Of a DNA stretch of 64,000 nucleotides, positions 1-64,000 are shown one piece after another. The first letter of the stretch is position 1, and each line of letters begins with the position of its first letter. The notes under the pieces were generated by a model. It saw nothing but the letters and a program-made list of their open reading frames with translations. It ran no database searches and had not been told where the DNA came from. Where the stretch lies: positions 62,001-126,000 of the forward strand of contig JAGPNE010000002.1 in the NCBI GenBank assembly GCA_018052455.1, written 5' to 3'. Source of the stretch: Candidatus Fermentithermobacillaceae bacterium. Its GTDB lineage: Bacteria > Bacillota > Sulfobacillia > Fermentithermobacillales > Fermentithermobacillaceae. The position numbers were made by a program, and so were the translations under genes.

Positions 1-127
1 CGAAAAGTGATACTGCCTCGCTTCCGTCGGAGCCTATCCCGATAACCTCGATGCTGCCATCCGTTTGGAGAATCGTCTTAAGGGATTGGCATACCAGAGG
101 GTCATCATCTACTATGAGTACGCGCGT
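1..127 (-). CDS. Response regulator, NarL/FixJ-like receiver domain (partial, C-terminus off the window)
   Basis: Only about 42 N-terminal residues are inside the window. They read TRVLIVDDDPLVCQSLKTIL and onward, the first beta strand and acidic pocket (DDD) of a receiver domain. It lies just downstream of the histidine kinase on the same strand, so it is presumably its cognate DNA-binding regulator. No ATG, GTG or TTG is available in frame between the kinase stop and the conserved VLIVDDD. A perfect AGGAGG (136-141) stands 8 bases before an ACG codon at 125-127, exactly where the start should be. Either ACG is used as a start, or the base is a mutation or sequencing error. The output domain type is inferred from the HisKA_3 kinase partner, not seen. 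Confidence 0.75.
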
Positions 128-132
128 AAAAG

Positions 133-1281
133 CTACCTCCTTTTGGGGACAGAGATGAACAGCCTGAACCCGCTTTTATGCTCGATCACAAATTGCCCGC
201 CTAAGGCTCGCACTCTATCTTCTATACTGAGAAGGCCAAGACCTTCTCCCGAACCAAGATGCAGCTCGGTGCCGTTGTCCTGGACTATGAGTTGGTAGAG
301 CGCGGGATGTTCGACAAGAATGACTGTGACCAAAGTCGCATCTGAGTGATGGATCACATTGCTCAATGCTTCTTTGATTACGGCTATGAAGCAGTACGCG
401 ATGGCCTTTTCGGGTTCATCTTCGAGTCTGTAATCCAGACGAATAGGGCAGAATGTGAAATCTTCGACAATAGCCTCTACTTGTGTCTTGAGGTCAATGG
501 ACTCATCGTGTAGGTTGCGGACGCTAGCCCGTATGCTATCCATAGCCTGTGACAGTGTTTCGCGGATGACCGACAGGCCGCGCCTCTTTTCTTCGTCCTC
601 TTCGGTAACTATGAGAGCGCCTATTTGAAGAATTAACCTCGACAAAAGGTGACCTACATGGTCGTGGATTTCCCGGGCAATGCGGCCGCGTTCATTCAGT
701 GTTGCCAGTCGGACCTCGTAGTCTTGGTTTTCGAGAAGTTCTCGGTTCCTTTGAGCCAGAAGCATGGCCTTTTCATAGCTGTCATCGCGCAGTCTGTTTG
801 CTTGGCTCCGGCTGTATTCCAACGCATTTTGCCTTGACGCCAATACATAAGATACCGCTGTGAGTGCAGAGAATACGAGGAACCCTTGGAGAGAAAGGTG
901 CACAAGCGATACTATAACGCCTACTGTGATCAGCGAAGCCCATATTGGCCAGGCATTTCGCTTTGAAGTTTCAGCAGGAGGCGGAGGGTCGAGGTACAAA
1001 AGGCGCGTGTCTGGTTGTTCGAAAGGATTCTTTTGGATCTTGGTCATGGCATCATAATGGACCAGAGGCAGGAAAGTAATGAATCTTGGCCGCACAATGC
1101 AGAATAAGGTATACAAGATGGTGCTTGCCATCACAATTACATCGCGGCTGCTATAGCCGTTTAATGCAACTATTGTTATTGCGCATAGAAGAGCTGCCAC
1201 CGTGGTGGCTTCATCTGCTTCTATCGGAAGCACAACCAAACAGCAAATCAGTAGAAGCAGTCTGTCGGCAGCACTTTGCAT
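133..1281 (-). CDS. Sensor histidine kinase, HisKA_3/NarX-DesK type
   Basis: The 382-residue protein has hydrophobic membrane segments in residues 5-75 and 112-150. A helical linker follows, then a HisKA_3 dimerisation box with RIAREIHDHVGHLL; the phosphorylated histidine should be His206. The C-terminal HATPase domain shows the N-box (IKEALSNVIHHSDA), the D-box (VQDNG) and a GEGLGL glycine loop. It should autophosphorylate and pass the phosphate to the regulator that follows. The extracytoplasmic part is very small, suggesting that it senses within the membrane or through a partner transporter. The divergent ABC exporter at 1751-5013 is the obvious candidate target. The ATG is preceded by GGGAG. 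The signal is not recognisable from sequence. Confidence 0.9.
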   Translation of the reverse strand: MQSAADRLLLLICCLVVLPIEADEATTVAALLCAITIVALNGYSSRDVIVMASTILYTLFCIVRPRFITFLPLVHYDAMTKIQKNPFEQPDTRLLYLDPPPPAETSKRNAWPIWASLITVGVIVSLVHLSLQGFLVFSALTAVSYVLASRQNALEYSRSQANRLRDDSYEKAMLLAQRNRELLENQDYEVRLATLNERGRIAREIHDHVGHLLSRLILQIGALIVTEEDEEKRRGLSVIRETLSQAMDSIRASVRNLHDESIDLKTQVEAIVEDFTFCPIRLDYRLEDEPEKAIAYCFIAVIKEALSNVIHHSDATLVTVILVEHPALYQLIVQDNGTELHLGSGEGLGLLSIEDRVRALGGQFVIEHKSGFRLFISVPKRR

Positions 1282-1750
1282 ATTAACTCTCCCTCTGTCC
1301 CAGTGCCTCTTACGGCACCAAGTCTAACACATGAGTTGTAAGGCAGCAATTGGAAATGGTGGTTCAGCCAACATGCCAATCCGGGGTAGGGAGATCTTCT
1401 TATCTAGAGGCATGTGGATGAGAACTGCCCAGACCCAAAGAACCGGCCAGAATCCCGGTTCAAAGCAGAACATCTGCTACATTGTCCACACAACAAGCAG
1501 AAGGCGAAGCCCAGATTCTATGACTTTTGTCACCTCAAGAAACTGATCAGAAACACTTACAATGTGGATCACAGAAGAAGTAAAGTAGTAAAGAACATGC
1601 TAGTAAAAGGACATATCCGGTGGCCGAATGCGTTTCAGTAGTCTCATAAGAGATAGAAGCCGCGGTGTCTGTGAACTCTCTAGTCAGATGATAGAAGCGA
1701 CGTAATAGAAGGAGCTTTGAGGCAAAAGCCGCTAACCTGGAGGAGTGCAT
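1282..1750. other. Intergenic region between divergent kinase and ABC exporter
   Basis: This stretch of about 470 bp has no frame that looks coding on either strand. It should contain the promoters of both divergent units, but I found no convincing -35/-10 pair. The last bases carry GGAGG at 1739-1743, the ribosome binding site of the ABC ATPase. Confidence 0.5.
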
Positions 1751-2683
1751 ATGCTCATTGAGGTAAAGAACTTGGTAAAACGCTACGGAAACTTGCTTGC
1801 TCTCGATCATTTCAGTCTGGAAGTAAGGGAAGGCGAGATCGTAGGCTTGCTAGGTCCTAACGGTTCCGGTAAGACCACCCTCATCAACTGCGTTTTGTCA
1901 CTGCTCAAGTACGACAAAGGAACCATTCAGGTATTCGGCAAAGAAATGAGGCCGGATGCATATGACATAAAAAGAGATATTGGCATTGTGATGCAAAACG
2001 TAGCCGTGTTCAAAGAACTGAAGGTGGAAGAAAACGTAGATTACTTTTGCGGATTGTACGTAAAAGATGGAGCCTCTCGCAAGCGCCTGGTAGACGAGGC
2101 GATTGAATTCGTTGAGCTAGACGCTTTCCGAGAGTTCTATCCCAGGAAACTTTCAGGTGGATTATTGCGCAGGTTAAACATTGCGTGCGGCATTGCCCAC
2201 AAGCCAAAGCTGCTGATACTTGACGAACCTACAGTAGGCGTAGATCCCCAGAGCAGAAACAGTATCTTAGAAGGTATACGAGAACTCAACCGCCAGGGGA
2301 CTACCGTTCTTTACACATCCCATTACATGGAGGAAGTTGAGCAGCTGTGCACTCGTGTGGTGATTATGGACCAAGGGAAGCCTCTTGCGACAGGCACTAT
2401 TGAGGAACTCAAAGCCATGGTAAACAGCGGAGAAACTGTGGTGGTAGAGATTTACAGACTAGATCCTGAGGACCTAGCCCAGATTCGGCAGCTCTCTAAC
2501 GTATCTAGAGCATATTATGAAGATGACCATCTTACTGTGCATTTCGAGGGTGGGCTTCATAACTTGCTTAACCTTTTGGACTATTTGAAGTCGCGTGAGA
2601 TTTCTTTTAACAGGGTGTTTTCACAGCAGCCTACCCTAAACGACGTATTTCTCGAGATCACTGGCAAGCAGCTTAGAGAATGA
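1751..2683 (+). CDS. ABC-2 type exporter, ATP-binding protein
   Basis: A 310-residue ATPase energising export by the two permeases that follow. Walker A is GPNGSGKT at residues 35-42. The signature is LSGGL (134-138) instead of LSGGQ. Walker B is LLILDEP with the catalytic glutamate at 159, and the switch histidine lies in YTSHYMEE. The C-terminal ~80 residues form the accessory domain usual for drug/antibiotic exporters (DrrA/CcmA-like). GGAGG at 1739-1743 places the start at ATG 1751 rather than at GTG 1745, which overlaps the ribosome binding site. It forms an operon with 2697-5013. With the adjacent two-component system the layout resembles LnrJK-LnrLMN (YfiJK-YfiLMN) of Bacillus, which protects against linear polyketide antibiotics; that substrate is only inferred. 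Confidence 0.93.
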   Translation: MLIEVKNLVKRYGNLLALDHFSLEVREGEIVGLLGPNGSGKTTLINCVLSLLKYDKGTIQVFGKEMRPDAYDIKRDIGIVMQNVAVFKELKVEENVDYFCGLYVKDGASRKRLVDEAIEFVELDAFREFYPRKLSGGLLRRLNIACGIAHKPKLLILDEPTVGVDPQSRNSILEGIRELNRQGTTVLYTSHYMEEVEQLCTRVVIMDQGKPLATGTIEELKAMVNSGETVVVEIYRLDPEDLAQIRQLSNVSRAYYEDDHLTVHFEGGLHNLLNLLDYLKSREISFNRVFSQQPTLNDVFLEITGKQLRE

Positions 2684-2696
2684 GGAGGGCGAGGGC

Positions 2697-3851
2697 ATGT
2701 TTTGGCACGTATTTGTCTATAGGCTGAAATGTCTTGTCAGGGACCGGGAATTGGTCTTTTGGACCCTCATCTTCTCGATCCTACTAGGAACACTATTTCA
2801 TGTTGCTTTTGGTCACTTGACTGCTGAATCTGCAAGGTTTCAGCCTATAAAGGTAGCAGTGGTAAATAACGAGGCATATAACCAAGACCCGGCCCTTCAG
2901 GCCGTTTTGAAAGAGTTATCGTCGGCAGGAGCAAATCAAATGCTTGACCTCTTAGTTGTCGATGATGAAGAGGCTCAGGAGTTGCTTGAGGAAGGGGCAG
3001 TTTCTGGCATCATAACAGCCGGCGAATTGCCTGGGCTTACCGTCAAGGAACCAGGCATATACCAAAGCATACTCAAAATGATTTTAGATGAATATATTCA
3101 GACAACCAAGACTGTTACTAATATAGTCTCGAGAACCCCTCAAATTGCCGGTGAACTCTTTGAGAACCTCCAGAGCCAAAACGGTTACCGCAGGGACTAT
3201 ACAGAGCAGATATCCTTTTCAGATGCCATGCCCGACATGATGTTGGGTTACTTCTACGCCCTTTTGGCTATGGCTTGTATGTACAGCGGGTTTTGGGGTC
3301 TGCGCAACGCAATTGACATTCAAGCAGACCTTTCGGACAAAGGCGCCCGTCGGAGCGTGGCGCCCACCCATAAGATGTTGGTAGTTTTGGCTGACTCTGC
3401 AGCTGCTTTGGCTATAAGTTTCTCTGAAGTGTTGATTCTTCTTGGCTACCTAGCGTTTGTACTAGGAGTGAATTTTGGAAATCAGGTAGGGTACGTATTG
3501 CTTACCTGCTTAGCCGGATCTGTAGCCGGCGTTTCCTTCGGGACTTTCATAGGTACTTCTGTCCGCGGGAGCGAGGGTGTTAAAACAGGACTGCTGATTG
3601 GGTCTACCATGGCCATGAGTTTTCTGGCCGGTTTGATGTGGATCGATATGAAGCACGTTGTGGCCCTAAAAGCGCCTTGGCTTGCTTACATAAACCCTGC
3701 AACTCTCGTAGCCGATGCTTTTTACAGCCTTTATATATTCGATACTCACCGTCGTTTCTTTATTAATATAGGTATGCTATGCGTCATTTCCACAGTATTT
3801 TGCGGGCTTAGTTTTGTAAGGCTGAGGAGGGAAAAGTATGCAAGTATTTAA
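2697..3851 (+). CDS. ABC-2 type exporter, permease subunit 1
   Basis: 384 residues with the ABC-2 membrane layout: one N-terminal helix (about 20-38), a soluble extracytoplasmic domain of roughly 130 residues, then about five or six helices in the C-terminal half. The start ATG follows a GGAGGGCG site. It overlaps the next permease gene by 14 bases, so the two are translationally coupled and probably form a heterodimer on the ATPase at 1751-2683. The substrate is unknown; lipophilic antibiotics or membrane lipids are plausible from family knowledge. Confidence 0.85.
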   Translation: MFWHVFVYRLKCLVRDRELVFWTLIFSILLGTLFHVAFGHLTAESARFQPIKVAVVNNEAYNQDPALQAVLKELSSAGANQMLDLLVVDDEEAQELLEEGAVSGIITAGELPGLTVKEPGIYQSILKMILDEYIQTTKTVTNIVSRTPQIAGELFENLQSQNGYRRDYTEQISFSDAMPDMMLGYFYALLAMACMYSGFWGLRNAIDIQADLSDKGARRSVAPTHKMLVVLADSAAALAISFSEVLILLGYLAFVLGVNFGNQVGYVLLTCLAGSVAGVSFGTFIGTSVRGSEGVKTGLLIGSTMAMSFLAGLMWIDMKHVVALKAPWLAYINPATLVADAFYSLYIFDTHRRFFINIGMLCVISTVFCGLSFVRLRREKYASI

Positions 3852-5013
3852 GGCTTACTTCAAAGTAATGCGCGGCGCTGTTGCGACTCTTTCGATTAAT
3901 CTTTTTGTGTTTTTAGCACTTGCGGTACTTTTCTCGTTTATCGCGCCTCAAGTCCAACCTGTAGGTTTCGAACCATCCAGGATCCCTGTGGCAATCATAA
4001 ATAGGGATAAAGAAGGAGAGGTATCTCAGGGTCTTGCAGAATACATAGAGAAGGTATGTAAAGTAGTAGAGCGTCCAGACGATCCAGAGAAGCTCCAGGA
4101 TGCGCTTTTTCACGGGCAGGTCAAATATGTTGCTATTATCCCACCTGGCTTTTCAGACGCATTTATGTCTGGAGAAGACTGCGTCATCCAGAAGGTAATT
4201 GTTCCAGGTTCTGCCGAGGGCTACTACGTTGACATTATTATCAACAGGTTTCTGGACACGCTGGATCTATACCGGATGTACGGTGGAGTTGGTGAGGAGG
4301 ATTCTTTGCCACGGCTGATTGCGTCAGCCATGGAAGACCTTGCAGTCGAGACGCCAGTCACAATGATAGGTGAGACTGTAATTAGTGAGGAGTACCGCCC
4401 TGGTTATTATTACTACTTTCTTTATTGCGCCTATGCTCTGCTTGGCCTTATCACCATGGGCGTAAGCACGATTATGATTAGTTTTAACGAACCTGATCTA
4501 TATATGCGCAATTCATGCTCGCCACTTTCAAAAAGGCGTATGAATCTCCAATTGGCCGCAGGGCATACTACCTTTGCCCTGGGATGTTGGGCAATACTGA
4601 TGATCGGCAGTTTAGTCATGCATGGTAGAAACCTATTTCAGACGGGCGTGCTAGGGTTGTACTCCCTAAACACCCTTGCCTTTACTTTCGTATGTGCCGC
4701 TATTGGCCTTATTATAGGTGCGTTTGTACGAAGCACAAGCGCTCAATCGGGAGTCGTGAACGTAGTTACCTTAGGACTATGTTTTCTCGGTGGAGTATTC
4801 GTTCCTCAGTCAATAATGAGCGAATCAGTCCTGGCCGTAAGTAAATTCCTGCCATCCTACTGGTTCGTAAAAGCCAACGATGCCATCGCAGTCTTACGAA
4901 ATTCCAACCCCGAGCATCTGCATTCTATATATAACAGTATTCTCATCCAAGTAGGATTCGCTATAGCAATCTTCTCAGTAGCCCTATTCTTCAGCAAAGA
5001 GCGCGAAGCATAG
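3838..5013 (+). CDS. ABC-2 type exporter, permease subunit 2
   Basis: 391 residues, built like the preceding permease: an N-terminal helix around residues 18-38, an extracytoplasmic domain up to about residue 190 and a C-terminal cluster of helices. It starts inside the end of the upstream gene, with GGAGGG a few bases before the ATG. The pair of distinct permeases with one ATPase is the reason for comparing this locus with LnrLMN-type exporters. No terminator is evident after the stop. Confidence 0.85.
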   Translation: MQVFKAYFKVMRGAVATLSINLFVFLALAVLFSFIAPQVQPVGFEPSRIPVAIINRDKEGEVSQGLAEYIEKVCKVVERPDDPEKLQDALFHGQVKYVAIIPPGFSDAFMSGEDCVIQKVIVPGSAEGYYVDIIINRFLDTLDLYRMYGGVGEEDSLPRLIASAMEDLAVETPVTMIGETVISEEYRPGYYYYFLYCAYALLGLITMGVSTIMISFNEPDLYMRNSCSPLSKRRMNLQLAAGHTTFALGCWAILMIGSLVMHGRNLFQTGVLGLYSLNTLAFTFVCAAIGLIIGAFVRSTSAQSGVVNVVTLGLCFLGGVFVPQSIMSESVLAVSKFLPSYWFVKANDAIAVLRNSNPEHLHSIYNSILIQVGFAIAIFSVALFFSKEREA

Positions 5014-5158
5014 GGGACGGCACTTTCTGCTTCACCCTTCATCCTGCTGTTTCGCTTTCAGCACACCCGATACATCCCTTTGCCGCGGGCGTAAAGTATA
5101 ATAGATCCAATTACGTATTAGATAAACCAGTCGACACCAGAAGTTGGGAGGGCCGAAT

Positions 5159-6427
5159 TTGCACCCGAAACTAATAGCTGGTCTAACATTCCTTGCAGTA
5201 TACGCAATGCTTATTTTGCACAAAGGCAAACCACCCCTTGTGGTATGGTCCGGGGCAGCACTGCTTCTCGCCATACGCGTGATAACCCCATCCGAGGCTC
5301 TTGAAAGCATAAACGTGAACGTACTTGGGATTTTCATTGGAACCATGATTCTGTCGAGTTTCCTCATATACTCAAAGGTGCCTGCTTACTTAGCCAGTGT
5401 ACTTGTGACACCTGGCCGCTCTGCTGTAGGTGCCATAATGGCAGTCTGCCTCCTGGCTGGGGCAATTTCCGCGTTTGTAGATAATGTGGCGACAGTATTA
5501 ATGGTAGTGCCTATTGCAATTGAGGTGTCGAAGCGGCTTGAAGTTTCTCCGGTGCCTTTTGTAATCGGGATAGCAGTGTCTGCCAACCTTCAAGGAGCAG
5601 CCACAATGGTTGGCGACTCGACCTCAATACTTCTAGCTTCTGCCGCACGAATGACATTTACGGATTTTTTCTGGATGAACGGCCGTCCAGGAATCTTTTT
5701 CGCTGTTCAGGCAGGGGCAATAGCAGCGTTCTTTGTACTTTATCTTGTCTTCCGAAAAACTTACAAAGGCAGTTGTGTCCCAGTAGAGGAGGTTCACGTA
5801 ACCTCCTGGGTTCCAACTGTCCTCATGTTGACTATGATGGCAACCATGGCTGCTTCAAGTTTTATTCCGAATCGACCCGACTGGGCCTTAGGGGCAATAG
5901 CCATGACGTATGCCGTCTTTGTACTTCTATGGAACGCACTTGCAAGGTACAAGGACATTGATCTACGCCGCAATCTAGACTGGTCAACTGTTCTCCTCTT
6001 GAGCGGCCTTTTCATAGTAGTAGGCAGTCTGACTTCAACAGGCCTTGTCATGGATGCAGCGAACATCATATCGAAGGTAGCCAATGGACATCCTTTTCGT
6101 GCGTATAATGCGATAGTATGGTTCTCAGTTATAGTTTCGGCTTTTGTTGACAACATTCCTTTCACCATGGCTATGCTGCCTACCGCGCAGCTCGTTGCGC
6201 AGAGTCTTGGAACGTCCCAGTACGTCATGATGTTTGGACTATTGCTTGGTACTACTCTCGGAGGGAACATCACGCCAATAGGTGCTTCCGCCAACATTGC
6301 AGCGGTGTCATTACTCAAAAAACAAGGCTATCACGTGTCTTTCTCAGAATTTCTCCACGTAGGTTTGCCTTTTACTTTGACCGCCGTGATTGTAGGATCT
6401 CTCGTTAACTGGGCAATTTGGATGTGA
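5159..6427 (+). CDS. ArsB/NhaD-type (SLC13/P-protein fold) ion or organic anion permease
   Basis: About 422 residues, almost entirely hydrophobic, with around eleven membrane segments and an internal repeat. The first half carries FVDNVATVLMVVPIA and SANLQGAATMVGDSTS; the second carries FVDNIPFTMAMLPTA and GTTLGGNITPIGASAN. These paired motifs are typical of the ion transporter superfamily members ArsB, NhaD and the YbiR/P-protein group. Arsenite, sodium/proton or dicarboxylate transport are all possible and I cannot decide between them. No arsenic genes lie nearby. GGAGG at 5147-5151 selects TTG 5159 as start; the in-frame TTG at 5144 overlaps that site. Confidence 0.85.
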   Translation: MHPKLIAGLTFLAVYAMLILHKGKPPLVVWSGAALLLAIRVITPSEALESINVNVLGIFIGTMILSSFLIYSKVPAYLASVLVTPGRSAVGAIMAVCLLAGAISAFVDNVATVLMVVPIAIEVSKRLEVSPVPFVIGIAVSANLQGAATMVGDSTSILLASAARMTFTDFFWMNGRPGIFFAVQAGAIAAFFVLYLVFRKTYKGSCVPVEEVHVTSWVPTVLMLTMMATMAASSFIPNRPDWALGAIAMTYAVFVLLWNALARYKDIDLRRNLDWSTVLLLSGLFIVVGSLTSTGLVMDAANIISKVANGHPFRAYNAIVWFSVIVSAFVDNIPFTMAMLPTAQLVAQSLGTSQYVMMFGLLLGTTLGGNITPIGASANIAAVSLLKKQGYHVSFSEFLHVGLPFTLTAVIVGSLVNWAIWM

Positions 6428-7183
6428 CCTTTGCAAGCGAAATCTCTCCAATTGCTTTTGGGTGACGTTACCATTAACACGGTGAATATGGTTTCATGAT
6501 AGACAATACGTATGCGTGCCGTCAGCCAGTGACCCTACGTGTTTCCCCCATGCGCCGTTCTATGTTCTGTTCCACCCACGGTCTTTGTGCTCTTCTTAAC
6601 CCAGAGACACCATGTTTTGACTGAAGACCCTTTGTTTTTGCACAGAATCGTTATATGATAGCTTATGCATCGGTGTACCTTCACGCACTCATAAGTGGGC
6701 ACAGGTAGCCACTAGAAGCGATCACTTGTGAGCGCCCTTACCGAAGCGTGAAACTCTTTCAAGGGAAGGGGGTGCAAAACTACACATCTTTGGGAAGTTG
6801 GCCAGCATATTGGCACATGAGTTGTCGAGCACATCATTGGAAAAGTATCTCTAGGCGAACATTCCATTACACAAAGGAGATGTCCAGGCTTGGCTCAAAC
6901 AACTTGCAGCTACTTGGCGCATTTCGCCAAAGCGGTAACGGTCCGGATGGCTTGGACCGGCTTCGCGAGCCCGTTGTCATTGCGCACTTCTCGTACCAAT
7001 CTTCAAAGCATAGAGCAGATGTTGCCGATCTGCGCACTGTACTTGCTGCACGCAAGGACTGCAGTTATCCGCCATTCGCATGTTTTTCTGCCTGGGACTC
7101 CTAGTTACGACTCATTGTTCAATCATTCAATCGCTCAAAGAAAACTCCAATTGGTCTACACATAGAGAATAGGAGGGAAAACC
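6428..7183. other. 756-bp intergenic region with possible eroded coding remnant
   Basis: No intact gene is convincing. A weak promoter-like pair, TTGTTT (6632-6637) and TATGAT (6654-6659) with 16 bases between, could serve the downstream operon and would give a leader of about 500 nt. From about 6770 to 6935 one plus-strand frame reads like real protein, including FGKLASILAHELSSTSLEKY, then a TAG, then LHKGDVQAWLKQLAATWRIS, then a TAA. This suggests a decayed gene, possibly a transposase fragment, but I cannot identify it. The end carries AGGAGGG before the gene at 7184. Confidence 0.4.
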
Positions 7184-7963
7184 ATGATCTTTGAAGGAAG
7201 GGCGTCGATTGGCGTAGCGATGCTCGTGTTTGGCATCGTGTTCCTGTGGAAGGTCTATGCCGCTAGGCATGGCAAACTCCCAGAAATCAGGCGGTTGCCT
7301 GCACTCGACGCTATCGACGAAGCAGTTGGAAGGGCTACAGAGCTAGGAAAGCCCATCCATCAGACTTTGGGAAGCGGCAGCATCACGTCGTCTGCAGCCA
7401 GTCCGATGATACTAGCCGGTATATCAGTATCAAGGTATGTGGCTAGAAAGGCAGCAGAGATGGACACCAGCCTCATCGTAACAGTTGCCGCAGCCGAAAC
7501 TTACTCAGTAGCCGAAGAAGTTGTCCGCACTGCCTACATCGAGGCTGGGAAGCCCGATGCTTTTGACCCGTCGGTAGTCAGGTTCCTTTCACCTGCTCAA
7601 TTCGCGTACACGACAGCTGCAATCGGCATAATGACTCGAGAGCAGGTTGCAGCGAATATCATGATAGGTTATTTTGCGGCAGAATCCTTGATTCTGGCGG
7701 AAACAGGCAACAGCCTTGGCGCCATCCAGATTGCCGGTACTGCCGTCATGCCTCAGATCCCCTTCTTTGTCGTAGCATGCGACTACTGCTTGATAGGAGA
7801 AGAAGTCTATGCCGTGTCTGCCTATCTTGATAGAGAACCTGAGACTTTGGGCACTATCGCAGGGCAGGATGTAGCAAAGGCTATGGCAGCTGTGCTCATA
7901 GTAATAGGTTCAATCGCGGTGACCTTAGGTTCTACTTTCCTTGTGGATCTTTTAGCCAAATAG
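7184..7963 (+). CDS. Uncharacterised membrane protein (DUF6754-like), first gene of a four-gene membrane operon
   Basis: 259 residues. One N-terminal helix (about 8-26) is followed by a conserved-looking stretch beginning RRLPALDAIDEAVGRATE and a small-residue-rich segment (GSGSITSSAASPMILAG). The middle part is amphipathic, and a C-terminal helix lies at about 232-255. From memory the RLPALDAIDEAVGRATELG motif belongs to the family called DUF6754; no function is known to me. The small-residue-rich loop and many Ala/Gly helices suggest packing within a membrane complex. An AGGAGGG site precedes the ATG. The following three genes are closely spaced and also encode membrane proteins, so they very likely form one complex. 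Confidence 0.8.
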   Translation: MIFEGRASIGVAMLVFGIVFLWKVYAARHGKLPEIRRLPALDAIDEAVGRATELGKPIHQTLGSGSITSSAASPMILAGISVSRYVARKAAEMDTSLIVTVAAAETYSVAEEVVRTAYIEAGKPDAFDPSVVRFLSPAQFAYTTAAIGIMTREQVAANIMIGYFAAESLILAETGNSLGAIQIAGTAVMPQIPFFVVACDYCLIGEEVYAVSAYLDREPETLGTIAGQDVAKAMAAVLIVIGSIAVTLGSTFLVDLLAK

Positions 7964-7985
7964 TGTGATAGCGAGGTGATATACA

Positions 7986-8600
7986 ATGAAACGTGTTCTG
8001 CCAGTACTCATAGCTGGCCTTTCTGGATTCTTGATGGTAGCCGACTTTCTGTTCAAGAATGCGTGGCTGCAAAACTTTTCCAAAGACGTTCAGGACTGGA
8101 CAGTGGTGGTAGCTGCCTTTGCTCTAGGGCTTGGGGCGGTATCTCTGATTAGGCTTCATGGTCGCAAGATCTCAAGACGCGAAAAGGGCTGGCTGAATAG
8201 CATTGTTCTTATAGCTGCGATGCTCTTTATGACTCTGCGCGGCATTCTAAACGGGGTAAACGACAAATACTACCTGTTTTTGTTCGACAATATGCTTACT
8301 CCACTTGGGGCGGCGGTATATGCATCGTTGGCTTTTTACGTAGCTTCTGCTGCCTATAGGGCGTTCAGAGCAAGAAGCGTAGAGGCCACTGTTCTTCTTA
8401 TTGCAGGTCTAATAGTACTTCTTGGAAGAGCGCCGATAGGCGACAGCATATCCGCAGCACTTCCTGAAGTTGCCAGCTGGATTATAAACATTCCTAACGT
8501 AGCCGCCCAAAGAGGCATCATTATATGCTCGGCAATTGGAGTTATGTCCACCTCACTGCGCGTCATGCTTGGGCTAGAGCGCAGGTATCTGGGTAGTTGA
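7986..8600 (+). CDS. Uncharacterised polytopic membrane protein, second gene of the operon
   Basis: 204 residues with about six predicted membrane helices (roughly 5-24, 36-56, 70-92, 103-130, 136-155 and 170-195). There are few charged residues apart from basic loops such as RLHGRKISRREKG and the C-terminal LERRYL. I recognise no catalytic motif. It starts 22 bases after the first gene of the cluster with a GAGGTGAT site. Its stop codon sits against the ribosome binding site of the next gene. It may be a channel or anchor subunit, but this is inference from topology only. Confidence 0.8.
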   Translation: MKRVLPVLIAGLSGFLMVADFLFKNAWLQNFSKDVQDWTVVVAAFALGLGAVSLIRLHGRKISRREKGWLNSIVLIAAMLFMTLRGILNGVNDKYYLFLFDNMLTPLGAAVYASLAFYVASAAYRAFRARSVEATVLLIAGLIVLLGRAPIGDSISAALPEVASWIINIPNVAAQRGIIICSAIGVMSTSLRVMLGLERRYLGS

Positions 8601-8614
8601 GGAGGGAGAGCAAA

Positions 8615-9427
8615 ATGGAGAAATTCTTCAATATAGATCGCAGGATCATCTATGTGTTATTGGCCGTGGTTGTTGTAATCCCGCTTCTAAAGCCAATGGG
8701 ACTACCTTTTAGCGTGACGGCTGAAACACAAAAGGCATTCAATGCCGTAGAATCATTGAAACCTGGCGATGTTGTGGTGATGGACTTTGGGTACGACGCA
8801 GGTGGTGCTGCGGAAGTACATCCGCAAGCCGAGGCGTTTTTTGCGCACTGTATGCAAAAGGGTATCCGCGTCATAGCGTATTCGCCTAGCGAGCAAGGCC
8901 CAAGGTTTGCAGATAAAATATGGGAGATATGGAAAGCTCAGGGCAAGGAGTACGGTAAGGACTTTGTAAACCTCGGCTTTTTTGCCGGTGGAGAAGCGGC
9001 CCTGGCCTCGTTTGCCAAGAATATACCCGGCTTTGTGGGTACAGATTACTACAACAATAAGACCGAAGGAATGGAGATCTTCGAGGGTGTACAGACTGTG
9101 GCCGATGTGAATCTGGTTATAAGCATAAATACTGGGTCCATATTGCCGTGCATTCAGTATTTTCACGGGCCATACGGTACTCCTGTGACAGGTGGAGCTA
9201 TAGGTACCCAGATATCTCGATATCAGTCGTACGCTGATGCCGGGCAGCTCAAGGGTTATCTTGCAAGTCTCAGAGGTGCGGCTGAATACGAAAAACTGCT
9301 TGGCATTGCAGGAACAGCTACTGCTTCAATGGATGCTCAGTCAGTCGCGCACCTTTTCATATTTGTCTTGATCGTCCTAGGAAACATTGGTGAATTTGCG
9401 CGCAAAAGACCTAAACAGGCCGCATAA
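8615..9427 (+). CDS. Uncharacterised membrane-anchored soluble domain protein, third gene of the operon
   Basis: About 270 residues with one helix at each end (about 10-28 and 242-260) and a soluble domain of some 200 residues between them. The domain alternates strands and helices in a Rossmann-like pattern, for example GDVVVMDFGYD, GIRVIAYSPSEQGPRFADKI and NLGFFAGGEAALASF. Given the flanking helices it probably faces the outside of the cell and could bind a ligand. I do not recognise the family. GGAGG at 8601-8605 selects ATG 8615 over the upstream TTG 8597. It is the only member of the four-gene set with a large soluble domain, so it is the likeliest recognition or regulatory part. Confidence 0.8.
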   Translation: MEKFFNIDRRIIYVLLAVVVVIPLLKPMGLPFSVTAETQKAFNAVESLKPGDVVVMDFGYDAGGAAEVHPQAEAFFAHCMQKGIRVIAYSPSEQGPRFADKIWEIWKAQGKEYGKDFVNLGFFAGGEAALASFAKNIPGFVGTDYYNNKTEGMEIFEGVQTVADVNLVISINTGSILPCIQYFHGPYGTPVTGGAIGTQISRYQSYADAGQLKGYLASLRGAAEYEKLLGIAGTATASMDAQSVAHLFIFVLIVLGNIGEFARKRPKQAA

Positions 9428-9447
9428 GAAAGGAGGAAGCGAAGCAG

Positions 9448-10044
9448 ATGACTACTGAACTGGGAGTTTGGATAGGTGCTTTTCTTACCCTTGCATTTTG
9501 GAGCATTCTCTTCAAAGAGAATCCAGTCTTTGATCTCGCAGAGCACCTCTACGTGGGGCTTGCGGCCGGGCAGGCTATTGTGATGGGGTGGCTCAACGTA
9601 AAGAACCTGGCAATAGAACCGATGACTACCGAAGGCAAGATTTCCGCTATCATACCGATTGTTCTTGGACTGCTCCTTTATACGAGGTTTGGTAGCGGTA
9701 GCACGAAGTGGTTAAATAGAATACCAACTGCGCTTATGGTTGGAGTCGGTACAGGTTTGGCGTTTACGAGATTTGCCCAATCCGACCTAATGGGCCAGAT
9801 CGTTGGAACTATGCTAAACCTTGGGACTCTAAATAACATCATAATAGTGGTAGGAACACTTTGCACCATTTCTTACTTCTTTTTCACATCAGAAAACAAA
9901 GTCCTGACTGGGACGAACAAAGTAGGGCGAATGATCATGATGATAGCATTTGGCTCTGCATTTGGGAACACGGTTATGGGCAGGCTATCTCTCTTCATAG
10001 GAAGGTTACAATATCTGCTGGGGGACTGGTTGGGAATCTTGTAG
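9448..10044 (+). CDS. Uncharacterised polytopic membrane protein, last gene of the operon
   Basis: 198 residues with roughly five or six membrane helices (about 5-20, 30-50, 65-82, 92-108, 125-150 and 160-185). Glycine-rich segments such as MVGVGTGLAFTRFAQS and IAFGSAFGNTVMGRLS recur near the middle and end. No known motif was recognised. It lies 20 bases behind the third gene, with an AGGAGG site. A small GC hairpin follows the stop (about 10053-10067), so the operon probably ends here. Confidence 0.8.
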   Translation: MTTELGVWIGAFLTLAFWSILFKENPVFDLAEHLYVGLAAGQAIVMGWLNVKNLAIEPMTTEGKISAIIPIVLGLLLYTRFGSGSTKWLNRIPTALMVGVGTGLAFTRFAQSDLMGQIVGTMLNLGTLNNIIIVVGTLCTISYFFFTSENKVLTGTNKVGRMIMMIAFGSAFGNTVMGRLSLFIGRLQYLLGDWLGIL

Positions 10045-10085
10045 GAGCGTTTGAGGCTCAGGGCCTCATTGTTTCATATACCGGG

Positions 10086-10120
10086 ATGAAAAACGGGCTG
10101 CCTGTGCTTGGGCAGCCCGT
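10086..10120 (-). terminator. Intrinsic terminator of the CapA-like gene
   Basis: A perfect 10-bp stem pairs 10093-10102 with 10111-10120 around an 8-nt loop. Read on the minus strand, the stem is followed by a TTTTT run (complement of the A run at 10089-10093). It therefore ends the minus-strand CapA gene. On the plus strand no T run follows, so it would only be a weak end for the four-gene membrane operon. Confidence 0.85.
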
Positions 10121-10140
10121 GCCATTGCTTCAGAATGACC

Positions 10141-11454
10141 CTATAGCTCGATAAAACCTCTATCACCGCAGACACTTATAGACGTACCAAACGGCTCCGA
10201 CATTTTCCTTATATCATCAAGGATCTTCTGGGCTTTTTCACCTCTTGCTACAGCCGGCTTGCCCCTTTGTGACCTTGGCTTTTCATGTCCCAGAGAAATG
10301 GGAATAAGCTCTATAGTAGCCAGTTTGTTGTCATTGAAATGGGTTATGGCAATGATGCTCTCCCAATAGACTGGGTCTCCTGGGAAGCCTGACTGGTCGT
10401 TATTGCTTCTTTTGTCATACATATCGGCCGGGGTATCTTCAAGCGTAAGGCCGAACCTGTCGTATATGTCTTGAGGATGCTTGTAGACAAGGTCGTTTTG
10501 GAAAATGAAGTTGCCAAGGCTGTAGAATATGGGCTTGCCGTTATATATCTGTATCCCGCGAAGAACATGAGGGCCATGTCCAATGAACATATCTGCTCCA
10601 GCGTCTATGCAGGCCTTGGCGAACTCTACTATGAAGTCTGCAGGGACAGTCCTGTCTAGTTGAGATTCGTGAGCGTGAAGAGTGAACAGAACCCAATCGG
10701 CCTGTCGCCGTGCATCTTTGATCCATTTGGTTATTTCTTCTACATCCTTTGCATTGGGCTTGGTTTCGATGCCCGGAGTATCAGATTCGACGAAAGTTGC
10801 CTGGCCAATAGAGATTTCTTTCTCCTCTTCTGGTTGCTCCCAGCCCATCTTCTTTGCCTGTTCCTTCGCTGCCCGCAGCCCCAAAGATTCTTCTATCTGT
10901 CCAACGGCCCGAAATTGCTCGCTCGTTACCAAAAACCTTGTTTGGTATCTCAGAGGCGATAGGCCTGGACGGCCTTGGAAGTCGGGTCTGGTATGACCTG
11001 CTCTTCCCCAGGGAGCAAAAGACGAACTTGCGGACAGGAGCGCTACTCTCCCAAAAGGAGTTTCACAGTATGCCGGAGACCTGGCTTCTGCAAGATTCTC
11101 TCCTACTCCTGCGTGGACGATCCCTTTCTTGTTAAGAGTATCAGTAGTTATACGTAGTCCTTCGTATGAATAGTCTAGAGAATGGTTATTTGCCCTCGCG
11201 ACTATCTGAAAGCCGGCCCACTTCAGTTCATCTGCCAGCGCAGTAGGTGCTCCGGCGTAAGTGCCTCCGCTTTGGGCCGCAGGGATTCCCTTGAAATCGT
11301 TTAGAAGCACTTCCAGATTCGTAAAACCTAGATCTTGCGATCTGATGATGTCGAAAACCTCAACAAAGTCAGGCTCCTTGTAGTCTGAAATCTTTGTCGT
11401 GATGAAAGAGTCCCCTGTCAGAGCAATCTTAAAGTTCCTGTTGTTATCGCTCAT
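10141..11454 (-). CDS. CapA family protein (poly-gamma-glutamate capsule-like metallophosphatase fold)
   Basis: About 437 residues of the PGA_cap/CapA family, a calcineurin-like metallophosphatase-related fold. Motifs seen in order are LTGDSF near the N-terminus, FTNLEVLL, VARANNHSLDYSYEG, FTLHAHES and FIGHGPHVLRG followed by YSLGNFIFQND. Family members take part in poly-gamma-glutamate production or act as hydrolases of unknown substrate. No capB, capC or pgs genes are adjacent and no signal peptide is apparent, so a cytoplasmic hydrolase role is equally possible. On the minus strand AGGAGG stands 8 bases before ATG 11454, which I prefer to the GTG at 11463. It is a single-gene unit with its own terminator. 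Confidence 0.85.
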   Translation of the reverse strand: MSDNNRNFKIALTGDSFITTKISDYKEPDFVEVFDIIRSQDLGFTNLEVLLNDFKGIPAAQSGGTYAGAPTALADELKWAGFQIVARANNHSLDYSYEGLRITTDTLNKKGIVHAGVGENLAEARSPAYCETPFGRVALLSASSSFAPWGRAGHTRPDFQGRPGLSPLRYQTRFLVTSEQFRAVGQIEESLGLRAAKEQAKKMGWEQPEEEKEISIGQATFVESDTPGIETKPNAKDVEEITKWIKDARRQADWVLFTLHAHESQLDRTVPADFIVEFAKACIDAGADMFIGHGPHVLRGIQIYNGKPIFYSLGNFIFQNDLVYKHPQDIYDRFGLTLEDTPADMYDKRSNNDQSGFPGDPVYWESIIAITHFNDNKLATIELIPISLGHEKPRSQRGKPAVARGEKAQKILDDIRKMSEPFGTSISVCGDRGFIEL

Positions 11455-11690
11455 ACCAAACACCTCCTGTAGGTGGTATTCGTCATTTCATGTCAGCCTC
11501 CTGCACGAATTATGTCACTACATTGGCTTGTGTTCCATCCTTAAGATGAAGAGGAATTCGTTCTGGACGCCCCTAAGGCATACAGGGACAACCTTTTGAC
11601 CTATAACTGATCTTGATATATGGGATTGATTTTGATGGTGTAGAAGTATATTGATGAAGTAGACTTGAAAAGAGAAAGGAAGGGATCTCA

Positions 11691-13085
11691 TTGAAGTTTT
11701 CACTGATTCTCGCGTCAGCGGCGATCTTGGCTTTATTAGTCACTGGTTGCAGTTCGCGACTGCCTTCTGAGCCTATGAAGACGCGCGAAGAACTAGAGGA
11801 GATCGCCCGGACATTTGTGATATCACTCGCTGAAGACAAATATGATGATGCTTGCGAATTACTGGACAAGAAGATGGAGAAAGCTCTACCTGCTTCCGAA
11901 CTGAAAAAGATTTGGACAAGTCTTTTATCTCAAGCAGGAAACTGGGGACAGATCACAGGCATGGAGTTTGCCGAGGAATCGGGCTACAGGGTCATCTACG
12001 TCACTGGGCTTTTTGAGAATGGCTCGGTGGATATAAAAGTAGTTTTCGACGATGAGGCGAAGATCGCCGGATTATGGTTTGGGAATCTTGTATCAGTTGA
12101 GTATGAACCGCCTTCTTATGCTGAAGAAGATCTATTTATAGAAATCGAAGTAGTAGTAGGTGAAGGCAGATGGGCCCTTCCGGGAACGCTCACCTTGCCT
12201 AAGTCTGCGTCAGCGATTAACAAGGTTCCGGGAGTAGTGTTAGTTCATGGCTCAGGTCCTAACGACAGAGATGAAACTATGGGTCCCAATAAGCCTTTCA
12301 AAGACTTGGCTTGGGGTTTGGCTTCAAAGGGCGTTGCCGTTCTGCGATATGAGAAGCGGACAAAGGAATATCAGAAAGAGCTTAGCGAAGATCCTCAAGA
12401 ATCGGCAAAGTTGACCGTCAGAGAAGAAACTATGGAAGATGCTGTAGCAGCAGTAAATCTTCTCAAAACTATAGATGAAATAGATCCCGATAGGATAGCA
12501 ATAATAGGTCATAGTTTGGGGGCGATGCTAGCTCCTAGGATCGCCCAGATGTGTAACAATGTTACTGATCTCCATAGACCAGATGCGACTGTAGCAGGGT
12601 TGGTGATGATGGCTGCGCCCGCAAGGAACTTGCTAGATTTAGCAGTGGATCAGGCTCAATACCTGGCTAATTTAGATGGGAATGCGGATTCGGATGAGAT
12701 GGCTAGAATAAGAGAAATCAAAGAAGCGGCTGAGAAGATCAAATCTGGCGCGGTGGGGGATGGAGAGATTGTCCTAGGCGCATATAAGGCGTATTGGGAG
12801 GATCTCCTAGCGTATGACCAGGTCAAAACTGCTCAAGACCTAAGTTTGCCAATTCTGATTTTGCAAGGGGAACAAGACTATCAAGTGACTATGACAGATG
12901 TAACTATATGGAAAACTGCACTGGAAGGGAAACCTAACGTTTCGATTAAGGTATACCCGGATGTAAACCACCTATTCATGAGTGGTTCAGGAAAGGGACC
13001 TTCTGAATATATGGAGCGATCTAACGTTTCAGAAGAGGTGGTAAACGACATAGCCAAGTGGGTAAAATCCCTACCTGTCAGTTAG
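11691..13085 (+). CDS. Lipoprotein alpha/beta hydrolase with N-terminal DUF3887-like domain
   Basis: 464 residues. A lipoprotein signal ends at LLVTGC (Cys20). Residues about 35-130 resemble DUF3887, a small NTF2-like fold often joined to secreted hydrolases. From residue 160 it is an alpha/beta hydrolase: VLVHGSGPNDRDE (oxyanion region), GHSLG with nucleophile Ser275, Asp396 in LQGEQD and His427 in DVNHLF. It is predicted to be an extracytoplasmic, membrane-anchored esterase or peptidase-like enzyme with an unknown substrate. The start is TTG 11691, giving a short basic N-terminus typical of a lipoprotein, with GGAAGGGA upstream. It appears to be monocistronic. Confidence 0.9.
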   Translation: MKFSLILASAAILALLVTGCSSRLPSEPMKTREELEEIARTFVISLAEDKYDDACELLDKKMEKALPASELKKIWTSLLSQAGNWGQITGMEFAEESGYRVIYVTGLFENGSVDIKVVFDDEAKIAGLWFGNLVSVEYEPPSYAEEDLFIEIEVVVGEGRWALPGTLTLPKSASAINKVPGVVLVHGSGPNDRDETMGPNKPFKDLAWGLASKGVAVLRYEKRTKEYQKELSEDPQESAKLTVREETMEDAVAAVNLLKTIDEIDPDRIAIIGHSLGAMLAPRIAQMCNNVTDLHRPDATVAGLVMMAAPARNLLDLAVDQAQYLANLDGNADSDEMARIREIKEAAEKIKSGAVGDGEIVLGAYKAYWEDLLAYDQVKTAQDLSLPILILQGEQDYQVTMTDVTIWKTALEGKPNVSIKVYPDVNHLFMSGSGKGPSEYMERSNVSEEVVNDIAKWVKSLPVS

Positions 13086-13150
13086 TAACAGACTGTTAAC
13101 CGCTATGGGGGTAGCCAAACCGCAATCCTCAGGCTTAGTCGAAAGTTAAG

Positions 13151-13179
13151 TTGCAATATATGTTCTGGCATTGTATAAT
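13151..13179 (+). promoter_or_regulatory. Sigma-70-type promoter of the tRNA cluster and tuf
   Basis: TTGCAA (13151-13156) and a perfect TATAAT (13174-13179) are separated by 17 bases. The position, about 90 bases before tRNA-Tyr and free of coding sequence, fits the promoter of a tRNA-Tyr/fMet/Thr and tuf transcription unit. Confidence 0.8.
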
Positions 13180-13272
13180 CGAAAACGCTCCTAGAACTTT
13201 AGGAATCTTGCGAAGGCAAGTCCCTTCTTAGGTTGCGCGAGTCTGGAAAACATAGTAGTATAAAGGTTGTCA

Positions 13273-13358
13273 GGAGAGGTACCCAAGTGGCCAAAGGGGG
13301 CAGACTGTAAATCTGTTGGCGGACGCCTTCGCTGGTTCGAATCCAGCCCTCTCCACCA
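13273..13358 (+). tRNA. tRNA-Tyr (GTA)
   Basis: An 86-nt class II tRNA with a long variable arm. The acceptor GGAGAGG pairs with CCTCTCC, the anticodon loop CTGTAAA gives GTA, the T-loop is GGTTCGAATCC and CCA is encoded. First of three tRNAs before tuf. Confidence 0.95.
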
Positions 13359-13369
13359 TAAAGTAACGA

Positions 13370-13446
<77 letters not shown>

Positions 13447-13465
13447 AATTTGCAGTATCCGTGGT

Positions 13466-13541
13466 GCTCACATAGCTCAGTAGGCAGAGCGCATCCTTGG
13501 TAAGGATGAGGTCACCGGTTCGATTCCGGTTGTGAGCTCCA
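13466..13541 (+). tRNA. tRNA-Thr (GGT)
   Basis: 76 nt. The acceptor GCTCACA pairs with TGTGAGC, the anticodon loop TTGGTAA gives GGT, and CCA is encoded. It precedes the tuf gene by about 110 bases. Confidence 0.95.
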
Positions 13542-13654
13542 TTTTAATGTTCTGCTTGCATAAAGTAGAGGCATGCCCGTAAGATCAAGATAAAGAAGAA
13601 TTGTCTAATTAGTTTGGCACAAAACAGTAAAGTCTAACGAAAGGGGATTCTATC

Positions 13655-14857
13655 GTGGCTAAGAAGAAATTCGAAAGAACGAAACCTCATGTGAATATAG
13701 GCACCATAGGTCATATAGACCATGGCAAGACGACACTTACGGCTGCAATAACGAAGGTATTGTCTGGCCAGGGGAAGGCGGATTTCACGCCTTTTGACAA
13801 GATAGACAAAGCGCCGGAAGAAAGAGCGAGAGGGATAACAATATCCGTATCGCACGTAGAGTACGAGACAGACAAGAGGCACTATGCTCACGTAGACTGT
13901 CCTGGACACGCTGACTACATCAAGAACATGATAACGGGAGCAGCGCAGATGGACGGAGCTATTCTAGTAGTATCGGCCGCAGATGGCACGATGCCGCAGA
14001 CGAGAGAGCACGTTCTTTTGGCGAGGCAGGTAGGAGTTCCTGCGATAGTGGTATTTTTGAACAAGGTAGACATGGTAGATGACGAGGAACTTTTGGAGAT
14101 ATCGGAACTTGAGGTAAGGGAACTTTTGGACAAGTACGATTATCCAGGCGATGACACGCCGGTGATAAGGGGTTCGGCACTAAAAGCATTGGAGTGCGGA
14201 TGTGGGAAGCCGGAGTGCCAGTGGTGTGGTCCGATACTTAAGCTTATGGATGCAGTAGACGAATATATACCTACGCCTGAAAGGGACGTAGACAAACCAT
14301 TCTTGCTGTCGATAGAAGACGTATTTACGATAACGGGTCGAGGGACAGTAGTTACAGGCAGGATAGAAAGAGGAATGGTGAAGGTAGGGGACCAGGTAGA
14401 GATAGTAGGTTTATCTGAGAAGCCAAAGAGCACGGTAGTTACAGGGATAGAGATGTTCAGGAAGACGCTTGACGTAGGACAAGCCGGAGACAACGTAGGG
14501 TGCTTACTGCGAGGGATCTCAAAGGACGAAGTAGAGCGAGGCCAAGTATTGGCGAAGCCAGGCAGCATAAAGCCTCACACGAACTTTGGCGCAGAGATTT
14601 ATGTACTTACGAAAGAAGAAGGCGGAAGACACAGCGCGTTCTTCTCAGGATACAGGCCCCAGTTCTACTTTAGGACCACAGACGTAACAGGGACTGTGAC
14701 GCTACCTGAAGGGGTAGAGATGGTAATGCCTGGGGACAACGTAAGCGTAGAAGTAGAGTTAATAGCTCCGATAGCGATAGAAGAGGGTCTAAGGTTTGCA
14801 ATACGTGAAGGCGGTCGCACTGTTGCATCAGGCGTAGTTACGAAGATTCTAGGGTAA
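13655..14857 (+). CDS. tuf: Elongation factor Tu, copy 1
   Basis: 400 residues, the GTPase that carries aminoacyl-tRNA to the ribosome. GTPase motifs are GHIDHGKT (P-loop), DCPGHADY and NKVD; domains 2 and 3 follow. The G domain has an insertion after SALKALE with four cysteines, [12 protein letters not shown], a possible zinc site that I recall from some Clostridia but not from Bacillus or E. coli. The gene starts with GTG behind AAAGGGGA, follows the tRNA cluster and is probably co-transcribed with it. It is nearly identical in DNA to the copy at 32399-33601 and differs mainly in the last residues (KILG here, RIKE there). Confidence 0.98.
13685..14832 (+). repeat. tuf repeat, copy A
   Basis: About 1148 bp in which I could find no difference by eye from 32429-33576. 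The first mismatch upstream is the third base of codon 10. Downstream the sequences diverge at 14833. It is a direct repeat maintained by gene conversion and able to recombine with its partner 18.7 kb away. Confidence 0.85.
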
Positions 14858-14891
14858 GTCAGTGCTCTAGGTTTATTGCCAAAGCATGCAA

Positions 14892-14921
14892 TTGACATAA
14901 GAAACAGGCGTGTGTTACACT
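14892..14921 (+). promoter_or_regulatory. Promoter of rpmG-trnW-secE-nusG-rplKA
   Basis: A perfect TTGACA (14892-14897) stands 18 bases before TACACT (14916-14921). It lies in the short gap between tuf and rpmG. Confidence 0.65.
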
Positions 14922-14959
14922 CGGCTTTGAAAATCGCGCCGGGGTGGGAGGGAGACTAG

Positions 14960-15121
14960 TTGGCAAAAGGGCCGACGGAGATAATTACCCTTGCATGTCA
15001 GGAATGCAAGCAGCGTAATTACACTACCAAGAAGAATAAGAGGAACCATTCCGGAAGACTTGAGCTTAAGAAGTACTGCAAGTTTTGCCGTACGCATACT
15101 GTTCACAGAGAAACGCGTTAA
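14960..15121 (+). CDS. rpmG: Ribosomal protein L33
   Basis: 53 residues, beginning TTG-GCA-AAA behind a GGGAGGGAG site. It is a zinc-binding L33 with cysteines 13, 16, 40 and 43 (CQEC and CKFC) and a basic middle part ([18 protein letters not shown]). It is a large-subunit protein near the E site. Its place just before tRNA-Trp and secE is the usual arrangement in Bacillota. Confidence 0.95.
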
Positions 15122-15196
15122 TTGCTTTAGTAGCTGTGCCAGTAGTCTATTTCCATGGTTTTCGTGGTTTTGCGGGGCTCGCGAGCCCCAGAATGC

Positions 15197-15272
15197 AGGC
15201 CCGTAGCTCCAACGGTAGAGCGGCGGTCTCCAAAACCGATGGCTGGGGGTTCGAATCCCTCCGGGCCTGCCA
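15197..15272 (+). tRNA. tRNA-Trp (CCA)
   Basis: 76 nt. The acceptor AGGCCCG pairs with CGGGCCT, the discriminator is G, the anticodon loop CTCCAAA gives CCA, and the 3' CCA is encoded. It sits between rpmG and secE. Confidence 0.95.
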
Positions 15273-15297
15273 TAAACTTTCACGTTAGGTGAGATAA

Positions 15298-15513
15298 ATG
15301 AAAATTCTACAATGGATAAAGGGTTTTTTCGGCAAAATCGGTAGTTTTCTTAGGGAAGTCCGTTCGGAACTAAAAAAAGTAATTTGGCCTTCGTGGCATG
15401 AGCTAAAGCTGTACACAAAAGCTGTGTTGTTTGCCATGGTCGGCGTTGGCCTTGTTTTGTGGGGGACCGACGCTCTTTTGACTCTTTTAATGGGTCTTAT
15501 CATTAAGAAGTAG
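15298..15513 (+). CDS. secE: Preprotein translocase subunit SecE
   Basis: 71 residues, the short form with a single membrane helix usual in Gram-positives. An amphipathic N-terminal helix (FFGKIGSFLREVRSELKKV) is followed by the conserved W-P-S and the transmembrane segment at about 45-66. It clamps the two halves of SecY (42455-43717). It starts 25 bases after tRNA-Trp and directly precedes nusG. Confidence 0.95.
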   Translation: MKILQWIKGFFGKIGSFLREVRSELKKVIWPSWHELKLYTKAVLFAMVGVGLVLWGTDALLTLLMGLIIKK

Positions 15514-15566
15514 AAATAAGGGAGAGATTGGGACCCAGCAGAACGTTATCGAGGGGGTCCTTGTTT

Positions 15567-16121
15567 ATGGATATAAACTCAAACGAGACTAAAGACAAAG
15601 CCCGTTGGTATGTTGTTCATACATATTCGGGGTATGAAAACAAGGTTAAAACTAACCTGGAGCAACGTATAGCTAACATGAAGATGGGCGACAAGATATT
15701 TGAGATTCTGGTACCCGAGGAAGAAGAAATTGACTACAAAGAAGGAAAGAAGCGAGTAGTCAAGCGCAAAGTCTTCCCCGGATACGTCATGGTAAATATG
15801 CTCATGGACGACGATTCATGGTACATGGTCCGCAATACACCGGGGGTCACAGGATTTGTCGGCCCCGGCTCTAAGCCTATTCCACTTGACGAAGATGAAG
15901 TCGGGATGATATTGCGACGCGCAAGTGGCGAGGAGGCGCCTAGGGTAAGAGTGAGATTCAAACCAGGACAGAGTCTCAGGGTAAAATCTGGTCCCTTCCA
16001 GGGAATGATGGGCACCGTTCAGGATATTATGGCCGATCGAGGTAAACTTCGACTGCTCATCTCGATATTTGGTCGGGAAACGCCAGTAGAGTTAGACTTC
16101 AATCAGGTAGAGGAAGTGTGA
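15567..16121 (+). CDS. nusG: Transcription termination/antitermination factor NusG
   Basis: 184 residues from ATG 15567, which is served by GAGGGGG at 15551-15557. A longer frame opens at TTG 15528 but has a poorly placed site. The NGN domain begins [16 protein letters not shown] and contains VFPGYVMV and [10 protein letters not shown]. The KOW domain ([16 protein letters not shown]) is at the C-terminus. It binds the RNA polymerase clamp and couples to ribosomes through S10. It is followed after 10 bases by rplK. Confidence 0.96.
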
Positions 16122-16131
16122 GGGAAGGCAT

Positions 16132-16554
16132 ATGGCTAAGAAAGTAAAAGCAGTAGTCAAGTTGCAGATCCAAGGTGGCAAAGCTACGCCAGCTCCGCCG
16201 GTGGGCCCTGCGTTGGCTCCTCATCAGGTAAACTTGCAGCTTTTCTGCCAGCAGTTTAACGACCGCACGTCCGGTCAAATCGGGACTATTGTGCCGGTAG
16301 TAGTCACAATATACGAAGACAGGTCATTCAGTTTTGTGGTAAAAACTCCGCCTGCGGCAGTATTGCTTAAAAAAGCGGCTGGGATCGACAGAGCCTCGGG
16401 TGAGCCCAACAAGAAGAAAGTTGGGAAAGTTACCAAGGACCAGGTTAGAGAGATAGCCGAACTAAAGATGAAGGACCTTAACGCGGCCTCTATCGAAGCT
16501 GCAATGCGGATGGTCGAGGGTACTGCCAGGAGCATGGGAGTTGAAGTAGTTTAG
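16132..16554 (+). CDS. rplK: Ribosomal protein L11
   Basis: 140 residues. The N-terminal domain has the conserved [20 protein letters not shown], the proline-rich factor-binding face. The C-terminal domain binds 23S rRNA and contains the [14 protein letters not shown] motif. It belongs to the GTPase-associated centre with L10/L12. It is paired with rplA, 60 bases downstream. Confidence 0.98.
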
Positions 16555-16614
16555 TTTTATTTCGTAATTCTGTGGGAGGATTGAATCCGTTACTACCACT
16601 AGGAGGTTAGAGTA

Positions 16615-17322
16615 ATGCCAAAAAGAGGCAAGAAGTATATCGAAGCGTCTAAGCTTATAGAACCCGAGAAAGACTATGAACCTCGCGAAGCATTTGATCT
16701 TGTTCCTCAGATTTCATTTGCCAACTTTGACGAAACTGTGGACATTGCCGTTAGGCTTGGAGTTGATCCAAGACATGCAGATCAAATAGTAAGAGGAGCC
16801 ATAATACTGCCTCATGGTACAGGCAAAGAAGTAAGAGTCCTTGTGTTTGCGCGTGGCGAAAAGGCCAAGGAAGCCCAGGAAGCCGGAGCTGACTACGTAG
16901 GAGCCGAGGACTTGGCAGAGCAGATCCAAAAAGGCTGGTTGGAGTTTGATAGAGCGGTCGCGACCCCTGATATGATGGGTATCGTAGGACGTCTCGGTCG
17001 GATCCTCGGACCCAGGGGGCTGATGCCCAACCCTCGAACCGGAACAGTGACTGCGGATGTAGAGACTGCGGTTAAGGAGATTAAACAGGGTAAAGTAGAG
17101 TTCAGGACCGAAAGGGCAGGTATAGTCCACTCGAAGATAGGTAAAGTATCTTTCGGCACTGACAAGCTTCTTGACAATTTCTACGTCTTTATGGACGCAA
17201 TCATTAGAGCAAAGCCTCCTGCGGCTAAAGGGCAGTATATAAGAAGTGTTACCGTGAGTCCGTCTATGGGACCAGGAGTCCCAATCAATCTTTCCAGGCT
17301 TACTAGGCCGCAGAGCGCTTAG
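16615..17322 (+). CDS. rplA: Ribosomal protein L1
   Basis: 235 residues, the L1-stalk protein. The conserved [15 protein letters not shown] and the C-terminal [10 protein letters not shown] are present. An AGGAGG site precedes the ATG. In many bacteria L1 represses its own L11-L1 message; no clear target was identified here. Confidence 0.98.
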
Positions 17323-17359
17323 CAGCAACAACTAGATTCTTGATAAACTGAATAACGTG

Positions 17360-17481
17360 AACCTAAGACAGCAGGTGTGAAAACGTAATGGTCTTCTGAG
17401 GAAGGCCGCCTGCCGAGGTTAGACTCTTTATGGATTTACCTAAGAACTATAAGGGCCTATGCCTCGTGCAGGGCCCTTTTT
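17360..17481 (+). ncRNA. Ribosomal protein L10 leader with attenuator
   Basis: Between rplA and rplJ is a structured leader of the L10-leader type. AACCT (17360-17364) pairs with AGGTT (17416-17420), and GCAGG (17371-17375) pairs with CCTGC (17409-17413) around a long internal arm. Downstream an intrinsic terminator pairs 17451-17457 with 17472-17478 and ends in TTTTT (17477-17481). In this family the L10(L12) complex binds the leader and lowers expression of rplJ-rplL; the terminator implies attenuation. Confidence 0.85.
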
Positions 17482-17516
17482 GATGTCAGTAGGCGGTCGA
17501 GATGGGAGGGATATTG

Positions 17517-18053
17517 TTGGAGAGCAGACAGAGACGAGAAAAAGCTAAGGCGCAGGAAGAACTCAGGAAAAGCATGGAAGCAGCCAAAAGCGTAGTGTTC
17601 GTGGATTTCCGAGGTTTGTCAGTTCAGGATGATACGGCATTGCGCCGCAAGTGTCGAGAAAGCGGTGTTTCTTACAAAGTGGTTAAGAATACTCTGGCTC
17701 TAAGAGCAGCCCAAGAGCTTAACCTCGGGGGTATGGAAGATGTTTTTAAGGGACCTACTGCCATGGCGGCGAGTGAAGTGGATCCTGTAGCCCCCGCGAA
17801 GGTCTTGCGAGATTTTTCCCTTGAGATTCCTGTGGTAAAAATCAAGGGAGGCGTGTTGGAAGGGCAGAGTATATCGCCAGATAGGGTAGTATTCTTGGCT
17901 ACGTTACCGCCAAGAGAGGTTTTGTTGACTCAGGTCGCAGTGGCTATGAACGGACCACTTTCATCGCTAGCTACCGTTTTGAACGCGCCTTTGGCGGGTT
18001 TGGCGACAGTACTTGGTCAAGTCAAAGAGCAAAAAGAGAAAGCGCAAATATAG
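17517..18053 (+). CDS. rplJ: Ribosomal protein L10
   Basis: 178 residues from TTG 17517, six bases behind GGGAGG; the upstream in-frame ATG 17502 overlaps that site. The N-terminal rRNA-binding domain contains VFVDFRGLSVQD and YKVVKNTLAL. The C-terminal helix carries L7/L12 dimers. It is expected to be controlled by the leader just upstream. rplL follows after 21 bases. Confidence 0.97.
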   Translation: MESRQRREKAKAQEELRKSMEAAKSVVFVDFRGLSVQDDTALRRKCRESGVSYKVVKNTLALRAAQELNLGGMEDVFKGPTAMAASEVDPVAPAKVLRDFSLEIPVVKIKGGVLEGQSISPDRVVFLATLPPREVLLTQVAVAMNGPLSSLATVLNAPLAGLATVLGQVKEQKEKAQI

Positions 18054-18074
18054 ACCATAGGGAGGTCAATCAGA

Positions 18075-18458
18075 ATGTCTAAGATAGAACAGGTTTTGAA
18101 TTTGGTAAAAGAGATGACAGTCGTAGAACTGGCAGAACTGGTAAAGGCATTTGAAGAAGAATTTGGTGTATCTGCACAGGCTGTTGTAGCAGCTCCTGTC
18201 GCAAATGCAGGCGCACAAGAGGCCGCTAAGCCTGCCGAAGAGGAAAAGACAGAGTTTGATGTGGTGCTTGCCGACGCCGGAGCTAGCAGAGTTGCTGTCA
18301 TCAAGACAGTAAGAGAGCTTACCGGTCTTGGCTTGAAGGAAGCTAAAGAGCTTGTTGAAGCTGCGCCAAAGGCAATAAAGGAAAAGGTTTCCAAAGAAGA
18401 AGCACAGAAAGTGAAAGAGGCTTTGGAAGCAGCCGGAGCTACTGTTGAACTGAAGTAA
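18075..18458 (+). CDS. rplL: Ribosomal protein L7/L12
   Basis: 127 residues. The N-terminal dimerisation domain ([20 protein letters not shown]) is followed by an Ala-rich hinge and the C-terminal factor-binding domain with KIAVIK-like [19 protein letters not shown]. It is the stalk protein that recruits EF-Tu and EF-G. A strong terminator follows. Confidence 0.98.
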
Positions 18459-18480
18459 TGAGATAAGTTTCGCGACAAAG

Positions 18481-18520
18481 AAAGGGCAAGATATCGTTTC
18501 CGCTTGCCCTTTTTTCTTTT
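18481..18520 (+). terminator. Intrinsic terminator after rplL
   Basis: A 10-bp stem pairs 18481-18490 (AAAGGGCAAG) with 18503-18512 around a 12-nt loop, followed by TTTTTTCTTTTT. It ends the rplJ-rplL unit and separates it from asd. Confidence 0.95.
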
Positions 18521-18597
18521 TGGTGATAATTCTTACCATACAAAAGGTTTCTCAAATGAAATGTTGATTCTAACTTAGGAGTCTGGAGGCAAAGACT

Positions 18598-19617
18598 ATG
18601 GTCAGAATAGGGGTAGTAGGTGCGGGAGGACTTGTAGGCGGTCGTGTGGTAAAGGTTTTTGAAGAGATGAACATGCCCGATTGTGAACTCTATCTAAGCG
18701 GCTATGAAAAGTCAGTCGGAAAATCAGTCATTTTTGGCCCAGACTATTTAACGATCGAAAAAACCGATGTAGAGGCTCTTAGGAAACTCGATATTGTAGT
18801 CTTATGCACGCCGACGGACGTATCTAGGGATCTGGTAGTTCAGCTTATGGGAGGCCCGGTCGTAGTTGACACTTCCTCCGCCTTCAGAATGGAAGAAAAT
18901 GTGCCACTCATAGTTCCTGAGGTTAACGGCAAAAGTATTCGGGAGCATCGAGGACTGATAGCCGGTCCTAACTGCTCAACCATACAACTGGTCATGAGTC
19001 TTTACCCTATTCACCTTGAGTTTGGTCTTTGCAGGGTGCACGTAAGCACTTATCAGTCGGTGTCTGGGGCAGGGTATAAGGCGATGCAGGAGTTGAGAGA
19101 AACCTCTTTGAGGAAACTGACTTCCAATGACCCTGAATTGTGCGAAGATTCGTCTGAGTTCCCGCACCCTATAGCTTTCAACCTTATACCACAGATAGAC
19201 TCTTTTGTTAATAACGGTTATTCTAAAGAAGAGATGAAAATGATAAATGAGACCCGGAAGATATTGAGTATTCCGGATTTAGCAGTATCATGCACATGTG
19301 TGAGAGTACCCGTTTTCATTGGCCACTCGGAGGCTTGTCTCGTAGAAACCAAGGACGAGCCAAGTGTTGAGAGAGTACGGGAAGTTCTGGCAGCGTTTCC
19401 TGGTGTGACGCTTTTGGATGATCCGGCAAACCAAGTCTATCCAATGCCTCTTTATTGTGAAGATACCGATGATGTCTACATAGGTCGCATCCGACGTGAT
19501 CTTAGTTCAAAAAATGGGATCCTTTATTGGTTGGTAGCGGATAACCTTAGGCGTGGCGCCGCTACAAACGCTTGCAATATAGTTAGATTACTCGTAGAAA
19601 ATAGGAGTCTACTCTAA
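18598..19617 (+). CDS. asd: Aspartate-semialdehyde dehydrogenase
   Basis: 339 residues. It makes aspartate semialdehyde from aspartyl phosphate with NADPH, the branch point to lysine/diaminopimelate, threonine and methionine. It has an N-terminal dinucleotide fold (GVVGAGGLVGGRVV), the catalytic cysteine in GPNCSTIQ (Cys126) and a C-terminal segment with RVPVFIGHSEA (His in the acid-base role). It is followed at 20 bases by dapA, so the pair makes dihydrodipicolinate. The position between rplL and rpoB is unusual. Confidence 0.95.
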   Translation: MVRIGVVGAGGLVGGRVVKVFEEMNMPDCELYLSGYEKSVGKSVIFGPDYLTIEKTDVEALRKLDIVVLCTPTDVSRDLVVQLMGGPVVVDTSSAFRMEENVPLIVPEVNGKSIREHRGLIAGPNCSTIQLVMSLYPIHLEFGLCRVHVSTYQSVSGAGYKAMQELRETSLRKLTSNDPELCEDSSEFPHPIAFNLIPQIDSFVNNGYSKEEMKMINETRKILSIPDLAVSCTCVRVPVFIGHSEACLVETKDEPSVERVREVLAAFPGVTLLDDPANQVYPMPLYCEDTDDVYIGRIRRDLSSKNGILYWLVADNLRRGAATNACNIVRLLVENRSLL

Positions 19618-19637
19618 GCTGAAGGAGGTGTGATTCT

Positions 19638-20540
19638 ATGAGAGAATCACCTTACGGAAGTGTGATCATTGCAATGGTAACGCCATTTACGTCGGCCCTA
19701 GATGTAGATTATGGCACTTCCGTAAGACTTGCGAAAAGTCTTGTTGAGCAGGGGGCAGATGGTATACTTGTTTCGGGAACAACGGGAGAATCTCCTACGC
19801 TTACAGCTGAGGAGAAGATCGAACTGGTCTCAGAGGTGAGATCGGCACTCCCAGGCAATGTTATGGTATGGGCAGGAACAAGTTCGTATAATACGGCAGA
19901 CAGCGTAAGGCTAACTAAGCTCGCAGAATCCAGGGGCGCAGATGGGATTTTGGCGGTTACGCCCTATTACAACAAACCGAGCCAGGAAGGTCTGTATCAG
20001 CACTTTAAGGCTATTTCAGAGTCTACCTCTCTGCCCATCATGCTGTACAATGTTCCGGGTCGCACTTCAGTTAACATACTGCCTGATACTGTGCTGCGGT
20101 TGACCGAACTCAGGAACATAAAAGCAATTAAGGAGGCCTCAGGCAACCTAGACCAGGTTTCTCGGATACTTGGAAACTGTCCAGGAGACTTCTATGTGTA
20201 CTCGGGAGATGACAGCCTCACTCTTCCGATTCTTTCTTTAGGCGGTTCAGGTATAGTGTCAGTGGCGGGTCATCTTGTAGCGCAGGACCTCAAGAATATG
20301 ATAAAATGTTTTATTGAAGGCGACGTAGAAGAAGCACGGAAGATACATCACAAACTTTTTGATCTTTTCAAAGTTCTATTCATAACAAGTAACCCTGTGC
20401 CGGTCAAAACAGCTTTGGAGATGGTGGGAATTCCAGTTGGGGGATTTCGGTTACCATTATGTGGGCCATCAGAGAAAGAAGCAAAAGCGATACGGGATGT
20501 GCTTGTTCAGACGAAGCTTTTGGCTGCCGACGGGGAGTAG
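19638..20540 (+). CDS. dapA: 4-hydroxy-tetrahydrodipicolinate synthase
   Basis: 300 residues, a TIM-barrel lyase condensing aspartate semialdehyde with pyruvate, the first step committed to diaminopimelate and lysine. It shows GTTGESPTL (pyruvate pocket), the catalytic tyrosine in LYNVPGRT (Tyr137) and the Schiff-base lysine in IKEASGN (Lys165). An AAGGAGGTG site precedes the ATG. It is co-transcribed with asd and provides precursors for cell wall and, in spore formers, dipicolinate. Confidence 0.96.
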   Translation: MRESPYGSVIIAMVTPFTSALDVDYGTSVRLAKSLVEQGADGILVSGTTGESPTLTAEEKIELVSEVRSALPGNVMVWAGTSSYNTADSVRLTKLAESRGADGILAVTPYYNKPSQEGLYQHFKAISESTSLPIMLYNVPGRTSVNILPDTVLRLTELRNIKAIKEASGNLDQVSRILGNCPGDFYVYSGDDSLTLPILSLGGSGIVSVAGHLVAQDLKNMIKCFIEGDVEEARKIHHKLFDLFKVLFITSNPVPVKTALEMVGIPVGGFRLPLCGPSEKEAKAIRDVLVQTKLLAADGE

Positions 20541-20620
20541 GGGTGGTTTTACTGCGGGATGAAAGGATTGTTTCTACAGGGTAGGAAGATCTAAGTAAAT
20601 GGTTGTTACGGGTCTCGTTT

Positions 20621-20650
20621 GTTGACAGGAGTCAACAGGCGTGATAATAT
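20621..20650 (+). promoter_or_regulatory. rpoBC promoter with dyad over the -35 box
   Basis: TTGACA (20622-20627), a 17-base spacer and TAATAT (20645-20650) form a near-consensus sigma-A promoter. The inverted repeat GTTGAC-AGGA-GTCAAC (20621-20636) covers the -35 element and may be an operator. Transcription should start near 20657, leaving a leader of about 125 nt. That leader contains the hairpin GGTAT-GAA-ATACC inside a longer imperfect stem. Confidence 0.85.
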
Positions 20651-20783
20651 TATTAATTGCATTTATAATACGCTCGCCAGCCGGAAACCTAGGTATGAAA
20701 TACCGATGACCTGTTTAGGTAGAAATGAAGAGGTCGATTTCTCAGGGCGTAGGCGCAAATTTACCCCCTAAGGAGTGAAATGA

Positions 20784-23700
20784 ATGGCCTATCCGGTCAA
20801 GGTAGGCAAGCGCGAACGGCTGAATTATGGCCGTATCCGCGAAGTCCGCGAGATTCCAAACCTTATTGCAGTACAGAAAGATTCTTACGACTGGTTTTTG
20901 AAAGAGGGATTGCGTGAAGTATTCAAGGACATTTCACCTATTAGAGACTTTACAGACAACTTGTTTCTTGAATTCATCGATTACAGTTTGGGAGAACCCA
21001 AGTACTCTGTAGAAGAATGCAAGGAAAGGGATGTCACTTACTCAGCCCCCTTGAAAGCAAGAGTCAGACTCATAAACAAGTCAACCAGGGAACTTAAAGA
21101 GCAAGAGGTGTTCATGGGAGACTTTCCGCTGATGACAGATGCCGGAACCTTCATTATTAATGGTGCCGAGCGCGTCATCGTCAGTCAACTTGTACGTTCA
21201 CCAGGTGCATACTACTCGTGTGAAACCGACCAAAATGGCAAGAACGTCTATTCTGCAACCTTGATTCCCAACAGAGGAGCTTGGCTTGAGGTAGAAACCG
21301 ACTCCAACGACATTGCGTGGGTCAGGATAGACAGGACGCGCAAGCTTCCTTTGACTGTGCTTCTAAGAGCTGTAGGAGTTGAAACTGACGTTCAGATCTT
21401 GGAACTAATGGGCGAAAGTCCGGTACTCCAAAACACCTTGGACAAAGACAGCACTAAGTCTCGTGACGAGGCCCTGGTGGAGATCTACAGAAGGTTGAGA
21501 CCGGGAGAACCTCCTACGGTCGATAGCGCAAAGAATCTTTTTGAGAACTTGTTTTTTGAGCCCAGACGCTACGATCTAGCGGCTGTTGGCAGGTACAGGC
21601 TCAACAAGAAATTCTCTTTACGGAGACGTATAACAAACACGGTAGCTATGTTGGATATAGTGCATCCAACGACTGACGAATTACTAGTTGAAGCAGGAAC
21701 ACATATAAATAGAGACACTGCTCAGGTCATATCTGACGCAGGTGTTACCCAGATTGATGTGGTCACTCTGGACGGGCAGGCTGTGCACGTTCTGGCCAAT
21801 GGGATTCACCAGCAGAACGAAAGGGCCTGGTCTGAGGAGAAGCACCTAACACCTTCGGACATAATTGCATTTGTTAACTACTTTTTCGGGCTGATAAAGG
21901 GAGTCGGTACCGTAGACGATATCGATCACCTAGGCAATAGGCGCGTTCGAACCGTTGGCGAACTACTGCAAAATCAGTTTCGAATAGGGCTTTCTAGGAT
22001 GGAGCGAGTAGTAAGGGAACGGATGACCATCCAAGACATAGATACCATCACTCCACAGGCACTCATAAATGTGAGACCTGTTGTAGGCGCGATAAAAGAG
22101 TTCTTTGGGTCGAGCCAGCTTTCCCAATTCATGGAGCAAACGAACCCGCTTACAGAGCTCACGTCCAAAAGACGTTTATCTGCGCTAGGGCCCGGCGGTC
22201 TAACTCGTGACAGAGCCGGTTTTGAGGTTCGTGACGTACACCACTCCCACTACGGACGAATATGCCCCATTGAGACCCCGGAAGGTCCAAATATTGGGCT
22301 GACTAGTTCACTTACGTGTTACGCGCGAATCAACAGGTTAGGGTTCATAGAAACCCCCTACAGGAAAGTGAATAAGTCAGAGAAGAAAGTAACACACGAG
22401 ATTGAATATCTGACTGCTGATGAAGAAGATGACTGCATTATTGCCCAGGCAAACGCCGCCATAGACGACGAAGGCTACTTCTTGGAAGACGCTGTGATGG
22501 CAAGGTACGGGAGAGAGGTAATGAAGTCGCCTCCTGATCAGATAGACTACATGGACGTATCCCCTAAGCAGGTGTTTTCGGTAGCTACTTCGCTTATTCC
22601 ATTTTTGGAGCATGATGACGCCAGCCGTGCCCTTATGGGTTCTAACATGCAGAGGCAGGCTGTACCGCTTGTCAGGCCCGAAGCCCCGTCTGTGGGTACT
22701 GGTTTGGAGCACAAGGCTGCTTTGGACTCAGGAGTTATGACCCTAGCGAGGAGAAGAGGCCAAGTGGTAAAGGCTTCATCTCAGGAGATTGTGGTCCAGA
22801 CGGAGACAGGCGAAAAAGACGCCTATAAGCTCCGAAAGTTTGGCAGGTCCAACCAAGGCACGTGCTTTAACCAAAAGACCATCGTGTCAAAGGGGGACAT
22901 AGTGTCCGAGGGAGACGTGCTTGCCGACGGGCCTTCTACAGACATGGGCGAACTAGCTTTAGGCAGAAATGTGTTGGTCGCATATATGCCCTGGCAGGGC
23001 TTTAACTTCGAAGACGCCATACTGATCTCAAGAGAACTCGTTGAAGAAGACGTCTATACTTCGATTCACATTGAAGAATATGAATGTGATGCCAGAGACA
23101 CAAAACTAGGTCCGGAAGAGATTACCAGAGACATCCCCAACGTTGGTGAAGACCAGATGAAAGACTTAGATGACCGGGGGATAGTTAGGATTGGAGCCGA
23201 AGTGCGTTCGGGTGATATCTTGGTTGGCAAGGTAACACCCAAGGGTGAAACTGAGCTTACTCCTGAAGAGCGGCTTCTTCGTGCGATATTTGGAGAAAAA
23301 GCCAGAGAGGTCAGGGATAATTCCCTTAAAATGCCTCACGGCGAAAGCGGCATTGTAGTTGACGTAAAAGTGTTTACTAGAGATGCAGGAGACGAACTGC
23401 CTCCGGGTGTCAATGAGCTTGTGCGCGTTTATGTTGCTCAAAAGCGGAAAATATCCGAAGGCGACAAAATGGCAGGAAGACATGGCAACAAGGGTGTTGT
23501 AGCCAAAATACTGCCTCGCGAAGAAATGCCTTTTATGCCTGATGGCACCCCGGTTCAAATTGTACTTACACCATTGGGTGTTCCTTCGAGAATGAACCTT
23601 GGACAGGTTTTTGAATGCCATTTAGGGTGGGCGGCCAAAGCGTTAGGTGTTCAATTTGCAACTCCCATCTTTGACGGCATAACAGAACAGGAAATTGAAG

Positions 23701-24680
23701 AATTGCTTGAACAGTCAGGATTGCCCAAGATTGGTAAGACCGATCTCAGAGACGGTAGAACCGGAGAGTACTTCGATAGTCCCGTCACGGTAGGCTATGT
23801 ATACATGATGAAGCTATTGCACCTAGTAGACGACAAGGTGCACGCCCGTTCTACAGGCCCATACTCACTTGTAACACAGCAACCTTTAGGTGGAAAAGCT
23901 CAGATGGGCGGGCAGAGGTTCGGTGAAATGGAAGTCTGGGCGCTAGAGGCGCACGGCGCAGCATACACCTTGCAGGAGATGCTGACCGTTAAGTCCGACG
24001 ACGTAGTAGGCAGGGTCAAGACCTATGAAGCTATAGTTAAGGGGGAGAACATACCGGAACCGGGAATCCCTGAGTCCTTCAAGGTTTTGATTAAGGAACT
24101 GCAAAGCCTTGCGTTGGATGTACAGATCCTTGACGAAGAAGGCAACGAGGTCGAGATTAAAGAGTTAGATGAGGACGTGCAAGAGACTGCGAGAGAACTT
24201 GATCTCATGATTGAGACCGAAGTAAGGAGACCTGTTCGCCGTCGCGAAAGAGAAGTTGCCGATGAGGAACAGTACGAGGACCAGGAAGAAGAGGTCGCCT
24301 ACGTGCAAGAAGAACTCGGAGAGGTTGAAGCTGAGGAAGAATCGGAAATCCCTGCGTCAGACGACATGTCTTTGGAAGGTTCTATCCTCGAGGAAGAGAT
24401 CTCTTCAGACGATAGGCAGGAATCCGAAGATATTATGCGTGCCAAGCAGTTGGAGGAAGATACTAGAATGATCTTTGATGAACTCTTCAAAGAGATCGAG
24501 GTTCCTGAAGATGTGCATGAAGCCATTAAAGAAGAAGAAACTGTAGTCAAGAAAAAGCCCACCAAAACAAAGGCAAAACGTAAGGTTCGCTACGAAGAGG
24601 CCGATGAACTGGGACGCTTGGGCAGGGTAAGGTCTATTCGAGACCTCGAGCCTGATGACGAAGAAGAACCGGAAATTTAG
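20784..24680 (+). CDS. rpoB: RNA polymerase beta subunit
   Basis: 1298 residues. All conserved regions are recognisable, including the rifampicin-site segment, the [14 protein letters not shown] loop and [20 protein letters not shown] near the C-terminus. The rifampicin region reads [17 protein letters not shown]. Compared with E. coli this is Glu for Asp516, Thr for Asn518 and Ser for His526 (Ser461 here, codon 22164-22166), so intrinsic resistance is possible. Beyond residue about 1120 there is an extension of some 175 residues, very rich in Glu and Asp and ending in a Lys-rich then acidic segment. It is expressed from its own promoter and followed by rpoC after 19 bases. Confidence 0.98.
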
Positions 24681-24699
24681 ATAGAGGGGATGTTAAAGA

Positions 24700-27600
24700 G
24701 TGGACATTAACGATTTTGCTGCAATGCGTATTTCTCTTGCATCACCCGAAAGGATCAGAGAGTGGTCTCGAGGAGAAGTGAAGAAACCTGAAACTCTTAA
24801 TTACAGGACGCTAAAACCAGAACGAGACGGGTTGTTCTGCGAAAGGATTTTCGGGCCTACCAAGGACTGGGAATGTTACTGCGGCAAATACAAGCGTATT
24901 AGGTACAAAGGCGTAGTCTGCGATAAATGCGGTGTGGAGGTTACCAGGGCGAAGGTAAGGCGTGAGCGCATGGGCCACATAGAGTTGGCAACGCCTGTGT
25001 CTCACATTTGGTATTTCAAAGGAGTACCTTCGAGGATGGGGCTTCTTCTGGATATGTCGCCTAAAGTCTTGGAGCAGGTTCTTTATTTTGCATCTTATAT
25101 TGTGACAGATCCTGGAGATTGCGAGGAACTTGAGTATAAGCAAGTACTAAGCGAAAACGAGTACCGCGACGCAAGAGATAAATATGGCAGCAGGTTCAGA
25201 GCCGGCATGGGTGCCGAGGCTATCAAAGAGATCTTGGGCAATGTCGATCTTGAAAAAGAATCCGAGGGACTCAGGGATGAGGCTCGAAATGCAACTGGTC
25301 AAAGAAAAGTAAGGGCTATAAGGCGATTAGAAGTTGTAGAAGCCTTCAGGGTGTCGGGTAATAGGCCTGAATGGATGATCCTAGACGTTATCCCGGTAAT
25401 ACCACCTGATCTAAGGCCAATGGTTCAGCTGGATGGAGGCAGGTTTGCCACATCTGACCTAAATGACTTATACCGAAGAGTCATCAATAGGAACAACAGG
25501 TTAAAGAGGCTTTTGGACCTAGGCGCGCCCGACATAATCGTTAGAAACGAGAAAAGGATGCTCCAGGAGGCGGTCGACGCCCTAATCGACAATGGGCGAC
25601 GCGGAAAGCCTGTTACCGGACCTGGGCAGAGGCCGCTAAAGTCCCTGTCTGATATGCTAAAGGGCAAACAGGGTCGGTTCAGACAGAACCTCCTAGGTAA
25701 GCGAGTAGACTATTCGGGTCGGTCTGTTATTGTGGTAGGTCCTAACCTTAAATTCTATCAGTGTGGACTGCCCAAAGAGATGGCGCTTGAACTGTTCAAA
25801 CCTTTTGTCATGAAGCGTCTTGTGGAAACAGGGCTTGCACCGAACATAAAAAGCGCTAGGCGTCTTGTCGAGAGATCTCGCCCTGAGGTGTGGGATATTC
25901 TTGAAGAAGTTATTAAGGATCACCCTGTGCTTCTGAACAGGGCTCCTACTTTGCATAGATTGAGCGTACAGGCTTTTGAGCCTGTACTAATTGAAGGACG
26001 AGCCATACAGATTCACCCATTGGTATGTCCGCCTTATAATGCGGACTTCGACGGTGACCAAATGCCCGTACACGTGCCTCTTTCAGCTGAAGCTCAGGCA
26101 GAATCCAAGATACTTATGTCTTCTGTCTACAATCTGTTGCTTCCAAAAGATGGCACCCCTGCAGTTACACCAACAAAAGACGTAGTTCTCGGGATATATT
26201 ACCTTACCCTGTCAAAGGAAGAAGATTTAGCGGCAGTAGAGGAAAAAGACTGTGGCAAGAGATACGGTTCAATGGACGAAGTGATCATGGCATACGAAGT
26301 TGGCGCAGTAGGACTGCACGATACAGTCCTATTAAGGTATCAAAGAGAAGACGGCCTGTTTGAACGGATAGTCACAACGCCTGGAAGGTGCATTTTCAAC
26401 CAAGTGCTTCCTCAAGGGCTGAGGTTTGCAAATGAAGTCGTAGACCGGAGACTCTTGAACCGTATTGTATCTGAGAGCATCAGTTTGTACGGTATGGAAA
26501 AAACCGTGGAGATGCTAGACGGAATAAAGGACCTAGGGTTCTCGTTCGCTACAGTGGCGGGTTCTACTATCGCTATCAGTGACGTGGTGGTTCCTGAACA
26601 AAAACCAGATATACTCTCGGATGCAGATGAAAGAGTTGACCAGATCGAGGACCAATACAAGATGGGTCTACTAACGGAAGAAGAACGTTATCACAAGGTA
26701 ATAGATATCTGGAGAGACGCAACAGACAAGGTCACGAAGGAACTTCAGGAGTCCATCGGCAGATGGAACCCAGTGTATATGATGGCGGCCTCAGGCGCTC
26801 GAGGGAATATACAGCAAATATCCCAGTTGGGCGGCATGCGCGGGATTATGGTCGACCCTTCCGGCAGGATGGTTGAGCAACCTATTAGGTCGAATTTCCG
26901 TGAAGGGCTTTCGGTTCTTGAGTACTTCACTTCGACGCACGGCCAAAGAAAAGGGCTTGTGGACATGGCTCTTAGAACCGCAGACTCAGGTTATCTGACC
27001 AGAAGATTAGTTGACGTAGCCCAGGACGTGATAGTAAGGGAAGATGATTGTGGCACTGATGCAGGTATTTTGGTAAGAGATGTTGTGATAGATGGAGAAC
27101 TAATCGAGGGTCTTTATGACAGGATAGTCGGAAGATACTCAGTGAAGGACGTTATCCATCCGGATACCGGTGAGGTGCTTTGCAAGAAGCAAGAACTTAT
27201 TGACCCAAAAACGGCAGATAAGATAGTTGAAGCCGGTATCAAGGAAGTCGCAGTCAGGTCAGTCCTTACATGCGAGACTCGCCACGGCGTGTGCGTTAAG
27301 TGTTACGGCAAGAACTTGGCTACCGGGGATATTGTCGACGTAGGAGAAGCAGTTGGCATAATTGCAGCTCAATCCATTGGAGAACCCGGCACTCAGCTTA
27401 CGCTTAGGACGTTCCACTTGGGCGGAATCGCAGGAGAAGATATCACCCAAGGACTTCCAAGGGTCGAAGAACTTTTTGAAGCAAGGAAACCCAAGAGACA
27501 AGCCGCAATAGCTGAGATCGGCGGAGTTGCCGAGATCATAGAAGGCGACAAGAAGCGGGAGATTGTTATCACGTCTCCGGAAGGTGACCAAAGCACAATC

Positions 27601-28206
27601 GTGGTTCCTTTTGGAGGACTTATGAAGGTAAAAGACGGCCAAGTCGTAGAGCCCGGAGATATTCTAACCGAAGGTTCTGTGAACCCCCATGATCTGCTTG
27701 TGATAAAAGGCGTAAGGGCGGTAGAAGAATACATCCTCAGTGAGGTCCAAAGGGTGTACAGGCTACAGGGAATAGATATTTCTGACAAACACATTGAAGT
27801 CATAGTCAGGCAGATGATGCGGAAGGTAAAGGTCGACGACCCCGGGGATACTACTCTTCTACCCGGAGGAGTTGTCGACGTATTTGAGTTTGCAGATGCC
27901 AACGCAAGGGTTTTCGAGGATGGTGGGGAGCCTGCGACAGGAAAGCCCATCATACTAGGGATTACCAAGGCATCTCTTTCGACAGATTCATTCTTGTCAG
28001 CAGCTTCGTTCCAGGAGACCACGCGAGTGCTTACAGACGCAGCGATAAAGGGCAAGACCGATAAACTTATCGGGCTTAAGGAGAATGTGATCATAGGTAA
28101 GCTTATCCCTGCAGGAACAGGTATGCAGAAATATGATGAGGTAGTTGTCGAGTCTGTTTCCGAAAAAGAAGAGGAAGTTGGAGTAGCCGAAGCAGTAGGC
28201 GAGTGA
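24700..28206 (+). CDS. rpoC: RNA polymerase beta' subunit
   Basis: 1168 residues starting with GTG behind AGGGG. It has the N-terminal zinc finger (CYCGKY ... CDKCGVEV), the rudder and lid regions, the catalytic NADFDGDQM loop (about 447-455), the bridge helix and trigger loop, and the second zinc site (CGTD ... [13 protein letters not shown]). The residue after the catalytic loop is Pro ([12 protein letters not shown]) where most bacteria have Ala. The length fits the Bacillota type without the large proteobacterial insertions. Confidence 0.98.
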
Positions 28207-28246
28207 ATTCAGCCACGTGTCTTATGAGAAATGGGGGAGTGTCACA

Positions 28247-28912
28247 GTGAAAATCAAATGGAAAGGGCATTCTGCTTTTTTGATTGAGTCGCCCAAGGGC
28301 CTTAGAATATTGACCGACCCGTTTGATGACGATGTTCCTTATCCAAGGATAGACGAAACCGTCGACGTAGTGACTGTGTCCCACGAGCACCATGATCATA
28401 ATGCAGTCAACGTGCTGCGAGGCGATTTCAGGGTTCTAAGGGGTCTAGATGAGACAACAAACAAATGCGTAGAAATCAGCGAAACCATAGGCGATGTAGT
28501 TTTTAGAACTGTTCCTTCTTATCACGATGATGGAACTGGGAAAAAGCGTGGTCACAATGGGATTTTCGTCATGGATTTTGGAGGATTTACCATAGCGCAC
28601 TTAGGCGATTTGGGGCACGTCCCAAGTGCTGATACATTGCGAAAAATTGGCAAGGTAAACATGCTTATGATACCTGTAGGAGGCTACTATACTATAGATG
28701 GACCTTCTGCCAGAGTAGTAACTGAACGAATCAACCCTAACGTTGCAATACCTATGCACTACAAGACGAAATATATAGAGTCGTGGCCCATATCAACTGT
28801 TGACAGTTTTCTCGAAGGACAAACTAACGTCGTAAGGCTCCTTAGCGATGAAGTGGAATTTGACCCGGGTGCTGTTTCTGGCACACGGGAGATCTGGGTT
28901 TTTCAGATATAG
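28247..28912 (+). CDS. Metallo-beta-lactamase-fold hydrolase, UPF0173 (YtkL) type
   Basis: 221 residues from GTG 28247, seven bases after GGGGGAG; an upstream in-frame ATG lacks a site. It begins IKWKGHSAFLIE and holds the metal motif SHEHHDHNAV (His46, His48, Asp50, His51). Further conserved histidines lie in IAHLGDLGH and PMHYKT. It is a predicted binuclear-metal hydrolase, probably zinc-dependent, of unknown substrate. It sits 40 bases behind rpoC and is probably read through from it. Confidence 0.9.
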   Translation: MKIKWKGHSAFLIESPKGLRILTDPFDDDVPYPRIDETVDVVTVSHEHHDHNAVNVLRGDFRVLRGLDETTNKCVEISETIGDVVFRTVPSYHDDGTGKKRGHNGIFVMDFGGFTIAHLGDLGHVPSADTLRKIGKVNMLMIPVGGYYTIDGPSARVVTERINPNVAIPMHYKTKYIESWPISTVDSFLEGQTNVVRLLSDEVEFDPGAVSGTREIWVFQI

Positions 28913-28995
28913 TTTGTAGAGGGGGCCGGGATCCGGCCTAGATATCGGCTTCGTCCTGGCCCCTCAAAACGCTGGAAAGCGCAGTGTCCTTACCA

Positions 28996-29042
28996 TTGAC
29001 ACGCTTTTAAGAGGATGCTAGACTCATAAAGCGTGCTTTTTT
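28996..29042 (+). promoter_or_regulatory. Overlapping terminator hairpin and promoter before the str-S10-spc-alpha run
   Basis: TTGACA (28996-29001), 17 bases and TAGACT (29019-29024) make a good promoter. The same DNA holds an inverted repeat, CACGCTTT (29000-29007) with AAAGCGTG (29028-29035), followed by CTTTTTT (29036-29042). That repeat can act as an intrinsic terminator for transcripts arriving from rpoBC. New transcripts starting near 29031 would contain only the distal arm. A second GC-rich hairpin (GAGGGGGCC with GGCCCCTC, about 28919-28966) lies just upstream. Confidence 0.7.
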
Positions 29043-29071
29043 ATGTTACTACGCGGGAGGTTGGGTGTATA

Positions 29072-29332
29072 ATGAGCCCGGCGTATGAACACGTTCCCAG
29101 AAGACGCAAGGTTGCAGGGGCAAAGGCTGTTATGAAGGCGATATCGAGAGGATCGGTTGAAAGAGTTTTGGTTGCAAAAGATGCAGACACAAAGGTATTA
29201 TCAGACGTGATCAACCTTGCCGAGAAGAGTGATGTAGAGATTTATTGGGTTTGTAGCATGAAAGAGCTTGGTGAGTATTGCGGCATAAGCGTAGGAGCTT
29301 CTTGCTGTGCGATATTGAAAAACGAGGGTTAA
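29072..29332 (+). CDS. L7Ae/L30e-like kink-turn RNA-binding protein (YbxF type)
   Basis: 86 residues from ATG 29072, 11 bases after GGGAGG. It has the L7Ae fold signature: AGAKAVMKAISRGSVERVLVAKDAD and the C-terminal loop CGISVGASCCAILK. Such proteins lie between rpoC and rpsL in Bacillota and bind kink-turn RNAs; association with ribosomes has been reported for the Bacillus members. It opens the long ribosomal protein run. Confidence 0.92.
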   Translation: MSPAYEHVPRRRKVAGAKAVMKAISRGSVERVLVAKDADTKVLSDVINLAEKSDVEIYWVCSMKELGEYCGISVGASCCAILKNEG

Positions 29333-29395
29333 GTGGTAAATCTATTTGTTCCAGCGATGAGATTTGAATGAACGATATTGAGAGGAGGGTTAGAT

Positions 29396-29770
29396 GTGCC
29401 AACGGTGAATCAGTTGGTCCGACAGGGAAGAACGAAGTCAGAAGAAAAGGCTAAATCCCCTGCGCTAATGGGCAACCCCTTTAAGCGTGGAGTATGTACT
29501 GTGGTAAGGACCACCACACCCAAAAAGCCTAACTCGGCTTTGAGGAAGATCGCACGTGTTCGTCTCGTAAATGGGCTGGAAGTAACAGCATACATTCCCG
29601 GGATAGGTCACAACCTGCAAGAACACTCTGTGGTTTTGATACGTGGTGGACGTGTAAGGGACTTGCCTGGAGTGCGGTACCATATTGTACGAGGCACTCT
29701 TGATACCGCCGGTGTTACTGATAGGAAGCAAGGGCGGTCAAAGTACGGAACTAAGAAGCCTAAAAAATAA
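29396..29770 (+). CDS. rpsL: Ribosomal protein S12
   Basis: 124 residues from GTG 29396, seven bases after GGAGG; this gives the family's usual N-terminus, [12 protein letters not shown]. The decoding-centre loops [12 protein letters not shown] and [16 protein letters not shown] are intact, with Lys at the streptomycin position, so sensitivity is expected. It is followed by rpsG after 19 bases. Confidence 0.98.
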
Positions 29771-29789
29771 AGTTGTGGAGGTGAATTGT

Positions 29790-30260
29790 GTGCCTAGAAG
29801 GGGTAAAGCTCCGTCAAGAACGTGGACGCCGGATCCTGTATATAATTCTGTGCTGGTAGCAAGGCTTACCAACAAAATCATGTACGATGGAGAAAAGGCA
29901 AAAGCCAGGCGCATAGTTTACGGCGCCATGGATACAATTGCAGAGAAGACAGGCAAGAATCCCCTGGAAGTTCTTGATCAGGCAGTAAAGAACTCTATGC
30001 CTGTTCTCGAGGTGCGGCCCAGGAGAGTAGGCGGTGCTACGTACCAGGTGCCTATGGAAGTAAGACCTGAACGAAGGCTGTCTCTGGCGCTGAGATGGAT
30101 AGTTGATTTCTCCAGGCAGCGTTCAGAGCGGGGTTTTGAGAACAAATTGGCTGCTGAGATAATGGACGCAGCAAACAACACTGGGAACACTGTAAGAAGA
30201 AAAGAAGAAATGCATAGGATGGCAGAAGCGAATAGAGCTTTTGCTCACTATAGGTGGTAG
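29790..30260 (+). CDS. rpsG: Ribosomal protein S7
   Basis: 156 residues from GTG 29790 ([20 protein letters not shown]), the standard length; the ribosome binding site is GGAGGTGA. It is the primary binder of the 3' major domain of 16S rRNA. The C-terminal [19 protein letters not shown] matches the family. Confidence 0.98.
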
Positions 30261-30295
30261 ACAAGTTGGCAAAAATTATGAAAGGGGGGAACTCG

Positions 30296-32371
30296 ATGCC
30301 GCAGACGTATCCGCTGGATAAGATCAGGAATATAGGCATTATGGCACATATAGACGCGGGCAAGACAACGACGACCGAGCGTATCTTGTTTTATACCGGT
30401 AAAGTCCACCGAATAGGGGAAGTCGATGAAGGCTCTGCCACAATGGACTGGATGCAGCAAGAGCAAGAGAGAGGTATTACCATCACTTCCGCAGCTACTA
30501 CGTGTCATTGGAAAGATTTTCGAATAAACATTATAGACACGCCAGGGCACGTTGACTTCACAGCAGAGGTCGAGAGAAGTCTTAGAGTGCTTGATGGAGC
30601 TGTAGCGATATTTTGCGCGAAGGGCGGCGTCGAACCCCAGTCAGAGGCGGTTTGGCGGCAGGCTGACCGCTACAGAGTCCCCAGGATTGCCTATATAAAC
30701 AAAATGGACTCGATGGGGGCGGATTTTTACAAGGTTTTAGGTGCAATCGAAGCTAAGCTTGGAGCAAATCCTGTTGTTATTACCTTACCTATTGGTGTGG
30801 AAGATACGTTTGTAGGTGTGGTAGACATCCTTCGTCAAAAAGCTCTGCTTTGGACTGACGAGCTAGGTCTCGAGATTGAAGTGACAGATATACCTCAAGA
30901 TATGCAATCGCTGTTTTTGGATTACCGCGAAAGGCTAATCAGTGCGGCATCTGACTTTGATGACGGCATACTTGAGAGGTATGTGCAGGGAGAAGAAATA
31001 CCTGTAGATATGCTCATAGCAGCTCTTCGAAAAGGCACAGTTACAAATGAGTTGGTACCATGTTTCTGCGGTTCTTCGTTTAGAAACAAGGGTGTTCAGA
31101 GGCTCTTGGACGGAATAGTCGATTTTCTTCCTTCGCCCTTGGACGTTCCTCCGGTTGAGGGTATTGTGCCCGGAACGGGCGAGGTAACAGTCCGCGAGCC
31201 CAGCGACGACGAGCCGTTTTGCGCGCTCGCGTTCAAAGTCATGACCGATCCTTACGTCGGCAGGGTCACGTATTTTCGGGTTTATTCAGGAGTTTTGACT
31301 AACCGATCTTATGTGTATAATGCAACCCGGGACAAAACCGAAAGGATTCAGCGCCTTCTGCTTATGCATGCAAATCACAGAGAAGACGTTGAGGCCGTAT
31401 CTACTGGGGATATTGTTGCTACAGTTGCGTTGAAACATACAATAACCGGGGATACCTTGTGTGACCAGAACCACCCAATAATACTGGAACCTATCGTATT
31501 TCCGACACCTGTTATCACGGTAGCAATTGAGCCCAAGACGAGGCAAGATGTAGACAGGTTGGGCACTTGTCTTGCGAAATTGGCGGAAGAAGATCCTACA
31601 TTTACTTTCAAGACAGATGAGGAGACTGGTCAGACGCTAATAGCAGGGATGGGAGAATTGCACTTGGAGGTTATCTGCGATAGGTTGTTGCGTGAGTTTG
31701 GTGTCGGCGCTACAGTCGGAAAGCCACAGGTGGCTTACAAAGAAAGCATTTTGGAACCTGTTTTTGGAGAAGGGAAATTCATCAGACAGTCAGGCGGGCA
31801 TGGTCAGTATGGGCACGCCAAGATCAGGTTGGAGCCTCTGCCAAGAGGTTCAGGATTTGCGTTTGATAACATGATTCGAGGCGGAGTAATTCCGCAAGAA
31901 TTTATTCCCGCAGTCGAAGCGGGTGTTAGGGAAGCTCTTGAATCAGGCTCTTTGGTGGGTTACCCGCTGGTCGACGTAAAAGCTGTCCTTGAAGATGGAT
32001 CCTATCATGAAGTCGACTCGTCAGAACTTGCTTTTAAGATAGCAGGTTCTATGGCAGTCAAAGATGCTTTGTCGCGGGCAAAAGTTATTCTCTTGGAGCC
32101 CATTATGAAGGTGGAGGTTAGCACGCCTTCTGAGTTTTTGGGCGAAGTACTGGGAGACCTCACCGCTAGAAGAGGTCAGATAACCGGAATGCAGACTACG
32201 GGTACCTTTGAAACTATCGATGCCTTGGTACCTCTTGCAACAATGTTCGGCTATGCAACTGACCTTCGGTCGAAGACCCAGGGCCGTGGAACATACACAA
32301 TGGTGTTTTCCCATTACGATGTGGTTCCTCCCGCAGAAGCGGAAAAGATAATTTCTAAGAATTATGGTTAG
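30296..32371 (+). CDS. fusA: Elongation factor G
   Basis: 691 residues from ATG 30296 behind AAAGGGGGG; a longer in-frame start at 30254 would overlap rpsG and is not needed. GTPase motifs are [18 protein letters not shown] and NKMD. Domains II-V follow, with [12 protein letters not shown] in domain V and the conserved C-terminal FSHYD. It catalyses translocation and ribosome recycling. Confidence 0.98.
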
Positions 32372-32398
32372 GTGTAATTAAGGAGGGTTAAACTGGAA

Positions 32399-33601
32399 AT
32401 GGCTAAGAAGAAATTCGAAAGAACGAAGCCTCATGTGAATATAGGCACCATAGGTCATATAGACCATGGCAAGACGACACTTACGGCTGCAATAACGAAG
32501 GTATTGTCTGGCCAGGGGAAGGCGGATTTCACGCCTTTTGACAAGATAGACAAAGCGCCGGAAGAAAGAGCGAGAGGGATAACAATATCCGTATCGCACG
32601 TAGAGTACGAGACAGACAAGAGGCACTATGCTCACGTAGACTGTCCTGGACACGCTGACTACATCAAGAACATGATAACGGGAGCAGCGCAGATGGACGG
32701 AGCTATTCTAGTAGTATCGGCCGCAGATGGCACGATGCCGCAGACGAGAGAGCACGTTCTTTTGGCGAGGCAGGTAGGAGTTCCTGCGATAGTGGTATTT
32801 TTGAACAAGGTAGACATGGTAGATGACGAGGAACTTTTGGAGATATCGGAACTTGAGGTAAGGGAACTTTTGGACAAGTACGATTATCCAGGCGATGACA
32901 CGCCGGTGATAAGGGGTTCGGCACTAAAAGCATTGGAGTGCGGATGTGGGAAGCCGGAGTGCCAGTGGTGTGGTCCGATACTTAAGCTTATGGATGCAGT
33001 AGACGAATATATACCTACGCCTGAAAGGGACGTAGACAAACCATTCTTGCTGTCGATAGAAGACGTATTTACGATAACGGGTCGAGGGACAGTAGTTACA
33101 GGCAGGATAGAAAGAGGAATGGTGAAGGTAGGGGACCAGGTAGAGATAGTAGGTTTATCTGAGAAGCCAAAGAGCACGGTAGTTACAGGGATAGAGATGT
33201 TCAGGAAGACGCTTGACGTAGGACAAGCCGGAGACAACGTAGGGTGCTTACTGCGAGGGATCTCAAAGGACGAAGTAGAGCGAGGCCAAGTATTGGCGAA
33301 GCCAGGCAGCATAAAGCCTCACACGAACTTTGGCGCAGAGATTTATGTACTTACGAAAGAAGAAGGCGGAAGACACAGCGCGTTCTTCTCAGGATACAGG
33401 CCCCAGTTCTACTTTAGGACCACAGACGTAACAGGGACTGTGACGCTACCTGAAGGGGTAGAGATGGTAATGCCTGGGGACAACGTAAGCGTAGAAGTAG
33501 AGTTAATAGCTCCGATAGCGATAGAAGAGGGTCTAAGGTTTGCAATACGTGAAGGCGGTCGCACTGTTGCATCAGGTGTAGTTACCAGGATTAAGGAGTG
33601 A
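32399..33601 (+). CDS. tuf: Elongation factor Tu, copy 2
   Basis: 400 residues, protein-identical to copy 1 up to the last few positions and with the same four-cysteine insertion ([12 protein letters not shown]) in the G domain. It starts with ATG here (GTG in copy 1). It is the classical str-operon copy behind fusA. Its final codons, ATT AAG GAG TGA, differ from copy 1 and contain AAGGAG, the ribosome binding site of rpsJ. The C-terminal divergence is therefore explained by overlap with a translation signal. Confidence 0.98.
32429..33576 (+). repeat. tuf repeat, copy B
   Basis: Partner of the repeat at 13685-14832. No mismatch was seen by eye over about 1148 bp. The identity ends at 33577, shortly before the sequence that serves as the rpsJ ribosome binding site. 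Confidence 0.85.
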
Positions 33602-33606
33602 TCATT

Positions 33607-33918
33607 GTGCGGAGGCAGAAGATTAGAGTTCGGTTAAGAGCCTTCGACCACGAAATACTGGATCATTCAGCCAGTAGGATAGTTGAAACGGCGAAGAGGA
33701 CAGGAGCGCTTGTGTCAGGGCCAGTGCCTCTTCCTACAGAAAGAAGCGTTTACACTATCCTAACCGCTCCAAACGGAGAAAAGGATATTCGCGAACAGTT
33801 TGAGATGAGGGTTCATAAACGTCTAATTGACATAATTGAACCCACAACTAAAACGATGGATGCCCTTACGAGGCTGGATTTGCCTGCTGGCGTGGATATA
33901 GAGATTAAGGCTGTGTAA
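33607..33918 (+). CDS. rpsJ: Ribosomal protein S10
   Basis: 103 residues from GTG 33607, eight bases after AAGGAG in the tuf 3' end; an in-frame GTG at 33598 overlaps that site. [16 protein letters not shown] is the usual N-terminus. It assembles the small-subunit head and also forms NusB-S10 and NusG-S10 contacts. First gene of the S10 cluster. Confidence 0.97.
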
Positions 33919-33951
33919 ATTTGCGGCTTGTTATGGAGGAGGTGCTGTGCT

Positions 33952-34572
33952 ATGAAGGCCATCCTTGGTAAGAAGGTTGGGATGACCCAGGTGTTTGATG
34001 AAGAAGGCAAGCTGATTCCTGTAACCGTCCTTGAAGCCGGTCCTTGCACAGTCGTCGACGTGAAGACTATGGATAGAGATGGCTATGATGCGGTGCAGAT
34101 TGGATTTGGTTTCGTGAACGAGAGGCGTCTTTCCAAACCTCAGAAGGGATACTTTAAGAGCAAGGGGGTAACTCCCTCTAGGTATCTAAGAGAGTTTAGG
34201 GTTGAGCCTGGCGCTTCCCCGAAGATTGGGGATCAGGTAAAGGTGGATGTATTTAAGTCAGGCGAATACGTGGACGTCACAGGAACTTCCCTTGGCAAAG
34301 GGTATGCAGGCGGCATAAAGAGATGGAACTTTAGGCGGGGGCCGTCATCTCACGGTTCAAAATACCATAGAGGTCCAGGATCGCTGCAAGCAAGGGACGC
34401 TGCCCGAGTCTGGAAAGGCAGAAAGATGCCGGGGCATAAGGGTAGCGAGAGAGTCACCATAAAGAATTTGAAAGTAGTAGATGTAGATCCCGAGAAGAAC
34501 TTGCTTCTTGTGTACGGAGGAGTACCTGGGAGCAGAGGGTCCTTGGTAATGATTAGAGAGGCTTCTCGGTGA
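33952..34572 (+). CDS. rplC: Ribosomal protein L3
   Basis: 206 residues from ATG 33952 behind GGAGGAGGT. It begins MKAILGKKVGMTQVF, and the central extension RRGPSSHGSKYHRGPGSLQ reaches the peptidyl transferase centre. It is an early assembly protein of the 50S subunit. Confidence 0.98.
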   Translation: MKAILGKKVGMTQVFDEEGKLIPVTVLEAGPCTVVDVKTMDRDGYDAVQIGFGFVNERRLSKPQKGYFKSKGVTPSRYLREFRVEPGASPKIGDQVKVDVFKSGEYVDVTGTSLGKGYAGGIKRWNFRRGPSSHGSKYHRGPGSLQARDAARVWKGRKMPGHKGSERVTIKNLKVVDVDPEKNLLLVYGGVPGSRGSLVMIREASR

Positions 34573-34601
34573 AGCACATAGGTTGTTAAGGAGGGAGCCT
34601 C

Positions 34602-35225
34602 GTGCCGGAAGCGCATGTTTACAATACAGAAGGCGATAAGATAGGCACTGTGAGCCTACCTGACCAATTGTTCAGCGCAGACATCAATAGGGCGCTAATA
34701 CGGGCAGCTGTCCTTTCTCACCAAAACAATGCGAGATTGGGTACAGCCAGAGCCAAAACAAGAGGGGAAGTCAGGGGAGGCGGCCGAAAACCTTGGAGGC
34801 AGAAGGGTCTGGGAAGAGCCAGGCACGGAAGCATAAGGTCGCCCATTTGGAAAGGTGGAGGAGTAGTATTTGGTCCAGAGCAAAGGGACTACAGCTCTCC
34901 TTTGCCCAAGAGAATGAAAAGGCAGGCTTTGGCATCTGCCCTTTCACTAAAGGCGTCTGAGGGGAAGATCATGGTGCTTAAGGAACTTAAGATGGATAAA
35001 CCCAAGACAAAAGAAATCTACGGAATCTTGAAGAAATTAGGGGCGGAAGAGAGTTCCCTGATCATTACTGCAGACGCTGAGCCCAACGTGGTCCTTTCGT
35101 CGCGGAATATTCCTGGCGTAAAGGTTACAACCGCAAGGCAGGTATCTACGTACGATGCTATGTCCAAGCGGTACCTCGTGGTTACAGAAGATGCGCTCCG
35201 TAAAATGGAGGAGGTATTAGCATGA
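34602..35225 (+). CDS. rplD: Ribosomal protein L4
   Basis: 207 residues from GTG 34602 behind GGAGG. The tunnel loop GEVRGGGRKPWRQKGLGRAR is conserved. In E. coli L4 also represses the S10 operon; no such target was identified here. Its stop overlaps the rplW start by four bases (ATGA). Confidence 0.98.
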   Translation: MPEAHVYNTEGDKIGTVSLPDQLFSADINRALIRAAVLSHQNNARLGTARAKTRGEVRGGGRKPWRQKGLGRARHGSIRSPIWKGGGVVFGPEQRDYSSPLPKRMKRQALASALSLKASEGKIMVLKELKMDKPKTKEIYGILKKLGAEESSLIITADAEPNVVLSSRNIPGVKVTTARQVSTYDAMSKRYLVVTEDALRKMEEVLA

Positions 35226-35512
35226 ACCTTACTGCCAGAGATATTATCATAGCTCCTGTTATTACGGAGAAGAGCAATGATCTTACAACACAGGGGACGT
35301 ATACGTTTAAGGTTCACCCCAAAGCGACAAAAGCTGATATTCAGAATGCAGTTGAAGAGATATTTAAGGTTAAGGTTTTGCAGGTAAATACAATTTCGAT
35401 GAAGGGCAAACCCAGGAGAATGGGTTACTCTATTGGACGTACGTCGAATTGGAAGAAGGCTATGGTGACCTTAGCCCCAGGGCAGAAGATAGAATTCTTC
35501 GAAGGTATTTAG
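35222..35512 (+). CDS. rplW: Ribosomal protein L23
   Basis: 96 residues, translationally coupled to rplD. It contains IIIAPVITEKSNDL and the loop RRMGYSIGRTSNWKKA. It lies at the exit tunnel and docks trigger factor and SRP. Confidence 0.97.
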   Translation: MNLTARDIIIAPVITEKSNDLTTQGTYTFKVHPKATKADIQNAVEEIFKVKVLQVNTISMKGKPRRMGYSIGRTSNWKKAMVTLAPGQKIEFFEGI

Positions 35513-35536
35513 GACACCGTAAGGGAGGGAAATTGG

Positions 35537-36364
35537 TTGCCGGTAAAAGATTTTAAGCCAACATCACCAGGGCTTCGCCAGCGAGTGTCCGGTACTTATG
35601 AAGAGATAACCAAGACTGAACCGGAAAAGAGTCTAGTTGTTTCGAAGAAGAAGTCGGCAGGGCGAAACTCTCAAGGCAAGATAACAGTGCGTCATCGCGG
35701 TGGCGGCACGAAACAGATGGTCCGTGTTGTGGACTTCAAACGCGATAAGGAAGGTATTCCCGGCAAGGTTACTGCCATAGAGTATGATCCTGGTCGGTCA
35801 GCGCGCCTTGCGCTCATTGTCTACGCTGACGGGGAGAAAAGGTATATTTTGGCTCCTGCAGGGATTAGCGTGGGTGACACTGTCGTTGCGGGGTCAGATG
35901 TAGATATAAAGCCTGGGAACGCGCTGCCACTTAGCAGTATACCTACAGGTACATTTGTCCATAACGTTGAGATGGTTCCAGGCAAAGGCGGTCAGATCGC
36001 GAGATCCGCGGGGGCGCAGGTTCAGCTTATGGCAAAAGAGGGCGGATATGCTCTGCTCAGACTTGGCTCAGGCGAACAGAGGAAGGTGCCCGTTGAGTGC
36101 AAGGCTACTGTGGGTCAGGTAGGCAATGTTGAACATGAGAACACAAGCAAGGGCAAAGCTGGAAGCACCAGGCATATGGGATGGCGCCCAAGCGTACGAG
36201 GTGCAGCAATGAACCCAGTGGACCATCCGCATGGAGGCGGAGAAGGGAAGGCTCCTATTGGAATGCCGGGGCCGGTAACTCCGTGGGGCAAGCCTACATT
36301 GGGGTATAAGACAAGGAAGAAGAATAAGGCGTCAGATAAACTCATTGTGAAGCGGAGAAAATAA
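35537..36364 (+). CDS. rplB: Ribosomal protein L2
   Basis: 275 residues from TTG 35537 behind GGGAGGG. It shows the conserved [18 protein letters not shown] and, near the C-terminus, the [13 protein letters not shown] segment with the histidine important for peptidyl transferase activity. Confidence 0.98.
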
Positions 36365-36386
36365 TCTAAGGAAGGAGGGGGCGATT

Positions 36387-36671
36387 ATGAGCCGATCCAA
36401 GAAGAAAGGGCCCTATGTTGATCTTAAGCTTCTAGCTAAGGTAAGGGCAATGAACGAGAAGGGTGATAAGAGGGTCATACGAACGTGGGCACGCAGCTCT
36501 ACAATCGTGCCTGAGATGGTTGGCCATACTATAGCAGTTCACGACGGACGTAAGCACGTTCCCGTCTACATTACAGAAGACGCTGTGGGTCACAAACTAG
36601 GCGAATTCGCTCCCACACGTACATTTAGGGGCCATGGATCGCACACACAGCGCTCCACAGCACTGAAGTAA
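36387..36671 (+). CDS. rpsS: Ribosomal protein S19
   Basis: 94 residues. The typical N-terminus ([16 protein letters not shown]) and [15 protein letters not shown] are present. It forms a head contact with S13 and the A-site region. GGAGGGGG lies upstream of the ATG. Confidence 0.98.
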
Positions 36672-36690
36672 GGGGGTCTATTCGAAACTC

Positions 36691-37032
36691 ATGGAAGCAC
36701 GTTGCGTAGTAAAACACATAAGAATATCCCCTACTAAAGTGGGCATAGTGGCCGACCTTGTGCGGGGGAAACCAGTTGACGAAGCGCTAGCCATTTTGCG
36801 GTTCACTCCAAAAAAGGCAAGTGTGGTTGTGGAAAAAGCTATCCGTTCAGCAATAGCGAACGCAGAGAATAATCATGATATGAGCAGGGACGAGCTATAT
36901 GTGTCCGAAATACACGTTGGACCAGGTCCGACTCTTAAGAGGTATCATCCCAGACAGAGGGGACAGGCTTTCCCGATTTTGAAGAGAACGTCGCATTTGA
37001 CTGTAGTATTGAAAGAGAGAGAGGAGGGTTAA
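36691..37032 (+). CDS. rplV: Ribosomal protein L22
   Basis: 113 residues. The long hairpin reaching the exit tunnel ends in [18 protein letters not shown], the macrolide-related region. The only good initiation codon is ATG 36691. The G-rich site (36672-36676) is about 14 bases away, longer than for neighbouring genes. Confidence 0.96.
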
Positions 37033-37036
37033 GGAT

Positions 37037-37699
37037 TTGGGTCAGAAAGTTCATCCAAAAGGACTTCGTGTGGGCGTGATATACAATTGGGATTCCAGAT
37101 GGTTTGCCACCAAGGATTTTTCTGAGCTCCTCCTCGAAGACAAGAAGATAAGGGATTATATAAAAGGGAATTTGGGGCAGGCAGGTATTCCAAGGATTGA
37201 GATCGAGCGGAAACCACAGGAAATTACCGTGTATATCCACGCGGCTAGACCTGGAATGGTCATAGGGCGTGGAGGTAGTGGTATTGAGAATCTTCGCAAG
37301 GATCTTGCGAAGCAGACGGGCAAGAGAGTGAACGTTCATTGTATCGAAGTTAAGAGTCCGGAAACGGATGCCCAGCTGGTAGCTGAAAACGTAGCCGAGT
37401 CAATAGCCAGGAGGGTGTCTTACAGGCGAGCGATGAGGCAGGCCATTCAGAGAACTATGAGATCCGGCGCGAAAGGGATAAAGATCAGGGTATCTGGTCG
37501 CTTGCAGGGCGCAGAAATTGCTCGAAGTGAAAAGGCAAGCGAGGGTACGGTTCCCTTGCACACACTTAGAGCCGACGTTGACTACGGCTTCGCCGAGGCT
37601 CATACAACCTACGGTCGTATTGGGGTTAAGGTGTGGATTTACAAAGGTGATGTCACCCCCTCGAAATCCCAGGGTAAAGCTGCTGAGGGAGGTAATTGA
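37037..37699 (+). CDS. rpsC: Ribosomal protein S3
   Basis: 220 residues from TTG 37037 ([20 protein letters not shown]) behind GAGGAGGG. The KH domain carries [18 protein letters not shown]. It is part of the mRNA entry helicase site with S4 and S5. Confidence 0.98.
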
Positions 37700-37702
37700 T
37701 CT

Positions 37703-38167
37703 ATGTTAATGCCCAAACGTGTGAAGTATAGAAAACAGCAAAGAGGCAGGATGAAAGGCCAGGCTTCACGCGGGAATGAGATATTTTACGGTGAATACGG
37801 ACTCATGGCGCTGGAACCGGCGTGGATTACTGACAGACAGATAGAAGCTGCCAGAGTTGCCCTTACCCGATATATGAAAAGAGGCGGTAAGGTGTGGATC
37901 CGAGTATTTCCGGATAAGCCTTTTACAAAAAAACCGGCTGAAACCCGAATGGGTAGCGGCAAAGGCAATCCAGAGTACTGGGTGGCTGTGGTGAAGCCAG
38001 GCAGGATTCTCTTTGAAGTTGCAGGAGTTTCTGAGGAAGTAGCCCGAGAAGCTCTAAGGCTGGCAGGAACCAAGCTGCCAATCAAAACGAAGTTTGTGAA
38101 GCGACCCGAAGTAATGGGCGCTGTACGGGAAAAGGCGGTGACTGACGATGAAAGTGCAGGAAATTAG
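37703..38167 (+). CDS. rplP: Ribosomal protein L16
   Basis: 154 residues. It contains [19 protein letters not shown] at the N-terminus and the [19 protein letters not shown] loop near the peptidyl transferase centre. ATG 37703 fits GGAGG at 37688-37692. It overlaps rpmC by 20 bases. Confidence 0.97.
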
Positions 38168-38357
38168 AGCGATGAGCGATACGGACTTGAATAAGACCCT
38201 TCTGGATCTGAAGGATGAGCTTTTTAACCTGCGCTTTCAGCTCGCAACGGGGCAGTTGGATAACGTGATGAGGATAAGCGAGGTTAAGCGGTCAATAGCA
38301 CGGGTAAAGACTATTCAGCGCCAGAGAGAATTAGGAAGGTTGGCCCAGGAGGGTTAG
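38148..38357 (+). CDS. rpmC: Ribosomal protein L29
   Basis: 69 residues, two helices: [20 protein letters not shown] and the C-terminal [20 protein letters not shown]. It starts inside the end of rplP, indicating coupled translation. It lies at the exit tunnel next to L23. Confidence 0.97.
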
Positions 38358-38361
38358 AGTC

Positions 38362-38640
38362 ATGGAGCGCGCACAACGTAAGAAGATTGTTGGTGTCGTA
38401 GTAAGCGACAAGATGGACAAGACACGTGTTGTCGCAGTCGATACGTGGAAGGTAAGTCCACTTTACGGAAAGCGGATCAAGTCGACCAAGAAGATACAGG
38501 CTCACGATGAAGAGAATATTGCATCTTTAGGGGACAAGGTTCTTCTTATTGAGACCAAGCCCATATCCAAGCAGAAACGCTGGAGAATAGCCGAGGTGCT
38601 AGAAGCATCCAAGAGCCCGCTCGGAGGTGACCGAGCTTGA
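38362..38640 (+). CDS. rpsQ: Ribosomal protein S17
   Basis: 92 residues with the OB-fold signature [16 protein letters not shown] and the ISKQKRWRI segment. It starts four bases after rpmC, and its stop overlaps the rplN start. Confidence 0.98.
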
Positions 38641-39005
38641 TACAACCGCAGAGCAGATTGAAGGTTGCTGATAACACCGGCGCCAGAGAGATTATGTGTA
38701 TAAGGATACTTGGAAGCGGTTTTAGGCGTTATGCAGGTCTAGGGGACGTCATTGTGGCTTCGGTCAAAGAGGCCACGCCCGGAGGCGTTGTCAAGAAGGG
38801 GCAAGTAGTTCGGGCCGTAATTGTTCGGACGAGCACCAATGTTAGGCGTCCCGACGGAACATATATCAAATTCGATGATAATGCGGCGGTCATACTGAAG
38901 GATGCTACTGAACCCCAGGGTACTCGTATTTTCGGCCCTGTGGCTCGGGAACTTAGAGAAAAGCGATTTACCAAAATCGTTTCCCTAGCTCCGGAAGTCA
39001 TATAG
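38637..39005 (+). CDS. rplN: Ribosomal protein L14
   Basis: 122 residues, the standard length, from TTG 38637 nine bases after GGAGG within rpsQ. It shows [20 protein letters not shown] and the C-terminal [23 protein letters not shown] (read with the family in mind). It contacts L19 and the 30S subunit. Confidence 0.98.
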
Positions 39006-39029
39006 CGTCTTGAGAAGGTGGTGGAACTA

Positions 39030-39341
39030 GTGAATATTCGCAAGGGTGACACAGTCCTGGTAATAAGCGGGAAGTACAAGGGTACCAAAGGTACTGTTCT
39101 ACGCGCAATGCCCGGGGAGAACAGGTTGATCGTTGAAAGGGTCAATTTGCAGAAAAAACACCAGAGACCGACTCAGGAGTTACCGCAGGGTGGCATAATC
39201 GAGAGAGAAGGTCCCATTAGCAGATCTGCTGTGATGCTTGTGTGTCCCAAATGTTCGCGACCGACTAGGATTGGATTCACTGTTACTGATGGCGGAAAAC
39301 GTAGAGTCTGCAAAAAATGTGGCGAAGTTATTGACAAGTGA
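39030..39341 (+). CDS. rplX: Ribosomal protein L24
   Basis: 103 residues from GTG 39030, nine bases after GAAGGTGG. The KOW motif is [18 protein letters not shown]. The C-terminal part has a four-cysteine zinc-ribbon-like pattern (CPKCSRPTR ... CKKCGE), which occurs only in part of the family. It overlaps the ribosome binding site of rplE. Confidence 0.96.
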
Positions 39342-39352
39342 GGTCGAGTAAC

Positions 39353-39889
39353 GTGGCGCTTAAGGAACTTTATACTGAAGAAGTAGTCCCTGCCATGGCG
39401 AATGAATTTGGCTACAAGAACATTTTCGAGGTACCGAGAATTGAGAAAGTAGTCATTAATATGGGTGTCGGCGAGGCTACTCAAAATCCAGATGCTCTGG
39501 AAGCCGCGGTTGCTGATCTTACCAGGATTGCGGGTCAGAAGCCTGTTATTACCAGAGCGAAGAGGTCCATTTCTGCCTTTAAGGTAAGAGAAGGCATGAA
39601 TGTGGGATGCAAGGTTACTTTAAGGGGAAAGCGAATGTACGATTTCCTCGAGAAACTGTTCAATGTGGTATTGCCCAGAGTGAGAGACTTCCGCGGAATG
39701 TCACCTGACGGTTTCGACGGCAGAGGCAACTACTCCATGGGACTTAAGGAACAGCTCATTTTCCCTGAAATCGATTACGATCAGGTAACCAAAATACGTG
39801 GTATGAACATTACAATTACCACAACAGCAAAGACAGATGAAGAAGGGCGTTACCTTCTTAGGGCAATGGGTATGCCCTTTAAACGGTAA
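39353..39889 (+). CDS. rplE: Ribosomal protein L5
   Basis: 178 residues from GTG 39353 behind GAGG (39340-39343). It contains [18 protein letters not shown] and, toward the end, the FPEIDYDQV segment. It binds 5S rRNA together with L18. A 15-bp longer frame from GTG 39338 has no ribosome binding site of its own. Confidence 0.97.
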
Positions 39890-39901
39890 GGGGGAGATTT
39901 C

Positions 39902-40087
39902 TTGGCTAGCAAAGCCAAAATAAACAAGGCGATGAAGGAGCCAAAATACTCTACGCAAAGAGTCAACCGATGCAAGATCTGCGGCAGATCTGGCGCCTAC
40001 ATGAGAAAGTTCGGTTTGTGCAGGCACTGTTTCAGAGCGTTGGCCCATCGCGGTGAGATTCCTGGCGTAAAGAAAGCCAGCTGGTAG
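39902..40087 (+). CDS. rpsN: Ribosomal protein S14, zinc-binding type (S14Z)
   Basis: 61 residues from TTG 39902 behind GGGGGAG. The zinc motif CKIC with CRHC is intact, followed by [18 protein letters not shown]. This short zinc form is typical of Gram-positives and Thermus; many bacteria keep a zinc-free paralog elsewhere. Confidence 0.97.
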
Positions 40088-40101
40088 GAGGGAGATTATA
40101 G

Positions 40102-40497
40102 ATGACACATGATCCTATTGGGGATATGCTTACCAGACTCCGCAACGCCGGCATGGCAAAGCATGATAGGGTAGATGTGCCTTTTTCCAGGACAAAGGAA
40201 CGGATTCTTATGGTTCTCAAAGAACAAGGGTATATCCGAGACTATGAAGTTGTCCAAGGGAAACCGGTTGCACAACTTAGGGTTTACATGAAGTATGGGC
40301 CGGGGAAGACCTGCGCCATTACAGGTATTCGGCAGATATCAAAACCTGGTCTTAGGGTCTATGCGGGTAAAGATGATATTCCGAGAGTTCTGGGAGGGTT
40401 AGGAATAGCTGTCATATCTACGTCCAGAGGAATCATGGACGACAGGGCGGCTCGTAAAGAAGGAGTTGGCGGAGAAGTAGTCTGCTACGTATGGTAG
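40102..40497 (+). CDS. rpsH: Ribosomal protein S8
   Basis: 131 residues with [14 protein letters not shown] at the start and [20 protein letters not shown] near the C-terminus. In E. coli S8 represses the spc operon at the L5 region; a target was not examined here. Confidence 0.98.
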
Positions 40498-40519
40498 GAA
40501 GGTACAGGAGGGTTTTCAT

Positions 40520-41056
40520 ATGTCGCGAATTGGAACAAAACCCATAAAGATACCCTCAGGGGTTTCTGTAAGCATAGAGGACACTCTGGTTACAGTAAAA
40601 GGCCCCAAGGGGACTTTGAGCAATACTATTCATCCGGATATGCACGTGTATATAGAAGATGATGTTGTCAAGGTAGAAAGGCCGTCTGACGTAAAGAAGC
40701 ACAGGTCGCTTCACGGCCTCACGCGAACCTTGATCGATAACATGGTTGTCGGAGTCACCGAAGGATACGAGAAAGTGCTAGAGATCTCCGGCGTAGGCTA
40801 TAGGGCTGCAAAGTCCGGAGACAAACTGATTCTGAACCTCGGGTTCTCGAAACCGTGTGAAATAGTACCTCCTAAAGGGATCGAGATTGACGTGCCAGCT
40901 CCCAACCAGGTGATAGTGCGTGGAACTGATAAGCAAGTAGTTGGGCAGATTGCGGCGGACATACGGAGATTACGGCCGCCCGAGCCCTATCAAGGGACTG
41001 GAGTCAAGTACGCGGGTGAAGTTATAAAGCGCAAAGTAGTCAAGGGCGCCAAGTAG
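40520..41056 (+). CDS. rplF: Ribosomal protein L6
   Basis: 178 residues with two repeated domains. It begins [16 protein letters not shown] and has the C-terminal [20 protein letters not shown]. It lies near the sarcin-ricin loop and the factor-binding site. Confidence 0.98.
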
Positions 41057-41081
41057 CTCTGTGGAGGAGGGAAAACAATCG

Positions 41082-41447
41082 ATGGCTGTTAAGAAGAGAT
41101 CTAATGAAAGAGCTAAGCGCCACTTAAGAGTGAGAAGAAAAGTGGCTGGAACGCCCGAGCGTCCCAGGCTCAACGTATTTAGGAGTTCCAAACATGTATA
41201 TGCCCAGATAATAGATGATGTTAGCCAAAAGACCTTGGTGTCTGCGTCTTCAACCGAACCAGCTTTTAAGGAATTGGGCAAATCCGGAGGCAATATTGAA
41301 GGAGCGGCCGCGGTAGGCAAGTTACTGGCCGCAAGAGCTCTTGAAAAAGATATAAAGAAGGTTGTTTTCGACAGAGGTGGTTACGTTTACCACGGGAGAG
41401 TTAAGGCTCTAGCAGATGGAGCAAGAGAAGGCGGGTTGGATTTCTAA
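41082..41447 (+). CDS. rplR: Ribosomal protein L18
   Basis: 121 residues from ATG 41082; the longer frame from GTG 41061 includes the ribosome binding site GGAGGAGG. It has [18 protein letters not shown] and the C-terminal [20 protein letters not shown]. It binds 5S rRNA. Confidence 0.97.
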
Positions 41448-41463
41448 CATGCGGGGTGATTAT

Positions 41464-42024
41464 TTGTTTGCAATAGACGATTCCAATATGGATGGTTACA
41501 AAAACCAACCTCAAGAGGAGTTGAAGGACCAGGTTGTCACATTTGGTCCTGTCTCTAAGACAGTAAAGGGAGGTCGCAAGCGAAGTTTTAGAGCGCTTGT
41601 GGTCGTTGGAAACGGAAACGGTAAGGTTGGAGCCGGTTTGGGAAAAGCTCAGGATCTTACAGATGCTATTAGAAAAGGTATAGATGATGCCAAAAAGAAC
41701 CTAATTGAAGTACCAATGAATGGTACTACTATTCCCCATGAGGTCATAGGCGAGTTTGGTGCGGGGAAGGTTCTCCTTAGGCCTGCATCACCAGGTACCG
41801 GCATAATTGCAGGACGCGGCGTCAGGCCGGTCATGGAACTCGCCGGAATTCAGGATGTTTTGACCAAATCTCTTGGCTCGTCAAATCCTTACAACGTAGT
41901 ATATGCAACCATTGAGGCACTCAAAAACCTTCGCAGTGCCCGTGAAATAGGTGAGATCCGTGGCTTGGCCAGGAGAAGGGAAAAAGGCGACGAAGCGGAG
42001 GTCGGTTCTAATGGAATTGCATGA
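41464..42024 (+). CDS. rpsE: Ribosomal protein S5
   Basis: 186 residues from TTG 41464, where GGGGTGAT (41453-41460) is at ideal distance; ATG 41449 is the alternative start. It has the double-stranded RNA-binding N-domain ([19 protein letters not shown]) and the C-terminal [18 protein letters not shown]. It contributes to decoding accuracy and mRNA unwinding. Its end overlaps rplO by 14 bases, leaving no room for rpmD. Confidence 0.95.
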
Positions 42025-42454
42025 TGTATTATCACCAGTTCCCGGATCGGTCAAGAAACCCAAGAGGAAGGGGCAGGGGTTAGGTTCTGGTACCGGAAAG
42101 ACTGCAGGTCGTGGGCAGAAGGGGCAGAAGTCCAGATCCGGAGGAGTGAAGCCGCCTGGGTTTGAAGGCGGGCAGACGAAACTTGTTAGACGTGTCCCTA
42201 AGAGGGGCTTCAAGAACATATTTGGCAAGGAATATGGCACCGTAAACGTTGGTGAGATTAACGTATTTGAGGATGGAAGCGAGGTAGGCCCAGAAGAATT
42301 GAGGAATGCCGGGCTTATCAGAAGAAATCGGGAATATGTAAAAATACTTGGTGAGGGTGAAATAGACAAGGCTCTTACCGTTACGGCACATGCATTTTCC
42401 GCTTCTGCGAAGGAGAAGATCGAAGCCGCAGGCGGCAGAGCCGAGGTGATATAG
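42011..42454 (+). CDS. rplO: Ribosomal protein L15
   Basis: 147 residues from ATG 42011, nine bases after GGAGG. The Gly-rich basic N-terminal tail ([20 protein letters not shown]) and the C-terminal domain are typical. It begins inside rpsE and ends directly against secY. Confidence 0.97.
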
Positions 42455-43717
42455 ATGATATCGATGATAAGAAATGCCTGGCGTGTTCCAGACTTAAGGA
42501 GACGAATGCTCTTTACCATGGGTATGCTCGTTGTCTTTAGGGCTGGAGTTGCAGTACCTGTGCCGGGCATTATTCCTGAGGTTATAGCGGACTTGTTTCA
42601 ACAGGGCACCTTGTTTGCTTTTATGGACCTTTTCTCAGGTGGTGCTATGAGGAATTACTCTGTATTTGCGATGAGTATCTATCCTTATATCAATAGCTCC
42701 ATCATCACCCAGCTTCTGACTATGGTTATTCCCAAATGGGAAGACATGTCAAAAGAGGAGGAAGGAAGGCAGAAGCTTCAAGATTACACAAGGTACGGCA
42801 CGGTAATTCTTGCCGCTATACAGGCAACCGGTATGACTTTGGGCATCAGGGCTCAGGGAGCTCTTGTATCGACTTCGATCTGGTTAGTAATAGAGGCTGT
42901 GCTCAGCCTTACCGCCGGCACGGTGTTTCTAATGTGGCTCGGAGAGCTAATTACGGAAAAAGGTATAGGCAACGGTATTTCGCTTTTCATCTTTGGCGGA
43001 ATCGTGTCCGGAATACCAAGAGAACTTGGCACTATCTACGTCTTATTGAAGGCAGGGCAGACCAAATGGTACAATGTGCTGGGATTGCTCCTTATATCTC
43101 TTGGAACACTCATCGCTGTGATTTGGGTTACTGAGGGAGAACGTCGTGTGCCTGTACAGTACTCCAAAAGAGTTGTTGGCAGGAAAATGATGGGTGGCTA
43201 TTCTACCCACATTCCCATACGGATAAACCAAGCAGGCGTTATTCCGGTGATTTTTGCGTCTTCATTGTTGGCTCTTCCGGCTACTTTGGCAACGTTTATC
43301 CAAGCTCCGTGGGCCAAGTCGTTGGCGGCGTTTTTTGACTATTCGCAACCTTGGTATACTGTTATCTATGCTGCTTTGATATTCGGGTTTACGTTTTTCT
43401 ACACATCTATGGTCTTCAACCCAGTAGAAGTAGCAGACAACATAAGAAAATACGGTGGTTTCATCCCAGGTGTCCGAGCAGGACGGCCAACGGCTGATAT
43501 GCTAGGCAGGGTGGTCAATCGAATAACGTTTGTGGGTGCGCTGTTTCTTGCGTTGATTGCGATTTTGCCTAGTTTCATGATGCAGCTAACCGGTCTGTCC
43601 GGTTTCCAAGCACTAAGCGGCACGGCAATGCTAATCGTTATAGGTGTGGCGCTTGAAACTATGAAGCAGATTGAAGCTCAACTAGTAATGCGTCATTATG
43701 ATGGTTTCTTAAAGTGA
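42455..43717 (+). CDS. secY: Preprotein translocase subunit SecY
   Basis: 420 residues with ten membrane helices, the protein-conducting channel. The N-terminus (MISMIRNAWRVPDLRRRML) is followed by the plug helix and the GIGNGISLFIFGGIVSG segment. The cytoplasmic loops that bind SecA and ribosomes include GERRVPVQYSKRVVGRKMMG. It begins at the base after the rplO stop, so the two are coupled. It works with SecE (15298-15513). Confidence 0.98.
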   Translation: MISMIRNAWRVPDLRRRMLFTMGMLVVFRAGVAVPVPGIIPEVIADLFQQGTLFAFMDLFSGGAMRNYSVFAMSIYPYINSSIITQLLTMVIPKWEDMSKEEEGRQKLQDYTRYGTVILAAIQATGMTLGIRAQGALVSTSIWLVIEAVLSLTAGTVFLMWLGELITEKGIGNGISLFIFGGIVSGIPRELGTIYVLLKAGQTKWYNVLGLLLISLGTLIAVIWVTEGERRVPVQYSKRVVGRKMMGGYSTHIPIRINQAGVIPVIFASSLLALPATLATFIQAPWAKSLAAFFDYSQPWYTVIYAALIFGFTFFYTSMVFNPVEVADNIRKYGGFIPGVRAGRPTADMLGRVVNRITFVGALFLALIAILPSFMMQLTGLSGFQALSGTAMLIVIGVALETMKQIEAQLVMRHYDGFLK

Positions 43718-43727
43718 GGAGAGCGTA

Positions 43728-44402
43728 GTGAAACTTTTGTTTTTGGGTCCGCCAGGCGCAGGAAAAGGAACCCAGGCAAAGATAATAGCAGAGAAATTCG
43801 GGTTGCTACATATTGCGCCCGGTGATATCTTCAGGCAAGAGGTCAAAGAAGGCACAGAACTTGGACACCTAGTTGAAGGAATAATGGCTCGAGGTCAACT
43901 AGTTCCTGACGATGTCACAGTGCGAATTATTGAGAAAAGGCTGAACTCGCCGGAGGCTCGGGAAGGCTTTGTCTTGGATGGATTTCCCAGGAATCTAGCT
44001 CAAGCGGAAGCGCTCAGGTCTATGCTCGAGGAGAAGGGAGAGCAGCTCGACCTAGTGATAGATTTGCTTGTTCCTGAAGAGGAACTGCTAGAGCGGTCAA
44101 GGACACGCAGGGTTTGCTCCAAATGTGGCAAACCTTACAATCTGAAACTGGATCCGCCCAAAGTAGAGGGCAAATGTGATGTTTGCGGCGGCGACCTTGC
44201 GACTCGCCAAGATGACAAAGAAGACACTGTTAGGGAACGCTTTAGAGTGTATCATGAGGAAACCGAGCCATTGCGTGAATACTATAGGAAATTTGGAATT
44301 CTTGTGTCTATAGACGGCTGTGGTGAAGTGGAATGCGTGTGCGACCGAGTCATCGCATCCCTCTCAGACAGAGGACTAATTAGGGAAGCGATAGAGGAAT
44401 GA
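43728..44402 (+). CDS. adk: Adenylate kinase
   Basis: 224 residues from GTG 43728. The P-loop is GPPGAGKGT (7-15), and the LID domain has a four-cysteine zinc site (CSKCGK ... CDVCGG), as in Gram-positive enzymes. It interconverts AMP, ADP and ATP. Its stop overlaps the map start (ATGA). Confidence 0.97.
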   Translation: MKLLFLGPPGAGKGTQAKIIAEKFGLLHIAPGDIFRQEVKEGTELGHLVEGIMARGQLVPDDVTVRIIEKRLNSPEAREGFVLDGFPRNLAQAEALRSMLEEKGEQLDLVIDLLVPEEELLERSRTRRVCSKCGKPYNLKLDPPKVEGKCDVCGGDLATRQDDKEDTVRERFRVYHEETEPLREYYRKFGILVSIDGCGEVECVCDRVIASLSDRGLIREAIEE

Positions 44403-45142
44403 TTGTTCTTAAGACTCGAGAGGACCTGTCTATTATGCGTATGGCCGGGCAGATTGCGGGACAGTGTCTGGCCATGGTCGGCGAGATGATAAGGCCTGGG
44501 GTTTGCACGCGAGACCTTGATAGGGCAGCGGAAGACTTCATAAGGAGTAGGGGTGCTATTCCAACTTTTAAGGGTTATAATGGATTTCCGTGTTCTTTAT
44601 GTACGTCAATTAACGAAGTAGTTGTACACGGTGTACCCGGAGACTCAAGGTTGGAAGAAGGAGACATTATAGCCATAGATGTAGGAGCTACCTTCCAGGG
44701 ATTTGTAGGGGATACCGCGGCTACTTTTCCTGTAGGTGCTGTTTCCGGGGACGCCCTTCAGCTTATTCGGATCACTAAAGAGGCTCTTTACACAGGAATT
44801 GAAGCCGCCCAGGCAGGTGCTCACATTGGTGACATTGGGCATGCGATCGAGGGATTTGTTAGGAAGCATGGGTACAACGTGGTCAAAGAATACGCAGGCC
44901 ACGGCGTAGGGAGATCTATGCATGAGGACCCAATCGTTCCTAATTATGGTAGACCAAAAACGGGACCTGTTCTGCGCCCTGGTATGGTTATAGCTATTGA
45001 GCCTATGGTCAATATTGGTGGTTCTGAAGTCATTACCTATCCAGACATGCATGTCGTAACGAGAGACGGCTCACTGTCAGCTCATTTTGAGCATACTGTG
45101 GCCATTACTGAAGAAGGACCTGTGCGTCTGACTGAAGTTTAG
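44399..45142 (+). CDS. map: Methionine aminopeptidase, type I
   Basis: 247 residues. The metal-binding pattern is present: Asp in AIDVGATFQGFVGDTAATF (two aspartates), His in GHGVGRSMHEDP, Glu in IEPMV, and a C-terminal Glu near FEHTVAITEEG. It removes the initiator methionine after deformylation. It is translationally coupled to adk. Confidence 0.97.
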   Translation: MIVLKTREDLSIMRMAGQIAGQCLAMVGEMIRPGVCTRDLDRAAEDFIRSRGAIPTFKGYNGFPCSLCTSINEVVVHGVPGDSRLEEGDIIAIDVGATFQGFVGDTAATFPVGAVSGDALQLIRITKEALYTGIEAAQAGAHIGDIGHAIEGFVRKHGYNVVKEYAGHGVGRSMHEDPIVPNYGRPKTGPVLRPGMVIAIEPMVNIGGSEVITYPDMHVVTRDGSLSAHFEHTVAITEEGPVRLTEV

Positions 45143-45189
45143 CGTAGTTTTGGGATTACTGGTAATTTATATTAATGAGGGGGAATAAC

Positions 45190-45408
45190 ATGCCGAAACA
45201 AGACAGCATTGAGGTAGAAGGCAGAGTAATAGAGCCGCTTCCCAATGCCATGTTTCGGGTAGAGGTTGAAGGTGGGCATGTAGTTTTGGCTCATATCTCT
45301 GGGAAGATGAGGATCAATTTTATCAAGATCCTTCCAGGGGACAAGGTACTTGTAGAGCTGAGCCCATATGACCTTACCCGCGGCAGAATTGTCCGTCGTC
45401 TTAAGTGA
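45190..45408 (+). CDS. infA: Translation initiation factor IF-1
   Basis: 72 residues, the standard length, from ATG 45190 behind AGGGGG; an in-frame ATG at 45175 lacks a site. It is an OB fold with [20 protein letters not shown] and the C-terminal [13 protein letters not shown]. It binds the 30S A site. Confidence 0.97.
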
Positions 45409-45453
45409 GGACAAAGGGATATCTTCCTTTTTAAGAAAGAGGGGGTTACTCAT

Positions 45454-45567
45454 ATGAAGGTACGGCCTTCTGTGAAAAAGATGTGCGATAAGTGCCGTGT
45501 GATTAGGCGTCACGGCCGAGTTATGGTGCTTTGCCCTAATCCAAAGCACAAACAGAGACAGGGTTGA
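45454..45567 (+). CDS. rpmJ: Ribosomal protein L36
   Basis: 37 residues. The zinc ligands Cys11, Cys14, Cys27 and His32 are all present (CDKC ... CPNPKH). GAGGGGG lies about 8 bases before the ATG. The place between infA and rpsM is the usual one. Confidence 0.96.
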
Positions 45568-45583
45568 CTGGGGGTGAGATTAT

Positions 45584-45955
45584 ATGGCTCGTATAGCAGG
45601 CGTCGATTTGCCTAGAGATAAAAAGGTTTTTGCGGCCCTCCCATACATCTACGGTATTGGACCGACTCGTGCCAAGGAGATTCTGGAGTCTACCGGGGTC
45701 GATCCGGATACTCGCGTGCGAGATCTTACCGAGGAGGAAGTAGCGCGCATTAGGGACTTTATTGACAATAACTATAAGGTTGAAGGCGATCTGAGGATGG
45801 AAGAGCAACTCAATGTTAAGCGCCTAGTCGACCTTGGAACATATAGAGGCCTAAGGCATAGACGAGGGTTGCCGGTTCGAGGCCAAAGAACTCAGACAAA
45901 TGCGCGTACGCGTAAGGGTCCGAAGAAAACCGTCGGCGTGCGGCGCAAAAAATAG
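45584..45955 (+). CDS. rpsM: Ribosomal protein S13
   Basis: 123 residues with [18 protein letters not shown] and the C-terminal basic tail [19 protein letters not shown]. It forms intersubunit bridges and contacts P-site tRNA. First gene of the alpha cluster. Confidence 0.98.
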
Positions 45956-45978
45956 AATTCAAGGAGGCTAGATAGGAC

Positions 45979-46368
45979 TTGGCCAAACGGAAAGAAAGAG
46001 TAAGAAGAAAGGAAAAGCGTGTCGTCGAAAGAGGCGTGGCTCACATAAAATCCACGTTCAATAATACTATCGTGACCATAACTGATCAAAATGGCGGTGC
46101 GGTTTCTTGGGCTTCTGCCGGAAAGCAGGGTTTCAAGGGCTCCAGAAAAAGCACGCCTTTCGCAGCGCAGCTCGCGGCCGAATCAGCGGCAAAAGAGGCG
46201 CTTGATGTGGGCATGAGAGAAGTGGAAGTATGTGTAAAGGGACCGGGTTCAGGGAGAGAAGCGGCTATTCGCGCTTTGCAGGCCGCAGGTCTTGAGGTGA
46301 CTGTAATCAAGGATGTTACTCCTGTTCCACATAACGGATGCCGTCCGCCGAAGCGGCGAAGAGTTTGA
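45979..46368 (+). CDS. rpsK: Ribosomal protein S11
   Basis: 129 residues from TTG 45979. It shows [18 protein letters not shown] and the C-terminal [17 protein letters not shown]. It lies in the platform near the E site. Confidence 0.98.
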
Positions 46369-46380
46369 GGGAGGCCAAAA

Positions 46381-47001
46381 ATGAGTAGATATACGGGACC
46401 AGTTTGCAAACTATGCAGACGAGAAGGTCAGAAGCTGTACCTTAAAGGTGATAAGTGCTATACAAAGTGCACTCTGGAAAAGCGACCTATGCCTCCAGGG
46501 ATGCATACTAGGACGAGACGTGCAAGTGAGTATGGTTTGCAGCTTAGAGAGAAGCAAAAAGCAAGGAGATTTTACGGAGTAGGCGAAAGCCAGTTCCGAT
46601 TGTATTTCAAACAAGCTGTAAAGGTTAGAGGTGTAACGGGTCAGACCCTTATGCAGAACCTCGAAAGACGGCTTGACAACGTAGTTTACAGGGCAGGGTT
46701 TGCCAGATCAAGGAATGAGGCGCGGCAGATCGTAAATCACGGTCATGTGGCGGTCAACGGGCGCAAAGTCGATATTCCATCATATCTCGTAAGTCCTGGA
46801 GATGAGATTTCTATTAGGCCTAGGTCTCTGAAAATGGAGAGGTTCAAATCCATGGCCGAGTACCTTGCAGATTACACTCCACCTGCCTGGATCTCGCTAG
46901 ATCCTCAGAACTGGAAGTGTGTGTTTGTGAGATTACCCGAGAGGGACGAAATCGATGTTCCTGTGGATGAGCGGTTTATTGTTGAGCTTTACTCCAAGTA
47001 G
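46381..47001 (+). CDS. rpsD: Ribosomal protein S4
   Basis: 206 residues, the zinc-type S4 with cysteines in GPVCKLCRREG and KCYTKCTLEKR. The S4 RNA-binding domain lies around LERRLDNVVYRAGFARSR and HGHVAVNGRKVDIPS. It organises the 5' domain of 16S rRNA. Confidence 0.98.
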   Translation: MSRYTGPVCKLCRREGQKLYLKGDKCYTKCTLEKRPMPPGMHTRTRRASEYGLQLREKQKARRFYGVGESQFRLYFKQAVKVRGVTGQTLMQNLERRLDNVVYRAGFARSRNEARQIVNHGHVAVNGRKVDIPSYLVSPGDEISIRPRSLKMERFKSMAEYLADYTPPAWISLDPQNWKCVFVRLPERDEIDVPVDERFIVELYSK

Positions 47002-47042
47002 TTGTTCAAGGAAAGTGTGTTAAACAAAGGGGGGCTCACATA

Positions 47043-47993
47043 TTGTTCGACTTGATCGAGCCAAGAATTCAATGCGAGGAAATCTCGCCTGACAAGAAAT
47101 ACGGGCGGTTTGTCGTGGAACCCTTGGAAGAAGGATACGGTGTTACTTTGGGCAATTCGTTGCGGCGAGTTCTGCTGTCATCGCTTCCTGGTGCTGCTGT
47201 TACTAGGGTAAGGATAGATGGGGTGCTCCACGAATTTGCTACCATACCCGGACTCAGAGAAGATGTAACCGATCTCATACTCAACATCAAAGAATTGGTT
47301 TTCAAATTGCACAGTCCTGGGGCGAAATATGCCCGTATCGATAAAGAGGGGCCGGCGATTATTACGGGGCATGACATCATTTCAGATCCTGATATTGAGG
47401 TCATTAATCCAGATACGCATATTGCGGAGTTGGATGAAGGTGGCAGGCTCTTTTTGGAGCTGACAGTTGAAGACGGACGTGGATATGTTACTCAAGATGA
47501 CAATAAGGGCGTAAATCAACCTATAGGCGTCATAGCTATAGACTCGCGGTTCACGCCGATTACTAAAGTCAATTTCCAGGTGGAAGATACCCGTGTTGGG
47601 CAAAGGACGGACTATGACAAACTGACTCTTGAAGTCTGGACAGACGGAAGCCTTAGGGCCGATGAAGCTGTTGAAACTGCCGCGGGCATACTAATCAGCC
47701 ATCTCGAGCTTTTCCGCAACATCTCAGTCGATATGGAAGAAGATGTTGTTGAAGACGAATTCGAGGAGAAGTCGGAATTTGAAAAACTCCTCGAAATGCC
47801 TGTGGAAGAACTGGAACTCTCGATGAGGGCGTACAACTGCCTCAAAAGAGCCGATATAGACACGGTTGGGCAGCTCATACAAAAAACCGAACAAGAGATT
47901 TCCAAGGTTAGAAACATGGGTAAAAAGTCCCTCGAAGAGGTAAAAACGAAGCTGGCTGAACTAGGGTTAGCTTTCCGCCTAGAAGAGGAATGA
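47043..47993 (+). CDS. rpoA: RNA polymerase alpha subunit
   Basis: 316 residues from TTG 47043 behind AAAGGGGGG. The N-terminal dimerisation domain carries [20 protein letters not shown]. The C-terminal domain (about 240-316) has the helix-hairpin-helix [19 protein letters not shown], which contacts UP elements and activators. Confidence 0.98.
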
Positions 47994-48006
47994 GGGGGAG
48001 ACGAAG

Positions 48007-48357
48007 TTGGGTTATTCACGATTTGACAGGCCTACTGCGCAACGCAAGGCGCTCCTTCGCGGGCTTGTAACGTCGCTGTTGGAGAACGAACGAATAGAGA
48101 CTACTCTTGCAAAGGCCAAAGAATTACAGCCTATTGCTGAGAAGATGATTACCATTGCAAAGAAAGATACGCTTGCGGCTAGGCGACAGGCGCTTGCATA
48201 TATAACTGACGAGGATACAGTGACGAAACTGTTTGAGACAATAGGACCTAGATACGCACACCGCCAAGGCGGCTATACCAGAATAATCCAAACCGGCCAG
48301 CGAAGGGGAGACGGTTCTCCTATGGCTATATTGGAGCTCGTTGAGCCAGAGAAATAG
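48007..48357 (+). CDS. rplQ: Ribosomal protein L17
   Basis: 116 residues from TTG 48007 behind GAGGGGGAG. The family's start, [19 protein letters not shown], and the C-terminal [20 protein letters not shown] are present. It is a tunnel-exit protein. It is immediately followed by the ECF transporter genes. Confidence 0.98.
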
Positions 48358-48373
48358 AAGGTTGAATGGAACA

Positions 48374-49222
48374 ATGAATGTAGATGCCAGTCGTATTGAG
48401 ATCAAGGGTTTAACCCACACTTACCAGGTGGACGAGTCACATAGCGTAATGGCTCTATCTGGGGTTGACCTTGCCATAGACGAGGGAGAGTTCTTAGTAA
48501 TCTTAGGGCCCAACGGTTCAGGGAAATCTACTTTGGCTAAGCATCTAAATGCTCTTCTGCTGCCGGATGAGGGAGATGTCTGGGTTTTTGGGATGAACAC
48601 AAAAAATCCTGAGTTCACGTGGGAGATCAGGAAGAATGCTGGTATGGTGTTTCAGAACCCTGATAACCAGCTTGTGGCTACTGTTGTTGAAGAGGACGTG
48701 GCATTTGGCCCTGAGAATCTGGGCGTTGAGCCGAAAGAGATTAGAGAAAGGGTGGCGCGGGCGCTTGAGTCTGTAGGGATGACCAAGTTTGCCCATCATG
48801 CACCACATTTTCTATCCGGAGGCCAGAAACAAAGAGTCGCTATCGCCGGAATACTTGCTATGGAGCCAAAGTGCGTGATTCTCGATGAGCCTACCGCGAT
48901 GCTTGATCCTATCGGCAGAGAAGAAGTAATGGAAACCATTACTAGGCTTAACCGGGAGATGGGAATAACAATTGTCCACATAACCCACTACATGGATGAA
49001 GCCTTGTACGCCGACAGGGTCGTAGTGATGAATGAAGGGAAGATCGTAATGCAAGGAACTCCAAGGGAAGTCTTTGAAGAGGAAGAGACTCTGTCCGCCC
49101 TTGGACTCGATGTTCCGCCTGTAGGTAAACTTGCCCATATGCTGGCTTCTAGCGGTATTGGAATAGATCCGGGAGCACTCAATGTAGATGAACTGGTGGA
49201 TGAATTATGTCAATTGAAGTAA
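48374..49222 (+). CDS. ecfA1: Energy-coupling factor transporter ATPase EcfA1
   Basis: 282 residues from ATG 48374. Walker A is GPNGSGKST, the signature LSGGQKQR, Walker [14 protein letters not shown], and the Q-loop region [20 protein letters not shown] carries the marks of EcfA1. Together with EcfA2 and EcfT it powers uptake of vitamins and metals through separate S components. No S component is in this window, so it is a group II shared module. The frame overlaps rplQ further upstream, and the ribosome binding site is weak. Confidence 0.95.
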
Positions 49223-50070
49223 GGAACTTAAGTCACATATACACGCAAGGGGCCTTAACGGAAGCCTTTGCTCTGTCTGACGTCTCTTTTACAATCGAAG
49301 ACGGGGAGTTTATCGGTCTGATAGGTCCGACCGGTTCAGGCAAGTCGACGCTGATTCAGCATCTTAACGGGCTTTTGAAGCCTTCTTCAGGCACCGTACT
49401 TGTCGATGGGGTGGACATTTGGTCAAAAGAGGTCAGCCTGAAGAAAATAAGGCAGAAGATTGGCCTGGTATTTCAGTATCCTGAACAGCAGGTGTTCGAA
49501 GAAACGGTTTTCGACGACATAGCATTTGGTCCGAGGAATCTTGGATATTCTTCCGATGAAGTGAAAAGCAGTGTAGAAACCGCTAGGGAAATGGTAGGGC
49601 TTGAAGCAGAACTTTTGTCTCGTTCACCTTTTGATCTGTCAGGAGGGCAGCTTAGAAGGGTGGCCGTAGCAGGTATATTGGCAATGAAACCTGATGTGCT
49701 TGTTCTGGACGAGCCCGCCGCAGGGCTGGATCCGAGGGGCAGAAAAGACATATTGGATAACATCAAAAGACTACATGAGACTGGAATCACTGTAGTGTTG
49801 GTATCCCACAATATGGAAGATGTGGCCTATTTTTGCGAGAGGATCTTGGTTCTCAACGAAGGCAGACTGGTCGCAGATGGACCGCCAAGAGAAGTCTTCA
49901 CTCAAGGGACTTTCCTCGAGTCCATCGGCCTCAAGCCACCAGAGGTCACAGTCCTCATGCAGAAACTAAAAAGTAGAGGTTGGAGCGTTAGGGAAGACGT
50001 TCTGACCGTTGAGGAAGCCTACAAAGAGATCACATGTGATTTGGAGAAAAAGGGGGTAGCGTTGGCATGA
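49207..50070 (+). CDS. ecfA2: Energy-coupling factor transporter ATPase EcfA2
   Basis: 287 residues. Walker A is GPTGSGKST, the signature LSGGQLRR, Walker [14 protein letters not shown] and the Q-loop [20 protein letters not shown]. It heterodimerises with EcfA1, whose gene it overlaps by 16 bases. Its stop overlaps the ecfT start. Confidence 0.96.
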
Positions 50071-50897
50071 TTTCAGGCGGAGCAATAATTGGCCAGTATT
50101 ATCCCGCAAATTCAATAGTGCACTCCCTGGATCCAAGGGGCAAGATACTCATATCCATAATGTTTATGATAGTGCTATTTGTAGGCAACAACTTTTACGC
50201 TTTTTTGGTGACAGGTATCTTTACTTTGGTTTGTGTGCTTCTTTCAAAGGTCCCCCTCGGAATGCTAATAAGAGGTCTTAAACCAATCATCTTTATCATG
50301 ATTTTCACGATGGCTCTTCACATATTTCTTACGCCTGGACCGACGATGTTCGAAATAGGTCCTCTTAAGGCAACGTGGTCCGGATTAGTACAGGGGCTAT
50401 TCATAGGTCTGAGGCTTATTATCCTTATCACTTTTACGTCGCTTCTTACTTTGACCACTTCTCCTATAGAACTCACAGACGGGCTCGAGGACATACTGAA
50501 GCCTTTGTCGAAAGTCGGAGTCCCGGCGCATGAGATTGCAATGATGATGACAATTGCACTCAGATTCATACCTACCCTGCTAGAAGAGGCCGACAGGATC
50601 ATGAAAGCCCAGATGGCCAGGGGGGCGGATTTTGAGTCAGGGAACATGATAGAAAGAGCAAAGAGCTTGGTGCCGCTTTTGGTCCCTCTCTTTGTTAGCG
50701 CTTTTCGGCGAGCCGACGAACTAGCCATGGCTATGGAGGCCCGTTGTTATCGTGGCGGCGAAGGAAGAACTAGGATGAGGGAGCTTAAGCTCACAAATGA
50801 AGATTTTTTGGCCATTGGTATGACTGTTTTAATGTCGTGCCTTGTGATCTACACAAGGATTAGATTTGGGCCTGTTTTGCAGCAGGTCATAGCGTGA
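50067..50897 (+). CDS. ecfT: Energy-coupling factor transporter transmembrane protein EcfT
   Basis: 276 residues, about five helices plus the cytoplasmic coupling helices. The two conserved Ala-Arg-Gly-type motifs are visible as AQMARGADF and AMEARCYRGGEGR. It links the two ATPases to substrate-binding S components. Confidence 0.95.
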   Translation: MISGGAIIGQYYPANSIVHSLDPRGKILISIMFMIVLFVGNNFYAFLVTGIFTLVCVLLSKVPLGMLIRGLKPIIFIMIFTMALHIFLTPGPTMFEIGPLKATWSGLVQGLFIGLRLIILITFTSLLTLTTSPIELTDGLEDILKPLSKVGVPAHEIAMMMTIALRFIPTLLEEADRIMKAQMARGADFESGNMIERAKSLVPLLVPLFVSAFRRADELAMAMEARCYRGGEGRTRMRELKLTNEDFLAIGMTVLMSCLVIYTRIRFGPVLQQVIA

Positions 50898-51691
50898 TTG
50901 TGCGAGTGAATAGTGGCGTCGTGGGAACTAGCAGAATTAAGATGGTCATTCAGTATGACGGGACGATGTATGCAGGATTTCAAAGGCAGATAGGCTTTTT
51001 GAGTGTTCAGGAGGTCCTAGAGGACTGCCTCGGAGAGTTGTTAGGCCACCGCGTTAAGGTGCGTGCATCAGGTAGGACCGACGCGGGAGTGCACGCCAGA
51101 GGGCAAGTGATTGCTTTCAACACATCATCTCCGATTCCTGCGGAGAGAATACCTAGAGCTCTCAACGGACTGCTTCCTGACGACATAATTGCCAATTCGG
51201 CAGAGTTGGTTGACCGGGCATTTGACCCAGTGAGAGACGCAGTGAGCAAGACTTATTGTTACAGAATATGGCGAAAGGAAGACCTCTTGGTATTTGCTCA
51301 CAGGTACGTTCTATGGTATCCTGGCTCGTTGGATTTTGGATTGATGGTTCAAGAAACGGCGGACTTCTTGGGCACAAATGATTTTTGCAATTTCAGAAAC
51401 GAAGGTTCTTCGGCAAAGACGACTGTGCGCAATGTTTTGGAGGCAAAATGGGTAACAAGAGACATGGAAGATGAGAAGGATGTCTTGTGGGAGTTTTGGG
51501 TGACCGCAGACGGATTCTTGTACCGAATGATAAGATTAATGGTTGGGACTCTGATTGACATAGGAAGAGGGTATCTTCCACAGGGCACAGTTAGAAAGGC
51601 GCTGGATACGGGTGCAAGGGATCAGAACATGAAGATAGGCAGGTGTGTCCCGGGTAAAGGGCTGTGCCTTGAAAGAGTTCAATTCTCTTGA
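50894..51691 (+). CDS. truA: tRNA pseudouridine(38-40) synthase
   Basis: About 265 residues. The catalytic aspartate lies in SGRTDAGVHARGQV, and QYDGTMYAGFQRQ is the usual N-terminal segment. It converts uridines 38-40 of the anticodon arm. The start is uncertain: GTG 50894 overlaps the ecfT stop, and further GTGs at 50900 and 50906 are possible; no strong ribosome binding site is seen. Confidence 0.95.
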   Translation: MIVRVNSGVVGTSRIKMVIQYDGTMYAGFQRQIGFLSVQEVLEDCLGELLGHRVKVRASGRTDAGVHARGQVIAFNTSSPIPAERIPRALNGLLPDDIIANSAELVDRAFDPVRDAVSKTYCYRIWRKEDLLVFAHRYVLWYPGSLDFGLMVQETADFLGTNDFCNFRNEGSSAKTTVRNVLEAKWVTRDMEDEKDVLWEFWVTADGFLYRMIRLMVGTLIDIGRGYLPQGTVRKALDTGARDQNMKIGRCVPGKGLCLERVQFS

Positions 51692-51754
51692 CCCGCAAAA
51701 AAAGCATGGTTAGAATGAGTATTGCTTGTACGGTGGCATAAGGAGGTTTTAACA

Positions 51755-52192
51755 TTGGGCGCAACTTATATGGCTAAACCTGGTGAGGTTCCGCGAAAAT
51801 GGTGGATTATTGATGCAAAAGGCAGATCATTAGGCAGGGTTGCTTCTCTTGCGGCTACATTGCTTCGCGGGAAACACAAACCTGAGTTTACCCCTTCTGT
51901 TGATATGGGTGACAGTGTGATAATAATCAATGCAAAGGATGTTGCACTGACCGGTAAAAAAAGAGATCAGAAGATATACTTTACCCACTCCGGATATCCC
52001 GGCGGGGACAAGTATATTCCATATAAGATCATGATGGAGAAGTTTCCGGAACGGGTTGTAGAAACTGCAGTTAAGGGTATGCTTCCCAGAAATCGTCTTG
52101 GGAAGAAGATTGAGAAACGGCTTTTTGTGTACAAGGGTTCTACGCACCCTCATCAGGCACAAAAACCCGAGTTGTGGCAGGGAGGGATATAG
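51755..52192 (+). CDS. rplM: Ribosomal protein L13
   Basis: 145 residues from TTG 51755, eight bases after AAGGAGG (51740-51746); the in-frame ATG 51722 lies upstream of that site. It shows [18 protein letters not shown] and [19 protein letters not shown]. It is an early 50S assembly protein, paired as usual with rpsI. Confidence 0.97.
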
Positions 52193-52195
52193 AGA

Positions 52196-52582
52196 ATGAG
52201 TTCTATAATGGCAACAGGCAGGAGAAAGACCGCCTCAGCTAGAGTAAGGGTTTTGCCTGGCACAGGTAGAATTACGTGTAACGGCAAAGAACTCTCCGAG
52301 TATTTCGCCGATCCAGTTCTGGAGTCTCATGTTGTTTCACCTCTGCGTTTGACTCAAACGGAAGGCAGGTTTGATGTCTACATAACAGCAGAAGGTGGCG
52401 GCTTGAGCGGTCAGGCCGGAGCAGCGAGGCATGGTATCGCAAGGGCTTTGCTGCAGGTCGATGAGAATTACCGTGATGTGCTCAAAAAAGCAGGGTATCT
52501 TACTCGCGATCCTCGTATGAAGGAACGCAAGAAGTACGGTCTCAAGAAGGCAAGAAAAGCATCGCAGTTCTCGAAGCGTTAA
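52196..52582 (+). CDS. rpsI: Ribosomal protein S9
   Basis: 128 residues. It contains [17 protein letters not shown] and the C-terminal tail [11 protein letters not shown] that reaches P-site tRNA. It starts three bases after rplM behind GGGAGGG. It is the last ribosomal gene of the run that begins at 29072. Confidence 0.98.
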
Positions 52583-52678
52583 CATATAACTGTTGGCCAC
52601 GGCGAGTTTCCTGCGTTTGGCGCGGGATGTATGATGGACTTAGGCATCGACAATTCAATGTTGAGGGGTGCCGTGGGA

Positions 52679-53401
52679 ATGACAAGAGCCAAAAGAAGAC
52701 GGGGCAAGCGGAAACGCAGGCCCCTTTTTTGGTGTAAATCAATAATTGGTCTGGTTCTTGCCTTGGTTGCAGGTTGGTTCCTTCTTGGACTAGCCGGGGG
52801 TCGTGTCGAAACCCCGGCTTTGGCCACAGGCCCCCTTACTGGGCAGATCGTCCTTATCGATCCAGGGCATGGCGGGATCGACCCAGGCGCTTGCGGCCTG
52901 ATCTTTTTCGAAAAAGATATTGTTTTGGATGTAGGTCTGCTCTTAGGACAGAAACTGGAACGGGCTGGGGCAAATGTTGTTTACACACGCACAGGCGATG
53001 ATATTGAACCAAACGAAGAATCTGGCACTAGCACGTACAGACGCTCCCTTATTGAAGACTCGAAGGCAACGATTGTGGTGTCGATCCACTGTAATGACTT
53101 TGAGGATCCCCGCATAAAAGGAGCCCAAGTGTTTTACAAGAGTTCAACTGACGAGTTATCTGGTCGTTTGGCTGAGTTGATCCAAAAAGAACTAGAGGCG
53201 AGTACAGGTACTTCGCGTGAAGTCTCAGACGAGATAGATCACTTCATGCTTGAGGGCACTCAAGTCCCCGCGGTTACTGTAGAGTTAGGGTTTCTATCTA
53301 ATCCCGATGAGGAAAAGCTCTTGGGTTCTCCCGGTTATCAAGAGACTCTGGCCGACTGCATATGCAATGCTGTCATCTTGTTCTCAAAAGGTGAGTACTG
53401 A
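52679..53401 (+). CDS. cwlD: N-acetylmuramoyl-L-alanine amidase, CwlD type
   Basis: About 240 residues from ATG 52679 behind GAGGGG; ATG 52631 upstream has no clear site. A basic N-terminus and one membrane helix (about 18-40) lead to an Amidase_3 domain. Zinc ligands are His in LIDPGHGGIDPGA, the following Glu in FEKDIVLDVG and His in IVVSIHCNDFED; the catalytic Glu lies in TVELGFLSNPDEE. In Bacillus CwlD makes muramic-delta-lactam in spore cortex and is located after rpsI, as here. This supports an endospore-forming lineage. Confidence 0.9.
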   Translation: MTRAKRRRGKRKRRPLFWCKSIIGLVLALVAGWFLLGLAGGRVETPALATGPLTGQIVLIDPGHGGIDPGACGLIFFEKDIVLDVGLLLGQKLERAGANVVYTRTGDDIEPNEESGTSTYRRSLIEDSKATIVVSIHCNDFEDPRIKGAQVFYKSSTDELSGRLAELIQKELEASTGTSREVSDEIDHFMLEGTQVPAVTVELGFLSNPDEEKLLGSPGYQETLADCICNAVILFSKGEY

Positions 53402-53620
53402 CCGGCCCGGGCATATGGTTTCTATATGACGTTTTGGAGACGAATTGTCCTACCGCCTATTGCAAAGAAGGAATTTCCGGGTTATGCAAGAATGAATAAC
53501 TCAGGAGTATTCATTGATTCCCGGGGTCGCATTCAGAGTAGCTCTGTTCAGACACCAAATACCATTCAGCGGCGCAGTGCGGAAGGCTTGCATCCTATCT
53601 ATGGAAAGGAGGTTTGAAGC

Positions 53621-55030
53621 ATGCAAGGCAATGTAGTTCTTGCAGGTCTATCACCCCATCCTGCGATCATCATTCCTGAGGTGGGGCGCGGAGAAGAACA
53701 AAACGCTATAAACACTGTACGTGCAATGGATGAACTGGGGAAGGCTTTTTGTGATGTGGACATTGACACTCTGGTAATAATTACGCCTCATGGCCCTGTA
53801 TTTTCGGATGCAGTTTCAATGCTCGGCAATAAGACCCTGCAAGGAGATTTCGGCGATTTTGGTGCAGCGAGGATCAAGTTAGAAGTCGAAACGGACTTGG
53901 AATTGGTGGAATGCATAAGAAAAAACAGCCAACATTCTTCCATTCCGTGCGTGATTCTCGATAGGCGCAATGTTCTCAGGTATGGAGCAGGGGCGCGACT
54001 TGACCACGGTGTGTTGGTTCCTCTTTACTACTTAAGAAAGCATGGGTTCTCGAAGCCCGTTATAGTGGTGAATATTGGATTTCTCCAATATACAGACCTA
54101 TACAGGTTTGGCCGTACCATCACGGAAAGTGCGTCTGAACTGGGAAAGAAAGTAGCTGTTTTGGCCTCGGGAGATCTTTCCCACAGGTTACAACCTGGGG
54201 CGCCAGCGGGCTACAATCCAATGGGTAGCATCTTCGATGAAACCCTCGTAGACTACCTTAGCAAGTTCTCTGTGGAAGATATCTTAACTATGCCGTCGGA
54301 CCTTATACAAGATGCGGGTGAGTGCGGGCTTAGGCCCATATGTATTATGTTAGGCACCCTCGATGAGGCGCAGGTTGTCCCAAGAGTCTTATCGTACGAA
54401 GGACCGTTTGGGGTTGGCTATGGAGTGGCACTCTTTACTCCCAAAGACTGGAATCCCTCATACTCACGGTTGGATAAGATTATGAGAACTAAGAAGGAAA
54501 AGATAGAAAGACTCCGTTCAGAAGAATCCTATCCAGTGTCTTTGGCTCGCAGGACTGTTGAGACGTACATTCGAGAGGGGAAGATACCCGCTTTTGAGGA
54601 TGTTCCGGAAGAGTTCAGAGGACGGGCAGGGGTATTTGTGACTATCCATAAAGAAGGGGATCTAAGAGGCTGTATAGGCACTACCGAGCCCACGCAATCA
54701 AACATAGCCGAAGAGATAGTCATAAATGCCATAAATGCCGCGACTAGGGATCCGAGATTTCATCCGATTAGTCGGGATGAACTTGGTGCTCTGGAATACT
54801 CTGTAGACATCTTGTCGGAGCCTGTGAAAGTAACCGATCTTTCAGAACTCGATCCCAAAGTATACGGTGTCATATGTGAGAAGGGAAATCGTCGAGGCTT
54901 GCTTTTGCCAGATCTGCCTGGAGTTGATACTGTATCTGAGCAGCTCTCCATAGCAAAGAGGAAAGCAGGCATCGATCCATATGACAAAGACGTCACGATT
55001 TACAAGTTTACTGTAAAAAGGTACACGTAG
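53621..55030 (+). CDS. AmmeMemoRadiSam system protein: LigB/Memo-like domain fused to AMMECR1 domain
   Basis: 469 residues. The N-terminal ~265 residues resemble the extradiol-dioxygenase subunit B/Memo fold (LAGLSPHPAIIIPEVGRG, then TLVIITPHGPVFSD and LASGDLSHRLQPGAPAGY). The C-terminal ~180 residues are an AMMECR1 domain with LRGCIG (348-353), RDPRFHPI and the closing KFTVKRY. With the radical SAM enzyme that follows it forms the AmmeMemoRadiSam set, widespread in anaerobes and archaea; I know of no settled biochemical role. The fold and partner suggest a radical modification of a small molecule or protein. GGAGG precedes the ATG. Confidence 0.9.
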   Translation: MQGNVVLAGLSPHPAIIIPEVGRGEEQNAINTVRAMDELGKAFCDVDIDTLVIITPHGPVFSDAVSMLGNKTLQGDFGDFGAARIKLEVETDLELVECIRKNSQHSSIPCVILDRRNVLRYGAGARLDHGVLVPLYYLRKHGFSKPVIVVNIGFLQYTDLYRFGRTITESASELGKKVAVLASGDLSHRLQPGAPAGYNPMGSIFDETLVDYLSKFSVEDILTMPSDLIQDAGECGLRPICIMLGTLDEAQVVPRVLSYEGPFGVGYGVALFTPKDWNPSYSRLDKIMRTKKEKIERLRSEESYPVSLARRTVETYIREGKIPAFEDVPEEFRGRAGVFVTIHKEGDLRGCIGTTEPTQSNIAEEIVINAINAATRDPRFHPISRDELGALEYSVDILSEPVKVTDLSELDPKVYGVICEKGNRRGLLLPDLPGVDTVSEQLSIAKRKAGIDPYDKDVTIYKFTVKRYT

Positions 55031-55067
55031 AAACCAAATGAGAGTTAGAACGGGAGGTTAGGCAAGG

Positions 55068-56081
55068 TTGAAGGAAGCGCTGCACTGGGAGTCTGGTAGA
55101 CAAGGTGCCGTTAGGTGCAGGCTTTGCCCTCATTCATGCTCTATTGATCTGGGCAAGTCGGGGATATGTAGGGTTAGGCAGAACTATGAGGGCCGTCTTT
55201 ATTCTGAGAACTACGGACGGGTTACCTCGATTGGCCTTGACCCTGTAGAGAAGAAGCCCTTGTTTCACTTTCATCCCGGAGGTTTGCTGCTTTCAATTGG
55301 GACCTATGGCTGTAACCTTAGGTGTAAGTTCTGCCAAAACTGGCAGATTTCCCAAATGACGCCTCCCTACTATTCATACACACCCGAAGAAATAGTTAAA
55401 ACTACTGTATCGCAGCAGAAGGTGTATCCTAGCACTGTTGGCATTGCCTACACGTACAATGAGCCGACAGTGTGGTTTGAGTTTGTTTTGGAATGTGCCC
55501 AGCTGGCGAAATCAAGAGGACTATCCAATGTTCTTGTAACCAACGGCTATATATGCAGCGAGCCTCTTCATGATCTTCTGCCTTTTCTAGATGCGCTGAA
55601 CATTGATGTCAAGGCGTGGGATGATGACTTCTACAAACGCATGGTGAGTGGGAGGATAGAACCGGTCCTTAGGACCGTTGAAGAGGCCTACTCGTCTGGC
55701 ACCTGGGTTGAAGTAACGTACCTTGTTATACCCGGCGAAAATGACTCAGACGAGGACATAAGAGGGGTGGCTCGCTGGCTTTCCGGGATTTCCAAAGACA
55801 TACCGCTACATCTTTCGAGGTTCTTCCCCGCGTATCAGGTCGATCTTCCACCGACTCCGCTTGATACTTTGGAGAGGTTGAGAGAAATCGCACGGGAAGA
55901 ACTTCACTATGTGTACATTGGAAACGCCATAAAGAAAGGATATGCTGATACTTTCTGCCCTAACTGTGGGCAGGCCCTGTTGGTTCGGGGTGGACTTGAA
56001 TTGGAGCGCTCCTTTCTCAAAGAAAGGACCTGTCCTGCCTGCGGCAGAGAATTAGAGTTTGTAGGTAAAGTATGGATATGA
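55068..56081 (+). CDS. AmmeMemoRadiSam system radical SAM enzyme
   Basis: 337 residues from TTG 55068 behind GGGAGG. It has an N-terminal cysteine cluster (CRLCPHSC ... CRVR) and the radical SAM [4Fe-4S] motif CNLRCKFC at Cys82, Cys86 and Cys89. A TIM-barrel core follows, with AYTYNEPTVWFEF and LNIDVKAW. The C-terminal zinc-ribbon pairs are CPNCGQ and CPACGRE. It resembles pyruvate formate-lyase activating enzymes, which make glycyl radicals, but no glycyl radical enzyme is adjacent. It lies 37 bases downstream of its partner and is clearly co-transcribed. Confidence 0.92.
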   Translation: MKEALHWESGRQGAVRCRLCPHSCSIDLGKSGICRVRQNYEGRLYSENYGRVTSIGLDPVEKKPLFHFHPGGLLLSIGTYGCNLRCKFCQNWQISQMTPPYYSYTPEEIVKTTVSQQKVYPSTVGIAYTYNEPTVWFEFVLECAQLAKSRGLSNVLVTNGYICSEPLHDLLPFLDALNIDVKAWDDDFYKRMVSGRIEPVLRTVEEAYSSGTWVEVTYLVIPGENDSDEDIRGVARWLSGISKDIPLHLSRFFPAYQVDLPPTPLDTLERLREIAREELHYVYIGNAIKKGYADTFCPNCGQALLVRGGLELERSFLKERTCPACGRELEFVGKVWI

Positions 56082-56136
56082 TCGCATGAACGCATAGATA
56101 ATCGAGAACAGTATCTACGATTTGGAGGGAAGTTTA

Positions 56137-57459
56137 TTGGCACGCAAAAAGGTCATAATAATGGGGGCAGCGGGAAGAGATTTTCACAACTTCAACACTG
56201 TGTACAGGGAGGATCCCAACGTCGAAGTCGTATGTTTTACCGCTACCCAAATTCCTGATATAGAAGGCAGGACTTATCCGCCAAGGCTTGCTGGGCCATT
56301 GTATCCGAATGGGATTCCCATTTACGCTGAGTCGGAACTGGCTGATCTTATCAAGAAGCATGAGATAGACGAGGTCGTTTTCTCATACAGCGACATTTCT
56401 CACGAAAATCTCATGCACAAAGCTTCTGCAGTGCTTGCTGCAGGGGCTAACTTTAGTCTCCTGAGTTACCGTGCAACTGCTATTGAATCAAGCAAACCTG
56501 TGATTTCTGTGTGTGCAATCAGGACGGGTGTTGGCAAAAGCCAGACTACTAGGAGAGTTGCCCAGATCCTTAACGAGCGAGGCTTGAAGACCGCAGTGAT
56601 TCGTCACCCTATGCCTTACGGAAATTTGGAGGAGCAAATCTGGCAGAGGTTTGCTACTTACGAAGATCTAGACCGCCACAAGTGTACCATTGAAGAGCGA
56701 GAGGAGTATGAACCTCACATCGATAGGGGCATATTGGTTTTTGCGGGAGTAGACTACGGTGAGATCCTAAAGAGAGCCGAAGAAGAAGCAGATGTCATTT
56801 TGTGGGATGGTGGTAACAACGATGTACCGTTCTACAAGGTGGACTGTCAAATCGTACTCGTAGACCCGCACCGGCCAGGTCACGAAGTGAGCTACCATCC
56901 GGGTGAGACAAACCTTAGGATGGCAGATATTGTTGTCATAAACAAGATAGATACCGCAGACCCCAAGAATGTAGATCAGCTGAGGGATACAATAAGAAGA
57001 GTCAATCCTGACGCCATTATTGTTGAGGCTGCATCTCCCATATTTACAGATGAACCCCGGAAGATAACTGGGAAAAAGGTTCTTGTTGTAGAAGACGGCC
57101 CGACCCTTACGCATGGCGAGATGCCTTATGGAGCAGGTATGATCGCAGCTAGCAAATGGGGGGCACTGGAGACGGTTGATCCGAGGCCTTGGGCTGTTGG
57201 ATCAATAAGACATACTTTTGAGAAGTATTCCCACATTGGTCCTTTGCTGCCTGCAATGGGTTACTCAGACAAGCAGATTGGAGAACTGGAAGAGACTATA
57301 AAAAGTGTTCCTTGCGACGTAGTCCTTATCGCAACGCCGATAGATCTTAGGCGGGTTGTGAACATTGACAAGCCGACAGTACGCATTCGCTACGAATTGC
57401 AGGAGATCGGTACTCCGTCATTGGAAGAAGCCATGAAGATGGTAGGAGTGATATCCTAG
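56137..57459 (+). CDS. Cyclic 2,3-diphosphoglycerate synthetase-like NTPase
   Basis: About 440 residues from TTG 56137, eight bases after GGAGG. The N-terminal part is nucleotide-binding (VIIMGAAGRDFHNFN). A P-loop-like segment is RTGVGKSQTTRR, with WDGGNNDVPFY and VVINKIDTAD (an NKxD-type base-recognition motif) later. It matches the family of archaeal cyclic 2,3-diphosphoglycerate synthetase. Bacterial members are common, but their product is not established, so a G3E/SIMIBI-type NTPase of other function is possible. It is the last gene before a strong terminator and probably belongs to the AmmeMemoRadiSam transcription unit. Confidence 0.85.
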   Translation: MARKKVIIMGAAGRDFHNFNTVYREDPNVEVVCFTATQIPDIEGRTYPPRLAGPLYPNGIPIYAESELADLIKKHEIDEVVFSYSDISHENLMHKASAVLAAGANFSLLSYRATAIESSKPVISVCAIRTGVGKSQTTRRVAQILNERGLKTAVIRHPMPYGNLEEQIWQRFATYEDLDRHKCTIEEREEYEPHIDRGILVFAGVDYGEILKRAEEEADVILWDGGNNDVPFYKVDCQIVLVDPHRPGHEVSYHPGETNLRMADIVVINKIDTADPKNVDQLRDTIRRVNPDAIIVEAASPIFTDEPRKITGKKVLVVEDGPTLTHGEMPYGAGMIAASKWGALETVDPRPWAVGSIRHTFEKYSHIGPLLPAMGYSDKQIGELEETIKSVPCDVVLIATPIDLRRVVNIDKPTVRIRYELQEIGTPSLEEAMKMVGVIS

Positions 57460-57487
57460 AAACGCGCAGGTTTTCTAAGGTATCGAG

Positions 57488-57516
57488 AAGGAGCGGTTCG
57501 ATGGCCGCTCCTTTTG
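57488..57516 (+). terminator. Intrinsic terminator after the cDPG synthetase-like gene
   Basis: A 9-bp stem AAGGAGCGG (57488-57496) pairs with CCGCTCCTT (57505-57513) around an 8-nt loop; TTTT runs from 57512. Confidence 0.85.
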
Positions 57517-57587
57517 TATGGTTTTTCCTAGACTCCTTGGATGTATTCTAATATCATGGAGGATAAAGCGGAGTTGAAAAGGGGGGA

Positions 57588-57884
57588 ATGGGGCTCAAAA
57601 GCCCTGCGAGATTGAATTGGGAGACTGTACTATCAACATTTTTGGTTGTGTTTCTGGCTGAACTTGGGGACAAGACGCAGCTTTCTACAATGGCCTTAGC
57701 GGCTTCCGAAAAGGCAGCTTGGAGCGTTTTTGTGGGTTCGGCTCTGGCGCTTGTCTTGTCGTCTTTTATTGGCGTTTTGGTTGGGGCTAGCCTATACCGC
57801 GTAGTACCTCCACATATTATAAAGTATTGCGCAGGGGGAGCTTTCGTGCTAGTTGGGGTTTTGATGCTTCTGGGCAAGGTCTGA
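57588..57884 (+). CDS. GDT1/TMEM165 (UPF0016) half-size cation transporter
   Basis: 98 residues with three hydrophobic helices and the family motif ELGDKTQLSTMALAA near residue 25, here once only. Typical members are about 190-220 residues with two such halves. This looks like a single-repeat form that would have to dimerise, and no second half follows. Family members transport Mn2+ or Ca2+ in exchange for protons. The G-run site is only two or three bases before ATG 57588, so the start is uncertain. Confidence 0.8.
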   Translation: MGLKSPARLNWETVLSTFLVVFLAELGDKTQLSTMALAASEKAAWSVFVGSALALVLSSFIGVLVGASLYRVVPPHIIKYCAGGAFVLVGVLMLLGKV

Positions 57885-57952
57885 AGCAATTGGAGTGTAT
57901 TGAATAGGTGCGTCTTTGAAGATAGTATTAGTATACAACTAGGTGAGACAGT

Positions 57953-58029
57953 GCGCCCGTAGCTCAAAAGGACAGAGCGTTGGCCTCCGGAGCCAAAGGC
58001 TGCGCGTTCGATTCGCGCCGGGCGCACCA
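57953..58029 (+). tRNA. tRNA-Arg (CCG)
   Basis: 77 nt. The acceptor GCGCCCG pairs with CGGGCGC, the anticodon loop CTCCGGA gives CCG, the T-arm is GCGCGTTCGATTCGCGC and CCA is encoded. A weak promoter (TTGAAT 57900-57905, 17 bases, TAGTAT 57923-57928) lies upstream. Confidence 0.93.
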
Positions 58030-58138
58030 TGTGATCTACAGCGAAAAACCTGTATATGATCGGGTTCATCTCGGCAAATGCCACAAACAAAAGATTGGGA
58101 GAAAAGATCTAAATTAAACTAATTAGGGGGAAACCATT

Positions 58139-58747
58139 GTGGACGAAAACTACTCTGCAATAACACGAGTTGCCGTATTTGTCGATGGATGGAATTTCAA
58201 GTACGCTACGTACGACGCCTTTGGGATCCAGGTAGACTTTGTGAAACTGCTCGACTATCTGACCAAGGGAAGCATCCTGATAAGGGCTTACTACTACACC
58301 GGCGAGTGGACTACAGATAGCATTGACCAATACGTTAAGCTATCAACCCAGTCGGATCTCCACAGTCTTAAGGAGGATCTTGAAGGTCAAAGACGACGTT
58401 CGCAATCGTTTTATAGGTTTTTGAACCGTAATGGCTACATGGTAGTCCGCAAACCTCTTAAGGTTTTCGCCGGCGGCGCGATAAAAGCCGACCTGGATCT
58501 GGAACTTGCAATAGATATGCTTTCTTTGGTTCCTCGATGTGACAAGTATATTCTTTGTTCCGGTGACGGTGATTTTGTCCCACTAGTCCGCGCGGTAGCG
58601 CAACGCGGGGTTCGTATACAGGTGCTTTCTACCCAGCATCAGGAAGCCTATATGAGATGCAACTACAAGGCTGCAGATGAGCTGGTAGATGCCGCCGACG
58701 AATTCATAGAGCTTTACGATATTCTCGACGATATTACTAGGGACTAG
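58139..58747 (+). CDS. NYN domain protein (LabA/DUF88-like, predicted PIN-fold nuclease)
   Basis: 202 residues from GTG 58139 behind AGGGGG. The NYN fold marks are VAVFVDGWNFKYATY (first Asp), KADLDLELAIDML and CSGDGDFVPLVRAVAQRG, with a C-terminal segment of helices. The acidic residues form the metal site expected for ribonucleases of the PIN/NYN class. The RNA target is unknown. Its last 11 bases overlap the convergent gene at 58737-59072. Confidence 0.9.
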   Translation: MDENYSAITRVAVFVDGWNFKYATYDAFGIQVDFVKLLDYLTKGSILIRAYYYTGEWTTDSIDQYVKLSTQSDLHSLKEDLEGQRRRSQSFYRFLNRNGYMVVRKPLKVFAGGAIKADLDLELAIDMLSLVPRCDKYILCSGDGDFVPLVRAVAQRGVRIQVLSTQHQEAYMRCNYKAADELVDAADEFIELYDILDDITRD

Positions 58748-59072
58748 CTACTTGTTCCGGCAAGATGTTCTCTAGCATGGTCTGTGATGCTAGATCTCTT
58801 GCGATGTCTGGAAGGTGCACTGGAAACACGGGTTCCTGAGTTTTCTGTATTGCCCGGAGCAGCTGCTCAACCAGCCTACGGTCCAACTGCGATAGTTCTG
58901 CGCTGGACATAATCTCGTATACCTGGCCATCTCCGCGCTTTTCCATAAGAGTTGCTTTTATTGAGTACACACCGGGATGCGTGGTGCAATTGATTTCGTA
59001 GCGAATCAGAAAATGTCGTCCTTCCTCGAGATGCTCTCTTGTTTGTTCGATCGGCCTGTCTGTTTCTACCAT
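58737..59072 (-). CDS. Conserved-looking small protein of unknown function
   Basis: 111 residues from the second of two close ATGs (59072), which is spaced correctly behind GAGGGGG on the minus strand. The sequence has an amphipathic beta-rich middle (HFLIRYEINCTTHPGVYSIK) and a C-terminal helical part (LVEQLLRAIQKTQEPVF). No signal peptide, membrane segment or known motif was seen. It is convergent with the NYN gene and overlaps its end. I do not recognise it; the good ribosome binding site makes it a likely real gene. Confidence 0.65.
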   Translation of the reverse strand: MVETDRPIEQTREHLEEGRHFLIRYEINCTTHPGVYSIKATLMEKRGDGQVYEIMSSAELSQLDRRLVEQLLRAIQKTQEPVFPVHLPDIARDLASQTMLENILPEQVASP

Positions 59073-59098
59073 GGCCATCCCCCTCTTTTTCTATTAAT

Positions 59099-59230
59099 CT
59101 AGTTGACTGAGGCGCGCCTCTTGCCATTTTGCGAGACTTCACCGATAACCGTGTGAATTCCCTTGAGGATATTGGCAAGTCGGTCGACATTCGCTGACAG
59201 ATGAAGATGGGTGAAAGGTGTGAAATTCAC
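59099..59230 (-). CDS. Possible 43-residue peptide of unknown function
   Basis: A short minus-strand frame starting at GTG 59230 reads NFTPFTHLHLSANVDRLANI and continues to a basic C-terminus. The composition looks protein-like, and it would sit just upstream of the gene at 58737-59072. There is no clear ribosome binding site and a longer frame reaches 59296, so this is a tentative call. Confidence 0.3.
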   Translation of the reverse strand: MNFTPFTHLHLSANVDRLANILKGIHTVIGEVSQNGKRRASVN

Positions 59231-59449
59231 TCGTAAGTAGTGGCCCCGGTAGGCCGCCTTACTGTCTGGAGGCTTATTACGACAAGAGATGATCAATCTT
59301 GACGAACAAGACTTTGCTTTGTTCGGGCTAATGCGTTTTCATGCAAACAGACACATTCGCCGGAACATCTTGGTTCAAAATAGGTCATAATAGGTGTTGT
59401 AGTCCGAAAATGTCTATAACAGTCAACGTTACAAGGGGATGAGGTTGGA

Positions 59450-60148
59450 ATGAAGCGCTCTCTTACTTACCTGGCAATACTCACTGTACTAACTAGTTTT
59501 CTAATGGCAGGTTGTGGTCCCAAAATCTACATTGATGGTACATACAAGGGAGTTTCTACGGCAGATGACAGAGGCTATGCTGTTGCGGAAGTCACTGTGA
59601 AAAATGACAAAATTACGGAAGTGAGACTATCCGAGTTTACTGTATTCGGGGCGGAGAAGGACCTTGATACTTACGAATTCGAGGGAGCCAAGAAAGCAAA
59701 CGAGGAGATTTCGAAACAGCTAGTAGGTAGGCAAGACGCCGCGGTCAGTGTTTATACTGGGGCGACTATATCTTCGAAGAAATACATATCGGCTGTCTCC
59801 TTTGCTCTAGAAAAGGCAAAGAAGAACCCCGACATAAAGAGTGTCTACTTTGACGGTACTTTCTCAGGCAAATCGTCTATTGAGAACGGTGGATACGGGG
59901 TAGCACTAGTAACAATAGAGAATGACATGATCACCAAAGTCCGCCTCTTAGAATTTGACGACAAGGACGAACGCCGAGACTACCCGACCTACTCATATAC
60001 ACCTGTGCTTCAAGCCAAAGAGCAACTAGAGAGAGCATTCGTGGACAAAAACTCTGCTGAGGTCGAAGGATTTACTGGGGCGACGATCAGTTCCAAGAGG
60101 TGGATCGAGGCTGTGTCGGACGCCTTGAATGCTGCGAGAGTGAGGTAG
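59450..60148 (+). CDS. Lipoprotein with two FMN-binding domains
   Basis: 232 residues. The signal peptide ends in a lipobox (LMAGC, Cys22). Two tandem FMN_bind domains follow, each ending in TGATISSK (Thr103-Ser109 and Thr209-Ser215). This matches the motif in which ApbE attaches FMN to a threonine, as in NqrC and RnfG; the predicted acceptors are Thr106 and Thr212. The protein should sit outside the membrane and carry two covalent flavins for electron transfer. No apbE is in the window. A ferredoxin gene follows about 85 bases downstream, but with its own promoter. Confidence 0.9.
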   Translation: MKRSLTYLAILTVLTSFLMAGCGPKIYIDGTYKGVSTADDRGYAVAEVTVKNDKITEVRLSEFTVFGAEKDLDTYEFEGAKKANEEISKQLVGRQDAAVSVYTGATISSKKYISAVSFALEKAKKNPDIKSVYFDGTFSGKSSIENGGYGVALVTIENDMITKVRLLEFDDKDERRDYPTYSYTPVLQAKEQLERAFVDKNSAEVEGFTGATISSKRWIEAVSDALNAARVR

Positions 60149-60182
60149 GAAACAGTCTTCGTCCAAAAAACCATGTGAAGTA

Positions 60183-60191
60183 TGTTATAAT
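60183..60191 (+). promoter_or_regulatory. Extended -10 promoter of the ferredoxin gene
   Basis: TGT followed by TATAAT (60186-60191) is a perfect extended -10 element. No good -35 box is seen at the usual distance, which extended -10 promoters can tolerate. Confidence 0.6.
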
Positions 60192-60233
60192 TTTAGCGTA
60201 AAAATATCACGCAGAAGAAGGGTGGGTTGGAAC

Positions 60234-60422
60234 ATGCCAAAGGTTTGTGTTGATCAAGATCTTTGCATTGGTTGCGGGTTGTGCGCCGATACGTGTCCCG
60301 ATGTCTTTGAATTGACCGATGAGGGCAAGGCAGCGGTAAAAGAAGGTGCTGAGGCCAATATCGACTGCGCAAGAGAAGCTGCGGATACTTGTCCTACCGA
60401 GGCCATCAAGATTGGGGAGTAA
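60234..60422 (+). CDS. Single-cluster [4Fe-4S] ferredoxin
   Basis: 62 residues from ATG 60234, eight bases after AAGGGTGG. Cluster ligands are Cys11, Cys14, Cys17 (CIGCGLC) and Cys53 (DTCPTEAI). Cys21 and Cys45 are placed as the disulfide pair known from Thermotoga-type ferredoxins. It is a low-potential cytoplasmic electron carrier, fitting anaerobic metabolism. Confidence 0.95.
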   Translation: MPKVCVDQDLCIGCGLCADTCPDVFELTDEGKAAVKEGAEANIDCAREAADTCPTEAIKIGE

Positions 60423-60451
60423 ACGAAGCAGCACAGGTTTGTACATAGTGG

Positions 60452-60517
60452 TTCCTCTACGAGAGGAATAGCTACAGAGATTGCCAGGTCTAGGCTAATA
60501 GCTAACCTGGCAATTTG
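60452..60517 (+). terminator. Two hairpins between ferredoxin and dipeptidase genes
   Basis: TTCCTCT-ACG-AGAGGAA (60452-60468) is followed by a 10-bp stem ATTGCCAGGT (60480-60489) with ACCTGGCAAT (60505-60514), then TTT. The second could be a weak terminator; the T run is short. Confidence 0.45.
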
Positions 60518-60533
60518 ATAAGGGGGAAGTCTC

Positions 60534-61538
60534 TTGACAGACGCTTTGAATCTTCACCAGAGATCTATAATAATAGACGGCCACTGCGACACCCTTTTGT
60601 CTTTTGCCGGAAGAGGACTATACGATTCTTCGCAGCAGCGTGATTTCTTCGAGAAAAATGATACGGGACACATAGACCTTCCTCGACTGAAAGAAGGCGG
60701 GGTGACCTGCCAAGTGATGGCTCTTTACATTGAGCCTCAATACAAGCCAACGCGTTCCTCGCGAAGATGCTTGGAACTTTTGGACGCGTTTTACAGTCTA
60801 GTTGACGAGTCCGAAAGTTTTGTTCTTGCAACTTCTGCAAAAGACATAAGAAATGCGAAGAAGAACGGTGAGGTTTGTGGGCTCCTTAGCATAGAAGGAG
60901 GCGAGGCCATCGAAGGCAGCCTTCGTGTACTAAGGACCTTTTATCGACTGGGAGTAAGAGCTATGGGTCTTACATGGAATCAGAGAAACGACCTAGCTGA
61001 CGGAGTAGGAGAAAAGCATGCAGGTTCCGGCATTACGGATTTAGGTGTTTCGGTTGTTAAGGAAATGGAACGGCTTGGAATGCTCGTAGACGTTTCTCAC
61101 CTGTCCGAATCAAGCTTCTGGGGCATCGACGAGATCGCCGAAAGGCCGTATATCGCGTCTCACTCCAATGCTAGAGAGCTTGCCTCGCACCCGCGCAATC
61201 TTTCGGATAAGCAAATAGAGGCCTTGGCCAAAAAAGGCGGAGTTATCGGTGTAGTGTACTGCCCGGCTTTTGTTGATGACGATGACGAAAAAGTGTCTCT
61301 TTCCAGGCTTTGTGACCATATAGATCACATTAAAAAGGTTGCGGGCGTAGACCACGTAGGTTTGGGTTCCGATTTTGATGGATTTGGGACTCCACCTGGA
61401 AAGCCTCAGGTTTTCAAGGATGTCTCGGAGTTGCCGCTTCTTACGGAAGAACTACTGAACCGCGGATATAACGAGGAAGAGGTTCAGAAAGTTCTAGGAG
61501 GTAACTGGCTGAGGGTGTACGAGGAAGTCCTGGGTTAG
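60534..61538 (+). CDS. Membrane dipeptidase (M19, renal dipeptidase family)
   Basis: 334 residues from TTG 60534 behind AAGGGGGAAG. The zinc motif DGHCD (His17, Asp19), the bridging glutamate in SIEGGE (Glu121), the histidine in VDVSHLSE and IASHSNAR, and GLGSDFDGF near the C-terminus are all present. It hydrolyses dipeptides, including those with a D-residue at the C-terminus. There is no signal peptide, so it is cytoplasmic. The pathway is not indicated by neighbours. Confidence 0.95.
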   Translation: MTDALNLHQRSIIIDGHCDTLLSFAGRGLYDSSQQRDFFEKNDTGHIDLPRLKEGGVTCQVMALYIEPQYKPTRSSRRCLELLDAFYSLVDESESFVLATSAKDIRNAKKNGEVCGLLSIEGGEAIEGSLRVLRTFYRLGVRAMGLTWNQRNDLADGVGEKHAGSGITDLGVSVVKEMERLGMLVDVSHLSESSFWGIDEIAERPYIASHSNARELASHPRNLSDKQIEALAKKGGVIGVVYCPAFVDDDDEKVSLSRLCDHIDHIKKVAGVDHVGLGSDFDGFGTPPGKPQVFKDVSELPLLTEELLNRGYNEEEVQKVLGGNWLRVYEEVLG

Positions 61539-61590
61539 GCATATCTGCTTGGGCTGCCAACCCGACGCAATAGGCAAACCTGAAAAATGG

Positions 61591-61619
61591 GGATAGGGCC
61601 TGAGCTCAATCCCTATTTT
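61591..61619 (+). terminator. Probable terminator after the dipeptidase gene
   Basis: ATAGGG (61593-61598) pairs with CCCTAT (61611-61616), extendable by G-T pairs, around a 12-nt loop, followed by TTTT. Stability is moderate. Confidence 0.55.
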
Positions 61620-61639
61620 GATTGTGTAAGGGAATGATA

Positions 61640-63343
61640 ATGACGTCTGCCACGAGTTTTCACGGTGATATTCCATCTAGGAGAAACAGGAAAAAAAGAA
61701 AGCGGTCGCGGAGAAAGTGGCTGCTTGTATTCCTTCCTGCTATCGTGGTCATTGGGGTTTTGACTCATTACTCATTTCGTACTGTAGAATCCCCAGAAGC
61801 CGATCGTCCGTACCTGGTGTATTTAGCGGAAATTCAGGAATTTCCGGTCATAATGGAAGACAAAGAACCCTATGTACCTCTCACATTTATAAAGGACAAG
61901 ATCGATCCGGATGTGTATTGGGATGATTCTGGGGTTATGGTTGTTACTACGAAAGATAAAGTGATAAAACTCAGAACAGATTCGCTTACCGCGTATGTAA
62001 ACCAGCATCCGGCTCCGTTGCAGTTTCCAGTCATACTCGAAGATGGGGAGCCCTATGTCCCTAGCAATACTCTACAATCCTTATACCCAGTTTCCACAGT
62101 ATACAACGCCGAGGCAGGCATGTTCTCTGTAAAACGGTTGGACCAGGTTGTAAAAGCCGGCACGTTAGTGTCAGATGCTTTCCTGAGGCAAGGACCTTCA
62201 GTACTGTCGCCTAGGGTTAAGGAGCTCGATGAGGGAACAGAGGTTACTATATATGGAGAGAGTGGGCGGTGGCTTCAGGTGGAGACTGAGGATGGACTAT
62301 GTGGGTTTGTTCGGAGCAAGCAGGTAGCAGGTGTAATTGAAAGACCGCCTGTAGTTGACAGTGTTGCAGATTACGTACCGAAGTCTCTAAGAGGAGATAA
62401 GGTAGTATTGGCCTGGGAGCAAGTATATAGCGCCAGGATTGACACATCAAAAATAGGGGACATGCCGGGACTAAACGTCGTCTCGCCTACATGGTTTCAT
62501 CTTTCCGACGACCAAGGAAACGTCGAAAACCGTGGCGACATAAACTACGTGAACTGGGCTCACTCAAGAGGATATCAAGTCTGGGCTCTTTTTTCCAATT
62601 CTTTCGATCTCGAGAGGACTTCAAAGGTGCTAAGAGACTCTGAACTTAGAGACAAGGTCATTTCCCAGATACTTGTGTACTGTAAGATCTACAGACTTGA
62701 TGGGATAAACATTGATTTTGAGAACGTGTATCTTGATGACGGGCCTTACCTGACTCAATTTGTGCGGGAACTGACCCCCTTGTTGCACGAACAAGGGCTC
62801 ACTGTCTCTATAGATATTACCGTTAGGTCTAAGAGCCCCACATGGTCTCTTTTTTTGGAGAGAGACAAATTGTCGGAAACAGTTGACTACGTAATGCTTA
62901 TGTCGTATGACCAATATTCTTCAGGCTCAGGTGTAGCCGGCCCTGTCTCGTCAATCTCCTGGACCGAATCGAATATAGTGACCACCCTTCTAGAGGTACC
63001 GAGCAAGAAGCTGGTACTGGGAATACCTTTTTATACGAGGTTGTGGACAGAAAGGACGGAAGACGGTACCACCGCTGTGACCTCTAAGGCTCTTGGAATG
63101 GAATCTGTATCGAAGTGGCTTCGAGAGCAAAACGTGACTCCTTCATACCAGGCGCAAACGGGCCTCTTCTATGCTGAAAAAAGAACTGGGAGCACTACCT
63201 ACAAAGTCTGGATCGAAGATGCAAGTTCTGTGGAGAAACGAGTAGAACTGGCAAACAAATACAGTCTTGCAGGAATAGCAGCTTGGTCCCGCGGGTTTGA
63301 AACCCCTGATATCTGGAGTACTATAGAAAATACCCTCAAATAA
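61640..63343 (+). CDS. Membrane-anchored SH3-domain glycoside hydrolase family 18 protein
   Basis: 567 residues from ATG 61640, six bases after AAGGGA. A very basic N-terminus (RRNRKKRKRSRRKW) precedes one membrane helix (about 28-46). Residues 55-165 look like two copper-amine-oxidase-N-type repeats (FPVIMEDKEPYVPL and FPVILEDGEPYVPS). An SH3b domain spans about 175-230 (AFLRQGPS ... GRWLQVETEDGLCGFVRS). The GH18 barrel covers about 255-560, with catalytic DGINIDFE (Asp354 to Glu361). Such proteins cleave peptidoglycan glycan strands, often the spore cortex (YaaH/YdhD group). It is anchored outside the membrane. Confidence 0.93.
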   Translation: MTSATSFHGDIPSRRNRKKRKRSRRKWLLVFLPAIVVIGVLTHYSFRTVESPEADRPYLVYLAEIQEFPVIMEDKEPYVPLTFIKDKIDPDVYWDDSGVMVVTTKDKVIKLRTDSLTAYVNQHPAPLQFPVILEDGEPYVPSNTLQSLYPVSTVYNAEAGMFSVKRLDQVVKAGTLVSDAFLRQGPSVLSPRVKELDEGTEVTIYGESGRWLQVETEDGLCGFVRSKQVAGVIERPPVVDSVADYVPKSLRGDKVVLAWEQVYSARIDTSKIGDMPGLNVVSPTWFHLSDDQGNVENRGDINYVNWAHSRGYQVWALFSNSFDLERTSKVLRDSELRDKVISQILVYCKIYRLDGINIDFENVYLDDGPYLTQFVRELTPLLHEQGLTVSIDITVRSKSPTWSLFLERDKLSETVDYVMLMSYDQYSSGSGVAGPVSSISWTESNIVTTLLEVPSKKLVLGIPFYTRLWTERTEDGTTAVTSKALGMESVSKWLREQNVTPSYQAQTGLFYAEKRTGSTTYKVWIEDASSVEKRVELANKYSLAGIAAWSRGFETPDIWSTIENTLK

Positions 63344-63463
63344 GTTCCAAGCGTACCCACATTAAACGCCGTTTTCTCCGCTGACTCACTTTTTGTGCTT
63401 TTTCAGTGCTTAACTTCCCTTAGCGTAGTTTCGATACATTACATAGAGCAGGGAGGCGATGTA

Positions 63464-63979
63464 ATGTCAAAAGTCGAGACCTTACGGGAAGAAGCGAGTG
63501 ACAAGAGTGACGGTAAGCAAATAGTGGCCTTTTCTCTGGGAAGCGAGATCTATGGAGTAGACATAAGTCAGGTACGGGAGATAATCCCAATCCAAAAGAT
63601 CGTTCCGGTGCCCAGAGCGCCCGAATTCGTTGAGGGAATCATCAACCTTAGGGGCAAAGTCATTCCTGTACTCGACCTAAGAAAGCACTTTGGCTTTGAA
63701 AAAAAAGAAAGAGATGAGGATCAGAAGATTGTACTTGCCGAATCTCACAGCGAGAGTATAGGCGTAATAGTCGATTCAGTGTCTTCAGTGTTAAGAATTC
63801 CCGAAGACTCCATAGAACCGCCAGCTTCTGTAATAACGGGAGACGGTGTTGAATACATAGCAGGTATCGCCAAGATGAATAGTTCTTTGATTGTGCTTCT
63901 CGACCTTACAAAGATAATATCGGATGCCGAAACCCGTAGTCTCAAGGAAGTAGACCTGGCATCTGCCGTAGTCAAGTGA
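63464..63979 (+). CDS. cheW: CheW-like chemotaxis coupling protein
   Basis: 171 residues from ATG 63464 behind GGGAGGCGATG; the frame upstream of it has no site. The CheW domain contains IVAFSLGSEIYGVDISQVREI, then VPRAPEFVEGIINLRGKVIPVLDLR and IGVIVDSVSSVLRI (read as separate segments). It links chemoreceptors to the kinase CheA, or serves another Che-like pathway. A further gene starts 10 bases after the stop. Motility is suggested but no flagellar gene is in the window. Confidence 0.93.
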   Translation: MSKVETLREEASDKSDGKQIVAFSLGSEIYGVDISQVREIIPIQKIVPVPRAPEFVEGIINLRGKVIPVLDLRKHFGFEKKERDEDQKIVLAESHSESIGVIVDSVSSVLRIPEDSIEPPASVITGDGVEYIAGIAKMNSSLIVLLDLTKIISDAETRSLKEVDLASAVVK

Positions 63980-63989
63980 GTGGCGTATC

Positions 63990-64000
63990 ATGAGCGAAAA
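63990..64000 (+). CDS. Start of a following gene (partial, 11 bases)
   Basis: ATG AGC GAA AA begins ten bases after the cheW stop, with GTGAGTGG upstream. Too short to identify; a chemotaxis gene is likely by position. Confidence 0.35.

What the first reader, a model, noticed from the sequence alone, without database searches (positions are those of the whole stretch)
7184..10044. Four-gene membrane operon with no recognised function: best candidate for an undescribed system
Four closely spaced genes, each with its own good ribosome binding site, all encode membrane proteins: a small-residue-rich protein that I recall as DUF6754-like, two polytopic proteins, and a protein with a Rossmann-like soluble domain between two end helices. 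None has a transport, nuclease or ATPase motif, and no helper enzyme is in the operon. The composition suggests a multi-subunit membrane complex, with the third gene as recognition or regulatory part.
Basis: partly seen in the sequence, partly recalled or inferred. Interest (0 to 1): 0.8.

Follow-up and report, generated by a model that had tools for sequence, protein, structure and literature searches.

The report
Undescribed ATPase-linked bacterial membrane complex
A four-gene membrane complex of unknown function, present in 15 diverged copies in one small genome and as a single copy across many other bacteria, consistently accompanies an unusual ATPase and its partner protein, so it is probably a previously undescribed ATP-driven membrane machine, perhaps a family of nutrient transporters.

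Summary
The four membrane genes are real. Gene 1 is DUF6754 (E 3.6e-85); genes 2-4 match no family. The host is a Fermentithermobacillaceae MAG (Bacillota) of 1.54 Mb. It carries 15 complete, diverged copies of the operon (~43 kb, ~2.8% of the assembly). All 92 complete operons in the cassette survey keep the order g1-g2-g3-g4.

First, the operon is a dispersed cassette. Outside this host's lineage it is often single-copy, inside a larger locus: small TM protein-g1-g2-g3-g4-MutL-type ASKHA ATPase-barrel-sandwich protein (Bacillota), or x8-g1-g2-g3-g4-ATPase-barrel (Chloroflexota and some Bacillota). In the host, that locus survives without g1-g4. Second, every DUF6754-positive genome in the class (49/49) also encodes the barrel protein; 98 genomes have neither.

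Best mechanism (inferred): g1-g4 form a membrane module, g3's domain outside and g1's inside, energised by the shared ATPase/barrel pair; most likely solute uptake, with paralogous cassettes differing in specificity. Complex and ATPase link are well supported; transport is not shown. Amide-hydrolase genes in the ancestral locus hint at peptide or amino-acid-derivative substrates; enrichment near dispersed cassettes is weak (p~0.03). No DUF6754 literature was found.

The parts
7171..7177 (+). ribosome binding site of gene 1 (AGGAGGG)
   Evidence: sequence
7184..7963 (+). gene 1 (g1), DUF6754 / PF20539, 259 aa; two terminal TM helices around an alpha/beta domain predicted to face the cytoplasm
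   Evidence: Pfam E 3.6e-85; AF2 pLDDT 92.1, pTM 0.84; positive-inside count 5.6 vs 1.6
7986..8600 (+). gene 2 (g2), 204 aa, six predicted TM segments, no known family
8600..8608 (+). ribosome binding site of gene 3 (AGGAGGGAG)
   Evidence: sequence
8615..9427 (+). gene 3 (g3), 270 aa from ATG 8615 (TTG 8597 less likely); two terminal TM helices around a Rossmann-like alpha/beta domain predicted to face outside
   Evidence: AF2 pLDDT 94.7, pTM 0.89; topology; no fold match above TM-score ~0.35 normalised to the query
9431..9436 (+). ribosome binding site of gene 4 (AGGAGG)
   Evidence: sequence
9448..10044 (+). gene 4 (g4), 198 aa, about six predicted TM segments, no known family
10052..10068 (+). 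terminator-like hairpin that closes the four-gene unit
   Evidence: consensus scan; weak on its own

Best explanation
g1-g4 encode one four-subunit membrane complex: g2 and g4 form a polytopic core, g3 carries an extracytoplasmic alpha/beta domain, g1 carries a cytoplasmic alpha/beta domain. It is powered or reset by a cytosolic MutL-type ASKHA ATPase acting with a barrel-sandwich/KOW protein. In single-copy genomes this energiser is encoded in the same locus; in this lineage the membrane module was copied out as dispersed four-gene cassettes that share a few ATPase/barrel pairs made in trans. Most likely function (inferred): ATP-dependent uptake of small organic solutes, g3 as receptor, g2/g4 as path, g1 as docking point for the shared ATPase, the paralogues differing in substrate. 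The ancestral locus points to peptides or N-acyl/D-amino-acid derivatives. Shown by sequence: the cassette, its conservation, selection, the link to the barrel protein and ATPase, the copy numbers. Inferred: physical assembly, topology, ATPase-driven action, transport, substrate class.
For: Invariant g1-g2-g3-g4 order in 92/92 complete operons and in all 45 loci of an earlier overlapping set; co-inheritance as units (distance-matrix correlations 0.60-0.78 among the 15 paralogues; permutation p <= 0.001 in all six comparisons); dN/dS 0.012-0.050. Locus with ATPase and barrel directly after g4 in Bacillota single-copy genomes, in further Bacillota families and in most of 20 Chloroflexota loci. 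In the own genome the same locus (S58-sTM-ATPase-barrel-x8-ATPase-barrel, L074) persists without g1-g4. 49/49 DUF6754+ genomes of the class carry the barrel protein, 7 barrel only, 98 neither (Fisher 5e-33). 15 membrane cassettes versus 4 ATPase/barrel pairs: many modules, few energisers. g1, which would face the shared partner, is the most conserved subunit between the two closest copies; g3, which would face outside, the least (dN 0.017 vs 0.087). Ancestral locus holds S58, asparaginase II, M55 and M20 amide hydrolases. A relative, Ca. F. carboniphilus, is predicted to ferment peptides and amino acids (PMC10215811).
Against: No transporter, ATPase or receptor signature in any of the four proteins. 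g1 and g3 folds match no solved structure usefully, so 'receptor' is by position only. Enrichment of M20/amidohydrolase genes beside dispersed cassettes is marginal (p about 0.03 in one complete genome), and no riboswitch that would name a substrate precedes the cassettes. Ca. F. carboniphilus already has several peptide/amino-acid ABC transporters (PMC10215811), and no known transporter is driven by an ASKHA ATPase (own knowledge). The Fisher test ignores shared ancestry. One genome (G648) has a truncated DUF6754 hit and no barrel protein. The ATPase itself was searched genome-wide only in the own genome; elsewhere it was seen by neighbourhood.
Confidence: 0.4

Rival explanations
1. An ATPase-coupled sensing complex: g3 binds an outside ligand, g2/g4 transmit, g1 changes state inside, and the ASKHA ATPase/barrel pair acts as downstream effector or resets the complex. 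Fifteen copies would be fifteen sensors.
For: Soluble domains predicted on both sides of the membrane; diverged paralogues with varied neighbours; Chloroflexota g3 has a long predicted-cytosolic tail with Zn ribbons and up to 64 [P/T]xWL motifs, a multivalent docking array.
Against: Two six-TM subunits are more than signalling needs; no output domain (kinase, cyclase, methyl-accepting, regulator) occurs in the locus; neighbours include catabolic enzymes rather than constant regulators.
Confidence: 0.2
2. A membrane-associated chaperone/reactivation or maturation machine: the MutL-type ATPase works as its B12-enzyme reactivase relatives do, remodelling a membrane-bound client, and g1-g4 form the client or its platform.
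For: The ATPase is homologous to GlmL over its first ~450 residues (hhalign 100%); the fifth MutL of this genome sits beside ornithine 4,5-aminomutase.
Against: No B12 enzyme in the locus; the ATPases have a conserved C-terminal extension and a barrel partner that GlmL lacks; a housekeeping maturation role does not explain 15 cassettes to 4 ATPases.
Confidence: 0.15
3. An ion- or electron-translocating complex, with the RnfC/NqrA-like barrel protein as the cytosolic subunit.
For: Barrel protein matches RnfC_N and NQRA_N domains.
Against: The matches cover only the generic barrel-sandwich fold, equally like biotinyl, lipoyl and membrane-fusion proteins; no other Rnf or Nqr subunit family is matched by g1-g4; no conserved cysteine or histidine set among the invariant residues of g1-g4. 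Fifteen copies would be odd.
Confidence: 0.05
4. An exporter or assembly apparatus for a surface product (peptide, lipid or S-layer component), with the amide hydrolases as processing enzymes.
For: S58 and M55 enzymes beside the ancestral locus; transport direction is not constrained by any result here.
Against: No constant precursor gene beside the cassettes; an extracytoplasmic receptor-like domain tethered by two helices fits uptake as well or better.
Confidence: 0.15

Closest known systems
DUF6754 (PF20539)
   Same: gene 1 is a full-length member (E 3.6e-85, 10-253 of 257)
   Different: a name only: no function, no solved relative by sequence, no paper in the searched library; Pfam describes neither the other three subunits nor the ATPase link
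Energy-coupling factor (ECF) transporters
   Same: architecture by analogy: many substrate-specific membrane modules, each without its own ATPase, sharing few energisers encoded elsewhere (PMC7755397)
   Different: no ABC ATPase, EcfT or S-component family is matched; the membrane module has four subunits with soluble domains; the putative energiser is an ASKHA ATPase
GlmL/MutL accessory ATPase of glutamate and ornithine mutases (PF13941)
   Same: the partner ATPase belongs to this superfamily (E 3.7e-122 for L057; conserved D-x-GSTTTK motif)
   Different: about 150 extra C-terminal residues, regular neighbour of the barrel protein and, in the ancestral locus, of g4, no B12 enzyme; the true mutase-linked member is a separate gene (L077)
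RnfC / NqrA (barrel-sandwich hybrid domain)
   Same: partner protein has domains of this fold (E 2.4e-10)
   Different: no other Rnf/Nqr subunit; the C-terminal part resembles a KOW domain
Dpp-type peptide ABC systems with DppA (M55)
   Same: M55 D-aminopeptidase next to a membrane system in the ancestral locus; DppA beside a peptide transporter is own knowledge
   Different: no ABC permease, ATPase or substrate-binding protein in the cassette

Membership tests
DUF6754 (PF20539) | match above Pfam gathering score over the full model | tested here: met
   285.6 bits vs cut-off 27, model 10-253/257
ECF transporter | ABC-type ATPases (EcfA/A') with Walker motifs in the system | tested here: not met
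   no ABC ATPase match in g1-g4 nor in the ATPase and barrel partners, which are PF13941 and barrel-sandwich
ECF transporter | S-component or EcfT fold in the membrane subunits | tested here: inconclusive
   no significant Pfam or NCBIfam match for g2 and g4 and no PDB sequence match below E 0.5; their folds were not predicted
ECF-like organisation (works like, not member) | more membrane modules than energisers in one genome, encoded apart | tested here: met
   15 cassettes vs 4 ATPase/barrel pairs; in complete genome G019/G156 14 DUF6754 hits, two truncated, vs 6 barrel matches
ECF-like organisation (works like, not member) | different modules compete for the same energiser and move different substrates | not testable with these tools
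   needs reconstitution
GlmL/MutL reactivase | PF13941 ATPase domain | tested here: met
   partner ATPase
GlmL/MutL reactivase | encoded with a B12-dependent mutase | tested here: not met
   locus holds g1-g4, barrel protein and amide hydrolases instead; the mutase-linked MutL is a different gene
Rnf / Na+-NQR | membrane subunits RnfA/D/E/G or NqrB/D/E | tested here: not met
   no such Pfam match in g1-g4 at E up to 10
anti-phage defence system | match to a known defence component | tested here: not met
   PADLOC none for g1-g4, ATPase and barrel
bacteriophage module | match to a phage protein family | tested here: not met
   PHROGs none for g1-g4

The most novel reading that the evidence does not exclude
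A new class of primary membrane transporter: an exchangeable four-subunit membrane module (DUF6754-g2-g3-g4) energised by a shared MutL-type ASKHA ATPase with a barrel-sandwich adaptor, the first transport system driven by the actin/Hsp70/hexokinase ATPase fold, conserved from Chloroflexota to Bacillota and radiated into 15 paralogues in one genome.
Probability: 0.3. Interest if true: 0.92.

Novelty: categorically new. Interest (0 to 1): 0.72.

Why it matters
About 2.8% of this small genome (about 43 kb, ~60 genes) is one kind of machine that has no described function, and a complete relative carries a similar load. The same machine is single-copy in about a fifth of sampled Chloroflexota, apparently including cultivated Chloroflexus and Roseiflexus strains, so it is open to experiment. 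If the ATPase coupling is right, it is a membrane machine driven by an ATPase superfamily not known to power transport (own knowledge), with a hub-and-modules design reached independently of ECF transporters. The genetic link makes the function directly testable: ATPase mutants, pull-downs and uptake assays.

Tried and rejected
Known-family search for g2-g4 in Pfam, NCBIfam, PADLOC, PHROGs and by profile against PDB sequences: nothing significant. Are g2 and g4, or g1 and g3, related to each other? No evidence (hhalign probability 1-3%). Foldseek of confident g3 and g1 models against PDB: only generic alpha/beta matches, TM-score normalised to the query at most ~0.35. Riboswitch or T-box in front of cassettes to name the substrate: none; two cobalamin riboswitches in fetched loci lie kilobases away from the cassettes. 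Constant extra gene beside the dispersed cassettes: none, 303 neighbours fall in 223 clusters. Enrichment of M20/D-aminoacylase-type genes near cassettes: weak, p about 0.03, in one complete genome with the listed matches only. Literature on DUF6754, on Fermentithermobacillaceae and on MutL with Chloroflexus: no description of this locus. Assembly artefact or recent duplication: rejected, because the 15 copies are on average 36-42% identical and lie in about ten separate clades, most shared with other genomes, and complete genomes also carry many copies. Label error: L029 was wrongly tagged ATPase-linked in the tree; it does not affect the conclusions.

Full report
WHAT IS THERE. Four co-directional genes, g1 7184-7963, g2 7986-8600, g3 8615-9427 and g4 9448-10044, each follow a strong ribosome binding site, and a terminator-like hairpin follows g4. 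g1 is a full-length DUF6754 protein (PF20539, E 3.6e-85); g2, g3 and g4 match nothing significant in Pfam or NCBIfam, and all four match nothing in PADLOC or PHROGs. Profiles of all four find no relative of solved structure. Selection is strong: dN/dS against the closest relative is 0.012, 0.045, 0.050 and 0.036.

THE HOST. The window lies in a 1.54-Mb MAG, 92% complete. The closest relatives are Candidatus Fermentithermobacillaceae (97% identical DUF6754 protein in L023). Candidatus Fermentithermobacillus carboniphilus, a relative with a complete genome, is predicted to be a thermophilic fermenter of peptides, amino acids and N-acetylglucosamine (PMC10215811).

FIFTEEN COPIES. DUF6754 occurs 15 times in this genome, and every copy is a complete g1-g2-g3-g4 operon with unrelated flanks, about 43 kb or 2.8% of the assembly. 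The paralogues are old: mean identity 42% (g1), 37% (g2), 36% (g3) and 38% (g4), and they fall in about ten clades of a concatenated tree, most of them shared with other genomes. The four genes are inherited together: pairwise distance matrices correlate at 0.60-0.78, permutation p at most 0.001 in all six comparisons. The complete genome CP062796 has 14 DUF6754 matches, two of them truncated, so high copy number is not an assembly artefact; decayed copies are also seen in other genomes. A complete 3.83-Mb genome of another family (G856) has six full operons in tandem. In the cassette survey, 92 of 92 complete operons keep the order, with median gaps of 18-27 bases.

THE MISSING PARTNER. Outside the family, many genomes have one copy, and there the neighbourhood is rich and constant. 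In Bacillota of the same class the locus reads: S58 peptidase, asparaginase II, M55 D-aminopeptidase, sometimes M20 peptidase, a small TM protein, g1, g2, g3, g4, a MutL-type ASKHA ATPase of about 610 aa, a barrel-sandwich protein of about 450 aa, a small protein (x8), a second ATPase; a second barrel gene follows where the fetched region reaches that far, as in L074. In Chloroflexota (86 of 400 sampled genomes, single copy) and in further Bacillota families it reads x8, g1, g2, g3, g4, ATPase, barrel. In the own genome the ancestral locus survives on contig C21 (L074) as S58, small TM protein, ATPase, barrel, x8, ATPase, barrel, with g1-g4 absent from between the small TM gene and the first ATPase. 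Two more ATPase/barrel pairs lie on C20 and C17. A fifth MutL belongs to an ornithine 4,5-aminomutase cluster and is the canonical mutase-linked type.

CO-OCCURRENCE. Of 154 genomes in the class, 49 have DUF6754 and all 49 have the barrel protein; 7 have barrel only; 98 have neither (Fisher 5e-33, not corrected for ancestry). Outside the class, 17 of 18 tested DUF6754-positive genomes have it; the exception, G648, has a truncated DUF6754 match. The ATPase was searched genome-wide only in the own genome; elsewhere its link rests on neighbourhood.

ANATOMY. AlphaFold2 models are confident: g3 pLDDT 94.7, pTM 0.89; g1 pLDDT 92.1, pTM 0.84. Both are alpha/beta domains between two terminal TM helices. 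Positive-inside counts put the g1 domain in the cytoplasm and the g3 domain outside; g2 and g4 have about six TM segments. Neither fold has a useful PDB match. The barrel protein has biotinyl/lipoyl-like barrel-sandwich domains and a KOW-like end. The ATPases match GlmL over its whole length and add about 150 conserved C-terminal residues. In Chloroflexota g3 has a long predicted-cytosolic tail, often with Zn-ribbon CxxC pairs and mostly with tandem [P/T]xWL motifs, up to 64 copies against at most 7 in shuffles, which looks like a docking array.

HOW IT MOST LIKELY WORKS. Shown: a conserved four-gene membrane module, linked by locus and by co-occurrence to an ATPase/barrel module, with more membrane modules than energisers in this lineage. 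Inferred: the proteins form one complex, the ATPase drives or resets it, and the cassettes are specificity variants sharing energisers, as S-components share an ECF module (analogy, PMC7755397). Transport, probably uptake, is the best guess: an outside soluble domain, two polytopic subunits, an inside domain that is the most conserved part between the closest copies, and a radiation in a peptide-fermenting lineage. Amide hydrolases in the ancestral locus suggest peptide or amino-acid-derivative substrates. Around dispersed cassettes this signal is weak: M20 and Amidohydro_3 genes lie near cassettes in the complete genome more than expected, 5 versus 1.57 within 3 kb, p about 0.03, and no riboswitch names a substrate. 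I put transport at about 0.4, sensing 0.2, export/assembly 0.15, chaperone-type remodelling 0.15, ion or electron translocation 0.05.

NOVELTY. DUF6754 has a Pfam name only; no paper in the searched library mentions it. I found no described system with this composition. It is not an ECF, ABC, Rnf/Nqr or defence system by the features tested. The kind of system appears new; its function is not established.

Noticed in passing
L112, L113, L118, L111 and other Chloroflexota loci, g3 N-terminal tails: Predicted cytosolic tails of 190-1336 aa, often with N-terminal Zn-ribbon CxxC pairs and mostly with tandem [P/T]xWL motifs (up to 64 copies, far above shuffled sequence); a possible multivalent docking array absent from the Bacillota versions.
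   Followed up: partly
L123-L124 (G856:C1:2074-2097 kb): Six complete g1-g2-g3-g4 operons in a direct tandem array in a complete 3.83-Mb genome; barrel genes lie elsewhere in that genome.
   Followed up: partly
L162, L147, L174: Decaying cassettes (split g2, isolated g1 and g4 remnants), indicating birth and death of copies.
   Followed up: partly
L077 (G000:C29:132-144.7 kb): Ornithine degradation-type cluster with D-ornithine 4,5-aminomutase and a canonical MutL/GlmL ATPase.
   Followed up: partly
window 10141-11463 (-): PGA_cap (capsule synthesis type, PF09587) protein convergent with the operon, with its own facing terminator-like hairpin.
   Followed up: no
window 5144-6427 (+): CitMHS-type transporter, closest NCBIfam profile MamN (far below cut-off), upstream of the operon and conserved there in L023 but not in L024.
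   Followed up: no
window 17344-17491 (+): Ribosomal protein L10 leader (RF00557), and tRNA genes at 13273-13538, 15197 and 57953.
   Followed up: no
L042 10913-11523; L038 3865-4462; L039 15900-17215: tRNA gene clusters within a few kilobases of three cassettes (one lies between two divergent cassettes), possibly a sign of insertion preference.
   Followed up: no
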